NCBI GenBank assembly: GCA_028817875.1
Contig: JAPPOO010000081.1
Location: 2,341 to 53,003 of the forward strand
Source of the DNA: Alphaproteobacteria bacterium
GTDB taxonomy: Bacteria > Pseudomonadota > Alphaproteobacteria > UBA2136 > JAPPOO01
Direction of reading: 5' to 3'
DNA length: 50,663 bases
A model generated the notes under the pieces. That model saw only the letters and a list, made by a program, of their open reading frames with translations, was not told where the DNA came from and ran no database searches. The first letter of the stretch is position 1. Each line of letters starts with the position of its first letter. Below are positions 1 through 50,663 of this stretch, in pieces. The position numbers were made by a program, and so were the translations under genes.

Positions 1-42
1 GATTAATGTAATCCTATCTCCCCGACCAATTTTGTAAGCCTG

Positions 43-117
43 TTTGGCAGCAAAGCTACCAAACGGCTCTGGGGAAACCCCAGCCCCCACGATGACCAAT
101 TTACGGATGTAAATTGG
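43..117. repeat. cluster of three small hairpins
   Basis: Three inverted repeats lie in tandem. TTTGG-AGC (43-51) pairs with GCT-CCAAA (55-63) with one C/A mismatch. CTGGGG (69-74) pairs with CCCCAG (78-83) around an AAA loop. CCAATTTAC (96-104) pairs perfectly with GTAAATTGG (109-117) around GGAT. No credible gene covers them. They could be a structured RNA end, a recombination site or a remnant of a mobile element; the sequence alone does not decide. Confidence 0.45.
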
Positions 118-123
118 GACTTC

Positions 124-773
124 GGGAACCGTTAAAACACCAAAAAAATCCTCCCTCCTCTTTTTGTCCGATTCTCATTTTTTGGTGAAAAAAAAATTAC
201 GACGAAAAACACCTCAAAACCAGTGATAAATGAGGGTGAATAAGGGATAAATCGGTATTAAAAAGTGATGTTTGAGGTCAAAAAAGTGTAAATTTTGGTG
301 CAAAAAGAGCAAAAAAAGTGAACTTTTCGTGATTTTTTGGCGTTTTTTGGTCATATTTTGCATACAATTCAACGGGCGCGCGGGACGAGGAGTAGTGAGT
401 AAGTGGGATAAATATTTTTGTTGGGGGGGGTGCTAAGGCTATGGTCGGGGTAGAGGTAATAGGGCGAATGGAAGGAGCTGGTTGAGTAAAAGCTGGACAA
501 GATACTGTGAAGAGTGAGGTGGTTTCTTGGTGGCAGATAAACAACTTGTGTGTGGGATGCTGTAAAAAAAGAGGGGGAGGCTGTTGCAGAAGATTTAGTA
601 CAGCAGTATTCAGGTGCGATGACAGCGGAATACACACGGCGCAGCGGATTTTTATCCACCTCAAAGGCTGGCAAAGCCACCCCTTAGAAGAACGTGAGGA
701 AACTTGGTGAAAAAGTATTGCATGGGAACTTCTAAAATTTGAACGAGTTGGTAGAGTCTACTCGCGTTGGTCG
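124..773. other. intergenic, no intact gene seen
   Basis: This stretch lacks a convincing intact gene. It is A/T rich with homopolymer runs, including eight consecutive G at 423-430. A stop-free stretch without a start codon on the plus strand (about 541-687) reads like a protein tail, with residues EAVAEDLVQQYSG followed by AEYTRR, and ends at a TAG. It may be the 3' remnant of a decayed gene, but I do not recognise a family. Minus-strand ORFs here are proline- and serine-rich and look non-coding. Confidence 0.35.
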
Positions 774-1228
774 TTAGCTATTCTTAGGTTGCCACGTAAA
801 GATGGTCATGCCTTTGTGGATGGGTTGGCCTTTGGCAAACCCGAGACTTTGGTAGAATTTATCCGTTCCTGCTGCTGCCGCGATAATAACTGTGGTTTCT
901 TTTGATTTGTGTATATCGGTTTGAATGGTTTCTAGCATTTTTTGTATAATTTTTTACCCAGCCCCATCCCTTGCAACTTTGGTTCTACACACACCCAACT
1001 TAGGCTGCTTAACCCGACTGCAAACCCTGAGCGCATTGTTGCGGCAAGAGAAATCAACTTGCCTTCACTAAAGAAGCCATAAAGAGCTGGGACGTAATAG
1101 GCACCTGATGCCGTTATTTCAAATTCATCTATGGCAACTTGCCTCTAGCTTTCACCGAAGGCTTTTACAACAAGTTCAACAACAGATGGGAAATCGGCTT
1201 TTTCTAGTTTGCGAAATTCATACTCCAT
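774..1228 (-). pseudogene. GNAT family N-acetyltransferase, broken
   Basis: Translated on the minus strand from ATG at 1228, the sequence gives a GNAT fold: an N-terminal MEYEFRKLEKADF stretch, then the acetyl-CoA-binding motif A with the core QGMGLGKK, and a C-terminal FYQSLGF segment typical of these enzymes. Two lesions interrupt it. There is an in-frame TAG at 1145-1147 after about 29 codons, and a frameshift in the poly-A run (six T at 950-955 on the plus strand, where seven would restore frame). The intact product would be an acyl-CoA-dependent acetyltransferase of about 150 residues with unknown substrate. Two independent lesions make true decay more likely than one sequencing error. 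Confidence 0.75.
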
Positions 1229-1382
1229 CGTGTGATTATGGAATGAAAGTACTTAACGGTAAATAGTTTAACATTTTTTTGATAGCCAGTTCGCTGGTAA
1301 AGGCAGCAAATTCTCCCCATGTTTAGGATGTTGGGAACCGTTAAGGCACTAGATATGGATAAATATTTGGCTATGGTTTTCT

Positions 1383-1748
1383 TTATTTGCCGTTGGTAAG
1401 CTTGCTGATGAGGTTTGTGAAAGCTTGTTGTTGGGCTGGGTTTAGTTCTCGGAAATTTTTAATGAGAGTGAGTTCTTTGGTGGTTATGTTATTTGGTTTT
1501 TCGGAAAATTGTGGTGATTTTTGCTAGTTCTCAAAAAAGAATTGGATGGGTGTTTTGAGAATTTGGGAGAGTTCATACAGCTTGCTGGCGCTGATGCGAT
1601 TACTCCCATTTTCATACTTTTGGATTTGTTGGAAGGTGATGCCAAGCTGTTTGGCGAGGCTTTCTTGGGAAATTCCTTGTAATTTTCGTTGTTGTTTCAG
1701 GCGTTGGCCAACATGGGTGTCTATGGGGTAAGGAGATTTGCTGCGCAT
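1383..1748 (-). pseudogene. XRE-family helix-turn-helix regulator with in-frame amber stop
   Basis: The first 74 codons encode an XRE/HTH_3 DNA-binding domain (about residues 12-66: VGQRLKQQRKLQGISQESLA, then FQQIQKYENGSNRIS) and end at a TAG at 1524-1526. The same frame continues for 46 more codons without another stop to TAA at 1383-1385. That extension, with the core LIKNFRELNPAQQQAF, resembles the helical C-terminal tail of full-length alphaproteobacterial regulators of this class (about 120-140 residues). I infer a full-length regulator interrupted by one nonsense mutation. The 74-residue product 1524-1748 could still bind DNA but would lack its tail. The start is 40 bases downstream of the structured RNA candidate. 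Confidence 0.7.
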
Positions 1749-1784
1749 GATTTTGGCTCCAATTTGTTTTATTTTTCAAACAAA

Positions 1785-1957
1785 GCAGCCACTTCGTAAA
1801 AGTGGCTGGGGAGTTAAGAACCGTCATCAGAGCGGCGCAGCTTATTTCAGCTTTCACCGTTTTGTATTCGCTGCCTCCCCAACCTTACGATCGGTTTGGC
1901 AACGCTCTTTAAGGCCGCGTTGCGGTGGCCTCTGATGAGAGGTTCTTAAGCCCCACA
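1785..1957 (-). ncRNA. structured small RNA candidate, possibly 6S-like
   Basis: A long-range inverted repeat closes a region of about 150 bases: GGTTCTTAAGCCCC (1941-1954) pairs with GGGGAGTTAAGAACC (1808-1822), and CTCTGATG further inside pairs with CATCAGAG. Within it, GCAACGC can pair with GCGTTGC, AACC with GGTT, and AGCT with AGCT. On the minus strand the element is followed by a hairpin with arms 1787-1794/1800-1807 and a U-rich tail, which fits a transcript running right to left and terminating there. Length and the long interrupted stem recall 6S RNA (SsrS), but I could not confirm conserved 6S bases, so the family is a guess. Confidence 0.5.
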
Positions 1958-2127
1958 GCTGTAATTCACAAGTGCGAAGGCACAATAGCATAGAGGTGTG
2001 GGATGAGGCGACGAATTTTAGCGGGTAAACTCGTTTTAGAAGAATAAGTTGATTTTATGACTCACTTTGCATACAAATAGCTTTCTAAACTTCATCTTTC
2101 ATACCGTTCAAACAAGGGATAATACCC

Positions 2128-2811
2128 ATGAAAACCTATACTGTTACATTAACTAACCTTGAACTTGCCAAACTTTCACGCAAGCTAACATTTGGCCTAC
2201 ACTATAGTGCTGGAAAACCTAAAAACGGGTTGAATGCACTTATTTTCATCGCTCCTGAATCCTTAGGAGGGCGTAAAACTGAGCCAGCGATGGAAAAACT
2301 TGAACCAAAGAAAACCTTTGAAAACAATCATCGAAAAGGTGGATTGTGGTACGGTTACGCCCCTGAGCAACTTGATGTTGTTACTTGGTCTCCCCGTAAA
2401 AACAAACAAAACTTTGCTTGCAGTATTGTTGCTACAAAACGTGGTAAAAACGAGTGGGAGGTGGTTTATACGCCACCTAACAGTTCTCGTGGTAAGTATT
2501 ACAGTATTCTATCTTCGGTAACACTAAAGCTTGATCCGTTGGAGTACCTTATACTGAAACTTAGGAAAGCAGCTGGTAAAAAGAAAACGGCCAAGCAACG
2601 TAAGAAGTTTGCTGATCAGTGTCTTTCTAAACTGGCAAAAGCTATGCTTGGGGATAAGCCGTTAAATGATCCCTTCTCCGTTCTTCCTGAAAGAGCAGCG
2701 AAAAAGGTCAACATGATTCCTTTGGATACTTTGCGGGATATTCTGGTTCCTTTTGTTCCTGCTAAAGATGAAGAAGCCGAGGCAGCTGAAGAAGAAGCTA
2801 CAGCGGCTTAA
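2128..2811 (+). CDS. hypothetical protein, basic, soluble
   Basis: This is a 227-residue protein with no signal peptide or membrane segment. An AAGGGA ribosome-binding site lies 8 bases before the ATG. The sequence is lysine-rich in the middle (a KKKTAKQRKK cluster near residue 150) and ends in an acidic alanine-glutamate tail. I recognise no family. It is transcribed alone: a structured-RNA region lies upstream and a strong terminator directly follows. Codon use and the Shine-Dalgarno support a real gene. A role in nucleic acid binding would be speculation from charge alone. Confidence 0.75.
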   Translation: MKTYTVTLTNLELAKLSRKLTFGLHYSAGKPKNGLNALIFIAPESLGGRKTEPAMEKLEPKKTFENNHRKGGLWYGYAPEQLDVVTWSPRKNKQNFACSIVATKRGKNEWEVVYTPPNSSRGKYYSILSSVTLKLDPLEYLILKLRKAAGKKKTAKQRKKFADQCLSKLAKAMLGDKPLNDPFSVLPERAAKKVNMIPLDTLRDILVPFVPAKDEEAEAAEEEATAA

Positions 2812-2847
2812 TTTTTTCTACGAACCTCGTTTAATTATTACGCATGA

Positions 2848-2871
2848 GACCCCTTTCTTGGTAAAGGGGTC
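2848..2871 (+). terminator. rho-independent terminator after the 227-residue gene
   Basis: GACCCCTTT (2848-2856) pairs perfectly with AAAGGGGTC (2863-2871) around a six-base loop, followed by TTATT. It sits 37 bases after the stop codon of the upstream plus-strand gene. Confidence 0.8.
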
Positions 2872-2962
2872 TTATTGCTATATATGAAAGCGCCTTTAAG
2901 CCATATTTTTAAAAATGTATATAAATTACTTTGTAATACCTTTATAGTTTGGGTATCAGGTA

Positions 2963-3499
2963 ATGATGATGACTATAGTAAAATACGTTTCTCTTTGTTT
3001 ATTTTTTGTGCCTTCGGTGTATGGGCTGACGCTGGCGAATGGCGTAGACATCAATTTTGGAATTTTAGAATTTTCGGGTTATTCAGGGGATAATGCCATT
3101 GGCACTAATGGATCTATTACTTATGGCAGCAGTTTTAGTGGCAGTAGCTTAGGTACAGCAGGTGCTATAGAAATCCAAGATACGACGGGAACTGTCGTTG
3201 AGATAGCCTGCGAAAAAACCGGCACTATCGCAGATATTAGTGGCAATGATATTTCCCTAAATAATGCTGAAGTTTCTATAGGCCTTGGCAATGGGCAACC
3301 CCATGGAAGTGGCACTTCCTGCAACGGGATCAAGAAAACTGTTATTACCCATACAATTAGTGCGAACTCAGCTAACAATACATTACTTATAGGCCTAAAT
3401 ATGCGAACAAATAACCAACAAAATTCTATTGAATCAGGTATATATCGGACAGACTACTCTGGCGGCTCCCCTATTACCGTGCGTATTCTAGTACAATAG
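2963..3499 (+). CDS. DUF4402-like surface-fibre subunit
   Basis: This is a 178-residue exported protein. A hydrophobic signal peptide (residues 4-21, cleavage near VYG-L) precedes a beta-rich body with GILEFSG, a VEIAC motif, a GSGTSC motif and the C-terminal strand SGGSPITVRILVQ. It aligns by eye with the minus-strand subunit at 7947-8528, which ends SGGSAATVRVVYQ. The mature chain has exactly two cysteines, likely one disulfide. It converges on the usher gene with only 7 bases between the stop codons, so it belongs to the same locus but needs its own promoter. It may be a minor or tip subunit; that role is inference. Confidence 0.8.
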   Translation: MMMTIVKYVSLCLFFVPSVYGLTLANGVDINFGILEFSGYSGDNAIGTNGSITYGSSFSGSSLGTAGAIEIQDTTGTVVEIACEKTGTIADISGNDISLNNAEVSIGLGNGQPHGSGTSCNGIKKTVITHTISANSANNTLLIGLNMRTNNQQNSIESGIYRTDYSGGSPITVRILVQ

Positions 3500-3506
3500 T
3501 TGATAA

Positions 3507-6383
3507 TTAGTACACCACACCGCTTTGAGGTGCCTCCTGTTCTGTGTCAGTAGCAGATAAATGAAAGTCCCACCCATCGGCAATGTTCTCTTTTGAGGTA
3601 AGTGTAATGCTTTGCGCTTTTGGCAGTACAAAGCCTAGCTTTTTCATTTTTGCGGCATCAACTTCTACTGTGTATTCCCCTATAGGTAAGGATGGAAATA
3701 GGTAAAAACCATCGTATTCGCTTTCTATGCTGTCTACCATTTTGCCTACGCTATCTTTAAGAATAAGGGGGACATTCGCCAGAGGTTCAACCGTACCGTT
3801 TTGTTTTACGTAGACAGTGCCTGCAATCTCTCCATATACAAACACAGGTATTCTTACAATGCCCGACATCCCCCGATGAGGCACAACCCGCACCCTTTGG
3901 TTTTTGGGTTTCAGGTAAATATCCGGCAGAGTACGCTCGTCAACTTCTATCGCGTTTTCCGTGAATGGCGTTAGGTTATCTATGATGGCGTATCCGCTGC
4001 TATTGGTAATAACCGTTGTATTACGCTGACGGTTCAGCAATTTAATATTGGCGAGTGCCTCCTCCCCTTCGTCCTGCACATTGTTTTGGTTGTTATCAAC
4101 AAATAGGTATACGCCAATGCTACCTCTATCCGTTGTTTCTTGGTCAGACATCCGGTAACGCCAGCCGTCATCAGGAGCAAATGTTGTTGCAAAACCTAAC
4201 CCCATTTGCATGTTCTGTGCTGTATCGGCATTCATGCTAAGGGTGACGTCTACAGGGCCGACATCCCACCGCAAGCGGCCATTGGCCGACGCAAGCTCGC
4301 TTTCTACTTGGTAGTTCATACCGCCAGCAAGTGTAAGGTTGGGCTGCAATGGGTAGCGACTACTAAACGAGACGGTTTTTAAATCAATTTTTGGTGTAAG
4401 TGTGTAATCGAGTTGAGCATACAGGGGAAACTTATCCATTTTATAGCTGACGTCGACTGAACCATCAACTGATTGGTCATCCCCTTGCTCACTTAGGGCT
4501 AAACTATGGCCTATATTAGCTTCGTGCCATTGAAAGCCCGTAATAGCGCTGAAACTATGTTTTCTAGCATTACCTTTGTATGTTTCTTCTGTAAAGTTAA
4601 TGGCGTAGTTTAAAGGCTTACCGCTTAATGTAAATTGATGGCCAAAATCTAATGAAGTTTTGGATTTGAGGTTATTATCTTCCTCCCTAAACCCTGCATT
4701 TTTGAGATAAGAAAGACCAACATTCATAGAAGGTGTAATGGGTAGGTAAGCGTTCATACCATACATAAGCTCGTTATAGTCCGTATAGGCGAGGTCTAAC
4801 GTAGAATAAACCCGCCCAATGCTTGCCCGTATACCTGTAGAAGCTGCTAGGGTGCTGCGGTCACTCACAGGACCACGGTAAAACCCTCCAACGGCGGATA
4901 AATGGCGCGTAATGCCATACTCCCCCCGTGCTGAAAAACTAGAGGTATCGCCCGATTCAGGAACTTCGGAAACAGGTACCAACGGACTGGAGGATTCAAG
5001 GGCGCCTAAGTCATAATAAAACGTTCCTGGTTGAATGAGGTCTTGCCCCAGCATAAATCTTTCAACGCGTTCTTCTACTTCTCCATCTGGCCCATATAAA
5101 AACACTTTAAACGTATTCAGCCCCGTATGAAGGGGAAGTGTCGCGAAGGAATAACGGCCATCGTCCTCAACTGTTTGAAAAGCTAGCAGTGTATTATTTT
5201 GGTAAACTTCTACATCCCACCCGACTGGGCCAAAACCACTGACAACAAAGCTATCAACCTGCGCACGGCTGCCTGCCGGACGGTTGCTTATACGCCCACC
5301 CCGCCCACGCCGATTTGTAGCCAATAATGAAATGGCAGGAATATCAACATCCCCCAGTTCCAACTGGCTGGCCTTCATACGGCCCAGCATTTTGCCTTCT
5401 TGGTCATACTTAGACAGCGTTAGGTTAGCGTTTGAGAACGCGAGTTTATCATCATGGCTATACGTAAATGCCGTTGTTGCATTGGTTGAAAAGCCAAACA
5501 TATTTCCTTGTAGTTGGCTGTTTAAAGTTCCGTTAAACGAGGATTCTCCCCCTTGTAGAGCAATGCTATTTGCCTGAGAGACGCGAATAACAGGCTTTGT
5601 GAAGTCCTGATAGGGCATGACGATGATGGGGGAATCATCTTTATAGCTTGGTTGTTGTTTCTGAGCCTTTACTTTATCCCACTCGGCTTGGCGTTCTAAT
5701 TTTTCTTGATACGGCAGTGGCTGGGTTGGTTCAATCAACAATTGCAACTCAGCGTAGTTTAAGCGTACTTGAATGGGAAACCACGATTCCAATATAGATG
5801 AACGAACGTAAACATCTTCGTATAATGGCTTGATATCATTGAATGTTGACTGCGTTTTTTGCCCGCCTATTTCCACAAATTCATCTGATACATTCAGGTA
5901 AAACGTTTGTTTTTTATCCATAAACCAACCGTACGCAACACCAGCACCAGAGTCGGTTTGGATGGGAAAACCGAGAGATTTAATGACCGTTGTTAAAGGA
6001 AGCCAAAAATCGGCACCGTCTGTTGTGTAGGCCTCCAAAATACTGTAGCGCGGCTTACCATCAACCAAAAGCTCTAGTAGCAATAAGTCTTCCTCTGGCA
6101 GCGTTGTAAATGCATCTGTTGGTAACGGTTGCCACGTATGGTCGGGTATTTCAAAAGCGATTGTTGGCAACACATCTTCCTTACCGTCAGACACAATAAC
6201 CGTTGTTGTGATGCCTCCCCTCCTTGTTACAAGTATAGGGGTTCCTTCTAGGATAATGCGTTGCGGATAGGTTTTCTCAAGCTCGTACGCTTCATTGAGT
6301 GGAATAGACAACCCAGAGGGTTGGGCAGCTACAGCACCAGCCAACAGGCTGTACAAAAAAACTAAGCAAATAATACTTAACAC
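3507..6383 (-). CDS. usher-like outer-membrane assembly protein
   Basis: This is a 958-residue protein starting at a GTG, with GAGGGG about 10 bases upstream, and a signal peptide of about 20 residues ending VAAQ. The middle carries repeated beta-hairpin patterns expected of an outer-membrane barrel, preceded by a conserved segment GPVGWDVEVYQNN that also occurs in alternative (CS1-type) ushers and related proteins. The C-terminal 200 residues hold Ig-like and SdrB-like modules: a DNNQNNVQDEGE segment and a final carboxypeptidase-regulatory-like domain (GFYLFPSLPIGEYTVEV). It lies directly downstream of a PapD-like chaperone and two subunits. I infer it secretes and assembles DUF4402-type subunits at the outer membrane. 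It is longer than most ushers because of the extra C-terminal domains. Confidence 0.8.
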   Translation of the reverse strand: MLSIICLVFLYSLLAGAVAAQPSGLSIPLNEAYELEKTYPQRIILEGTPILVTRRGGITTTVIVSDGKEDVLPTIAFEIPDHTWQPLPTDAFTTLPEEDLLLLELLVDGKPRYSILEAYTTDGADFWLPLTTVIKSLGFPIQTDSGAGVAYGWFMDKKQTFYLNVSDEFVEIGGQKTQSTFNDIKPLYEDVYVRSSILESWFPIQVRLNYAELQLLIEPTQPLPYQEKLERQAEWDKVKAQKQQPSYKDDSPIIVMPYQDFTKPVIRVSQANSIALQGGESSFNGTLNSQLQGNMFGFSTNATTAFTYSHDDKLAFSNANLTLSKYDQEGKMLGRMKASQLELGDVDIPAISLLATNRRGRGGRISNRPAGSRAQVDSFVVSGFGPVGWDVEVYQNNTLLAFQTVEDDGRYSFATLPLHTGLNTFKVFLYGPDGEVEERVERFMLGQDLIQPGTFYYDLGALESSSPLVPVSEVPESGDTSSFSARGEYGITRHLSAVGGFYRGPVSDRSTLAASTGIRASIGRVYSTLDLAYTDYNELMYGMNAYLPITPSMNVGLSYLKNAGFREEDNNLKSKTSLDFGHQFTLSGKPLNYAINFTEETYKGNARKHSFSAITGFQWHEANIGHSLALSEQGDDQSVDGSVDVSYKMDKFPLYAQLDYTLTPKIDLKTVSFSSRYPLQPNLTLAGGMNYQVESELASANGRLRWDVGPVDVTLSMNADTAQNMQMGLGFATTFAPDDGWRYRMSDQETTDRGSIGVYLFVDNNQNNVQDEGEEALANIKLLNRQRNTTVITNSSGYAIIDNLTPFTENAIEVDERTLPDIYLKPKNQRVRVVPHRGMSGIVRIPVFVYGEIAGTVYVKQNGTVEPLANVPLILKDSVGKMVDSIESEYDGFYLFPSLPIGEYTVEVDAAKMKKLGFVLPKAQSITLTSKENIADGWDFHLSATDTEQEAPQSGVVY

Positions 6384-6523
6384 CCAAATTTACCCCTCTG
6401 GAAAAGCACTTTAGCAGAATTAACATGATTATCATACAATCTGGTAATACAAAAAATTGTGCTGTGTTACTAAAGTAACTCTGAATTTATACTCAGTTTT
6501 TAGAGGCGTTAAGAATGTTGAAA

Positions 6524-7342
6524 TTACTCTACAAAAACAGCTACTTCACCTAAAACAGGCTTTTCTTCACCCATACCAGCCCGTAGCGTGAGAACGATTT
6601 TTCCTTTACCAAGGCTATCTAAATCTTGAACCTCGGTTATTCTCACAGCCAAGCGCACTTCATCTACTTCCCGATACAAACGTATAGACTGGGGGCTTGA
6701 TAGTTTTTTCTCTGTACCATCCTCGCCTATAAACTTTGTGTAAAGTGCACCATATCCCTCGCTATTCCCCTGCCGAGCTACATGAGCCTGAAGAAAAGAT
6801 TTCCCCTTCTCATCTTTCACAACTTCGGCACCCAACAAGCTTACTTCATAAAAAACTTTACCTTTTTGCACAACCACAGGCACAGCAACGCTGTAGATGG
6901 CACCCACCTCAAATTTAACGGCATTTCCTCCTAAATCCTCAGAAGCCAGTTCTTCTGCTGTAAGTTGCTCCTCTTCAAACAGCATGTGTGTATGGTAGTC
7001 TCCATCCGCCAAATCCTTTGGTCGGCGCACCATTAGCCTTACGAGTTGGCGCTCCCCTGGTTTTAAGGTGATTTCACGCGGCATAAAACGCACCATGCGT
7101 TTAGAAGAATAGTCAAATGTCTCTTGAGGTTGGGTCACACCATTCGCGCCCATCACTTGGTCTATAAACTTAATTTTGTAGCGCCGTACTTGGTCAGACT
7201 TATTTGTGACGCTAACAACTTCGGTTCTGCTATCCCCTTTAATCACAACTCTGCTTGGCGCAACATAAAGCAGTGCGTTAGCCCAACTTGTACCAGAAAA
7301 TATAACTGCCATAACGCAAAGCAAAAGAATAAAACGAACCAT
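6524..7342 (-). CDS. periplasmic fimbrial-type chaperone (PapD-like)
   Basis: This is a 272-residue protein with a signal peptide (residues 1-22, ending SWA-NA). Its N-terminal Ig-like domain reads LLYVAPSRVVIKGDSRTEVVSVTNKS, and the FMPREITLKPGERQLVRLMVRRP segment matches the beta-strand region of PapD-family chaperones that donates a strand to pilin subunits. The C-terminal domain ends VFVE. In known systems such proteins fold subunits in the periplasm and hand them to the usher. Here the gene lies between the subunit genes and the usher gene, all on the minus strand, as in a chaperone-usher operon. A 140-base spacer separates it from the usher gene. Confidence 0.88.
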   Translation of the reverse strand: MVRFILLLCVMAVIFSGTSWANALLYVAPSRVVIKGDSRTEVVSVTNKSDQVRRYKIKFIDQVMGANGVTQPQETFDYSSKRMVRFMPREITLKPGERQLVRLMVRRPKDLADGDYHTHMLFEEEQLTAEELASEDLGGNAVKFEVGAIYSVAVPVVVQKGKVFYEVSLLGAEVVKDEKGKSFLQAHVARQGNSEGYGALYTKFIGEDGTEKKLSSPQSIRLYREVDEVRLAVRITEVQDLDSLGKGKIVLTLRAGMGEEKPVLGEVAVFVE

Positions 7343-7417
7343 AAACTTGAACCTTTAGTATTTTGTATGATGTTATGAACTACTATAAAGGCAAGTGGCA
7401 GTTGTTTCAATCAGTGA

Positions 7418-7864
7418 TTAAAAATGCATGAATTGCAAAACCATTTTGCGTTGTTTTTGTAGGGCTGGCTTATTTTTGTAAACGATCAAGTCTTTCGCAA
7501 CTCCCTGCCCCGCAATTGTATGAACAATATTAGAATGCTTGCCGCAAGTAGTTTCGCCGTTTCCTGTGCTATAGAAGTGTTCCTTGCCACTTCCCTCGCA
7601 ACTTACTTGAACTTTGGCACCTGCCTCCCCTTGAATAACAACACCGCGGTAGCCTAAGCTTGCGAGCATACGAACAGATACGGCACTCGCCCCTTGCTCT
7701 TCTTTCGGTACATCTTGGTAGGAAACTTCTGTTAGGCTAGCAGCTTGTTTGAACCGCGTCCTCAGGCGAATATCTATCTCTCTTGCTTGTGTCGCACCAA
7801 TCACCATTAAACCCGTTAATATTAAAACGGAGCTTACAAGTACAAATTGTATACTTTTATTCAT
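7418..7864 (-). CDS. small divergent DUF4402-like subunit
   Basis: This is a 148-residue exported protein with a signal peptide (about residues 7-27, ending TQA-RE). Just after it the mature N-terminus reads RFKQAASLTE, parallel to EFRQAISLTK in the next gene upstream, and it keeps the VQVSC plus TC cysteine pair and an IVHTIAG strand. It lacks the hairpin before the last strand that the other two subunits have. I read it as a shortened paralogue, perhaps an adaptor or terminating subunit of the fibre. It lies between a strong terminator of the major subunit gene and the chaperone gene, so it may depend on read-through. Confidence 0.7.
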   Translation of the reverse strand: MNKSIQFVLVSSVLILTGLMVIGATQAREIDIRLRTRFKQAASLTEVSYQDVPKEEQGASAVSVRMLASLGYRGVVIQGEAGAKVQVSCEGSGKEHFYSTGNGETTCGKHSNIVHTIAGQGVAKDLIVYKNKPALQKQRKMVLQFMHF

Positions 7865-7908
7865 GCCATTTGTTTATAAAAAGTGGCACAAATATAAACT
7901 GCACAAAA

Positions 7909-7928
7909 AAGGAGCCTTTCGGCTCCTT
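7909..7928 (-). terminator. intra-operon terminator after the major subunit gene
   Basis: AAGGAGCC (7909-7916) pairs perfectly with GGCTCCTT (7921-7928) around a four-base loop, followed on the minus strand by six U. It separates the abundant-type subunit gene from the assembly genes. This arrangement usually makes the first gene the most highly expressed, with partial read-through feeding the rest. Confidence 0.88.
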
Positions 7929-7946
7929 ACTAGGTTTTAAAAAACC

Positions 7947-8528
7947 TTATTGGTATACAACACGTACTGTTGCGGCAGAACCACCAGAGTTTGTTGTATT
8001 GTAAACGGCACTTGTTACAGTCCCAGAGTTCCCAACGATTTGGCCACCTACTAGGATTTTATCCGTACCATCTAGCGTATGCGTTAGTGGTGTTGTTCCT
8101 AAACCAGCACAGTCAGTTCCGGAACCGTACGCCACACCTGTATCCATAGCGATTTCCATATTAACAGTTAGGTTGTTAGTACCATCGGAGATTGTAGCTG
8201 TATCTGTACAACTTACTTCTACGTTACTACTACCGTCACCTGTAATGTCAACATCACCAGCTGTTCCTGTTGAAGGGGCTGTAAAAGCAGTACCTCCTAC
8301 GGCAATGTTTCCGTCTGTTCCTAGGCTAACCAGATCAGACGCACCCGGTGTTCCTGTAAATTCGATCACACCGGCACCTGTTGTGAAGTCCACATCAGCA
8401 TTTTTAGTTAGGGAAATCGCCTGACGAAATTCAGCTTCAGCGTCAACATCTTGGTCAGCTGCGAAACCGTAGCTTGTCAAAACTGTTGTAGCACCAGCTA
8501 CCATCAAACTTAGTTTTTTCCAGTTCAT
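7947..8528 (-). CDS. DUF4402-like major surface-fibre subunit
   Basis: This is a 193-residue exported protein. I place the start at ATG 8528 (MNWKKLSL), preceded by AAGGAATAAAAAGA; an upstream in-frame ATG at 8561 lacks such a site. A signal peptide of about 22 residues ends SYGFAA. The mature chain begins with AEFRQAISLTKNADVDF, the DUF4402-type N-terminal strand, and has one cysteine pair (VSC and GTDC) and the final strand TVRVVYQ. Glycine, threonine and aspartate dominate, as in secreted polymer subunits. Being first in the operon, before a strong terminator, it is the likely structural subunit. Function is inferred from its neighbours. Confidence 0.82.
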   Translation of the reverse strand: MNWKKLSLMVAGATTVLTSYGFAADQDVDAEAEFRQAISLTKNADVDFTTGAGVIEFTGTPGASDLVSLGTDGNIAVGGTAFTAPSTGTAGDVDITGDGSSNVEVSCTDTATISDGTNNLTVNMEIAMDTGVAYGSGTDCAGLGTTPLTHTLDGTDKILVGGQIVGNSGTVTSAVYNTTNSGGSAATVRVVYQ

Positions 8529-8599
8529 TCTTTTTATTCCTTTTTTTAGCAACTTAACCAATAAGGGGATGGCAAGTTGCTGCAGGGGTTACTCTCCAA

Positions 8600-8627
8600 T
8601 AATGTATAAGTAATATGTAATACATTA
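8600..8627. promoter_or_regulatory. inverted repeat upstream of the major subunit gene
   Basis: TAATGTAT (8600-8607) and ATACATTA (8620-8627) form perfect arms 12 bases apart, 72 bases upstream of the subunit start codon. AGTAAT and ATTACT form an overlapping second pair. The position fits an operator or a 5' leader hairpin. No regulator is encoded beside it. Confidence 0.45.
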
Positions 8628-8755
8628 CTTGTTATACGATATAAAAACCCCTTGAAAATGGTCAATGAATTGTATGATAAATCGAGATGCTATGCATATT
8701 TGTGAAGAACAGTGGGTGTTTTTTAAGCAACATCTACAAGATGTAGTGGGTAACA

Positions 8756-8794
8756 ATAATGCCGCCAGCCTGAGTACTAGGTTGACGGCATTAT
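8756..8794 (-). terminator. hairpin terminator after the exonuclease pseudogene
   Basis: ATAATGCCG (8756-8764) pairs with CGGCATTAT (8786-8794). The inner arms also pair almost completely around a seven-base loop. It lies 20 bases beyond the stop codon of the minus-strand gene. The tail is only weakly U-rich, so termination strength is uncertain. Confidence 0.55.
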
Positions 8795-8814
8795 GTTAAG
8801 CAGTTTTTTAGCAG

Positions 8815-9446
8815 TTACGCCGCTTTACACTTTTTTGAGATGTTTCCCACTTCTTCTAAAATGCGGATTCCTTCTGCCTCTAGGTGTTGGATTGTAGCAG
8901 CGAGGGAGTAAACATCGTGCAAGGCGTTATGTACTTGGCTTGTCGGAAGTTCCAAGTTAAACAGCTCATAAACTCGACCAGAAGGGTACTCTTTCCAATC
9001 GATTTCTTGGCCGAGATAGTCTGATAGTTTTTCCTGTAATGCTGGCCAAAGGCTGACAAAATTTTCAGGCTCTAGCGGCATGATAATTTTTTGGAGGCCG
9101 CAGGTTTCGGCGATGACGCTAAATCCTGCCCATTTGAATAAACAAGAGAATCTCCGCAGAAATCAGCGAACTGTTGCAGAGCCTCGGCTGTTGCCAACCC
9201 TTCAGCATCCAACTGTGACTGTGTAATGCCTATTAGATTTGTGAGGTATGAGGAAAGAACGGGGTTTATTACTGGTTTGATAAGAACATCAAACGTTTCA
9301 GCTTCTTGCCAGGGCTGCCCTTTGTGCAATTTTATAGCACCAATTTGAACAAGTTCACGGTACTGGCCTGTACGTCCCCACCCTTTTTGGGCACATCCCT
9401 GCCATGACGTGTATTCAGTGTCGTAGATTATAATGGAATCAGGCAT
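8815..9446 (-). pseudogene. DnaQ-like 3'-5' exonuclease, frameshifted
   Basis: Two reading frames together encode one exonuclease. The first (9072-9446, start ATG 9446 with GAGGG upstream) carries the ExoI motif as YDTEYTSW and runs to SNGQDLA. The second (8815-9081 and upstream) continues with VIAETCGLQKIIMPLEPENF and carries the ExoIII motif HNALHDVYSLA. The join lies near 9115-9119, where one missing base shifts the frame. An intact protein of about 210 residues would be a DEDD-family exonuclease related to RNase T/ERI-1-type enzymes acting on RNA or DNA 3' ends. I see no slippery heptamer for programmed frameshifting, so a mutation or an assembly error is likelier. Confidence 0.8.
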
Positions 9447-9531
9447 TTTTACCCTCTTAAAAAATTAAGTATTGGAATGCCGTGACTATACAAAACTTAT
9501 ACAAATTATCAAGATTTTGATTTAGTTTAAA

Positions 9532-9999
9532 TTATACAAATTCTTCGGGGCGGATTTGGCGGGAGATTTTATCTAAAATACCGTTCACGAACGGGACTTG
9601 GCTTTCATCAAAAAATGCGCGAGAGAGCGTGAGGTATTCGTTAATGACGACTTTTACAGGCGTATCCGGCTGGTGGCTGAGTTCGGAAGTTGCTACAAGT
9701 AGCAACGCTTGCATCACGCTGTCCAAACGCTCAAACGTCCACTTTTCATTCAGGTGCGCTTTTATAAGGCCAGTAAATCTTTCCTGCTCAGACGTAGCAC
9801 CATTAAAAAGCTCCTCAAACACCTTTTTAGAGGCCTTTCTGCTTTTGACAGGCCCATCCAGGAATTCTGCCAAAACATGTGTAATAGCTGCTTCTGTTGC
9901 TTGCCACTGGTATATGGCTTGGATGGCGCATAGCCGCGCTTCGCTCCGCGTATCATCCGTTACAGCAGTACAAAGTATTTTATCCTCAAAATCAGCCAT
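9532..9999 (-). CDS. nusB: transcription antitermination factor NusB
   Basis: This is a 155-residue all-helical protein with the NusB signature: RSEARLCAIQAIYQWQ near the N-terminus and VVINEYLTLSRAFFDESQVPFVNGILDKI at the C-terminus. NusB pairs with NusE (S10) on boxA RNA to promote antitermination in rRNA operons. It follows nrdR on the same strand with 25 bases between them; in many alphaproteobacteria nrdR and nusB lie in one cluster with riboflavin genes, which are absent here. The length is normal for the family. Confidence 0.95.
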   Translation of the reverse strand: MADFEDKILCTAVTDDTRSEARLCAIQAIYQWQATEAAITHVLAEFLDGPVKSRKASKKVFEELFNGATSEQERFTGLIKAHLNEKWTFERLDSVMQALLLVATSELSHQPDTPVKVVINEYLTLSRAFFDESQVPFVNGILDKISRQIRPEEFV

Positions 10000-10024
10000 T
10001 GTATTTGGGCCCTACCCGTCTTGT

Positions 10025-10471
10025 TTATTTCGCGTCTTCTACAAAACGACCAAAGTCTTCCGGAGACGAAAAGTCGTTATAGACGGAGGCATAACGGATA
10101 TAGCCCACAAAGTCCACGTCTTTTAATGCATTTAGCACGGCTGTGCCCACTTCTTGAGAGGTGACTTCGCTTTTGCCAGACTCTGTGAGTTGTTGTTCAA
10201 TGTCAGAAACCACCTGAGCCACCATGTTCTGAGACACAGGGCGTTTGCGTAAGGCTGTAAGAATACTTTTGGTGAGTTTATCGCGGTCAAACAGTTCCCG
10301 CTGGTTGTTACGTTTAAGCACAATCACCTGTTGAACTTGAAAGCGTTCGAACGTTGTAAATCTGCGGCCACATTCTGTGCATTCACGCCGCCGCCGAATA
10401 ACGCGCCCATCATCTGAAGGGCGGGAATCTTTCACTTGCGTATCATCGCTTCCACAAAATGGGCATTTCAT
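10025..10471 (-). CDS. nrdR: transcriptional repressor NrdR
   Basis: This is a 148-residue protein. Four cysteines at residues 3, 6, 31 and 34 form the zinc ribbon, separated by a conserved RVIRRRREC segment, and an ATP-cone domain follows (about 49-139). NrdR senses ATP/dATP and represses ribonucleotide reductase genes by binding NrdR boxes. No nrd gene lies in this window. It is followed by nusB on the same strand. Length and motifs are complete, so I regard it as functional. Confidence 0.96.
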   Translation of the reverse strand: MKCPFCGSDDTQVKDSRPSDDGRVIRRRRECTECGRRFTTFERFQVQQVIVLKRNNQRELFDRDKLTKSILTALRKRPVSQNMVAQVVSDIEQQLTESGKSEVTSQEVGTAVLNALKDVDFVGYIRYASVYNDFSSPEDFGRFVEDAK

Positions 10472-10554
10472 ACGCTGTATACTGATAGCGTTCTACAGGT
10501 TTGGAAAGAAAGTGTATCTGCTATGCACCACCGCCCGTGGCTTTTACGACACAA

Positions 10555-11946
10555 TTATCCGTGGATAGCACGCTTATCTGTTGCCAAGGCCGCTTCTTTA
10601 ATTGTTTCAGCCAATGTTGGGTGGGCATGGCATGTGCGGGCAATGTCTTCCGCACTTGCTTTAAATTCCATAGCAATTGCCGCTTCTGCAATAAGTTCTG
10701 CCGCACCAGGGCCGATGATGTGCACGCCCAGCACTTCGTCCGTCTCTGCATGGGCTAAAACCTTCACGAAGCCTTCTCCAACACCCATAGCCAGTGCGCG
10801 ACCGCTGGCAGCAAAATTGAATTTGCCTGCTTTAACAGGAATGTTTTGCTCTTTGCATTGCTCCTGCGTAAGGCCTACGCCCGCCACTTCAGGGTGCGTA
10901 TAAACAACCCATGGAATGCAGTTATAGTTTACATGAGGCTTTTGACCAGCCAGCATTTCAACGCAGGCCACGCCCTCTTCTTCCCCTTTATGGGCAAGCA
11001 TTGGGCCTGGGGCGCAGTCCCCCACCGCATAAACGGAAGGAACGCTTGTTTGGTACTGTTCGTTTACTTGAATCACACCGCGTTCATCCGTTTTGATGCC
11101 TGCGGCGTCCAAATTTAGTTTATCCGTATTAGCGCGACGACCTACAGAAACCAATACTTTATCGGCTTTGAGCGTTTCCGTTTCACCTTTGGCGTTTTCC
11201 AGCGTAAGGGTTGCGCCCGTTTTTGTTGTTTTAATTTCTTGAACTTTTGCACCTAAGTTAAATTTAAGTCCCTGCTTTTCAAATATTTTCAGTGTAGTTT
11301 TGCTCAGGTCGCCATCCATTACCATTAATGGGCGTTCGGCAACGTCAATCAGCGTCACTTCCGCCCCTAAACGTCGCCAAACAGAGCCGAGTTCCAACCC
11401 AATCACGCCTGCGCCAATCACCACCAAATGCTTGGGCACGCTCTCAAAAGACAGAGCATCGGTTGAGTCCACCACTACATTGTGGTCATACTTAGCGAAA
11501 GGTAGCTCTACAGGTTCGCTTCCTGCGGCTATCAAAATATTTTTGGCGGAGATATCCTCTTTACCATCATCCAACGTGATGGTATTGGCACCTTTAAAAC
11601 TTGCCCAGCCTTGCTTAACGGTGATTTTATTTTTTTTCATCAACATCTCAATACCACCCGTAAGCTGCTTCACCACACCATCCTTGCGGCCTATCATTGT
11701 GGCTAAATCCAGCTTTGGCTTACTAACCGTAATACCGTGGTCTTGCAGGTGGGTATTTGCTTCTTCATATTTTTCAGAAGATTGAAGCAACGCTTTTGAC
11801 GGAATGCACCCAACGTTGAGGCATGTACCGCCAAGGGATTTACGGGCTTCCACCAAGCATGTGTTCATTCCCAACTGTGCAGCACGAATAGCGGCCACAT
11901 AACCCGCTGGACCTGCCCCGATAACGATAAGATCAAACTGAGACAT
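10555..11946 (-). CDS. lpd: dihydrolipoyl dehydrogenase (E3)
   Basis: This is a 463-residue flavoprotein. The FAD-binding GAGPAG lies at residues 10-15, the redox-active disulfide CLNVGC at residues 42-47, an NAD-binding GAGVIG in the middle, and the catalytic His-Glu pair HAHPTLAE near the C-terminus. It reoxidises the dihydrolipoyl groups of the E2 subunit with NAD+. The ATG follows the sucB stop by two bases, and its Shine-Dalgarno (AGGAG) lies inside the last codons of sucB. The gene therefore appears dedicated to the 2-oxoglutarate dehydrogenase complex, although it may also serve other complexes. Confidence 0.97.
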   Translation of the reverse strand: MSQFDLIVIGAGPAGYVAAIRAAQLGMNTCLVEARKSLGGTCLNVGCIPSKALLQSSEKYEEANTHLQDHGITVSKPKLDLATMIGRKDGVVKQLTGGIEMLMKKNKITVKQGWASFKGANTITLDDGKEDISAKNILIAAGSEPVELPFAKYDHNVVVDSTDALSFESVPKHLVVIGAGVIGLELGSVWRRLGAEVTLIDVAERPLMVMDGDLSKTTLKIFEKQGLKFNLGAKVQEIKTTKTGATLTLENAKGETETLKADKVLVSVGRRANTDKLNLDAAGIKTDERGVIQVNEQYQTSVPSVYAVGDCAPGPMLAHKGEEEGVACVEMLAGQKPHVNYNCIPWVVYTHPEVAGVGLTQEQCKEQNIPVKAGKFNFAASGRALAMGVGEGFVKVLAHAETDEVLGVHIIGPGAAELIAEAAIAMEFKASAEDIARTCHAHPTLAETIKEAALATDKRAIHG

Positions 11947-11948
11947 GC

Positions 11949-13139
11949 TTATACTCCTAGTAACATTCTACTTGGGTTTTCCAAGGCTTCCTTCACTTTT
12001 ACAAGGAAGGTCACGGCCTCTTTACCATCTACAATGCGGTGGTCATAGGTTAGTGCCACGTACATAATCGGGCGGATTTTAATTTCACCGTTGACGACAG
12101 TTGGGCGTTCTTTAATAGCGTGCATCCCTAAGATACCCACCTGTGGAAAGTTGAGGATTGGCATGGACAGCATGGAGCCGAATGTTCCGCCATTTGTGAC
12201 GCTGAACGTAGCGCCTGCCATGTCATCCGGCATGAGTTTTCCGTCCTTCGCTTTAAGGGCGTAGTCCTTAATATCCTTCTCTATTTGGGCGAAGGACTTG
12301 TTATTAGCTTCCCTTACCACTGGCACAACTAAGCCACGCGGAGACGATACCGCGATGCCGATATCGTAGTAGTTTTTATAGACAATTTCTTCTTCGGTAA
12401 TTTCCGCATTAAGCGCTGGAATTTCTTGTAGGGCTTGAACAACCGCTTTGGTGAAGAAACTCATAAAACCGAGTTTGATGTCGTTTTTGGCGACAAAATC
12501 ATCTTGAAATTGCTTACGCAGGTTCATTACCTCGTGCAGGTCAATCTCGTTATATGTGGTGAGCATAGCCGCTGTATTTTGGGCTTGCTTCAACCGCTTG
12601 GAGATTGTTTTACGGATGCGGGATAGTGGCTCACGCGTTTCCCGCTCCCCTTGGTTTGCAGTTACCGTTGGAGCTGCGGCCGCAGGAGATTTTGTTTGGC
12701 TGAGAACATCCGCCTTTGTTGCCCGACCACTTTTGCCTGTGCCCTGTACGCTTGCAAGGTCTACTCCTTTTTCGGCGGCCAGCTTTTTAACGGCGGGGCC
12801 AGATTTATCCCCTGCGTTGGCAGGCGCTGGCTCGCTTGATTCTGTGGCGGCTTCTTCCTCTGTACTTTGAGAAGCTGTTGACGCGGAAACACTACCGCTT
12901 GCGCTTTCATCAATTTCTCCCATGACATCACCAGGGGCGACGGTTGCACCTTCTTCCGTTGAAATTTTTATTAATTTTCCAGCCTTTGGCGCTGTTACTT
13001 CAAGGTTTACTTTATCTGTTTCCAGTTCAGCAATCAGCTCATCTTCTTCCACCATATCGCCTTCAGCCTTCAACCACTGGGCAACCGTTGCTTCGGAAAT
13101 AGATTCTCCCATTGTCGGCGTTTCAATATTGATCGGCAT
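11949..13139 (-). CDS. sucB: 2-oxoglutarate dehydrogenase E2, dihydrolipoyl succinyltransferase
   Basis: This is a 396-residue protein with one lipoyl domain (residues 1-75, lipoyl lysine in ETDKVNLEV at about 43), an Ala/Ser/Glu-rich linker, a peripheral-subunit-binding domain ([18 protein letters not shown]) and a catalytic acyltransferase domain ending with the active-site motif [11 protein letters not shown]. It transfers succinyl from lipoamide to CoA in the TCA cycle. The ATG overlaps the NUDIX gene stop as TAATG, so translation is probably coupled. One lipoyl domain is normal for this enzyme. Confidence 0.97.
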
Positions 13140-13585
13140 TACTGTATCTCTCCTTCTTGTAAAGTAATCTCTGAATAGTGTTTCTTTTCTTTAATGCTTC
13201 TAAATGCGAGCTTTACTTGTTTTAGAATATCGGGACTGTCTTGGTCAATATCTTGCCACACCAATTCCGAGCACTTTTCAGGTTCTGCATTAAACGGTTC
13301 TCCATCACACTTCGCCCAATAGTAATGGTTTGTATAAATTCGATCTCCAAACCTTAAGTAATGTTGGGCATGACAATGCTGAATTTTTTCAAGAGCCAAA
13401 TCAATCCCAACTTCTTCTTTTACTTCCCGTATCACAGCTTCGTTTGGCGTTTCATTCACTTCAACATGGCCAGAAGGCAATGTTAAGTGGCCATCCATAT
13501 AGCCTGTGTTTGACCGCCGCATTGATAGAAATTTTCCGTCTTTCTCCAAAAAGGCAAAAACGGCAACGTAGGAAGTTGGTGCCAC
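13139..13585 (-). CDS. NUDIX hydrolase inserted between sucA and sucB
   Basis: This is a 148-residue protein with a perfect Nudix box: G39, E45, R53, E54, E57, E58 and G60 in the GX5EX7REUXEEXGU pattern. The family cleaves nucleoside diphosphates linked to another moiety, using a divalent metal; the substrate here cannot be read from sequence. It starts at GTG, overlapping the sucA stop (TAGTG), and ends overlapping the sucB start (TAATG), so it is embedded in the operon with no spacer. That tight coupling suggests co-expression with the 2-oxoglutarate dehydrogenase, perhaps for housecleaning of NAD-, CoA- or nucleotide-derived products, which is inference. Confidence 0.9.
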
Positions 13586-16356
13586 TATCCCAACGCCTCT
13601 TCTACAATTCTAGCCTGCTCTTCAGCGTGGCGTTTAGCGGAACCTACCGCAGGGCTGGCACTTGCCGCACGGCCAATATAACGCGGTGCTGGTATGCCTA
13701 GTTTTGCCCAAAGGTTATCCAGTAAGAACGTCCAAGCGCCTTGGTTGCGTGGTTCTTCCTGAACCCAGCATATTTCATCCGTTTTGTATTTTTTCAGCAC
13801 TTTCGCCAGCTCTTTTGTTGGCAACGGGTGCAATTCTTCCAAGCGAATAATAGCAACATCCTTACGGTTCGCCTCTTCACGCCCTGCCATCAGGTCGTAA
13901 TAAATTTTACCGCTACACAGTACGATACGTTTAATATCCTTCGCCTGTACGGAAGCATCGTCTATCACCGTTTGGAAACTACCGTCGGTGATTTCTGTGA
14001 TGTCTGATACCGCCTGCGGGTGACGCAGCAGTGATTTTGGCGTCATAATAACAAGCGGTTTACGGAATTTACGCAGCATTTGGCGGCGCAGTACATGGCA
14101 CATTTGAGCAGGCGTACTTGGCATACACACGCTCATGTTGTCGTCTCCACAAAGTTGAAGAAAACGTTCCAAACGGGCGGAAGAGTGCTCAGGCCCCTGT
14201 CCTTCCGAACCATGAGGCAGTTGCATGACCAACCCGCTATAGCGGTGCCATTTGATTTCCGTTGATGAAATGAACTGATCCATCATAATTTGGGCGCCGT
14301 TGGCGAAGTCTCCAAATTGAGCTTCCCAAATTGTCAGTGTATTTGGTGACGCGAGTGTATGGCCGAATTCAAAACCCAGCACAGCCAACTCTGACAGACA
14401 AGAGTTATGAACTTCCAACGAGGTTCCCTTTTTAGCCATATCAGCAATTGGGAAAACCGTTTGCCCTGTTTCACCATCAACCATACCGATGTGGCGGTGA
14501 GAGAATGTGCCCCGCTTTACATCCTGCCCTGAAAGGCGAATGTCGTAGCCTTCTTTTAATAGACTTCCGTAGGCGGCGGCTTCTCCCGCGCCCCAATTAA
14601 GTGGTTGCTTGCCTTCCAACATATCGCACCGTTGGTCAATAACTTTAGCGACTTTTTTATTAGGGGTAAAACCCTTAGGGTACGCCGTAATAACATCTGA
14701 TATTTGAGACAGCACCTGCGGCGAAACCTTCGTATCAGGCTCACTTTCAGACTTTTTACTAAAGCCAGACCATGCAGCTTTGAAGATATCTGGCTCAATC
14801 ACCAACCCTTTTTCAGCTTCGGCAAACGCAGCTTGCAGTTGCTGGTTATAGGCATCTTCTAAGCTAGCAATGTTTTTATCCGTCACTTTTTTCTCGTTCA
14901 AAAGGCGCTGTTTGTATAAATCGCACGGGACTTTATGTTGTTTAATACCTTTGTACATCACAGGCTGAGTAAACGCTGGGTCGTCCCCTTCGTTATGGCC
15001 ATGGCGGCGGTAGCAAACCAAATCAATCACCACATCCTTCTTGAAGATATGACGGTATTCAAAGGCTAGCTCCATCACGTGTACGCAGGCTTCGGGGTCG
15101 TCCCCATTTACGTGGAAAATCGGGCACTGGAGCATACGGGCAATATCCGTACAGTATTCACCTGAGAATGTGTCCTCAGGGTTTGCCGTAAAGCCTACTT
15201 GGTTGTTGATAACAACGTGCACGGTACCGCCCACAGTGTAACCTTCCAAGTTGGCAAGGTTCAATGTTTCCGGCACAACGCCCTGCCCTGCAAAGGCTGA
15301 ATCTCCGTGAATCAGAAGCGGCAGCACTTTATCTTGCCCATCTTCGTGGCGTTGTTGTTTGGCGCGTGTGCTACCCGTTACAACGGGGTTTACAGCTTCC
15401 AAATGGCTCGGGTTACTAAGTAGCGACATATGCACTGTGTTGCCGCTATCCGTCACGATGTCGCAAGATTTCCCGTGGTGGTACTTCACGTCTCCACTGC
15501 TGGATTCATCCGCTGATTTTGCTTTTTCCATAAACGCGGCGAAGATTTCAGCCAGCGGTTTGCCCATAATGTTAACAAGCACATTTAAGCGCCCACGGTG
15601 CGCCATGCCGAGCACAATATCACTCATTTGGTTTTTACCAGCCAAGTGAATGAGCGTTTCCAGCATTGGAATTAAAGCGTCTCCTCCTTCAATGGAGAAA
15701 CGCTTCATACCTGTAAATTTGTTGTGGAGGTATTTTTCAAACGCGTTTGCTTTGTAAAGGGCGTTATAAATGCGCTGTTTTTCCTTCTCAGTGAAATCAG
15801 GGTGGTTTTGGCAGGCCTCCATGATTTCCCGAAGCCAACGACGCTCTTCCAAACTGGCAATTTCACCCAGTTGAATCGCCACTGTGTTGGTGTATGTGCG
15901 TTTGAGTGCTTTAAGAATTTCGCTTAACTTTGCATGGCTTTGGGACAGCACGCCTGCCGTCGCGAAAATATCGTCCAAATTGCTGTCATCCAACCCAAAT
16001 TGAGCAAGGTTAATTTCTTCCCCTTGGTCTACTTCTGCCTTTTTAAGAGGGTTCATTTGCGCGTAACGGTGGCCATGGTAGCGGTATGCTTGAATCATAC
16101 GGGAAACACCGTTTTGTGCAGTGCTGGCCTCGCCCACGCTTTCTTCCCCACCGGGGACAGCCGCAATATCCAGCTCTAAGGTTGTCACTTGAGGGGTAGC
16201 TGTTGGCTTAGCTGCGTTTGAAGCTTCATCCCCTTCTTCGGGGGTATAGTTTAAATCAAAATCTTGAATGGCTTGAAAGTACCCCTGCCAACGTTGGTCT
16301 ACTGAGTTAGGGTCTGTTTGGTATTGTTTAAATAAATTTTCTATGTAGGCGTCCAT
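13585..16356 (-). CDS. sucA: 2-oxoglutarate dehydrogenase E1 component
   Basis: This is a 923-residue thiamine-diphosphate enzyme. The N-terminal segment ENLFKQYQTDPNSVDQRWQG is characteristic. Core motifs include GMAHRGRLNVLVN, FAGQGVVPETLNL and a YRRHGHNEGDDP segment in the cofactor-binding half. It decarboxylates 2-oxoglutarate and passes succinyl to the lipoyl group of SucB. It is first in a four-gene minus-strand operon (sucA, NUDIX, sucB, lpd). No strong Shine-Dalgarno lies before the ATG. Length is within the normal range. Confidence 0.97.
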   Translation of the reverse strand: MDAYIENLFKQYQTDPNSVDQRWQGYFQAIQDFDLNYTPEEGDEASNAAKPTATPQVTTLELDIAAVPGGEESVGEASTAQNGVSRMIQAYRYHGHRYAQMNPLKKAEVDQGEEINLAQFGLDDSNLDDIFATAGVLSQSHAKLSEILKALKRTYTNTVAIQLGEIASLEERRWLREIMEACQNHPDFTEKEKQRIYNALYKANAFEKYLHNKFTGMKRFSIEGGDALIPMLETLIHLAGKNQMSDIVLGMAHRGRLNVLVNIMGKPLAEIFAAFMEKAKSADESSSGDVKYHHGKSCDIVTDSGNTVHMSLLSNPSHLEAVNPVVTGSTRAKQQRHEDGQDKVLPLLIHGDSAFAGQGVVPETLNLANLEGYTVGGTVHVVINNQVGFTANPEDTFSGEYCTDIARMLQCPIFHVNGDDPEACVHVMELAFEYRHIFKKDVVIDLVCYRRHGHNEGDDPAFTQPVMYKGIKQHKVPCDLYKQRLLNEKKVTDKNIASLEDAYNQQLQAAFAEAEKGLVIEPDIFKAAWSGFSKKSESEPDTKVSPQVLSQISDVITAYPKGFTPNKKVAKVIDQRCDMLEGKQPLNWGAGEAAAYGSLLKEGYDIRLSGQDVKRGTFSHRHIGMVDGETGQTVFPIADMAKKGTSLEVHNSCLSELAVLGFEFGHTLASPNTLTIWEAQFGDFANGAQIMMDQFISSTEIKWHRYSGLVMQLPHGSEGQGPEHSSARLERFLQLCGDDNMSVCMPSTPAQMCHVLRRQMLRKFRKPLVIMTPKSLLRHPQAVSDITEITDGSFQTVIDDASVQAKDIKRIVLCSGKIYYDLMAGREEANRKDVAIIRLEELHPLPTKELAKVLKKYKTDEICWVQEEPRNQGAWTFLLDNLWAKLGIPAPRYIGRAASASPAVGSAKRHAEEQARIVEEALG

Positions 16357-16455
16357 ACGGAATCATAACTTTTTTATTGTTTAGTCGCGATGGCTACCAT
16401 ACTCCGCTTTGCCGCGGGAATAAAGTCTAAAAAATAAGCACCTTTAAACGCAAAA

Positions 16456-16476
16456 CAACCCCGCGAGTGGGGGTTG
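16456..16476 (-). terminator. terminator after the 207-residue gene
   Basis: CAACCCC (16456-16462) pairs with GGGGTTG (16470-16476). The minus strand continues with UUUUGCGUUU. It sits about 20 bases beyond the stop codon of the gene at 16497 and separates it from the suc operon. Confidence 0.75.
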
Positions 16477-16496
16477 AATTACTATCACCTTTTACC

Positions 16497-17120
16497 TTAG
16501 TGGCGCGGGCGACGGAGGAGCCTTTTGATGTTGGACTCCATTGTTGTTAGATAATTTTGGAATTTAGCAAGCTCTACATTATACCCTGTTTTTACAGTTT
16601 TTTGATAATTTGTATACATAACAGCTTGTAAAAAACCGTTTAAACATGCGAACTCAACCATAGCCTCATCGAACACATATACTCTGTGCTCATATTCACG
16701 CCCCACGTCACCCATTTGGTTCAAAAGGTCTTGAGCAGAGAGATTATAGACCAAATACACAAACCCATGCTTGCTGTTTTTTCTGCCGTTTTTGAAGTGA
16801 CTACGAGTTCTTTTTACGGCAAGGACGCTTTTTTGCCTACCGATAGGGATAATAAGCCCCCTGTAAGTAGAACCTTTGCCGTAATAGTCTGGGGTTGTTA
16901 CTTCTACGACAAATGCCGTAATATTGCCAACTTTGACTTTCCGGCCATGGTCAATCATAGGTGACTTCTTAATCTCTTTCGAGATTTTGAGCACTGCCTC
17001 ATCCGCACTGCGGCAACCAGCGGCGTAGGCTGAACTAGCTGATATAGCAAGGTAAAAAACCGTGCCAACTGCAAAGCCAATAACAAGAGAAAAGAGTGCC
17101 GTTTTATCGAACTGAATCAT
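16497..17120 (-). CDS. hypothetical exported or membrane-anchored protein
   Basis: This is a 207-residue protein with an AGGAGGG ribosome-binding site before the ATG. A hydrophobic segment at about residues 9-33 ends in SAYAAG, so it is either a cleavable signal peptide or an N-terminal anchor. The rest is basic and beta-like (VKVGNITAFVVEVTT, GLIIPIGRQKSVLAVKRTR) and ends with the arginine-rich tail LLRRPRH. I recognise no family. It has its own terminator and is separated from both neighbours, so it is likely a single-gene transcript. Confidence 0.75.
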   Translation of the reverse strand: MIQFDKTALFSLVIGFAVGTVFYLAISASSAYAAGCRSADEAVLKISKEIKKSPMIDHGRKVKVGNITAFVVEVTTPDYYGKGSTYRGLIIPIGRQKSVLAVKRTRSHFKNGRKNSKHGFVYLVYNLSAQDLLNQMGDVGREYEHRVYVFDEAMVEFACLNGFLQAVMYTNYQKTVKTGYNVELAKFQNYLTTMESNIKRLLRRPRH

Positions 17121-17222
17121 AGTATTTCCCTCCTAACGGGAGTTGAAAATGGTGTTTAAGATGTACCAAGATTACTTTGTCGAGAACATAGGGAGAAATG
17201 AGGGATTTTTCAAGCCCTGATA

Positions 17223-18797
17223 TTAGCCTGGAAGGCTGGCAAGGAGTTGTTGAGTATATGCCTGTTGCGGGCTACCAAAAACTTTGTGAGTCGGGCCTTG
17301 TTCAACGACTTGACCTTGGTGCATAACCAGCACCCAGTCCGCCACTTGGGATACCACCCGCAAATCATGCGAAATGAATAGGTAGCTCAGGCCGAAATCT
17401 TGCTTGAGTTTGTTCATAAGTTCCAATACCTGCTTTTGAACGGAGACATCCAACGAGGCCACGGCTTCATCCGCCACCACCAACGCGGGGTTGAGGGCTA
17501 GCGCCCGTGCGATGCCAATCCGTTGACGTTGTCCGCCTGAAAACTGGTGTGGGTAGCGATTAGCGGCGTCTACGGGTAGTTCAACGGCTTTTAGCAGCTC
17601 CGCCACCTTAGTTTGGCGTTCTTGCTCTGTGCCTATACCATGAGCTTTTAAGCCTTCTGCAATGCTGGTACCCACGGTTTGGCGGGGGTTAAGCGATGCG
17701 AAAGGATCTTGGAAAATCATCTGCATATCCCGCCATGCGGTACGCAACTTTTTGCCCTTTAGGCCAACCAGCTGCTGGCCATTGAGCTGGATATCCCCAC
17801 TATTGGGTTTTTCTAACTGTAAAATGCACTTGGCTAGGGTGGATTTGCCGGAACCACTCTCCCCCACAATACCGATTGTTTGCCCTTTATATAACGTTAA
17901 GGAGGCGTTTTGTACGGCATTTACCTTTTGTTTTGCACCAAACAGGCCGCCGCCGCGTGTGTATGTTTTGTTAACGTTTTCAGCTTTTAGGAGAATATCG
18001 CCTGATATTTCCGCGTGCGGCTTGGTATTTAGTTGAGGCGCAGCCGCCAAAAGACGCTTGGTGTATGCTTTTTTAGGCTTGCTTAATATGGTATTGGCAG
18101 CGCCTTGTTCTACCACTTTGCCGTGCTCCATCACCAGCACATCATCAGCAATTTGTTTGACCACGCCAAAATCGTGCGTGATAAATAGAACTGCTGTCTT
18201 AAATTCACCCTGCAATTCTTTGATAAGTTTTAGAATTTCTTTTTGAACGGTTGCATCCAACGCTGTTGTGGGTTCGTCCGCTATGAGTAATTCAGGCTGG
18301 CAAGCCAGCGCCATGGCAATCATCACCCGTTGCCGTTGCCCGCCTGAAAGTTGATGCGGATAACTGGCGTAAATGCGCTTGGGCTCCGGCAGTTTTACCT
18401 GTTCAAAAAGCGCCAGTACTTTTTCATACCGCTCTTTTTTATTTAATTTTGTGTGAATTTGAAGAACTTCCGCCACCTGTTTGCCCATTGTCATCACAGG
18501 GTTAAGGGCTGAAAGCGGTTCTTGGAAAATCATGCTCATACGGCTACCGCGTAGTTGACGGTGTTGGCGCGCTGTGAGTGTATTTAGGTTGATATCGCTA
18601 AACGCAAGCTCTTCTACCTTGGCTTGAATTGTTTTGGGTAACAAGCCCATGATAGCCAAAGATGACAGCGTTTTACCCGACCCGCTCTCCCCCACAACAC
18701 ATAAAGTTTTGCCTTTTTCCAGCGTGAAGGAAACACCGTCTACCAGTGTTGCGTTCGGTACGGTAAGGGTTAGGTTTTTAACGCTGAGTAAAGGCAT
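17223..18797 (-). CDS. tandem ABC ATPase of a peptide-type transporter (YejF-like)
   Basis: This is a 524-residue protein made of two nucleotide-binding domains. The first has Walker A GESGSGKT (36-43) and signature LSGGQRQRV; the second has Walker A GESGSGKS in the second half and signature FSGGQRQRI. This fused double-ATPase form is typical of YejF/oligopeptide-type importers, which take up di- and oligopeptides or microcin C-like compounds. The permease and binding-protein genes are not next to it: rlmE precedes it by 8 bases and an unknown gene follows. It must therefore work with components encoded elsewhere. Confidence 0.88.
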
Positions 18798-18805
18798 AGC
18801 TTAGC

Positions 18806-19486
18806 CTACCCTTTGAAGCCCAACGCGACAATAAAGATTTCCCGCGATTCCGCCCGTGAAGATTTTGGCTTGGCAAAATGCACCTTCTCAAAGCGTTCTT
18901 TTAAACTGTCGGCAAATTTTTTTTCTTCTCCGCCTTGAAAAATTTTGCAGGCGAAATGACCGCCTAATTTAAGCAAATGTGTTGCGCTATCCGCCGCTAT
19001 TTCTACCAGCCCCATGCTGCGCAAGTGGTCTATATTTCCGCTCCCAGCAGTGTTCGGTGCCATGTCCGATAGAACAACATCCACCCCGCCTTCCCCCGCG
19101 ACGGCGCGTACTTCATCCCAAATTTCATCCGTGGTGAAATCCCCTTGGATGAAAGTCACGTTTGGCAACGGGTCAACCTCCAACAAGTCGCACGCAATAA
19201 TGCGGCAGTTGTTGTTGAGGATTTCCCCCACTACTTGGCACCACCCGCCAGGGGCCGCACCTAGGTCAACAATGGTTTGGTTGGGTTTGAGTAGGTTAAA
19301 TTTCTCGTTAAGCTCCAGCAATTTAAACGCTGCGCGGGAACGGTAGCCCATTTGCTGTGCTTTTGCGGTATAAGGGTCTTTGCTTTGGCGCACAAGGTAC
19401 TGCTTTTGCGCATGGCTCATTTTCTTCTCAAACTTTGTATGCGTGCCCTTAAGCTTTGCTTTTTTGGTGGATTTTTTCTCAGTCAT
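18806..19486 (-). CDS. rlmE: 23S rRNA 2'-O-methyltransferase RlmE (FtsJ/RrmJ)
   Basis: This is a 226-residue methyltransferase with the SAM-binding motif VDLGAAPGGWCQV and the catalytic K-D-K-E set: lysine in RAAFKLLELNEK, aspartate in VLSDMAPNTAG, lysine in CKIFQGGEEKKF and glutamate near the end in SREIFIVALGF. A lysine-rich N-terminal extension of about 40 residues precedes the core. RlmE methylates the ribose of the A-loop uridine of 23S rRNA during late 50S assembly. The gene is followed directly by the ABC ATPase. Confidence 0.95.
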   Translation of the reverse strand: MTEKKSTKKAKLKGTHTKFEKKMSHAQKQYLVRQSKDPYTAKAQQMGYRSRAAFKLLELNEKFNLLKPNQTIVDLGAAPGGWCQVVGEILNNNCRIIACDLLEVDPLPNVTFIQGDFTTDEIWDEVRAVAGEGGVDVVLSDMAPNTAGSGNIDHLRSMGLVEIAADSATHLLKLGGHFACKIFQGGEEKKFADSLKERFEKVHFAKPKSSRAESREIFIVALGFKG

Positions 19487-19628
19487 ACTGCTGGAGTGTA
19501 GCGGATTTTACCGTTTTTACCAGAACTGCTTGATTTTTGATATGTATACCTTTATACCGCTGACAACTACAAATTTAGTTCATAGACCTATCTTTAAAAA
19601 TTTCTTACTGAAAAAGGAACTGACTTAC

Positions 19629-20489
19629 ATGTTCAAACTACACTTTGTTACAACATTACTTGTTGTTTTTACTTTCATTGCTTCGCCTGTGCAGGCAGCA
19701 AAAATAACTGACCGACTTCCAGCAGGAGATCTTACTGAACTTGTGTCGCAAGTTGTTGCTTACACTTGCAAAAAGGATAGCTGGGAACATATTTCCAAGA
19801 AATGTCTTGAAGACATTGATGCTACCTTCAATGGAGAGCAGCCTTTTTTGGGTAATGTATCTATACTCCCAACCTTTCCAGAAACTCAGGAAGGTAAAGC
19901 TTCTAAATGCATTATCTATACAGTTAGTGTATTGAGCAGTGAATCTAAAATTATCGCAGCAGGCAAAACAAAACGCTGCTATAATTCAGAGAACGGTGGA
20001 TTTGAGCTTTCTAAAGAGGTTAGCCCTCTTAAATCAGCTACTAACTCTAAGTCTCTTCAAAGACTAGCTTCCGCTGCTATTAAACAGGCGACTGAAAAAG
20101 TTGAGCTGTTAGCTACCAAAAGGCTTGCAAAAGCCAAGGTGGTTGAAATACTTCTTTTCAAATTGGGTCGCTGCCAAAATCGGCCTATTACCAAGTTAGA
20201 GGGAGTTACACTTCAACTTGTAAAAAAGTGTGCCTCTTCCATAAAGGATAAATTTCCTTCACAGAATTTCGAACACAACTTGAACTTGATCTCAGGTTCA
20301 ACACCACTGACTGCACTCAGTCGTTTCAAAACAAAAAAGGTGAACATTTCCCATACTTTGATTTTTAACAAGGATGGAAAATTTTTGCGCTCGAATATCA
20401 ACTTTCTCTTTGACGAAACTACGGATAGTACACAAAAAATAAAAATACTAGATCTTGCTCTTGAGCTACTTCAAGAGCGTCAGCATTAG
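19629..20489 (+). CDS. hypothetical secreted protein with six cysteines
   Basis: This is a 286-residue protein if started at ATG 19629, which has AAAAAGGAA about 8 bases upstream and begins a clear signal peptide (MFKLHFVTTLLVVFTFIASP, cleavage after VQAA). A longer frame to 19380 overlaps rlmE in antisense and is not credible. The mature chain has six cysteines, suggesting disulfides in the periplasm or outside, and many lysines. I recognise no domain. The gene is alone, with a strong terminator after it. Confidence 0.75.
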   Translation: MFKLHFVTTLLVVFTFIASPVQAAKITDRLPAGDLTELVSQVVAYTCKKDSWEHISKKCLEDIDATFNGEQPFLGNVSILPTFPETQEGKASKCIIYTVSVLSSESKIIAAGKTKRCYNSENGGFELSKEVSPLKSATNSKSLQRLASAAIKQATEKVELLATKRLAKAKVVEILLFKLGRCQNRPITKLEGVTLQLVKKCASSIKDKFPSQNFEHNLNLISGSTPLTALSRFKTKKVNISHTLIFNKDGKFLRSNINFLFDETTDSTQKIKILDLALELLQERQH

Positions 20490-20509
20490 CGTTGCGTTTT
20501 TTCGACCTT

Positions 20510-20538
20510 CCCCCACACCTATTTAACAGGTGTGGGGG
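20510..20538 (+). terminator. rho-independent terminator
   Basis: CCCCCACACCT (20510-20520) pairs perfectly with AGGTGTGGGGG (20528-20538) around a seven-base loop. The downstream tail is TTGCGTTGTTT. It closes the 286-residue secreted protein gene, just upstream of ispH. Confidence 0.85.
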
Positions 20539-20596
20539 TTGCGTTGTTTGGAATTAAGGGATGCATCGTTGGGCGATTTCCGTTACAAAGGTGGGT

Positions 20597-21547
20597 ATGA
20601 AAGTTTTGCTTGCTAACCCCCGCGGTTTTTGTGCTGGTGTTGACCGCGCCGTACAAGCCCTTCAACACGCTATAGATACTTACGGCCCGCCTGTATATGT
20701 ACGGCACGAGATTATTCATAACAAACCCGTGGTGGAAGACTTTATCCGCCAAGGGGTTATTTTTATTGATGATGCAGAAGAGATTCCTGTTGGCTCAGTC
20801 GCTTTGTTTTCTGCCCACGGCGTGCCACAACGTGTTTTTGATACAGCTGACAAAAACAAACTTAACGCTATTGATGCCACCTGCCCGCTTGTGACGAAAG
20901 TTCATAACGAGGCCAAGCGTTACTCTGCAAAGGGTTACCATATTCTTCTTATTGGGCATAAAGGGCACATAGAAGTTGAAGGAACGATGGGCCATGCCCC
21001 TACTGAAAGCGTCACGCTAGTAGATGGTTTAGAACAGGCTAAAACTGTACACCCCCCCGAGACAGATCAATTAGTTATTCTGACGCAGACAACGCTTTCC
21101 GTTGATGAGACAACAGAAATGATGGATATTTTGAAAGCGCGTTTTCCGCATGTTGTCACCCCCAAAGTGCAAGATATTTGTTATGCGACACAAAACCGAC
21201 AAGATGCCGTTAAGGAGATTGCTCCACAGGTAGATGCGATGATTGTGGTTGGGTCTAAAACATCCAGTAATTCCAACCGCCTGAGAGAGACAGCCCTTGA
21301 ATATGGCTGCCCTAAAGCCTTTTTGGTAGATGGTGCGGAAGATTTGACTGAAGACATGCTTGAAGGCGTGAAAACCATTGGTATTACTGGTGGTGCCAGC
21401 GCGCCAGAGCCTTTGATTCAAGGGGTTATTAACTATTTAAAACCGACGGAAATTCAGGAAATTACCGTGAGAGAAGAAACCCTTAACTTTCAGCCGCCGA
21501 AGGCTATCCGCACCCAAGTGACGATTGAAAAGCCTGCTGTTTCCTAA
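20597..21547 (+). CDS. ispH: 4-hydroxy-3-methylbut-2-enyl diphosphate reductase
   Basis: This is a 316-residue protein from ATG 20597, preceded by an AAAGGTGGG ribosome-binding site. The canonical N-terminus [18 protein letters not shown] supports this start over the upstream ATG at 20561. The three [4Fe-4S] cluster cysteines are in GFCAGV, DATCPLV and [10 protein letters not shown]. IspH makes isopentenyl and dimethylallyl diphosphate in the final step of the MEP pathway. Its TAA overlaps the rnhA start codon, giving translational coupling. Confidence 0.97.
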
Positions 21548-21978
21548 TGGATAAAATAGATATTTATACAGACGGCGCGTGCTCGGGCAACCCCGGCCCT
21601 GGTGGTTGGGGTGCTATTCTTATTTGGAACGGCAAAGAAAAAGAAATCTTTGGGGGTGAGCCAGACACAACAAATAACCGTATGGAGCTTCAGGCTGTGA
21701 TTGAAGCCTTGTCCCTACTTAAGCGCAAATGCGAGGTAACTGTTCATACAGATTCTAAATATGTTCAACAGGGCATGAGCGAGTGGCTGCCAAGTTGGAA
21801 AGCTAACGGATGGAAGAAAAAAGGTGGGCCAATCAAAAACTTAGACCTATGGCAAGCTTTGGATGCTCAGGCACGCAAGCATAGTATTACATGGGCGTGG
21901 GTAAAAGGTCACGCGGGGCACCCTTTAAATGAACGTGCTGATAAATTGGCTGTTGCAGGTTCCAAACAAGCTCAGTAG
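21547..21978 (+). CDS. rnhA: ribonuclease HI
   Basis: This is a 143-residue enzyme with all catalytic acids: Asp in [15 protein letters not shown], Glu in NRMELQAV, Asp in [11 protein letters not shown] and Asp in NERADKLA. It degrades the RNA strand of RNA-DNA hybrids, including primers and R-loops. It overlaps ispH by one base (TAATG). The ispH-rnhA pairing is common in alphaproteobacteria. Confidence 0.96.
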
Positions 21979-22008
21979 TATTGGTTTCAGGAGGACATAT
22001 AACGACCC

Positions 22009-22584
22009 ATGTTGCAGACCGATAGCATTATCAACACTTTGCAGAACCACTTTTTGGTCGCAACAACTTCCCTTAACGATAGTATTTTTGAACGCACCGT
22101 TATTTACATGTGTACGCACGATGAAAATGGCGCCATGGGTGTGATTGTAAACCGCCCGCTTAACAGTGTTTCCTTTACAGACATTGCCGATAGCATGGGC
22201 GTTAAACCGCTGATTGATAAAAAGCCCCCTACCATTTTTAATGGTGGCCCTGTTGATAAAAACCGTGGCTTTGTTGTGCACTCCCCTGATTATAAATTGA
22301 AAAACAGCTTAAACGTGGGGCAGGATATTTCCCTTTCCGCCACGGCGGATATTGTCAAAGATATCGCCGTTGGCCAAGGCCCGCAAGACATGGCTTTTTG
22401 CCTTGGCTATGCAGGTTGGTCAGCCGGACAGTTGGAGCAAGAAATTGTGGAAAACAGCTGGTTGGTTCTTCAAGCTGATGCGGATACGCTTTTCCATGTT
22501 GAACCGCAAGAAAAATATGATTACTGCACACGCCGCATCGGCTTAAATGCGTTGAATTTCTCCGATACTATTGGTTTAGCTTAG
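22009..22584 (+). CDS. YqgE/AlgH family protein (DUF179)
   Basis: This is a 191-residue protein of the UPF0301/YqgE family: HFLVATTSLNDSIFERTVIYMC, a GAMGVIVNRPL segment, FNGGPVDKNRGFVVHS and GYAGWSAGQLEQEI are family hallmarks. The biochemical role of the family is not established; it has been linked to alginate regulation in Pseudomonas. An AGGAGG site lies rather far (about 14 bases) from the ATG. The gene follows rnhA by 30 bases in the same direction and is probably in the same operon. Confidence 0.92.
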   Translation: MLQTDSIINTLQNHFLVATTSLNDSIFERTVIYMCTHDENGAMGVIVNRPLNSVSFTDIADSMGVKPLIDKKPPTIFNGGPVDKNRGFVVHSPDYKLKNSLNVGQDISLSATADIVKDIAVGQGPQDMAFCLGYAGWSAGQLEQEIVENSWLVLQADADTLFHVEPQEKYDYCTRRIGLNALNFSDTIGLA

Positions 22585-22611
22585 CTTTTCAGCTTAACCA
22601 CTAAAATAAAA

Positions 22612-22643
22612 AGAGCCAGAGGGGGGCTACGCCCTCTAGCTCT
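22612..22643. terminator. bidirectional terminator between yqgE and the Amt-MCP gene
   Basis: AGAGC-C-AGAGGG (22612-22623) pairs with CCCTCT-A-GCTCT (22632-22643) with one mismatch. The minus strand continues UUUUUAUUUU and the plus strand CAAUUUUG. It lies between convergent genes and can serve both. Confidence 0.8.
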
Positions 22644-22666
22644 CAATTTTGAACTTCCTCTATTAG

Positions 22667-24997
22667 CTATGATGAAGCAGGGTCTTTTGTTTTAAATTCA
22701 CTGACCATCCCCATAATACCTTGCCCCATATCACTTAGATTTCCAGAAGCATTTGTAATATCTCCCGCGTGGGATTTACTAGCCTCCGCAACTTTAGAGA
22801 ATTCATCCATGTTTTTGTTTACTTTATCGCTCATCTCTTGGGTGATACTTCCTTGCTCTTGCACAGCCGCAGAAATAGAAGATATCGCATCATTCAAATT
22901 ATCAATTGTCTGGCTAATATCAGCTGTTCTCGATGTAACATCATTCGCATTAGCGTTAAGTCCTGCCAGCTTTTCAACAATTTCATTAGCAGCTTCTTCT
23001 GTTTGAGCCGCTAGCTTTTTCACTTCATCGGCCACAACAGAAAATCCACGCCCTGCATCACCGGCACGGGCAGCTTCTATACTAGCGTTCAAAGCCAAAA
23101 GGTTTGTTTGTTGAGAGATATTCATAATCAACTTCAAAATATCTTCAATATGCCCTGTGGTTTGGTTCAGCGTTTCAATAGCTGTTGAAGCCTGTTGTGC
23201 CATCACCTTACCTTCAGCAGACATATCCGATGCTTGTACTGTGTTTTGTGCAATATCATTCACGGAAACACTAATTTCTTCAATCGCGCGCGCAACCATC
23301 CGCATATTCCGGTTAATATTTTCGCTTTCGTCTGTCATAGCGGTCATGCTTTCTTTAGCTTCCGTTAGCACTTCGCTATACTCTTCCTCAACCATACGGC
23401 TTGCATTTTGATTAAGCTTATCTGCAATATTAGATAAATGCTCAGAGGAGTACGTTAAATTTCCTGCATTTGATTTTAGGTCACATACAAAACTTTCAAT
23501 TCTGCCAATAAACGTATTGAACAAAATGGCAACTTCAGCCGACTCATCACCCGTCTTTTCATCTAATCTCAAACGTAAATCACCATCACCTAGCACAATA
23601 TTTTCCAAGTGCTTTTGCAATAACCCTGTACCAATTGTTGTGCCGTGCTCAGCAACATTTAGCCCCTCTTCTTCCTCAGCTCTTTCTACCCGCACACCAA
23701 GCGTCATATCCAGAAGCTTAAACATAACAAATGCCACACTAAACGCCCAAATAAAGCCCATAGCAACACCTTGAGACTGTACAAAAATTTGCTCCATTCG
23801 GCTTCCCACAGCCAAGCTTTCAGCAGGCATCCAAAACGCGAGGGCGATTGTCCCCCAAGCACCGCAAAAACCATGGACAGGCACAGCCCCTATGGCATCA
23901 TCCCATTTCAAAACTTTATCCATAAACATATGGGTATAAACCACAACAAAACCACTTGTGATACCAACAGCGATGCTACCGCCTGTCGTTAGTACATCAC
24001 ACCCTGCAGTAATACCGACTAAACCACCCAGCACGCCATTAATACTTCTATCGGGTCGGAATAAACCATCATGCAGCCGCCCTAGTATCATAGAAACCAA
24101 CCCACCAAAACATGCCGCTAACATTGTATTGGAAATAATGTGTGCAAACCCAGAATCCCCTACTGTTGTTGAGCCACCATTAAAGCCAATCCAACCAATC
24201 CAGAGCAAGATAGCTCCAAATGTAGCCAGCACGTAACTGTGACCAACAATTTCGTTAGAACTTCCATCTTCATTATATTTACCAACCCGAGCACCGACAA
24301 CAATAACACCTGCCAGAGCAATCCATCCACCAACAGAGTGAACAACAGTGGAGCCTGCAAAATCTATAAATCCAGCATCTGCCAACCATGCGGGGTTATC
24401 ACCATTTAATAGGTTCCCCCACGCCCAATGGCCAAAAATTGGGTACACAAAAGACGCTAAACAAAATGCTGCAATAAGGTAAGAGTGGAATTTCATCCGC
24501 TCTGCTACGGCACCAGATAAAATAGTCGCCGCTGTTCCACAAAAGACTAATTGGAAAATAAAGAAGGTATAATGCCAGTCTTCCGGTGTATTCCATAACC
24601 AGAGAGAGCTACTCCAACCAAACCACCCTTGAGAATCTCCAAACATAAGGTTAAAGCCAACAAAGTAAAACATCACCCCTGCGATGATGAAATCCGCAAT
24701 ATTCTTTTGAGCAACGTTGATACTGTTTTTGGACCTGACCATCCCTGCTTCTAGTAACAAAAAACCGCCCTGCATAAGGAAAACTAAAGCAGCGGCAATC
24801 ATCGTCCACATGTGGTTTAAGCTATCTTGCTGCTTGGCAACGGCTGCTGCCACAGCTTGCTCAACAAAAGCTGCATCTACCGCAGCATAAGCTTGTGAAA
24901 AGAGGAATACTGAGGCTAGTACAAGAATATAACGTCGCATTGATCTGGAACTTTTTTTGTTTTTTTCGGCTTTATTGGACGAAAAATTTGCCTTCAT
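22667..24997 (-). CDS. ammonium transporter-chemoreceptor fusion (Amt-HAMP-MCP)
   Basis: This is a 776-residue protein. Residues about 20-39 form a signal-like segment. Residues 60-435 are a complete Amt/Rh domain: conserved Asp212 and His220 (DFAGSTVVH) and a second pore histidine His375 ([11 protein letters not shown]) match the aspartate and twin histidines of AmtB. Residues about 460-510 look like a HAMP linker (GDGDLRLRL, then FNTFIGRI). Residues 560-770 are a methyl-accepting signalling domain with the conserved hairpin tip [18 protein letters not shown] infer an ammonium-sensing receptor feeding the chemotaxis kinase, possibly still conducting. No NWETF-type tail is present. The first ATG lacks a strong Shine-Dalgarno; ATG at residue 20 is an alternative. 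Confidence 0.93.
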
Positions 24998-25068
24998 GTC
25001 AACCCATCACTGCGGGTTGCTCAGAACTTTGTATGATATTTTTACAATAACTGGAATGGAGAGAACCA

Positions 25069-25296
25069 ATGCCTAGAAAAAAGAAACCTCCTAAACAGAG
25101 GAATGCTATGGCTAATGCCTTAAACAACAAGATCTTTCAACCCAAAACTATAGGAGATAAACGCCCTCATAAAAATGCCAAAACACTTCGCAAAAAGAAG
25201 CTCACCTGGAAAACAACCGATGAGCTTCTTTTTTATTCGTTTAGTGACTTTCATCTACAAAAAACCAACCTTCTTCACTGTCGGAAGATATCCTAA
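25069..25296 (+). CDS. arfA: candidate alternative ribosome-rescue factor A with terminator inside the ORF
   Basis: This is a 75-codon ORF with a strong GGAGAG site 4 bases before the ATG. The first 50 residues are very basic. The stretch RNAMANALNNKIFQ, followed by basic residues, matches the ArfA core pattern (NAI-x3-L-x4-(L/I)F-(R/Q)) of the gammaproteobacterial rescue factor. Decisively, a 13-bp hairpin with a U-tract (25192-25233) lies inside the reading frame, about 20 codons before the stop. E. coli arfA has the same arrangement: the mRNA ends without a stop codon, tmRNA tags and destroys the product, and ArfA accumulates only when tmRNA fails. The active product would end near residue 55. 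The family assignment is by eye from a short motif. Confidence 0.62.
   Translation: MPRKKKPPKQRNAMANALNNKIFQPKTIGDKRPHKNAKTLRKKKLTWKTTDELLFYSFSDFHLQKTNLLHCRKIS
25192..25233. terminator. terminator hairpin inside arfA, also serving the opposing gene
   Basis: AAAAAGAAGCTCA (25192-25204) pairs perfectly with TGAGCTTCTTTTT (25221-25233) around a 16-base loop, followed by TATTCG. On the plus strand it would end transcription within the arfA ORF. On the minus strand it follows the stop of the 122-residue gene by 7 bases and is followed by U-rich sequence. Confidence 0.85.
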
Positions 25297-25609
25297 TCCA
25301 GCGAATTTTATCGCCTTCTTTTCTGCCTGGCGTGTTTTTCTCTCGCAGAATATTCCGCAAATACTCAACTAGTGAGAAACTGTCCAAAATTTTCTCTGTT
25401 CTAGCTATTCCGTTTACAAGAAGCGTACTTGTATTTACAGCACCATGTTCAATGGTAAGCATTTGAGAAAAAATCCTTGTCCTCTCTCCATTACATTCCC
25501 TATAGAACATAACAAAAACTTCATCAGCTCCAGAAAAAGCTTTTCCCCCCATCTCAGAAAAATTCGTGTAATCACTATTATCAATAATTTCTGTCATACT
25601 AAGAATCAT
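25241..25609 (-). CDS. hypothetical protein
   Basis: This is a 122-residue soluble protein from ATG 25609 (MILSMTEI), which has GAAAGG about 9 bases upstream; the frame stays open to 25675 but with poorer start context. It has no signal peptide or membrane segment. It contains acidic and aromatic patches such as EVFVMFYREC and a C-terminal RWIRISSDSEEGWFFVDE. I recognise no family. It converges on arfA: its stop lies inside the 3' part of the arfA ORF, beyond the shared terminator. Confidence 0.65.
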   Translation of the reverse strand: MILSMTEIIDNSDYTNFSEMGGKAFSGADEVFVMFYRECNGERTRIFSQMLTIEHGAVNTSTLLVNGIARTEKILDSFSLVEYLRNILREKNTPGRKEGDKIRWIRISSDSEEGWFFVDESH

Positions 25610-25722
25610 TTTAATTGACCTTTCGCAATTCCATAAAACGGACATAAAGATAAACTGCTTATACAGCACTTCCAAAACGTATACTTTGATAACGTGAAGG
25701 ACGTCAACAAACTAGTAAAAAG

Positions 25723-26289
25723 TCATTCCACAACTTGCATTTTTAGCAGCCAATCCGCCCCTGGGCCTGTTTGGCAGAATAGACCGCGAATGCGTTGATC
25801 GTTAAAGCCATCACCATACACGGCAAAAACGCCGTCTCGGCAGCGCCCACCACTTTGATGTGGCGTATAAACGGGCGAGTTTGGCAGGAACAAGAATTTT
25901 AGTGGCTCTGCCTCCCACCGTGCACTGCCTCCTAATGGTGTTGTATCCAACGCATCATTTAAACGACGTCGCGTGTCCTCATTTTTAAGGGTTACGCCCT
26001 GCCCTGCACTTGTTAAAGGCCGCGCCCATAAATCACCCGTTGCAGGTAAAGTTGTTTCTGGCAATGCGGCCGCAACAACATCATTCACCGCCTGCTCTTC
26101 TGTTGCATATTCATTTTGAGCCTCCTCTAACGCCGCCACGTAGGCAGCATCTTCGTCTCCTGCCGATGTCGCAGAAACATAACTTTGCGTTTGCGGTGGT
26201 GCCATTGGCAACACGGGGGCAATCCCTTGACATCCCGCTACGGCAAACGCCGTTACAATTAAAGAAAGCTTTTTACACATTTGCTCCAT
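25723..26289 (-). CDS. putative lipoprotein
   Basis: This is a 188-residue protein with a type II signal peptide: KKLSLIVTAF, then the lipobox AVAGC with the lipidated cysteine at about residue 20. The body has a Pro/Ala/Glu-rich linker (residues 25-80) and a C-terminal half with WARPLTSAGQGVTLKNEDTR and two or three further cysteines near CRDGVF and LFCQTG. It is likely anchored in the outer or inner membrane facing the periplasm. I recognise no domain. The start could be either of two nearby ATGs (26289 or 26280). Confidence 0.78.
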   Translation of the reverse strand: MEQMCKKLSLIVTAFAVAGCQGIAPVLPMAPPQTQSYVSATSAGDEDAAYVAALEEAQNEYATEEQAVNDVVAAALPETTLPATGDLWARPLTSAGQGVTLKNEDTRRRLNDALDTTPLGGSARWEAEPLKFLFLPNSPVYTPHQSGGRCRDGVFAVYGDGFNDQRIRGLFCQTGPGADWLLKMQVVE

Positions 26290-26478
26290 CTTAACCAGAC
26301 CACCTTTGCAAAGCTACTTCTATTTTTTTCTTATTTTACTCTTTTTTACCTTAAAAGTGCACGAATACAACGCGCCAATACAACGTATTCCCCTTATTTT
26401 TACCCAATGGTTGACCTATTTTTTGTAGACGCCTATCATGCAGAAAATTTGATTTTAAATATTGTAAAAGTTGTATAA

Positions 26479-27009
26479 ATGGCCAGTACCCCTATCAAAA
26501 TATTTATCACAGCCGTTATTGTGGCTGACCTCGCTGCGATTGTTTACTTTGGCGGACGTTGGATTGCAGAAGGCTCTCTTCTGCCGGAACACACTGCCCA
26601 CGAGGAACATATTGTTGTTGCTTCGGTGAAAGACCAAGCCGCACATGGCGAAGGAAACGCTGTTGAAAAGGTTAAAGAAGTTTTTGATTTAGCAACATAT
26701 ATCCCTGATATCAAAAAAGGTGCTAAAATTGCTGGTAAGTGTAAAGCGTGCCATACGTTTGACCAAGGCGGAAAACACCGTACAGGCCCTAACTTATGGG
26801 CTAGTTATGGTGATGCTACTGCTGGTAAAGAAGGCTTTGCCTACTCCCCTGCTATGGCGGGTATGAACGGTACGTGGGATGATGATACGCTCCATGCCTT
26901 TTTGGAAAACCCACGCGGCTATGTAAGCGGCACTAAAATGCAATTTAATGGTATTAAAAAACCGAAAGACCGTGCTGACCTCATTGCATGGCTTAAAACG
27001 TTACAGTAA
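26479..27009 (+). CDS. membrane-anchored class I cytochrome c
   Basis: This is a 176-residue protein with one N-terminal membrane anchor (residues 6-27), a charged linker, and a cytochrome c domain with the haem site CKACH near residue 90 and the distal methionine in GTKMQF. It matches the CycM/c552 type of alphaproteobacteria, which carries electrons from the bc1 complex to the cytochrome c oxidase in the periplasm. A pseudopilin-like gene follows 15 bases downstream and is probably co-transcribed. Confidence 0.93.
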   Translation: MASTPIKIFITAVIVADLAAIVYFGGRWIAEGSLLPEHTAHEEHIVVASVKDQAAHGEGNAVEKVKEVFDLATYIPDIKKGAKIAGKCKACHTFDQGGKHRTGPNLWASYGDATAGKEGFAYSPAMAGMNGTWDDDTLHAFLENPRGYVSGTKMQFNGIKKPKDRADLIAWLKTLQ

Positions 27010-27024
27010 GAAAGAAAGCTCACT

Positions 27025-27570
27025 ATGTTCAATTCATTCAAATTTTTTAAAGACCAGCGCGGTGCCATGTTTGGGTTGGATGCCCGTATCGCCTTGGCAA
27101 TTTTTGGCGTTCTCTCGGTTGTTGGCGGTTACAGTGCGACAACTATGTTTCGGGAGGCTCAAATCACCCAATTGGCAACAGAACTTACTAACTTGAAAAA
27201 AGCCTATCAGGAATTTCACCTCTCCACAGGTGACCACACAACCCGCTTTATGGATTTAATTAAGAACGATTACGATATTATTGGCTGGCAAGGCCCTTAT
27301 ACAGATTTGCTTTCCGATAAAAGCCGTATTTACGACGGTGTTTACAGCTTTATGGAAGGCCGACAGGATGTTGCGGGAGTTCCCCCTGTTGAGTGTACGG
27401 GCGGTATTTGCTCCATTTGGCTAAAGCTTACAGGCGTGAAAGACAGCGTTGCTGCGGATTTGGATAAGCGGATGGATGCAGAGCCTTCCCCTAATGGCGG
27501 TGTGTTACGTATTGAATACCAGCAAGGCGGTGCAGACGATGTTTACTTTCTTGTGACCGCTAAACACTAA
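27025..27570 (+). CDS. type IV pilin-like (pseudopilin-like) protein
   Basis: This is a 181-residue protein. A short basic leader (FNSFKFFKDQRGA) is followed by a hydrophobic helix MFGLDARIALAIFGVLSVV, as in class III prepilins. If cleaved after Ala14, the fifth mature residue is Asp, in the place of the conserved Glu5. The C-terminal half has GWQGPYTDLL, similar to the loop before the calcium site in GspG-type pseudopilins. I infer a prepilin-peptidase substrate of a secretion or pilus system encoded elsewhere. It could instead be an N-terminally anchored protein of unrelated function. Confidence 0.65.
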   Translation: MFNSFKFFKDQRGAMFGLDARIALAIFGVLSVVGGYSATTMFREAQITQLATELTNLKKAYQEFHLSTGDHTTRFMDLIKNDYDIIGWQGPYTDLLSDKSRIYDGVYSFMEGRQDVAGVPPVECTGGICSIWLKLTGVKDSVAADLDKRMDAEPSPNGGVLRIEYQQGGADDVYFLVTAKH

Positions 27571-27594
27571 GGTTAAATATCTTTAAACGGTGAA

Positions 27595-27623
27595 AGAGCC
27601 GCTTCTGCAATAGAAGCGGCTCT
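27595..27623 (+). terminator. rho-independent terminator
   Basis: AGAGCCGCTTCT (27595-27606) pairs perfectly with AGAAGCGGCTCT (27612-27623) around a five-base loop, followed by TTCTTTTTTCT. It ends the cytochrome c/pseudopilin transcript. Confidence 0.92.
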
Positions 27624-27644
27624 TTCTTTTTTCTCGTAACTCAG

Positions 27645-29468
27645 TTAGTTGCCTAGGTAAATCTCTTTATCGAACTTTTGCTTACCGATTTTAACGGTTA
27701 GCAAAAGCCAGACAACAACTGCAGCAAAACAAGCAATTAAAATTGCCATGATCAGGAGCTCTTTACTTACAAAGCTCATCCAAAACAGCCCCAGAATCAT
27801 ACAAGGCACTGTAGTACCTGCAAGTACTAGTAAAATAGCAAGGCTTTGCCCAACGGTGTTATGCTTCCATAGAGTTTCCTTAGACAAGAAACTAATAGAA
27901 AAATAGCAAGCTACTAAGCCTACTAACAAACCAAGCTTAGGCATATCACCTTTTGTTCCTATGCATACCGCCACTAAAACAAATACACTGAACATTACAG
28001 CTGCAATGATAGCCTCCGTAATAGTTACAGAATTAACCATGCTCCTTTGAACTTTTGACAAGAACCAAGAGCTTGATTTTTCCTTTGCAGGTTTCTGCTC
28101 AGCAACCACTTTAGCTTGTTTCTTCGCTTTGCGCGCCCTTGAGAAAGAACGAGCGAAACGTACAGCAAGCACCAGAACTACTGTTAGCACCAGCACCCAA
28201 ACAATATCCACAGCGGATGGCATCCACTCTGGCATGTTTGGCAGCTGCCACATTTGCTCGAACAGGCTTGGGCTTTCCTTGGGAACAACACCTTTATTAA
28301 CTAAAGTGTCCATCTGCTCAAGCTGCTGGTAGTTTGTTGGTTGCCCAACTCCCTGCGAACTTAGGACAGATAAATCAACCCAGCCAAATGGGTTCATCCC
28401 GAGGAACCACAGAACTATTGCTACGAAAATAATAGCCAACAGTCCCATCATACCCCACTGCACAAGCTCGTACCGCCCTTGGTATCGGTCACATAGGTAA
28501 CCGAGAACGATACTTCTAACGGCTGTCCATACTACCATTACGACTGTAAGAGGTATAATGATGAATGGGAGCAAATACTCGCCCCATAGGATGATTTTTG
28601 CCAGTAGCTGAAAGCTAGGCGGCTTAGCGTCAAGCAGCATCCACAGCACTGCAAGAGCAGCAAACACTCCCAAGGCAGCAAGACTGTAAAGGCCTATTTT
28701 GCTTTTAGCGAATTTAAAGAGGCTTTGAAAAGCTTCCTTAATTTCATCCAAAAGGCCTACAACAAACACTGCCGTAGGTATAGTAGAGCCTACTGCCACT
28801 GCTACTGGAAGAGAGAAACCCCAACCGTAGAGCATGAAGAAGCTCACTAGCATACCCACACACGCAGCGCTGACTAAAGCTAGTACCAGCTGCATGCTCG
28901 CTGAAAGGCTTTCCCGCTTATGCCAGCCGATTAGACCTGAAATCACTCCAATAACTATAAACGCTATTGGAACGAGCAAATCTACGGCCCAATCCCAAAA
29001 ACTAATACTTGGGATTTCAACAACAGTGGTTGCAATGGTAGTAACTGTATTAGCTATCGCCTGTGTAACAATACTTCCCAAAAGGCCGCTAAGCCCAATG
29101 AATAAGACGTACAGTGATAGGCAAAACATCACAAAGCTTCTCCAGCTTACAATGGATTTTTTGCCTTCGTCTCTGGTTGTCCATAGCTCCATTTTGCCAA
29201 TGTCGTATGGCATAAACCTCTCTGCCGGCATTTCTTCTATGTTTTCACCCCAGTCGTACTGCAAGCAGCTAGACATAAACAGATAGAAAAACACCAAAGT
29301 CAGGCCAAACGCACAGTGCTTAGACCAACCTTCGAAATACCATAACGAAAATGCTCCAATTACTGTAAAGAATACAACTACTAACGCACACGTCAGGTGT
29401 TGATTGTAGTTTGATGCCACCTCTTGTGAAAGAGGGACATTATTAGTTCTTGAGTTTTGAAAGCTCAT
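27645..29468 (-). CDS. polytopic membrane protein of unknown function
   Basis: This is a 607-residue protein with about 14 hydrophobic segments spread along its length, interrupted by a soluble stretch around residues 375-415 and a lysine-rich loop (KKQAKVVAEQKPAKEK) near 455. A strong GAGGAGAAGG site precedes the ATG. I recognise no transporter or enzyme signature. An upstream hairpin with a U-tract in the leader suggests expression controlled by attenuation. No partner gene is adjacent on the same strand. Confidence 0.8.
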   Translation of the reverse strand: MSFQNSRTNNVPLSQEVASNYNQHLTCALVVVFFTVIGAFSLWYFEGWSKHCAFGLTLVFFYLFMSSCLQYDWGENIEEMPAERFMPYDIGKMELWTTRDEGKKSIVSWRSFVMFCLSLYVLFIGLSGLLGSIVTQAIANTVTTIATTVVEIPSISFWDWAVDLLVPIAFIVIGVISGLIGWHKRESLSASMQLVLALVSAACVGMLVSFFMLYGWGFSLPVAVAVGSTIPTAVFVVGLLDEIKEAFQSLFKFAKSKIGLYSLAALGVFAALAVLWMLLDAKPPSFQLLAKIILWGEYLLPFIIIPLTVVMVVWTAVRSIVLGYLCDRYQGRYELVQWGMMGLLAIIFVAIVLWFLGMNPFGWVDLSVLSSQGVGQPTNYQQLEQMDTLVNKGVVPKESPSLFEQMWQLPNMPEWMPSAVDIVWVLVLTVVLVLAVRFARSFSRARKAKKQAKVVAEQKPAKEKSSSWFLSKVQRSMVNSVTITEAIIAAVMFSVFVLVAVCIGTKGDMPKLGLLVGLVACYFSISFLSKETLWKHNTVGQSLAILLVLAGTTVPCMILGLFWMSFVSKELLIMAILIACFAAVVVWLLLTVKIGKQKFDKEIYLGN

Positions 29469-29484
29469 GGCCTTCTCCTCTTCA

Positions 29485-29516
29485 TAAAAAAGGCGGCCTT
29501 GTATAAAACAGGCCGC
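29485..29516 (-). terminator. terminator-like hairpin in the leader of the 607-residue gene
   Basis: On the minus strand GCGGCCT (29510-29516) pairs with AGGCCGC (29493-29499) around a ten-base loop, followed by CUUUUUU and then directly by the GAGGAG ribosome-binding site. No minus-strand gene lies upstream for it to terminate, so it may be an attenuator. Confidence 0.65.
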
Positions 29517-29655
29517 GGTTGAATTCTAAAAATTTAGCTCAATCCGCGCTCCTATTTTCTAAAAAGGAACACATGATATCTTTGATATGTGGGTTGTTTT
29601 AGATGATTTTCAAGGGATTTTTCGTAAAATTTAACAGCTCATTTTGTACAGCTAT

Positions 29656-29682
29656 TTGACAAATTCACGCGGGTTATATTAA
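29656..29682 (+). promoter_or_regulatory. possible sigma-70 promoter
   Basis: A perfect TTGACA lies at 29656-29661, with a TATATTAA block at 29675-29682, about 70 bases before the start of the next plus-strand gene. The spacing (13-15 bases) is shorter than ideal. Confidence 0.35.
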
Positions 29683-29749
29683 ACAATAACAACTTTGGGG
29701 AAATACCGTGTTCCCGCCATCTCAACCATTTCCTCAAGGAGAACTGACC

Positions 29750-30187
29750 ATGTCTTCAAGACAAAATACAGAAGTCTATCGATTAGAACATAAAGTGTAT
29801 GATTTTTCAGACATTTATCCACTTACCCAACAAGCAATAAAAAATAATTGTTTTAATGGAACTGCAATAGGAGATGACTGTTTCAACATATTTAGGGCAA
29901 CTTTACTTTGTTACAAATCAGATTTGCAGGTACTTTTCATCGCCAAGTTTACTTTTGATGACTCAACAACGTTTGCCCCTGTTGTTTCTTGCCAAACAAA
30001 ATACGATAGTCAAACAGAGTTTATAAACTCACCCGAACAAGAAGGAAAAGACCTTGTACATTCGATGAGAGATTTTGTGCTGTACATCAATTCGGTGCAT
30101 GAGAAAAACAACCAATTTGCAAAAGCGGTTTATGCTACTGTCGCAATCAATGACAGCAGTTACTCTGTCGATATTTCAACAATATAG
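29750..30187 (+). CDS. hypothetical soluble protein
   Basis: This is a 145-residue protein from ATG 29750, preceded by AAGGAG at 8 bases; a GTG at 29708 in frame is less likely. It has no export signal. The sequence is acidic and rich in Asn, Asp, Phe and Ser, with four cysteines and segments such as VLFIAKFTFDDS and SMRDFVLYINSVHEKN. I recognise no family. It is flanked by its own possible promoter and terminator, so it is likely monocistronic. Confidence 0.7.
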   Translation: MSSRQNTEVYRLEHKVYDFSDIYPLTQQAIKNNCFNGTAIGDDCFNIFRATLLCYKSDLQVLFIAKFTFDDSTTFAPVVSCQTKYDSQTEFINSPEQEGKDLVHSMRDFVLYINSVHEKNNQFAKAVYATVAINDSSYSVDISTI

Positions 30188-30214
30188 CTCTCAGCCATGC
30201 AAAGGCTGGGAGCT
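30186..30214 (+). terminator. terminator
   Basis: AGCTCTCAGCC (30186-30196) pairs with GGCTGGGAGCT (30204-30214) with one G/U, followed by ATTTGTTT. It overlaps the stop codon of the upstream gene and precedes the convergent zapE stop. Confidence 0.8.
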
Positions 30215-30220
30215 ATTTGT

Positions 30221-31249
30221 TTACCAACCTTGCATTTCCCGCAAACGGCTTGCGGTGCGGACAAACGCCTGCGCAGCATCCCCACTTGTACACAAAGCTT
30301 CAGGTTCAGCTTCCGCCGTACAAATAAGGCATTGCTTGGCTTCGTAAGCAATATCTACCAATGTAACGAGACGCAGAGCAGCATCCGCTTCGCTTTCTTT
30401 GAAAATCGGAATATCGGAGACGCAGAGAGTTTGAGCTGCGGGCATAATCTCCAAGTATTGGTCTCGCCCGTAGGCAGCTCCACAAATATCATCAAATTTA
30501 AACCAAAGTGTACTATTTTGCGCAAATTTTACCTTCGGCCAGTTTGATTTAACCTCTACCTCACCTTTTTTTGCACTTTTTTTACTCTTTTTTTGTTCTA
30601 TTTTACCCTCTAACCACGCGTCTCCCGCTTGGCCAATTTGCAGGTAAAACAGAGGCAAATTTCCTCCCCCTTGTAGGCGATAATCTTCCTCCCCCGCTAC
30701 CTCTAAGGGCTTCATAAATTTCATAATTATCCGAATAAACGGCAAAAATTGGTGGCGGTTAATGCCGCCTTGAAAAAGCTCTTCTGGCGGCCAATTGCTG
30801 GTAGCACAAACCGTCACACCTTGCTCAAAAAGCTTTTGAAATAAACGCCCTAGCATCATCGCATCAGCAATATTAGTAATGTAAAACTCATCAAAACAGA
30901 GTAAGCGCGCTTCTTCTGCCAAATTTTGGGCAATCACGGTCATTGGATCCTGCCCTTTTTCCACTTTTAGCGTGTGCATTCTGTGGTGCAGTTCTTCCAT
31001 AAATGCATGAAAATGCACACGTCTTTTAGAAATTCCTTCCATCTGTTCAAAGAAGAGGTTCATTACCATGGATTTTCCACGACCAACAGGGCCGTACAGG
31101 TAAATGCCTTGCGGAGCAATTTCACCTAGCTTCCAACTTGCCAATTTTTCTTCTAAATCATTGAAATGACACACTGCATTTTGCTGTGCTGCATCAGCCT
31201 TCAACTGACCTTTTGCCAAAAGTTCGTCATATCTTTTCTGCATATTCAT
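30221..31249 (-). CDS. zapE: AFG1/ZapE family ATPase
   Basis: This is a 342-residue P-loop ATPase of the AFG1/ZapE family. Walker A is YGPVGRGKSM (about 52-61) and Walker B is LLCFDEFYITNIADAM, with a sensor region at ATSNWPPEELF. Family members act at the division ring in E. coli and in mitochondrial protein quality control. The length is typical for alphaproteobacterial members. Its neighbours are unrelated. Confidence 0.92.
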   Translation of the reverse strand: MNMQKRYDELLAKGQLKADAAQQNAVCHFNDLEEKLASWKLGEIAPQGIYLYGPVGRGKSMVMNLFFEQMEGISKRRVHFHAFMEELHHRMHTLKVEKGQDPMTVIAQNLAEEARLLCFDEFYITNIADAMMLGRLFQKLFEQGVTVCATSNWPPEELFQGGINRHQFLPFIRIIMKFMKPLEVAGEEDYRLQGGGNLPLFYLQIGQAGDAWLEGKIEQKKSKKSAKKGEVEVKSNWPKVKFAQNSTLWFKFDDICGAAYGRDQYLEIMPAAQTLCVSDIPIFKESEADAALRLVTLVDIAYEAKQCLICTAEAEPEALCTSGDAAQAFVRTASRLREMQGW

Positions 31250-31594
31250 ATAGTTAAAATATAGAGTAATTTCAGCGGCATCCCTACAACCTGCGGTTAA
31301 AAAGTCACAAAGAATTGATATTTTTAGAACACTTTAGGGTAGGATGTTTGCCAACCCCCGCTAAAGCCCATACCATTGGGTTACTTAATCATTTACCAAG
31401 ATACTAAGCAGAAATAACAATAAGAAATTGCTCAAAAAAAATTAGAATTGAAGTATTCATAACTAATAAAAAAAAATAAAAAACACGAGCAACTGTGCGA
31501 CTGCAAGAGGAAATAAAAAGTGCCGGAACTATATTCAACAAAAAGAATATATAAATAAAAAAACCGGCACTTTATTGTGCGCGCCAGCTTATCC
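31250..31594. other. AT-rich intergenic region, no gene seen
   Basis: This 345-base gap between zapE and comF has no credible ORF. It is very A-rich with several poly-A runs on the plus strand. Apart from the large hairpin at 31517-31573 I see no structure. The zapE promoter should lie near its left end. Confidence 0.6.
31517..31573 (-). terminator. long-loop terminator hairpin after comF
   Basis: AAAGTGCCGG (31517-31526) pairs perfectly with CCGGCACTTT (31564-31573). Inside, TATATTC (31530-31536) pairs with GAATATA (31545-31551). On the minus strand the outer stem is followed by UUAUUU. It lies 21 bases past the comF stop. The 37-base interior is unusually long for a terminator. Confidence 0.65.
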
Positions 31595-32254
31595 TTAAGG
31601 TGCTACATAGGTTGCCGTTAATACATCCACCCGTTTAGCCCCTGCTTTCTTTAAAACCGTCGCACAAGCACGTGCCGTAGAGCCTGTCGTCCAGATATCA
31701 TCCACAAGAATAATATTTCTACCGTTTACAAGCTTTTCATCTGCATAAAAAGCATTATTGGGCAACTGCTGCCGTTGCTTGCGGGTTTTACTAACTTGAG
31801 GCCTTGTCTTTTGAACCCGATGTAAAGCCGCGTGGTGCCATTCTACACCACTACGCTTGGATATTGTTCTAACAAGCATGGCGGATTGATTGAACAAACG
31901 CCCCCTTAAACGACTACTATGCAAAGGGACAGGCACCAGCAGAGCATTTTTTATTTTCGGTAGGTGTGACAGCATAAATTCAGCCAATACAGGTGCTAGT
32001 TCGGTTCTGTCTGAGAATTTAGTTCGTGTAATCCAATTTTTGACTGGTTTTTCATACAGAAACGGCGCAGCAAAGCTATCTACTCCTTTTGGTAAGTGAG
32101 GCATGGGTTCTAACTCATGTTTCCAAAAGGGTAATTCTGCCCAACATGTAGGGCAAACACCTAAAGGTTCGCCCGTTGGTAGTAAATCTCGGCAAGCAAT
32201 GCACATGGTTGGCAGCGCAAAATGGGTGACATGATGCCAAATTTGAGTAAACAT
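31595..32254 (-). CDS. ComF family phosphoribosyltransferase-like protein
   Basis: This is a 219-residue protein with an N-terminal zinc-finger (CIAC about residues 18-21, then CPTC) and a C-terminal phosphoribosyltransferase-type domain with the PRPP-binding loop ILVDDIWTTGST. ComF proteins are involved in uptake or processing of transforming DNA in competent species; in many alphaproteobacteria the role is unproven. Its start overlaps the start region of the divergent plus-strand gene by about 33 bases if both first starts are used, so at least one start is probably later. Confidence 0.92.
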   Translation of the reverse strand: MFTQIWHHVTHFALPTMCIACRDLLPTGEPLGVCPTCWAELPFWKHELEPMPHLPKGVDSFAAPFLYEKPVKNWITRTKFSDRTELAPVLAEFMLSHLPKIKNALLVPVPLHSSRLRGRLFNQSAMLVRTISKRSGVEWHHAALHRVQKTRPQVSKTRKQRQQLPNNAFYADEKLVNGRNIILVDDIWTTGSTARACATVLKKAGAKRVDVLTATYVAP

Positions 32255-32866
32255 GCGCCCATTATGCCAGAAAAAACCTGCCCCGTTGAAACTGAATTAT
32301 ATAACCGCCTACATGAGCGTTTAGCCGATGTTAAGCGAACATTTGAGCATACTTTGGAAATCACGCCCGAGACACCTGAACCAGATGAAAAAACGTATAA
32401 CCTTATTGTTGCGCCGTTGGCTGATCTTCATCAGCAGAACTTGCTTACTTGGGGAAAAGCTCTTAAAGGGGACGGTCTTTTGTTAGCAAGTACTTGGGGG
32501 GCTCATAGTTGTGCGGAACTTACAAACGCAGGCATTACCGTTAACTCTCAGCCTACTATTCAAAGCATTGGCGATACTCTTACCCGCCTTAAATTCGCCT
32601 TACCTGTATTAGACCGAGACCTGCTTACCCTCACCTTTTCTTCAGGAAAAAAACTTTCTGAAAAGTTAATGCATTGGGGCTTTCTTTCCGAACCTTTTTC
32701 TGAAGATCAGGTAGAACTATACTGCACTCAAAACCCGCACCCTTCAGGTCATATTCCTGTAACTATTGAGGTCCTTTATATTTCTGCATGGCGCCCCCAT
32801 CACAGCCAACAGCAGCCGCTTGAACCTGGAAATTATACCGTTAAAATCGGTAGTTTTCCTGAATAA
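32222..32866 (+). CDS. methyltransferase-like protein lacking its SAM-binding core
   Basis: This is a 214-residue protein from the first start (ATGs at 32231, 32234 and 32264 are alternatives; the last avoids overlap with comF). The C-terminal half matches the BioC/NDUFAF5-like methyltransferases found beside comF in alphaproteobacteria: ALKGDGLLLASTWG, FALPVLDRDLLTLTF, GHIPVTIEVLYISAWRPHHS and QQPLEPG. The N-terminal helix ELYNRLHERLADVKR is kept, but the segment that should hold the glycine-rich SAM motif and the following strands (about 40 residues) is replaced by TPETPEPDEKTYN. I infer loss of SAM binding: a pseudoenzyme or a gene on the way to decay. The frame is intact. Confidence 0.8.
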   Translation: MGDMMPNLSKHAPIMPEKTCPVETELYNRLHERLADVKRTFEHTLEITPETPEPDEKTYNLIVAPLADLHQQNLLTWGKALKGDGLLLASTWGAHSCAELTNAGITVNSQPTIQSIGDTLTRLKFALPVLDRDLLTLTFSSGKKLSEKLMHWGFLSEPFSEDQVELYCTQNPHPSGHIPVTIEVLYISAWRPHHSQQQPLEPGNYTVKIGSFPE

Positions 32867-32889
32867 CCAATACAGGGTATTGTGCACAA

Positions 32890-33795
32890 ATGACTTGGTT
32901 TTTTTACGCCCTTATTCCGCCATTTTTGTATTCATCCAGTAATATTTTGGATGAATACTTATGCAAAAAACACGAAGAACTTAGTGGATTTAAATACATT
33001 ATAGCTGCTTCCATTGTAGGGATTCTTTCAGGGTTGGCGATTTTTGCCTACCGCCCTGAAGCCCTTTTTCTTGACCCGCTATACGCTGTAATATTCGGTA
33101 TTTTTGGTATTTTCATGCAGTGTTGTTTTATTCCTTATATGATTGCGATTAAAGAAGACGGGGCTGGCTTTATTGCTCCTTTATGGCAAATTTTACCGCT
33201 TTTTATCTTTTTGATTGCATGGCTGACATTAGGGGAAACTGTTACTTTTTCCCAGTTTTTGGTTTGCCTTGTTATTGTTACTACCGCCACTATTGCTAGT
33301 ATTGACCATACAGGTAAATTCCGTCTTTGTTCTCTTTTACTCATGCTGTTAAGCTGCTTACTGTTGGCTTCCCATATGGTTTTCATGCGTTTTTATTCCC
33401 AGAATTTTCACTGGTTAGATATCGCTGCATGGGGTGCTATTGGCGCAGGTATTGGCGCGTCTGTCTTTATGCTTATTCATACCCCTACCCGAAAATCTAT
33501 CTATCAAGCTACGCGTAATAGCGGAACTTTAAGTGTTTTTTTGCTGACTCTTCAGGCAGCTTTGGATATTGGCGCTAATGCTTTTTTGGTGCTAGCATTT
33601 AGCACGGCACCTTCCGCTGGAATCGTCCAAACAATCAATGCGTTACAGCCGTTTATCATTACGTTTTTTGCTATTTTAGCTTACTGGATTTCACCGCACA
33701 TCTTTGCCCAACCTCCCAAAGGTAAAATTCTTCTATGGCGCCTTGCATGCTTTAGTATTATTGCGACTGGCATTGCTTTTTTAGGTGTTGCATAA
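32890..33795 (+). CDS. DMT/EamA-type permease
   Basis: This is a 301-residue integral membrane protein with about ten hydrophobic helices arranged as two EamA-like halves. A first-half segment GFIAPLWQILPLFIF and a second-half segment GIVQTINALQPFIITFF are the repeated family features. Such permeases export metabolites or amino acids; the substrate is unknown. The gene follows the methyltransferase-like gene by 23 bases and probably shares its transcript. A perfect bidirectional terminator overlaps its stop codon. Confidence 0.88.
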   Translation: MTWFFYALIPPFLYSSSNILDEYLCKKHEELSGFKYIIAASIVGILSGLAIFAYRPEALFLDPLYAVIFGIFGIFMQCCFIPYMIAIKEDGAGFIAPLWQILPLFIFLIAWLTLGETVTFSQFLVCLVIVTTATIASIDHTGKFRLCSLLLMLLSCLLLASHMVFMRFYSQNFHWLDIAAWGAIGAGIGASVFMLIHTPTRKSIYQATRNSGTLSVFLLTLQAALDIGANAFLVLAFSTAPSAGIVQTINALQPFIITFFAILAYWISPHIFAQPPKGKILLWRLACFSIIATGIAFLGVA

Positions 33796-33830
33796 ACAGA
33801 AAAGGCGGAATATATTCCGCCTTTTCTGTT
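33795..33830. terminator. perfect bidirectional terminator between the DMT gene and rpoD
   Basis: The 18-base arms AACAGAAAAGGCGGAATA (33795-33812) and TATTCCGCCTTTTCTGTT (33813-33830) form an uninterrupted palindrome with U-rich ends on both strands. It lies between convergent genes, 11 bases from the end of rpoD. Confidence 0.92.
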
Positions 33831-33841
33831 TATAGCTCTGT

Positions 33842-35776
33842 TTAATTTTCAGAGTAGGATTTCATTACACGTGCACGGCTTGGATGACGCAGTTTTTTTA
33901 ACGCTTTTGCTTCAATCTGACGAATCCGCTCCCGCGTTACGTTAAACTGCTGGCCCACTTCTTCCAACGTGTGGTCTGTTGGCATCCCTACACCAAAGCG
34001 CATCCGCAATACACGCTCTTCCCGTGGAGTCAAACTTGCCAGCACTTGGGTCACACTGTCACGCAAATTGCTTTGCACAGCAGCATCCAACGGCATCACT
34101 GCTTTATCATCTTCGATGAAATCGCCTAAGCTACTGTCCTCTTCATCACCTACCGGTGTTTCAAGAGAAATTGGCTCCTTAGCAATTTTTTGAACCTTAC
34201 GCACTTTATCTACCGGCATATCAAGCTCTTTTGCCAACTCTTCAGGTGTCGGCTCGCGACCTAGCTCGTTCATCATTAAACGCTGCGTACGGTTAAGCTT
34301 ATTGATTGTTTCAATCATATGCACAGGGATACGAATCGTCCGCGCTTGGTCAGCAATAGAACGTGTGATTGCTTGGCGAATCCACCATGTTGCATAGGTA
34401 GAGAATTTATAACCACGACGGTATTCAAACTTATCTACCGCTTTCATCAGGCCAATATTTCCTTCCTGAATCAAGTCCAGAAATTGCAAGCCACGGTTAA
34501 CGTATTTTTTGGCGATAGAGATCACCAAACGCAAGTTCGCTTCTACCATTTCTTTTTTAGCAACAGCTGCTTCACGCTCACCTTTACGAACTTCAGCAAC
34601 CATTTGTTTGAACTCCTTAACGGTTAGACCAATACCCGCAGCCATACTTTGGATTTCACCGCGCATATCCATAACGGCTTTTTTCTCATCCTTAGCAAAT
34701 TTTGCCCAAGCATCGCTCTTTTTGGCCATGGTATCCATCCACTCGGCATTTTCTTCCTGACCAACGTATGCCGTTAGGTACTCTTTACGATCAACCCCAC
34801 AAGCAACTGCTTTACGCATAATCTTTCCTTCAAGCTTCGTCATACTACGAGATACATCATAAAGGCCTGTCAGTAGGTCTTCCGTACGATTTCCTGTTAA
34901 TGGAATCTCACTCATGATTTCTTTTAGGCGCTCAACAATTTCTTCATGACGCTTTGTATTGGCTTTGTTGTTTTTACCGGCCAAACGGTCTGTATCTAAC
35001 TGAAAAAGCTCACTATGTAATGTTTTCATTTCAGTGAATAGCTCTGTCATACGCGGCATAAGGGATTCTTCTTGAGCGGCAAGAGATAAGATTTCATCTT
35101 CTTCCTCTCCCTCTTCGCCTTCTTTTTCTTCCTCTTCCTCAGCTTCAGGGTCAATTTCCCCATTTTGAATTGCTTCATTACGGGCAGCTTCTTGCGCCAT
35201 TTCTTCAGGTGTTGGCCCTAAAGCAATCGAAAGGTCAATAACATCTCTTAAAAAACGCTCTTCGGAAATAACTTCATCAAACCATTTAAGTAGAGGGCCA
35301 TATACGTATTGGCTAGCATATAAGCCACCGTTCAAACGACTTTTACCAGCCTCAATCCGCTTAGCAAGTGCAATTTCACCTTCACGCGTTAGTAGCTCTA
35401 CGTTCCCCATTTCACGCAAGTACATCCGCACAGGATCATCTGTCCGTCCGTAGTCACCCGCTACTGCATTAGCAGGTTGCTCATTTTCGCTTCTGGAACT
35501 ACTTGTAGAGTTATTACCAAAAAACCCAGGGTGTGCTGTCATACCGTTTTCATCACCTTCTTCTGAAGATTTAGAACTTGGGGCACCACTGCCTAAAACA
35601 GAAACAACTTCACCAGCATCATCACCATCATCATCCTGCGTCAAAATTGTGCTGTCACTGTCATCATTTTCAAAACCAAAACGGTTTTTATCATTTTCTT
35701 CTACAGTTTCAACAGCAGGAACAGCCGCTTCTTCCGGTGTTGTTACATTATTTTCTTGCAGTTCGGTCTGAGCCAT
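33842..35776 (-). CDS. rpoD: primary sigma factor RpoD, apparently without region 1.1
   Basis: This is a 644-residue sigma-70. Regions 1.2 ([22 protein letters not shown] from about residue 113), 2 ([14 protein letters not shown], promoter -10 recognition), 3 and 4 ([20 protein letters not shown], -35 recognition) are complete, with an acidic insert ([15 protein letters not shown]) in the non-conserved region. The first 112 residues are acidic and serine-rich with no sign of the region 1.1 winged-helix (no GYVTYDELN-like stretch). A GGAGG site 8 bases before the ATG supports this start. It follows dnaG by 42 bases on the same strand, the usual arrangement. Confidence 0.97.
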
Positions 35777-35818
35777 CTGGCATTCCTCCGTTGGTTATCG
35801 TTTATATCTATAAATAAC

Positions 35819-37573
35819 TTATGAGCTTTTAAGAACCCTACGGTTTCCTAAAGCTTTCAGCTGTTGCCATGTTTCCGGTGTTATACCGTCTTCCAAATTG
35901 GCTAACATATTTTGGCGTTTTAACGCCACTTGCTGCTCTGCCCGAATGCCTTGCAAACGTTCAGAGAACAATATCTCTATTTCGTGCGGTTGTTTTTCTT
36001 TAACCCACTGGTCTAACAACGTCTGTTTATAAAGGCGTTGTACATCTTCTTGCCTACCACACTCTTCCAAATAGGAAACAAACGCTTCCTTTGCAAGTCT
36101 CTTTTCTAAAAAAGCTTGAACTAATACTTGATAAATGGATTTATCTTCATGATTTTCAAAAGAAAGTTCTAAAAAATCTTCTTCATAGGTTGCAACAAGC
36201 TGTGGTGCATAGCAGGCTAAAGCTAATAGTTGACGCCCCCCTTGCCCGTTGCCTGTTTGAGGTACCCAGTTTGTACGCCCTTGCACTTGGTTAGACTGTT
36301 TTTGTTTGTTACCTCGTGCGCGCCACAGCCTATCTTTTAATGCAGCTGCGTAATGACGTCGTACTGTTTCGTTCTTAATTGTTTTCATGCATTCCTGCAT
36401 GGCTGCATCTACCTGAGCGCGCCCTTCACCACTTTTAACATCTACACCGTCTGTTAAGTCTTGCCACAAAACATCTTCTAAGCGGATAGCTTGTACAACT
36501 AGCTTTTCAAAAGCTTCTTTACCATTTGTTTGCACATAACTATCAGGGTCTTCTCCTTCAGGTAAGTACATAAAGCGTAAGGTTTTTCCTGGCGTTAGGC
36601 TTGGTAGAATACGCTTAGCCAAACGCGCAGCAGCACCACGCCCTGCGGCATCTCCATCTAAACATACAACGGGTGCCGTGTGGTATTGCCATAGCAGTTG
36701 AATCTGCTCTGGCGTTACAGCAGTACCCATAGGCGCCACGGCTGTTTTAACACCTGCCTGCCATAAGGCAATAACATCCATGTACCCTTCTACAAGCAAA
36801 GCTTGGTTTTGTTGACGAATGTAGTTCCGTGCCCGATTTAAATTGTAAAGAATATAACTTTTGTTAAAAAACGGTGTATCTGGTGAGTTAAGATATTTTG
36901 GCTCGCCTTCCCCAATAATACGACCACCAAAAGCAATCACACGGTCTTTCAAATCTTGAATAGGGAACATTAACCGACCACGAAAACGATCGTAGTCACT
37001 TTTCTTTTTATCGGACTGGATGGATAACCCTGTTTCTCGCAAAATTTCAGTAGAAAATCCTTCTTCTACCAGTGCGATACGCGTTGTTTCCCAATTATCC
37101 GGCGCATATCCCAAACCAAAAGTTTTTACTGTTTCTTGGGTTAAGCCACGCCGTTGGATATAGGCTGCTATCTCTTGACCATGCCGCTGGTAAAATGTTT
37201 GCACCCGTGCCAACGCTTTGAAGCCGTCGTTTTTTACTTTTTCCGCAGCGGGGTCATGCACTATTTTTGGTAAATCCACACCCGTTTGCGCTGCTAAATG
37301 CTCCACGGTTTCTATGAATGTTCCGCCGCGAGTTTCTGTCATAAATGTGAAAATATCACCATGCGCCCCACAGCCAAAACAGTGGTAATGCCCCTCGTCT
37401 TCCCGTACATGAAAGGATGGCGACTTCTCTTTATGGAACGGGCAGCAAGCCCACCAGAATTTCCCCTTACGCTTTAAATCAGGTGCAATACGGCGCACTT
37501 CCTCAATAAGCGAGGCACGCTGTTTGATTTGCTCCAATATATTTGTGGGGTATTTCACGCGAATATTATACAC
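35819..37573 (-). CDS. dnaG: DNA primase
   Basis: This is a 584-residue primase. The CHC2 zinc site uses Cys44, His47, Cys65 and Cys68. The Toprim domain has LVEGYMDVIALWQAG and the acidic pair in CLDGDAAGRGAA. The C-terminal helicase-interacting region is divergent, as usual. It makes RNA primers at the replication fork. The start is a GTG at 37573; an in-frame GTG five codons later is another option. It is divergent from greA and upstream of rpoD. Confidence 0.96.
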   Translation of the reverse strand: MYNIRVKYPTNILEQIKQRASLIEEVRRIAPDLKRKGKFWWACCPFHKEKSPSFHVREDEGHYHCFGCGAHGDIFTFMTETRGGTFIETVEHLAAQTGVDLPKIVHDPAAEKVKNDGFKALARVQTFYQRHGQEIAAYIQRRGLTQETVKTFGLGYAPDNWETTRIALVEEGFSTEILRETGLSIQSDKKKSDYDRFRGRLMFPIQDLKDRVIAFGGRIIGEGEPKYLNSPDTPFFNKSYILYNLNRARNYIRQQNQALLVEGYMDVIALWQAGVKTAVAPMGTAVTPEQIQLLWQYHTAPVVCLDGDAAGRGAAARLAKRILPSLTPGKTLRFMYLPEGEDPDSYVQTNGKEAFEKLVVQAIRLEDVLWQDLTDGVDVKSGEGRAQVDAAMQECMKTIKNETVRRHYAAALKDRLWRARGNKQKQSNQVQGRTNWVPQTGNGQGGRQLLALACYAPQLVATYEEDFLELSFENHEDKSIYQVLVQAFLEKRLAKEAFVSYLEECGRQEDVQRLYKQTLLDQWVKEKQPHEIEILFSERLQGIRAEQQVALKRQNMLANLEDGITPETWQQLKALGNRRVLKSS

Positions 37574-37754
37574 ATAAGCTTACTTCTTTTTGGGAACTTT
37601 GCAAGTACTTTTGTGCATATTTCGTCAAGTTTTTTTGCATTGCTTTCACTAATTCATAAAAAATACTTGCCTTCTTTTTGTAACTACGGATAATTGGGGG
37701 TCTGTTTAATAAATAAACATTGATTAAATATTCACCAAAAAGAGGTATTGCGCG

Positions 37755-38240
37755 ATGGAACGCGTCCCGATGACGACGTATGGTTATTCTTTGTTGGAAC
37801 AAGAGCTTAAACACCTACAGAAAGTGGAGCGCCCTGCTATTATTGCGGCGATTGATGAAGCCCGTGGCCACGGAGACTTAAAAGAGAATGCCGAGTACCA
37901 CGCCGCCAAGGAAAAACAAGGCTTTATTGAAGGCCGTATTCAAGAGCTAGACAGCAAGCTTTCTCGCGCTGAGTTGATTGACCCAACCAAACTAAGCGGT
38001 GAACGTATTGTTATGGGTGCAACTGTTGTATTGGTGGATGCAGATACAGATAAAGAAGTGACCTATATTCTTGTTGGGCCTGATGAAGCAGATATTGAAA
38101 AAGGCCTTATTTCTGTTACATCGCCCATTGGAAAAGCCCTTATCGGTAAAAGTACGGGAGACGAGGCCATTGTCCGCGCACCAAGCGGAAACCGTACGTA
38201 TGACGTTGAAGACGTTCAATTTAAAGAAATTACAGTATAG
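37755..38240 (+). CDS. greA: transcription elongation factor GreA
   Basis: This is a 161-residue protein: an N-terminal coiled coil (about 1-75) with the catalytic-tip acidic pair in [20 protein letters not shown], and a C-terminal FKBP-like domain. It rescues backtracked RNA polymerase by stimulating transcript cleavage. The start [10 protein letters not shown] is canonical, with an AGAGGT site upstream. A small perfect inverted repeat TGTTTA/TAAACA (37703-37719) lies in the dnaG-greA promoter region. Confidence 0.97.
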
Positions 38241-38260
38241 CTACTAAGTAGTTTTCTATC

Positions 38261-38296
38261 GGAAAAGCCGACTAATTTGCATTAGTCAGCTTTTCC
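38261..38296 (+). terminator. terminator after greA
   Basis: GGAAAAGC-C-GACTAAT (38261-38276) pairs with ATTAGTC-A-GCTTTTCC (38281-38296) with one mismatch around a four-base loop, followed by TTCTTCG. It lies 20 bases after greA and may also serve the convergent gene. Confidence 0.8.
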
Positions 38297-38312
38297 TTCT
38301 TCGCAATTAGTG

Positions 38313-38660
38313 TCAAAGATTGGCCGCAATTGTACCACCAACGTCCTTGTCAAAGTTAAGGACAAATTTAGGATTAGCATCTAGACATTTTTTGCCTTCT
38401 AGCGAAAACAAATGAAATTTTCGCCAATTGCCAACCATAGCCCGTCCCTTGAGGATATGCCAATTAGGATCATCCGCATTGCAAAATACAATACCTGCTT
38501 TAGCAAGAATGCTCGCTTCTACTACAGCATTCTCGCTATAAAGAATTATCACATCCTTCTTAGCAGCTTTTAGTACAGCCTGTAACAGTTTTTCCTGCTC
38601 ATCAGTTTTAGTTGAATAACCAACAAGCAAAATGACAGCTTTCTTCTTAGACTTAAACAT
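38313..38660 (-). CDS. hypothetical small protein
   Basis: This is a 115-residue soluble protein from ATG 38660, with a strong GGAGGT site 6 bases upstream (an in-frame GTG lies one codon earlier). It begins MFKSKKKAVILLVGYSTK, followed by alternating strand/helix segments (KDVIILYSENAVVEASILAKAGIVFC), which look Rossmann-like. I recognise no family. It stands between greA and tsaC with its own spacing on both sides. Confidence 0.7.
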   Translation of the reverse strand: MFKSKKKAVILLVGYSTKTDEQEKLLQAVLKAAKKDVIILYSENAVVEASILAKAGIVFCNADDPNWHILKGRAMVGNWRKFHLFSLEGKKCLDANPKFVLNFDKDVGGTIAANL

Positions 38661-38741
38661 CACTACACCTCCATGATGTTATAAAACTTAATAGCCAAGA
38701 TTTTTTTGATATGGGCTATTATGTGGAAACTGCAACCGCCT

Positions 38742-39290
38742 TTAGCGTAAAAATTCTTCTGTTGCAGGGTTATAAATACGGGAAGGCTGGCCATGTAACG
38801 GCTCTGGCAGCGTAAGTGCGGCTACTCCTGCGGGAGCATCTGTTACTTCTGTTGCAGGGGGTTCGCCCGCAATGTTCAGGCTAGTTGAAACCAGCGGCTT
38901 ACCCCATGCCTGCATGTATTGCTGCATGTAATCTACTTGAGGTAAACGTACAGAAACCGTATCAAACCCACCCATAAGCAGCTTTGGCGTACTGGCAGAT
39001 GGCGGTAGTAGCAACGTCGTCGCTATCTGGTCTAGCTGCCAGTAACGCTTGATGGCAGCTTCTGCTGCTGCATCTAAATCTCCACATATTTGAGGTAATG
39101 TTTGAAGGTTGGGAACCAGCGTAATCAACCCCTTGTTTTTACTGCGCTGCTTTAGGGCAATGATTTTTTCTAGCGCTTTATCATTAAACGGGTCTGCACA
39201 ATAGCCATACACACCTTCGGCAGGTGCAATCGCAACCTCACCTGCGTTTAAGGCATCAACAAACGCTTTTAGTTGGCTATCAGACCACAT
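38742..39290 (-). CDS. tsaC: threonylcarbamoyl-AMP synthase (YrdC/TsaC type)
   Basis: This is a 182-residue YrdC-domain protein of the short TsaC form, lacking the Sua5 C-terminal domain. Motifs include PAEGVYGYCADPFND, the KQRSKNK lysine/arginine motif that binds nucleotide and bicarbonate, VSVRLP and STSLNIAGEPP. It makes threonylcarbamoyl-AMP, used by TsaBDE for t6A37 of tRNAs. It lies 9 bases downstream of a membrane protein gene and is the last gene of a minus-strand run starting at tadA. Confidence 0.9.
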   Translation of the reverse strand: MWSDSQLKAFVDALNAGEVAIAPAEGVYGYCADPFNDKALEKIIALKQRSKNKGLITLVPNLQTLPQICGDLDAAAEAAIKRYWQLDQIATTLLLPPSASTPKLLMGGFDTVSVRLPQVDYMQQYMQAWGKPLVSTSLNIAGEPPATEVTDAPAGVAALTLPEPLHGQPSRIYNPATEEFLR

Positions 39291-39299
39291 TTTAAAAAT

Positions 39300-40361
39300 T
39301 TATCCCTTATACCGCACCCAGTAGAGCCGCATTTTCTGGTAAAGCTCTCGCAACGGTAAAATATTTGCCACTTCGGGCTTTATAACTTCTGTTCCTTTGT
39401 GGGTTTCAACTACAATAGCGGCTTTTGTATAGTTGTGACCTTTACAAAAGCTATGATCTAAACTGCGTACATCTGCCCAGTTGACTGCCAAAACCTGAAC
39501 TCCGCCTTTGGTATACGAAAAACCATTTTCATGCAAGCGCACATTTGTTTCTTCGGCATTATCAAGCTCTCTTTTCTTTTTTAGTACTAATTGCAAAAAG
39601 TATACAAATCCAATACTTGCAAACCCTAAAAGAGCTATCATCATAATTAATGGAGGACCAAAACCGCTGGTGCCTTTAAACATTGGGATAAGTACAAATG
39701 CAAAAAATGGAATTTCCATAAAAAACACAGCCGTAAACAACCATAACTGAGCTATTACCTTTTGCCCTTTTTCCCTATCCAAAATAAATACCTGCTCTTT
39801 TGGTAGTGCTGCCAGCTCTTCTGCCGTTGGCTCTTTAGATGTTTGTTCTTCCCAGTGTTGGTCAATAACATCTACCAGCTCCCGCACAGGTAAAATACTT
39901 CCGTGGTTAAAGTCCTTATTTGTACCGTCTCTTAGCTTTAAACGGACATAATGTTGTTTGTTTTTACCCCCTGTTTGATAGTTTTCTATATCAACAATAT
40001 CGAACCATTTAATCTCAAACTTTTTAGTGCTAAATAAAGGGTGGTACTTAATACCCTCTGCGGTCAATAGAATGTAAGAACTTTGAGGGTATAAAAACTC
40101 AACGACGGAAAAAAGTAAAAAACCGAATCCAACCAAAGCAAACACAATGGCGATAATAAGGTTAAAAGGGTCTTGCTCAGCAAATGCCACCCACGCCCAA
40201 CCCGCTGTACTTGCACCTACTATAGCAACTGTTGCCACCAATGTACGTATAAGTGCCCAACTAGCCTTGGGGGTTAATAGAATTTCTCCTTCTTTTACGT
40301 TCAAACCTTTTATACGTTTAGGCCTGTTAAAGCTTCTTTGTCGACGCTCCACTACACTCAT
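39300..40361 (-). CDS. membrane protein with two PH-like repeats
   Basis: This is a 353-residue protein with an internal duplication. Each half has two transmembrane helices (about 35-85 and 205-260) followed by a PH-like soluble module: YILLTAEGIKYHPLFSTKKFEIKW ending LPVRELVDVIDQHW, and VRLHENGFSYTKGGVQVLAVNW ending LPLRELYQKMRLYW. The repeated L-P-x-R-E-L motif and W make the duplication clear. I know no specific function. The start overlaps the tadA stop (ATGA), so it is co-translated with tadA. Confidence 0.78.
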   Translation of the reverse strand: MSVVERRQRSFNRPKRIKGLNVKEGEILLTPKASWALIRTLVATVAIVGASTAGWAWVAFAEQDPFNLIIAIVFALVGFGFLLFSVVEFLYPQSSYILLTAEGIKYHPLFSTKKFEIKWFDIVDIENYQTGGKNKQHYVRLKLRDGTNKDFNHGSILPVRELVDVIDQHWEEQTSKEPTAEELAALPKEQVFILDREKGQKVIAQLWLFTAVFFMEIPFFAFVLIPMFKGTSGFGPPLIMMIALLGFASIGFVYFLQLVLKKKRELDNAEETNVRLHENGFSYTKGGVQVLAVNWADVRSLDHSFCKGHNYTKAAIVVETHKGTEVIKPEVANILPLRELYQKMRLYWVRYKG

Positions 40362-40810
40362 TTTCGCTTCTCCTTAAAAAATTGCTGTAGTACCAATTTA
40401 CACTCTTCTTCTAAAATTCCGCCTATCACCATTGGTTTATGGTGGGCATGGGCCAGCACGCGGGCACCGTTTTCTGTTCCGCCTGATTTTACATCGTATG
40501 CCCCAAAGCGGATTTCCTTTACCCGAAACCAACTGAGAGCTTGAGCACACATGGCACATGGCTCTAACGTTATGGCTACGGTGCAATCGGTTAGGTACAT
40601 ATCCCCTTTCTGCTTTGCTGCTTTTTGGCACGCTATAAACTCAGCGTGTGCCGTTGGGTCTTGCCGCATTTCAACTTCATTGTGGGCTGCGGCTAAAATC
40701 GTTCCTTCACAATCATACACAACGGCACCTACGGGCACTTCACCCTGCTGCGCCGCCTTTTTAGCTTGCTCTAGTGCCAACTGCATCATTTGCGTATGAA
40801 TATCTACCAT
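40358..40810 (-). CDS. tadA: tRNA adenosine(34) deaminase TadA
   Basis: This is a 150-residue cytidine-deaminase-fold enzyme. The zinc and proton-transfer site is HAEFIA and the two zinc cysteines are in PCAMCAQAL. It converts A34 to inosine in the tRNA anticodon (tRNA-Arg ACG), an essential step for decoding. It is divergent from the pseudouridine synthase gene, with only 21 bases between the start codons. Confidence 0.94.
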   Translation of the reverse strand: MVDIHTQMMQLALEQAKKAAQQGEVPVGAVVYDCEGTILAAAHNEVEMRQDPTAHAEFIACQKAAKQKGDMYLTDCTVAITLEPCAMCAQALSWFRVKEIRFGAYDVKSGGTENGARVLAHAHHKPMVIGGILEEECKLVLQQFFKEKRK

Positions 40811-40831
40811 TTTCGTGTTATAGCCTACCTT

Positions 40832-41566
40832 ATGGAAAATAACCAGTCACCAAAGCCCGAACGCATTGCCAAACGTATTGCCGCTGCGGGTGTTTGCTCG
40901 CGCCGACAAGCTGAAACCCTTATTGAAGAAGGAAAAGTTAGTGTTAACGGTAAAATAATTACCTCGCCTGCGCTTAATGTCATTCTCGATGACCACGTTG
41001 TTGTTCAAGGTAAACCTCTTGATGCCCCCCAACAATCGCGACTTTTTCGCTTCCATAAGCCAAAAGGCTGTTTGTGTACAACAAAAGACCCTGAAGGCCG
41101 CCAAACCATTTACGATATTCTGCCGCCTAACCTTCCCCGTGTTGTTAGTATTGGTCGGCTGGATTTTAATAGTGAAGGACTTCTACTGCTTACAACCGAT
41201 GGTGCCTTGGCTGAAAAATGGATGCGCGGTGACCACGAACGTGTTTACCGTGTGCGTGTTTACGGCCAGCTTACGGATGATTCTCTAGCCCGATTACGTA
41301 AAGGGCTCAAAACCAAACATATCTTCTACAAACCTATGAAGATAGAGATGGAACCTACTGAAAAATCAGCAAGAAATTTTTGGTATCGCATCACCTTAAC
41401 TGAAGGTAAAAACCGAGAAATCCGTAACGCTATTGAAGCTGTTGGTGGGCAGGTTACACGCCTTATCCGTGTTGCTTACGGCCCTGCCGACCTTGGAAGT
41501 ATCCCCCGTAAAAGCGTTGTGGAAGTTCCGCAAAACCAACTCAAAAAATGGCAAAAAGAGGCGTAG
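40832..41566 (+). CDS. 23S rRNA pseudouridine synthase of the RluB/RsuA family
   Basis: This is a 244-residue protein from ATG 40832 (MENNQSPKPERIAKR); the frame extends upstream into tadA but this start fits the family. An S4 RNA-binding domain (IAAAGVCSRRQAETLIEEGKV) is followed by the catalytic domain with the active Asp in GRLDFNSEGLLLLTTDG and the C-terminal REIRNAIEAVGGQVTRLIR. RluB-type enzymes modify U2605 of 23S rRNA; RluB versus RluE/F specificity is not certain from sequence. It heads a plus-strand run with the ASCH and rsmD genes. Confidence 0.93.
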   Translation: MENNQSPKPERIAKRIAAAGVCSRRQAETLIEEGKVSVNGKIITSPALNVILDDHVVVQGKPLDAPQQSRLFRFHKPKGCLCTTKDPEGRQTIYDILPPNLPRVVSIGRLDFNSEGLLLLTTDGALAEKWMRGDHERVYRVRVYGQLTDDSLARLRKGLKTKHIFYKPMKIEMEPTEKSARNFWYRITLTEGKNREIRNAIEAVGGQVTRLIRVAYGPADLGSIPRKSVVEVPQNQLKKWQKEA

Positions 41567-41568
41567 CT

Positions 41569-41922
41569 ATGGCTCACCATACGATGAAGCTTAACCCTAC
41601 CTCTTTTGATAAAATTGCAGCGGGTACCAAAACCATCGAACTCCGCTTATGGGATAAAAAACGCCAACAGTTTTCTGCGGGCGACACCGTTACTTTTACG
41701 CGCTTGCCTGATAAAACTCAGAGCCTAACACGAACGATTGTTAAAATCGTTCACGCTCCTACATTTCAAGAACTTTTACAAAAAGTTAACCCTCTTGATT
41801 GTGGCTACCAGCCGCAGGATTTAGACGGTATTGAAAGCGGTCATCATGGAATTTATGACATCTATACGCCTGAAGATGAGAAGAAATATGGCGTTGTAGG
41901 GATTTGCCTTAACCATGAGTAA
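41569..41922 (+). CDS. ASCH domain protein
   Basis: This is a 117-residue protein from ATG 41569, two bases after the previous stop. MKLNPTSFDKIAAGTKTIELRLWD with the GTKTIELR core is the ASCH/PUA-like signature, and VTFTRLP plus VGICLNHE complete the small beta-barrel. The family is thought to bind RNA or modified nucleotides; some members are N4-acetylcytidine amidohydrolases. It lies between two RNA-modification genes and overlaps rsmD by 8 bases, consistent with an RNA-related role. Confidence 0.88.
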   Translation: MAHHTMKLNPTSFDKIAAGTKTIELRLWDKKRQQFSAGDTVTFTRLPDKTQSLTRTIVKIVHAPTFQELLQKVNPLDCGYQPQDLDGIESGHHGIYDIYTPEDEKKYGVVGICLNHE

Positions 41923-42460
41923 AGAACGTTTCTCCCACATTATTACAGGCCAATGGCGCGGACGGAAAATTCTTCTTCCGCAAGATGATGCCGTGCGTCC
42001 TACCCGCAATATGGTGTTACAGGCAGGCTTTAATATGCTTGGCAGTCACACTCATTTTCAAAATAAAACACTGTTAGACTTATGTTGCGGCAGCGGCCAA
42101 TGGGGTCTGGAAGCTCTCTCCCGCGGCGCAGCGCATGTTACTTTTGTTGATACTGATATTCAAACACTTACTCAAAATTTGGCGGTTTTTGACGTTAATG
42201 AACAACAAGCTACTGTTGTTCAGAAACGGCTGGAAACTATTACAAACTCAGTTGAAAACGTTGATATTATCATCGCCGACCCACCGTATGGTTCAGACCT
42301 GTATGATGTGATCCTTAGCAACCCCCAATGGGGCAAGACTGAAACACTGTGGTTGATTGAAACAGGCCACCGCTATGACCTCATAATCCCAGAGCATTTC
42401 AAATTAATTAAAAATAAGAAATACGGGAAATCAACGCTATGGCTTCTTCAACAAAATTGA
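41915..42460 (+). CDS. rsmD: 16S rRNA (guanine(966)-N2)-methyltransferase RsmD
   Basis: This is a 181-residue methyltransferase. The N-terminal GQWRGRKILLP and RPTRNMV segments, SAM motif LLDLCCGSGQWGLEAL and the catalytic DPPYGS motif identify RsmD. It methylates G966 of 16S rRNA on the 30S subunit. It overlaps the ASCH gene upstream and the membrane protein gene downstream, indicating one operon. Confidence 0.93.
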   Translation: MSKERFSHIITGQWRGRKILLPQDDAVRPTRNMVLQAGFNMLGSHTHFQNKTLLDLCCGSGQWGLEALSRGAAHVTFVDTDIQTLTQNLAVFDVNEQQATVVQKRLETITNSVENVDIIIADPPYGSDLYDVILSNPQWGKTETLWLIETGHRYDLIIPEHFKLIKNKKYGKSTLWLLQQN

Positions 42461-43587
42461 TGCCTTTCTTGCTCTGGGCTTTGGTGCAAATTCCTTCCTT
42501 ACGCGCACTTACTAAATATGCGCCCCAGCCTGAGTTTACTGTGCCCGTATTCTTACTGATAACAGCTATTGCAACCTACTGGTTATGGCACCAATGGCCC
42601 CGCCCGTGGCTCCAAAAAATTGTTTCTACCCCGTGGCCAACGCTGTTTATGCTGTCTGCTTTTACAACTGCGGCCGCTTTTATTTATCCCCGTGCGGATG
42701 CCCTTAGCAAAGTCGGACGCGGCAGCGATGCAGATAATGCTATTATTGATGCTGCCCAAGCCTTTTGGAATGGCTCCCATATGTATAGTGTTGAAACTTA
42801 CTTCAATAACCCTATTAGCCCGGGGCCGGGGTGGGTTCTTCTGGCTTCTCCGTTGGTACTAGCAGGCGTTTACTGGCTATTGACACCGTTTTTACTTGGG
42901 TTAACGGCTCAGGTTTTACGCAAAACAACAGGCAGTTGGCAAGTGCCCAACGCCCTGATGTTAATACTAGGAAGCTCGCTCGCTTGGTGGGAACTTACCG
43001 TTGTTGGTGGAGACCTCCCTGCTCTTTCGTGTGCTTTACTGATTTTGGCTGCCCTTACCCATACTATCAAAACGCCAACCCAGCTCATTGTTATTGCATT
43101 GCTTATGGGCGTGGTTGCAACCAGCCGTATCGTTTTATTTTACCTGCCCGTTTTGTACGCCCTTATACTTTGGTCAAAAAATCCCCGTTGGGCGGTTACT
43201 TACGCTTTAGTTGCAGGAGCCACCTGCCTTGGGCTTCACAGTTTTTTTGCAATGACATCTGCTGGCAGCTACCCCCCTCTTCATTTACTTGGTAAAGGCG
43301 GCAGCATTATGCCAACCAAGGCAAAGGTAGCCGCTTTGTTTATTTGTGGCGCGGCTGGTATTGAGATTTTACGGCAAATCTTCCAGCACCGCGTTACTTC
43401 CTTTAGCCAGCATGTTTACGTGTTGTGGCTTGGTATTTTTACGCCTCTTAGCCTTGTTGCGCTGGCGGATTTGATTTTCACCCGCAGTGGTGAATTTAAT
43501 ATATGGGAAGGTGCGAACTACCTTTTTCCACCGCTTTTGTGTGGTGTTACACTTATTCTACTCAGGTTGCCCAAACAGATTCGCTAA
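42439..43587 (+). CDS. GT-C-like polytopic membrane protein
   Basis: This is a 382-residue integral membrane protein with about ten hydrophobic helices. A periplasmic-type loop after the second helix (RGSDADNAIIDAAQAFWNGSHMYS) and the following ETYFNNPISPGPGW resemble GT87/DUF2029-type glycosyltransferases that use polyprenyl sugar donors. That match is weak and the function is uncertain. The start at 42439 overlaps rsmD by 22 bases; ATG 42460 forms a TGATG junction with the rsmD stop and is an equally good start. Its 3' end overlaps the convergent amidotransferase gene by 30 bases. Confidence 0.72.
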   Translation: MASSTKLMPFLLWALVQIPSLRALTKYAPQPEFTVPVFLLITAIATYWLWHQWPRPWLQKIVSTPWPTLFMLSAFTTAAAFIYPRADALSKVGRGSDADNAIIDAAQAFWNGSHMYSVETYFNNPISPGPGWVLLASPLVLAGVYWLLTPFLLGLTAQVLRKTTGSWQVPNALMLILGSSLAWWELTVVGGDLPALSCALLILAALTHTIKTPTQLIVIALLMGVVATSRIVLFYLPVLYALILWSKNPRWAVTYALVAGATCLGLHSFFAMTSAGSYPPLHLLGKGGSIMPTKAKVAALFICGAAGIEILRQIFQHRVTSFSQHVYVLWLGIFTPLSLVALADLIFTRSGEFNIWEGANYLFPPLLCGVTLILLRLPKQIR

Positions 43588-44277
43588 AAAAGATTCAAAC
43601 CACGCTTGAGGTGCGGGGAGTTTCTGTTCAGCCAATAGCACATGCTCTTCTACTGTTTCCGGTAGATACACACCATCAGCCCGTTGCTGTTCCCAACCGA
43701 ATTGATGCCAATCTTCAATAAACTTCGTTGTTATTTCCGGGTGGAACTGCGTCCCGTATACTCGCTCGCCAAATTTAGCAGCCTGTTCACGGTAGATGTC
43801 TCCTACCATAAGACCTTTGGCTGTTTGCGGCAACGTGTATGTATCCTGATGCGCCTGAAACACCTCTACACCGTCCAACTGTTGGCCAAATACGTCATCA
43901 TCTGCCACTTGCTGTACGCGTGTAAACCCAAATACAAAACCAGGGTCTCCTTTTACAACTGTTCCGCCATAAACTTGGGTGAGCATATGGCAGCCAAAGC
44001 AAATGCCGTAAACAGGTACATTCTTGGCTAATACTTGCTCAAGCCATTTCATCTCTTGCTGCATCCACGGTAATGTATCGTGCTCGTACATCCCCATGGT
44101 GGCTCCCATAATAATAGCTCCTTGAATACTGTTTGGGTCAGGCAAAGTTTCACCCGCCCGTGCATTGCACGTTTGTACCCGCCACCCTTGTTTTTCCAAT
44201 AGACTTTGGGGCCTTTGAATAGGCGCTCGGTTACTGTGAACAATTAATGGAATATCAACGGGTATTTTCATCCGCAT
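43558..44277 (-). CDS. class I glutamine amidotransferase-like protein
   Basis: This is a 239-residue protein with the nucleophile Cys in YGICFGCHML and the His-Glu pair in YGTQFHPEIT, the catalytic triad of GATase1 enzymes. It resembles the stand-alone GMP-synthase-like amidotransferases (YfeJ type) rather than a subunit of a known synthase; no synthase gene is adjacent. The substrate is unknown. A hairpin terminator upstream separates it from the small gene on its right. Confidence 0.88.
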   Translation of the reverse strand: MRMKIPVDIPLIVHSNRAPIQRPQSLLEKQGWRVQTCNARAGETLPDPNSIQGAIIMGATMGMYEHDTLPWMQQEMKWLEQVLAKNVPVYGICFGCHMLTQVYGGTVVKGDPGFVFGFTRVQQVADDDVFGQQLDGVEVFQAHQDTYTLPQTAKGLMVGDIYREQAAKFGERVYGTQFHPEITTKFIEDWHQFGWEQQRADGVYLPETVEEHVLLAEQKLPAPQAWFESFLANLFGQPE

Positions 44278-44300
44278 TTATGTAGCAGGTTATCTTCCAA

Positions 44301-44340
44301 AAAGAAAGAGGCACTACAAACAAGTAGTACCTCTTTCTTT
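44301..44340. terminator. terminator after the 99-residue gene
   Basis: AAAGAAAGAGG-C-ACTAC (44301-44317) pairs with GTAGT-A-CCTCTTTCTTT (44324-44340) with one mismatch around a six-base loop. On the minus strand the tail is U-containing. It lies 15 bases past the stop of the gene at 44356. Confidence 0.75.
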
Positions 44341-44355
44341 ACTGGGTGTTTTTTT

Positions 44356-44655
44356 TCACACAAGAAGTTCTTCTGCCAAACTTACCGCTCCATTCTCACT
44401 TGCACACAAAGAACTTCCGTCTGCAAATGTGATAACGTCACCTTTTAAAATTCCTTCAGGAAGAGAATTTATAAACGGTTGAGATTCCCCTCTAATAAGA
44501 GAGAATTCGCCATCACCTAGAATCTCTTGCAATGCCTCTTGTAACAAGGGTGTTGTTTTTTCAGGAGGGGCACAAGTGCCCATACCGCTTGTCTGGCTTT
44601 CGATTTTCTCTTTAAATAAAAAAAGTACTCTACTTGCAATTGTTCCTTCTGCCAC
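44356..44655 (-). CDS. hypothetical small protein
   Basis: This is a 99-residue protein starting at GTG 44655 with a strong GAGGAG site 7 bases upstream. No signal peptide. The chain has two or three cysteines and a C-terminal FADGSSLCASENGAVSLAEELLV. I recognise no family. It is located downstream of mutL on the same strand with a 71-base gap and ends in its own terminator. Confidence 0.65.
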   Translation of the reverse strand: MAEGTIASRVLFLFKEKIESQTSGMGTCAPPEKTTPLLQEALQEILGDGEFSLIRGESQPFINSLPEGILKGDVITFADGSSLCASENGAVSLAEELLV

Positions 44656-44726
44656 GGCTCATCTCCTCTAGCAGTTTAAGAGTTTGTAAATTTACTTAGA
44701 AAACATGTGGTTATGTATTTACACTA

Positions 44727-46505
44727 TCAGCGGTCGAAGAGCTTTTCAAGGTCAGCTTTACTTAAATTGATATATGTAGGGCGGCCGTGGTTACATTGGG
44801 CGGCGTTTGGCGTTGTTTCCATATCTCGCAGCAGCTGGTTCATTTCATCTAAACTCAGGCGCCTATTGGCGCGGATACTGCCATGGCAAGCCATGCGAGA
44901 TAAAATGGCATCCACCCGTTCCATCAAACTGGCAGATGGTGAAAGCTCATGTAAATCTTCTAAAACATCTTGAAGCAAGTGAGTGGGATTAGCCTTGCTT
45001 AATAACATCGGCACTGCGCGCACCGTTACAGCGGTAGGGCCAAAGGCCTCAACTTCCAAACCTAGCTGCGCCAACTGCTCTTCATGTTCCGTCAGCAGGG
45101 AAACATCCCGTGCGGCTAGCTCCACAACTTCTGGCACCAATAACGGCTGTGTTTCTATTTGGCTTTGCCTGAACTGCTCTTTAAATTTCTCGTAAACCAA
45201 CCGTTCGTGGGCGGCGTGTTGGTCTACCAATACCATGCCTTCCGCTGTTTCACTGACAACAAACAAACCGTGCACTTGCGCAACGGCTGTGCCCAAAGGG
45301 TAGCTTTCTTCCGCAGGCTGTACGACTTCCTGCGTTGGTTCTTCACCTTTCCATAATTTTTGCGGCGGCATGTTCATTTCGAATGCGATGTTTTGCGCTT
45401 GGGCACTATCCTGAACTTGGTAGCTTGGGCGCGGTGCCGAGAAAGAAGAGCGGGCTATACCTCCCGTTTGCGCCTTTTGGATAAGCTGTTGCGTCCCTGT
45501 TGTACTCACTTGGGTACTGTTCAAATCTAACGCCCGTCTCACAGCTCCGTGAATAATACTGAATATATCGGCGCCGTTTCTAAAGCGTACTTCTGCCTTA
45601 GCAGGGTGTACGTTCACATCCACATTCTCAACAGGAACTTCTAAAAAAAGCACAGCTGCGGGGTGTTTTCCCTTTGCTAGCCTATCGTGGTAAGCCTGCC
45701 GCAAAGCTGCTGTTAGCAATTTATCTTGAACAGGGCGCCCATTTACAAAAAGATACTGACGACGACTACTTTTCAAATGAAATGTCGGAAGAGAAACGTA
45801 ACCACGCAGCGCAATTCCCTCTCGTTCAAAATCAACGGAAACCAAATTCTCAGCCAAACTTTTGCCTAGAACTTCAATAAGACGAGGAAGATTATCTTCT
45901 AACAACTGTCCACTGCTTCGGCTAATTGCAAAACGTTGTGCGCCATCCACGGTCAGTTCAAATGCAACATCTGGGTGAGCCAGTGCCTGCCGCAGAACAA
46001 CTTCCTCCACCTGCCTTATTTCTGTGCGGTCTGTTTTAAGGAATTTCTGCCGCGCAGGCGTGTTATAGAACAAATTTTTTACGTCAATGATTGTTCCTTT
46101 ACTCAAAGCTGCTGGCGTAACCACACTTTTTTCATCAATTTGCCACGCCGTTTCCTCTTTTTTGGCTCGACTTGTTAAAGCAAAACGAGATACGGAAGCG
46201 ATGGAAGGCAAGGCCTCACCACGAAAACCTAGGGTATGGATAGCAAACAGGTCTTCTGTTTTTTGGATTTTGGATGTTGCGTGCCGCGTCAACGCCAAAG
46301 CCAGTTCAGCCTTGGGAATTCCGCAGCCATCATCCTGCACGCGGATACGTTCCAACCCTGCTCTATCCAATGTTACTTGAATACGCGTAGCACCTGCGTC
46401 TAATGCATTCTCAACTAACTCTTTCACAACGCTGGCAGGGCGCTCTACAACTTCCCCTGCAGCTATTTGGTTTGCTAGGTCATCAGGTAGTAATTTTATT
46501 GGCAT
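44727..46505 (-). CDS. mutL: DNA mismatch repair protein MutL
   Basis: This is a 592-residue protein. The N-terminal GHKL ATPase has IAAGEVVERPASVVKELVENALDAGA and FRGEALPSI. The C-terminal domain has the endonuclease metal motif DQHAAHERLVYE, plus ACHGSIRANR and CNHGRPT, so this MutL should nick DNA itself, as in species lacking MutH. A variable Gln/Pro-rich linker joins the two parts. It acts with MutS on replication errors. pgi follows upstream on the same strand. Confidence 0.97.
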   Translation of the reverse strand: MPIKLLPDDLANQIAAGEVVERPASVVKELVENALDAGATRIQVTLDRAGLERIRVQDDGCGIPKAELALALTRHATSKIQKTEDLFAIHTLGFRGEALPSIASVSRFALTSRAKKEETAWQIDEKSVVTPAALSKGTIIDVKNLFYNTPARQKFLKTDRTEIRQVEEVVLRQALAHPDVAFELTVDGAQRFAISRSSGQLLEDNLPRLIEVLGKSLAENLVSVDFEREGIALRGYVSLPTFHLKSSRRQYLFVNGRPVQDKLLTAALRQAYHDRLAKGKHPAAVLFLEVPVENVDVNVHPAKAEVRFRNGADIFSIIHGAVRRALDLNSTQVSTTGTQQLIQKAQTGGIARSSFSAPRPSYQVQDSAQAQNIAFEMNMPPQKLWKGEEPTQEVVQPAEESYPLGTAVAQVHGLFVVSETAEGMVLVDQHAAHERLVYEKFKEQFRQSQIETQPLLVPEVVELAARDVSLLTEHEEQLAQLGLEVEAFGPTAVTVRAVPMLLSKANPTHLLQDVLEDLHELSPSASLMERVDAILSRMACHGSIRANRRLSLDEMNQLLRDMETTPNAAQCNHGRPTYINLSKADLEKLFDR

Positions 46506-46523
46506 AAAGGCTAGTTTAATGAC

Positions 46524-47774
46524 CTAACGCAGTTTAGCCAAGGCCTCTAGTGTGCACTTTTTACTTTCCTCTACCGCTGGCTGGTCAAACGGGTCAATCT
46601 TCCATACACAGGCGGTTAATACTGTTTCTAACATAAAGTGCATCAAAATAGCCCCTATGTTTTCCGCTTTTAGTTTTGGCAGTATCAGGGTACGCACAGG
46701 TTGATTGCGGTCTATCAACGCTTGCAACGTACCTTCCGCCATTGCCTGCTGCAATGCACCCGGCGTAACGCCTGATAAATCCTTCTTAAACTCTTGCTCC
46801 GGTACAGGCTTGCCCCAGCCATTGCTTTCAGGAACCACAAGGGTAAATAGCTTATCTTGCGGCCCAGCTAAAAAAAGCTGCTGAATACTATGCTGACTAC
46901 ACGGCCCTACCGCCCCTAGCGGTGTTGTACCTTTTCCTTCTTTACCAAGGCTTTCTGCCCATAGCTGCTCAAACCATGCTGGTAAAAAACGAAGCCTTTC
47001 CCCATAGTTATAAAGCACATTAATGTTTTTACCTTGCTCAGCAGCTATAGCATTTAGTGCTGCACCTTGTGCTGGTGCACATGTTGTTGGGTTTGCACTA
47101 AAGTCGTCTACCACACTCTGCATTCCTTTATGAAATGCCTTAATATCTAGCCCTTTAAGCAATGCAGGTAGCGTCCCTGTATCGCCCATAATAGAGTAAC
47201 GCCCACCTAGTTGAGGGTGGTGCGGCAAAATAGGAATATCATGTGCTGTCGCGTAATCATACAACGCAGAAGTTTTAGGTTCAGTCACTGCTAATAGGTG
47301 ATTTTTGAGAGGTAGTCCCACCTCTTCCCAAGCCCGCGCTAATAGGAATAGCTGGCTTAGAGTCTCAGCCGTACCACCAGACTTACTAATGGCAATCATC
47401 CCAGTTTTTTCTAAAGGAAGCTCCTTCGCTAAGGTTTCCAAGGCACATGGTGATAAGTAATCGATAAAATGTAGATGGGGTGGTTTTAGCCCCGTTGCGT
47501 CTGCGTAGTGGTTTATTAATTTGCCGCCTAGGCTTGATCCCCCCATCCCCAAGAAGACAACGTGTTCAAACTTATCCGCCCATCCCTCTACAGCATTGGC
47601 TGTTGCTTCAGGTAGGCTCAGTGCACTGTTAAATGCTGGTAATTCATTCGCTTTGATGCGTTCAACAAAGGCTTCTATCCGCCCTTTTGCATTACCGATT
47701 TTTTGGGCAATATCTACTTCCGAGCTATTTAAAACAGCCAGTGCAGATTGAATATTTTGTGTGTACAAACTCAT
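46524..47774 (-). CDS. pgi: glucose-6-phosphate isomerase, short form
   Basis: This is a 416-residue PGI with two SIS-type halves. FLGMGGSSLGGK and ISKSGGTAETLS bind the phosphate; GGRYSIMG, the Glu in WFEQLWAESLG and the His in CSQHSIQQ are active-site features. It interconverts glucose-6-phosphate and fructose-6-phosphate. At about 416 residues it belongs to the short bacterial form rather than the 550-residue E. coli type. It lies 18 bases upstream of mutL on the same strand. Confidence 0.94.
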   Translation of the reverse strand: MSLYTQNIQSALAVLNSSEVDIAQKIGNAKGRIEAFVERIKANELPAFNSALSLPEATANAVEGWADKFEHVVFLGMGGSSLGGKLINHYADATGLKPPHLHFIDYLSPCALETLAKELPLEKTGMIAISKSGGTAETLSQLFLLARAWEEVGLPLKNHLLAVTEPKTSALYDYATAHDIPILPHHPQLGGRYSIMGDTGTLPALLKGLDIKAFHKGMQSVVDDFSANPTTCAPAQGAALNAIAAEQGKNINVLYNYGERLRFLPAWFEQLWAESLGKEGKGTTPLGAVGPCSQHSIQQLFLAGPQDKLFTLVVPESNGWGKPVPEQEFKKDLSGVTPGALQQAMAEGTLQALIDRNQPVRTLILPKLKAENIGAILMHFMLETVLTACVWKIDPFDQPAVEESKKCTLEALAKLR

Positions 47775-47830
47775 AAGCGGAGCATACTACAATCCCCTCT
47801 CTATACAACTAGAAAATCCCTAAAATGCGG

Positions 47831-49948
47831 TTAATGAATTGTTTCGTCGTCAGATAACTCTGGCCCTGGCATGGCAAAGTAGAAGCCCTGTCCATACTCA
47901 ATGCCCATTGCTTTTAATTTGTCAGCAGTTTCGCCGTGCTCTACCATTTCTGCTACGGTTTTAATTTTTTTCTGCTTAGCAACATCATGCAAAGCACGTA
48001 CAAATGCATCATCTTCATTACTAATATGTAAGTTGCGCACAAAACTACCGTCAATCTTGATAAAATCTAAATCCATATGGCGGATGTAGTTGAAAGATGA
48101 GTAGCCGACACCGCAGTCATCCAACGCAAAGCCTGCCCCTGCTTGGCGCATTTTCGCCATAAATCGACGTACTTGTGCCATATCTCTTAGCAATGCCGTT
48201 TCTGTAATTTCAAAAACTAGCGCACCACGCGGCAAACTACTCTTCTCTAGTTTTTCGGAAACTCTTTCAAAAAAACGTTCACTATCAAAGGTTTTAGCTG
48301 AAATATTAACGGACAGGTGCACATCCCGCCCCGATTTATGCCATTCCTCCAACATACCAATAGCACGGGTCGCAACAATTTCATCAATCTGACTAATGAG
48401 GCCGTAGTCTTCCGCAGCTTCAATAAAGTTTATAGGTACAACCAATTCATCGTTCTGGTCCAGCATTCGCACCAAAACTTCGTAAAATTGCTTATGCCCT
48501 TCATCATTGAGCGGTACAATTGGCTGATAATATAAAACCAAGCGTTCTTGCTCGTTATCTAAACACTTAGAAAGAAAATCCATCCATTCTAAATTATTAG
48601 ACTTAGCCTTATTTTCTTCATTTTCTTCCTTGTAGTATTCAGTCCGGTTACGCCCTTTTTCTTTTGCTTCAGCAATTGTCCTAGTTACACGAGAAAAAAG
48701 TTCGTCAGCTGTTTTTCCTTGTTCCGGAAAACGTATAATGCCGCAACTTACATTAAAGCTAAGACTACCTTCTTCTAACTGTAAAGGCCTGTCATGCAGT
48801 GCCTCTAAAATACGACTTACTCTAAATTCCGTATCTGCCTCAGGTACATCCGGCATCACAATCGCAAATTCATCTCCTGCGGCACGGGCTACCAAGTCCC
48901 CTGTACGCAAATTATCTTGCATAACTTGCGCCATATGAACAAGCAACTTATCACCCACTTCATGCCCGTGAGTCTCATTAATATAAGCAAAGTGATCAAT
49001 GTCTAAAATAATTACCAATCCTGTCCTATCATCTCGCTTTGCCTGTCGGACAATTCGCCCTAATTCATCAAAAAAGCGGTTCCGATTATATAGCCCCGTC
49101 ACAACATCATTATTAGCCAAATAGTACATTTTATCGGTAGATGTTTTCTGCTGAGAAATATCTCGCGCAACCCCTCTAAAACCTACAACTTTATTTGTTT
49201 CATCATAGACCGGCACCCCGGAAACAGCCCAACACATACGGGTTCCATAGGCATCATAACTCCAGTAATCACGCTCTTGGAACGGCTGAGGGTTACGTAA
49301 TAACTCTGCAAAATCATCTTCTATACGCACTTTTTCTTCGGGCAGAAAACACTGTACGAAAGAACCACCAACTTCTGCCCCTTGAGCAGGACGTTTACGA
49401 CTAGAAGAAACTAAAATATTTAAATCACGGTCAACTTCCCACAACCAATCAGCAAACTGGTCTGCTACATCTTTAAAACGTTGCTCTGCTGTTTGATGCA
49501 AAACTTCTAGATGGTTATGTGTTTGCTGAAGTACAAAATGATCTTGTACGGTTTGCGCCATATCACTCAACAAAGAGGCATTTAAGTCTGAAAACGGTAA
49601 GAAATGGGATATTCCTATTTCACGACAACTTACTACAACATCGCGGTTATCCGTCACCACTAAAATGGGGCATCCTACTGCAGCCTTTTCACCTCCTTGA
49701 GTTATGAGCTCTATCCACTCATCGGATATATGCTCCAGATGCATAAGCCATAGCCCGCAGAGCTGGTTAGCATTTTCAGCATTCTCAAAATATTCTGTTA
49801 CTTGCTCTAAAGACTCAGCCTCTATAACTGGAGACACGGAAAGAGGACCGCCTGCGGCCCTTAAAAACGTCTGCAACCTCCCTACCTGAGAGCTCGGTGA
49901 CGAGATCAGCACAGGCTGACCCTGTAGTATTTTCCCTTCACCCTCCAT
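47831..49948 (-). CDS. c-di-GMP protein: REC-like, PAS, GGDEF, EAL
   Basis: This is a 705-residue cytoplasmic signalling protein. Residues about 10-130 look like a degenerate receiver domain, followed by a PAS domain (DVADQFADWLWEVDRDL). The GGDEF domain has AGDEF in the active site with an RTGD inhibitory site in front. The EAL domain has EVL in place of EAL, but keeps the metal-binding residues: VNISAKTF, FEITETALL, LDDCGVGYSS, IKIDGSF and the VAEMVE glutamate. It may both make and degrade c-di-GMP. It is divergent from flgK, fitting a role in motility or attachment. Confidence 0.95.
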   Translation of the reverse strand: MEGEGKILQGQPVLISSPSSQVGRLQTFLRAAGGPLSVSPVIEAESLEQVTEYFENAENANQLCGLWLMHLEHISDEWIELITQGGEKAAVGCPILVVTDNRDVVVSCREIGISHFLPFSDLNASLLSDMAQTVQDHFVLQQTHNHLEVLHQTAEQRFKDVADQFADWLWEVDRDLNILVSSSRKRPAQGAEVGGSFVQCFLPEEKVRIEDDFAELLRNPQPFQERDYWSYDAYGTRMCWAVSGVPVYDETNKVVGFRGVARDISQQKTSTDKMYYLANNDVVTGLYNRNRFFDELGRIVRQAKRDDRTGLVIILDIDHFAYINETHGHEVGDKLLVHMAQVMQDNLRTGDLVARAAGDEFAIVMPDVPEADTEFRVSRILEALHDRPLQLEEGSLSFNVSCGIIRFPEQGKTADELFSRVTRTIAEAKEKGRNRTEYYKEENEENKAKSNNLEWMDFLSKCLDNEQERLVLYYQPIVPLNDEGHKQFYEVLVRMLDQNDELVVPINFIEAAEDYGLISQIDEIVATRAIGMLEEWHKSGRDVHLSVNISAKTFDSERFFERVSEKLEKSSLPRGALVFEITETALLRDMAQVRRFMAKMRQAGAGFALDDCGVGYSSFNYIRHMDLDFIKIDGSFVRNLHISNEDDAFVRALHDVAKQKKIKTVAEMVEHGETADKLKAMGIEYGQGFYFAMPGPELSDDETIH

Positions 49949-50199
49949 ACAAACTTATGTCTTTCACCCTTATTTTTATCGGTTTTCTCTGACATTCAGC
50001 CACTTTTTCGCCTATTACCATACTGTTTTTCTCTATTTATATAAACTTTTGTTTTTTCATTTCAGCAGCTTCCCGCCTGCCCCTATGGCTTTAATGTCAA
50101 TACCTGCCTCTTTATTAGGCCATTCAACCTCCCGCTTATAAAACAGAACACTTCTGGCACGCTTCATGCATCTAAAACCGCAAAGGAGATTAGTAACGT
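49949..50199. promoter_or_regulatory. divergent control region of the c-di-GMP gene and flgK
   Basis: No gene is present in these 251 bases. The left part is pyrimidine-rich on the plus strand. A sigma-54-type promoter for flgK is at 50155-50170 and an AAAGGAGA ribosome-binding site at 50182-50189. Confidence 0.6.
50155..50170 (+). promoter_or_regulatory. sigma-54 promoter of flgK
   Basis: TGGCACGCTTCATGCA matches the sigma-54 consensus TGGCAC-N5-TTGCA in all but one base of the -12 element, with the GG and GC doublets at the correct 12-base spacing. It lies 29 bases before the flgK start codon. Sigma-54 control of late flagellar genes is known in Caulobacter and relatives. Confidence 0.75.
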
Positions 50200-50663
50200 A
50201 TGACAAACCTCGCATCGGCCCTCAGGATTGCCATTGGTGGCATCCAAAGTTCCCAAATTGGGTTGGGTACGGTTGCGCACAATATTGCGAATGCGGATAC
50301 TGAAGGCTACCACCGCCAAACTGTACAATATGGCTCAGTTTCTTACGATGGATTTGGAAGTGGTGTTCAACTTAATGCTATTTTACGACAAGTTGATAGC
50401 TTTTTACAGGAACGCGTTACAGACCAAATCTCTGCCGAAGGCTATACTTCTGAATATCTTAGCTCTATGCAGGATATTGAAACAATTTTTGGCGACCCAA
50501 CCGACCAAGGCGAAGCAAGTTTAGACAAACTTTTCAATAAGTTATTTACTGAAGTTAGTAACTTAGCTAACAACCCTGATTCCAGTGCCCAGAAAAACAG
50601 TACCGTACAGCAAGCTGTTTTACTTGTTGATACTTTACGCAATATGAATAGCGATTTAGATAC
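50200..50663 (+). CDS. flgK: flagellar hook-associated protein FlgK, N-terminal part
   Basis: The reading frame runs open to the end of the window (154 codons seen). It begins MTNLASALRIAIGGIQSSQI and contains the flagellar rod/hook N-terminal motif VAHNIANADTEGYHRQ, followed by the FlgK-specific LRQVDSFLQERVTDQ. FlgK forms the first hook-filament junction. The ATG has a good AAAGGAGA site. The rest of the gene lies outside this window. Confidence 0.93.
   Translation, partial: MTNLASALRIAIGGIQSSQIGLGTVAHNIANADTEGYHRQTVQYGSVSYDGFGSGVQLNAILRQVDSFLQERVTDQISAEGYTSEYLSSMQDIETIFGDPTDQGEASLDKLFNKLFTEVSNLANNPDSSAQKNSTVQQAVLLVDTLRNMNSDLD

Follow-up and report, generated by a model that had tools for sequence, protein, structure and literature searches.

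A divergent ArfA-like gene in an alphaproteobacterial genome

The window, that is, the whole 50,663-nt stretch of DNA that was analysed, contains a 75-codon open reading frame (ORF) that, judging by its sequence, very probably encodes a relative of ArfA, the backup factor that frees stuck ribosomes. We put the probability that this ORF is a divergent alphaproteobacterial ArfA, translated from a nonstop mRNA and kept down by trans-translation, at about 0.83. The alphaproteobacterial placement of the DNA follows the original prediction and the kind of genomes and tmRNA retrieved for its class. Because a transcription stop signal lies inside its own frame, the factor should accumulate only when tmRNA fails. 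The features of the locus are as follows.

25058-25063, forward strand: Shine-Dalgarno-like GGAGAG, 5 nt upstream of the ATG, from the sequence
25069-25296, forward strand: ArfA-like ORF of 75 codons with an ATG start, from sequence and profile searches
25099-25140, forward strand: codons 11-24, RNAMANALNNKIFQ, counterpart of the N14 to R26 segment of E. coli ArfA, from a gapless alignment
25141-25200, forward strand: codons 25-44, basic tail PKTIGDKRPHKNAKTLRKKK at the position of the ArfA KGKGS tail, motif absent
25192-25238, forward strand: in-frame intrinsic terminator, with arms at 25192-25204 and 25221-25233 and a U-tract to about 25238
25239-25296, forward strand: portion of the ORF 3' of the terminator, expected from its position to be untranslated in most transcripts
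25241-25675, reverse strand: convergent ORF of 144 aa with no family match, sharing 56 nt at its 3' end with the ArfA-like ORF

The translation of the ORF, MPRKKKPPKQRNAMANALNNKIFQPKTIGDKRPHKNAKTLRKKKLTWKTTDELLFYSFSDFHLQKTNLLHCRKIS (75 aa), is basic, with a net charge of +14 over residues 1-55; the original prediction of a basic ORF of this length behind a Shine-Dalgarno site was confirmed. The same prediction described an N-A-(I/M)-x3-L-x4-(L/I)F-(R/Q) core. The N-A-M, L and I-F-Q elements are indeed present, as N12-A13-M14...L18...I22-F23-Q24, and align without gaps with N14-R26 of E. coli ArfA, but the spacing before (L/I)F is x3 and not x4. F23 of the ORF is the match to F25 of E. coli ArfA, a residue that contacts RF2 (PMC8012679, PMC6299226).

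The window represents a chromosomal housekeeping contig, carrying sucA, sucB, lpd, rpoD, dnaG, mutL and ispH, of a 1.58-Mb draft genome that is 95.9% complete, and its G+C content is similar to that of the contigs carrying tmRNA, RF1 and RF2. Divergent from the ArfA-like ORF, 22667-24997 on the reverse strand encodes a fusion of an ammonium transporter (Amt) with a methyl-accepting chemotaxis signalling domain. The divergent intergenic region contains an inverted repeat (CAACCC-N8-GGGTTG, 25000-25019) immediately upstream of the amt start codon, possibly a regulator element or a 5'-UTR element.

An intrinsic terminator within the reading frame

A perfect 13-bp hairpin with a U-tract about 20 codons before the stop had been predicted, and this description proved accurate. 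The 5' arm AAAAAGAAGCTCA and the 3' arm TGAGCTTCTTTTT form 13 of 13 pairs around a 16-nt loop, and TATT comes next; the last base of the stem falls within codon 55 of 75, and the stop codon lies 20 codons further. RNA folding gave z = -2.84, with 1 of 200 shuffles being equally stable. Under one scoring scheme the hairpin scored 15.4, while a score of at least 14 was reached by none of the 182 coding segments of equal length in the window and a score of at least 15 by 10 of 2,360 coding segments from other loci. A simple terminator scan, which allows loops of up to 8 nt, missed the hairpin for this reason.

In-frame terminators recur among the homologs of this gene. A score of at least 14 was obtained in 10 of 30 homologs (G000, G051, G086, G128, G133, G139, G237, G242, G349 and G377) versus 16 of 2,360 ordinary coding segments (binomial P ~5e-15, with sequence relatedness ignored). 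G017 was recognised by eye as an eleventh homolog with such a terminator, its long loop causing the score to undercount it, and a strong hairpin in G369 was left out of the count for its poor U-tract. Among the at least 10 other alphaproteobacterial homologs with an in-frame terminator, one (G017) belongs to the same order as the host. The switch is not universal, because other homologs have a normal stop, among them those of G114 and G388, two single-contig genomes of 1.2 Mb. From the anatomy of the gene and the recurrence of the terminator, we infer that a nonstop switch operates here.

The convergent ORF stops 7 nt before the hairpin, which is flanked by A and T runs on either side, and the terminator may be common to both ORFs. 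This geometry could also arise by chance, if a short lysine-rich ORF simply ran into the bidirectional terminator of the convergent gene and resembled ArfA in composition. However, the good Shine-Dalgarno site of the ORF and the same combination of ORF and terminator in G017, within the same order, speak against such a coincidence.

Homology to ArfA through intermediate sequences

Direct family tests of the ORF were negative. The profile search proposed as a check of the original prediction went against it: PF03889 (ArfA) gave no match at E <= 10, either for the ORF protein or anywhere in the whole genome. In addition, no NCBIfam model and no PF23876 (DUF7230) match was found for the ORF protein. 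With the ORF as query, searches of PDB (phmmer) and of phages (tblastn) gave no useful match, a single-sequence search of 40 relatives returned the self-match plus noise, and no close relative was found among 85,000 genomes. The KGKGS motif of the mRNA-channel tail is absent from the ORF, which has KRPHKNAKTLRKKK in its place. Given these negative Pfam and KGKGS results, we file the ORF as an ArfA-like variant and not as a member of PF03889.

The link to ArfA was obtained through intermediates. First, 8 of the 385 genomes of the class have ArfA proteins that PF03889 scores above its cut-off. A seed profile of nine relatives obtained through PF03889 scored the ORF at 11.7 bits (P ~1e-5), the first rank among ~1,140 ORFs of the window, and 2 of 10,000 shuffles outscored it. 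A three-sequence alphaproteobacterial alignment used as a query against genome contigs matched two alphaproteobacterial MAGs and two pseudomonads. Two further alignments (A2 and A3) were too variable throughout for pattern scans. Second, an order-wide search with a profile that included the window ORF revealed a second ArfA-like ORF in G017, a genome of another family (MSKHKKKKKITHRDPIAKSLRSPHNAPQTVLAKKGKGRKNLPRTK..., E = 6.7e-6), which possesses a 12-bp in-frame terminator and shares its contig with rpsB; weak matches in other members of the order were judged to be noise. Third, a class-wide search with an improved alignment gave matches at E <= 0.01 in 35 of the 385 genomes, some of them doubtful. 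The family counted from these searches comprises 30 sequences, with candidates L132-L136 left out. In many of its alphaproteobacterial members, KK-xY-xRK replaces KKGKGSYxRK; the ORF keeps the KKxYxRK pattern only partly and has lost the conserved Tyr.

When a profile of 22 alphaproteobacterial homologs was built without the ORF, the ORF scored 31.6 bits, more than any of 20,000 shuffles matched in composition and more than any other of the ~1,140 window ORFs, a result that is strong and not fully independent, some profile members having been recruited with an alignment that contained the ORF. With G017 also omitted, the score was 30.3 bits, still above all 20,000 shuffles; leave-one-out scores ranged from 23 to 62 bits per family member. 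The library profile phrog_20887, which is independent of this analysis, matched residues 9-44 of the ORF (E = 0.0015, 19.4 bits, PHROGs having no curated cut-off). Against PDB, the whole alphaproteobacterial family, in a profile that includes the window ORF, matched E. coli ArfA chains at 6e-11 (about 1e-10), and the KKxY branch alone (12 sequences) did so at 4e-6. The proposed ArfA identity of the ORF is supported in this way, by a family that links it to E. coli ArfA and by the phrog_20887 match.

These scores also bear on the chance explanation. The lack of a direct family match and the 2 shuffles that beat the ORF on the seed profile speak for it, but no shuffle of 20,000 reached the score of the ORF on the larger profile and the phrog_20887 match is independent; we consider a purely compositional resemblance unlikely. 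The least probable of the alternatives is an independently arisen RF-dependent rescue factor, like ArfT or BrfA, that is merely ArfA-like. The identity of the ORF to E. coli ArfA is low, and BrfA, which is described as distinct from ArfA, shows that in-frame terminators can also evolve with other factors (PMC6881298). However, graded intermediates connect the ORF to ArfA, and ArfT has no hydrophobic residue at the F25 position (PMC6299226), where the ORF has F23.

The original prediction left a choice between a transfer and an unrecognised lineage. Of these, the unrecognised lineage fits better and a single transfer less well: occurrence in many families of the class would point to an old branch with subsequent losses sooner than to one recent transfer, the sequences being too short for a reliable tree.

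Ribosome rescue in the host and the proposed mechanism

The host possesses tmRNA (tag peptide AKKSGNVVAFPSRTAAPMAMAA) and encodes RF2 (L074, SPF motif) and RF1 (PAT). ArfB was not detected in the draft genome: RF1 and RF2 are its only proteins with the GGQ-bearing RF-1 domain (PF00472), and a third one was not found. Within the order, ArfB is present in 6 of 18 genomes. An anticorrelation of ArfA and ArfB in the order was considered and rejected: both genomes with an ArfA-like gene are without ArfB, but so are 12 of the 18, and G017 is 54% complete. No ArfB and no ArfA-like gene turned up in G002, G003, G004, G005, G007, G008, G009, G011, G014 and G016, some of which are 94-97% complete; a more divergent or different rescue factor may be present in these ten genomes.

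The loss of KGKGS and of the conserved Tyr, together with the lack of a detectable ArfA in most of the order, could indicate a formerly functional arfA that is now decaying and losing its channel-binding motif. We regard this as very unlikely, since the frame is open, the ribosome-binding site is good, the N...F core is intact and the stem is perfect, since no ArfB is left as a substitute, and since ArfA's channel residues are functionally redundant (PMC8012679).

If the ORF is a functional ArfA, a type of protein that is mostly unfolded when away from the ribosome, RNA polymerase would usually halt at the in-frame hairpin, giving an mRNA without a stop codon on which ribosomes would stall near codon 55. 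With tmRNA-SmpB working, the stalled peptide would be tagged and degraded; with trans-translation overloaded, an untagged peptide of ~55 residues (~1-55) would be released. The basic tail of this peptide would then enter the vacant mRNA channel, and RF2, recruited by its N-A-M...I-F-Q segment, would free the stalled ribosome. This mechanism was drawn by analogy with E. coli ArfA (PMC8012679) and B. subtilis BrfA (PMC6881298), from which we infer termination in vivo, tmRNA control, RF2 dependence and rescue activity of the ORF product.

Like E. coli ArfA (YhdL, PF03889), the ORF encodes a small basic protein with an N-A-x-x3-L-x3-(L/I)F core and has an in-frame hairpin ~20 codons before its stop; the E. 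coli product is without its last 17-18 residues (PMC8012679). Enterobacterial arfA likewise overlaps a convergent gene tail to tail, there mscL (PMC10070815). The ORF differs from ArfA in having no Pfam match, no KGKGS, an alphaproteobacterial host and a different convergent gene. Its stem is also shorter and its loop large, which would suit termination more than RNase III cleavage. BrfA (YqkK) of Bacillus subtilis, a factor that recruits RF2, resembles the ORF in its small size (71 codons) and in its in-frame intrinsic terminator, which gives a nonstop mRNA (PMC6881298), whereas its sequence and host phylum are other than those of the ORF and its discoverers call it distinct from ArfA (PMC6881298). 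ArfT and BrfA were compared with the ORF by their published features only.

A probable wider alphaproteobacterial branch and ArfA-like ORFs in phages

ArfA has been described only from a subset of beta- and gammaproteobacteria (PMC8874680), was found in 0 of 2,376 alphaproteobacterial genomes (PMC11633108) and has been stated not to be present in Alphaproteobacteria (PMC10070815). Our sequence comparisons make it likely that ArfA extends beyond beta- and gammaproteobacteria, with a diverse alphaproteobacterial branch, including DUF7230 and phrog_20887 and often without KGKGS, forming an unrecognised ribosome-rescue family in which many genes are expressed from nonstop mRNAs via in-frame terminators; the ORF would be among its most divergent members, in a genome without detectable ArfB. 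The system is of a known kind; its novelty seems to lie in the alphaproteobacterial lineage, the loss of the motif and the link to DUF7230, as far as the open-access literature shows. If this is true, published surveys overlooked a divergent ArfA branch because they were based on curated cut-offs or nucleotide profiles, and two families of unknown function (DUF7230 and phrog_20887) gain a testable role. It would also raise the questions of how a rescue factor that lacks KGKGS can recognise an empty mRNA channel and why the in-frame terminator turns up again in distant lineages.

Among 18 family members scanned, 9 matched Pfam DUF7230, 8 matched ArfA at E <= 1 and 17 matched phrog_20887. DUF7230 itself is very probably an ArfA relative, because the 12 KKxY sequences alone and the whole family match E. 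coli ArfA in PDB; considered together, DUF7230 and phrog_20887, the names under which several homologs go, are probably ArfA relatives. The DUF7230 (PF23876)/KKxY alphaproteobacterial branch shares the N...A..L....F core and the basic tail with the ORF, but the ORF has no PF23876 match and departs from KKxYxRK, and DUF7230 has no assigned function; no mention of DUF7230 was found in the open-access papers searched. The DUF7230 members of G237 and G133, bona fide ones with scores above or close to the cut-off of the family, each carry an in-frame terminator at codon 45. In L137-L142 (G310, G113, G088, G387, G237 and G133) and in alignment A7, DUF7230 is without the GKG of KKGKGSY.

The phrog_20887 profile was built from phage proteins, whereas the ORF lies in a chromosomal housekeeping contig. 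A pelagiphage ArfA has already been reported (PMC12753301). In addition, we observed KKxY-type ArfA-like ORFs in large phages, namely Ochrobactrum phage ORM_20 (L144), where it has no annotation and a convergent Rz-like spanin gene overlaps it, and Acinetobacter phage Acj61 (L145), where it is a 41-aa hypothetical adjoining rIIA and is common to ~31 Acinetobacter phages.
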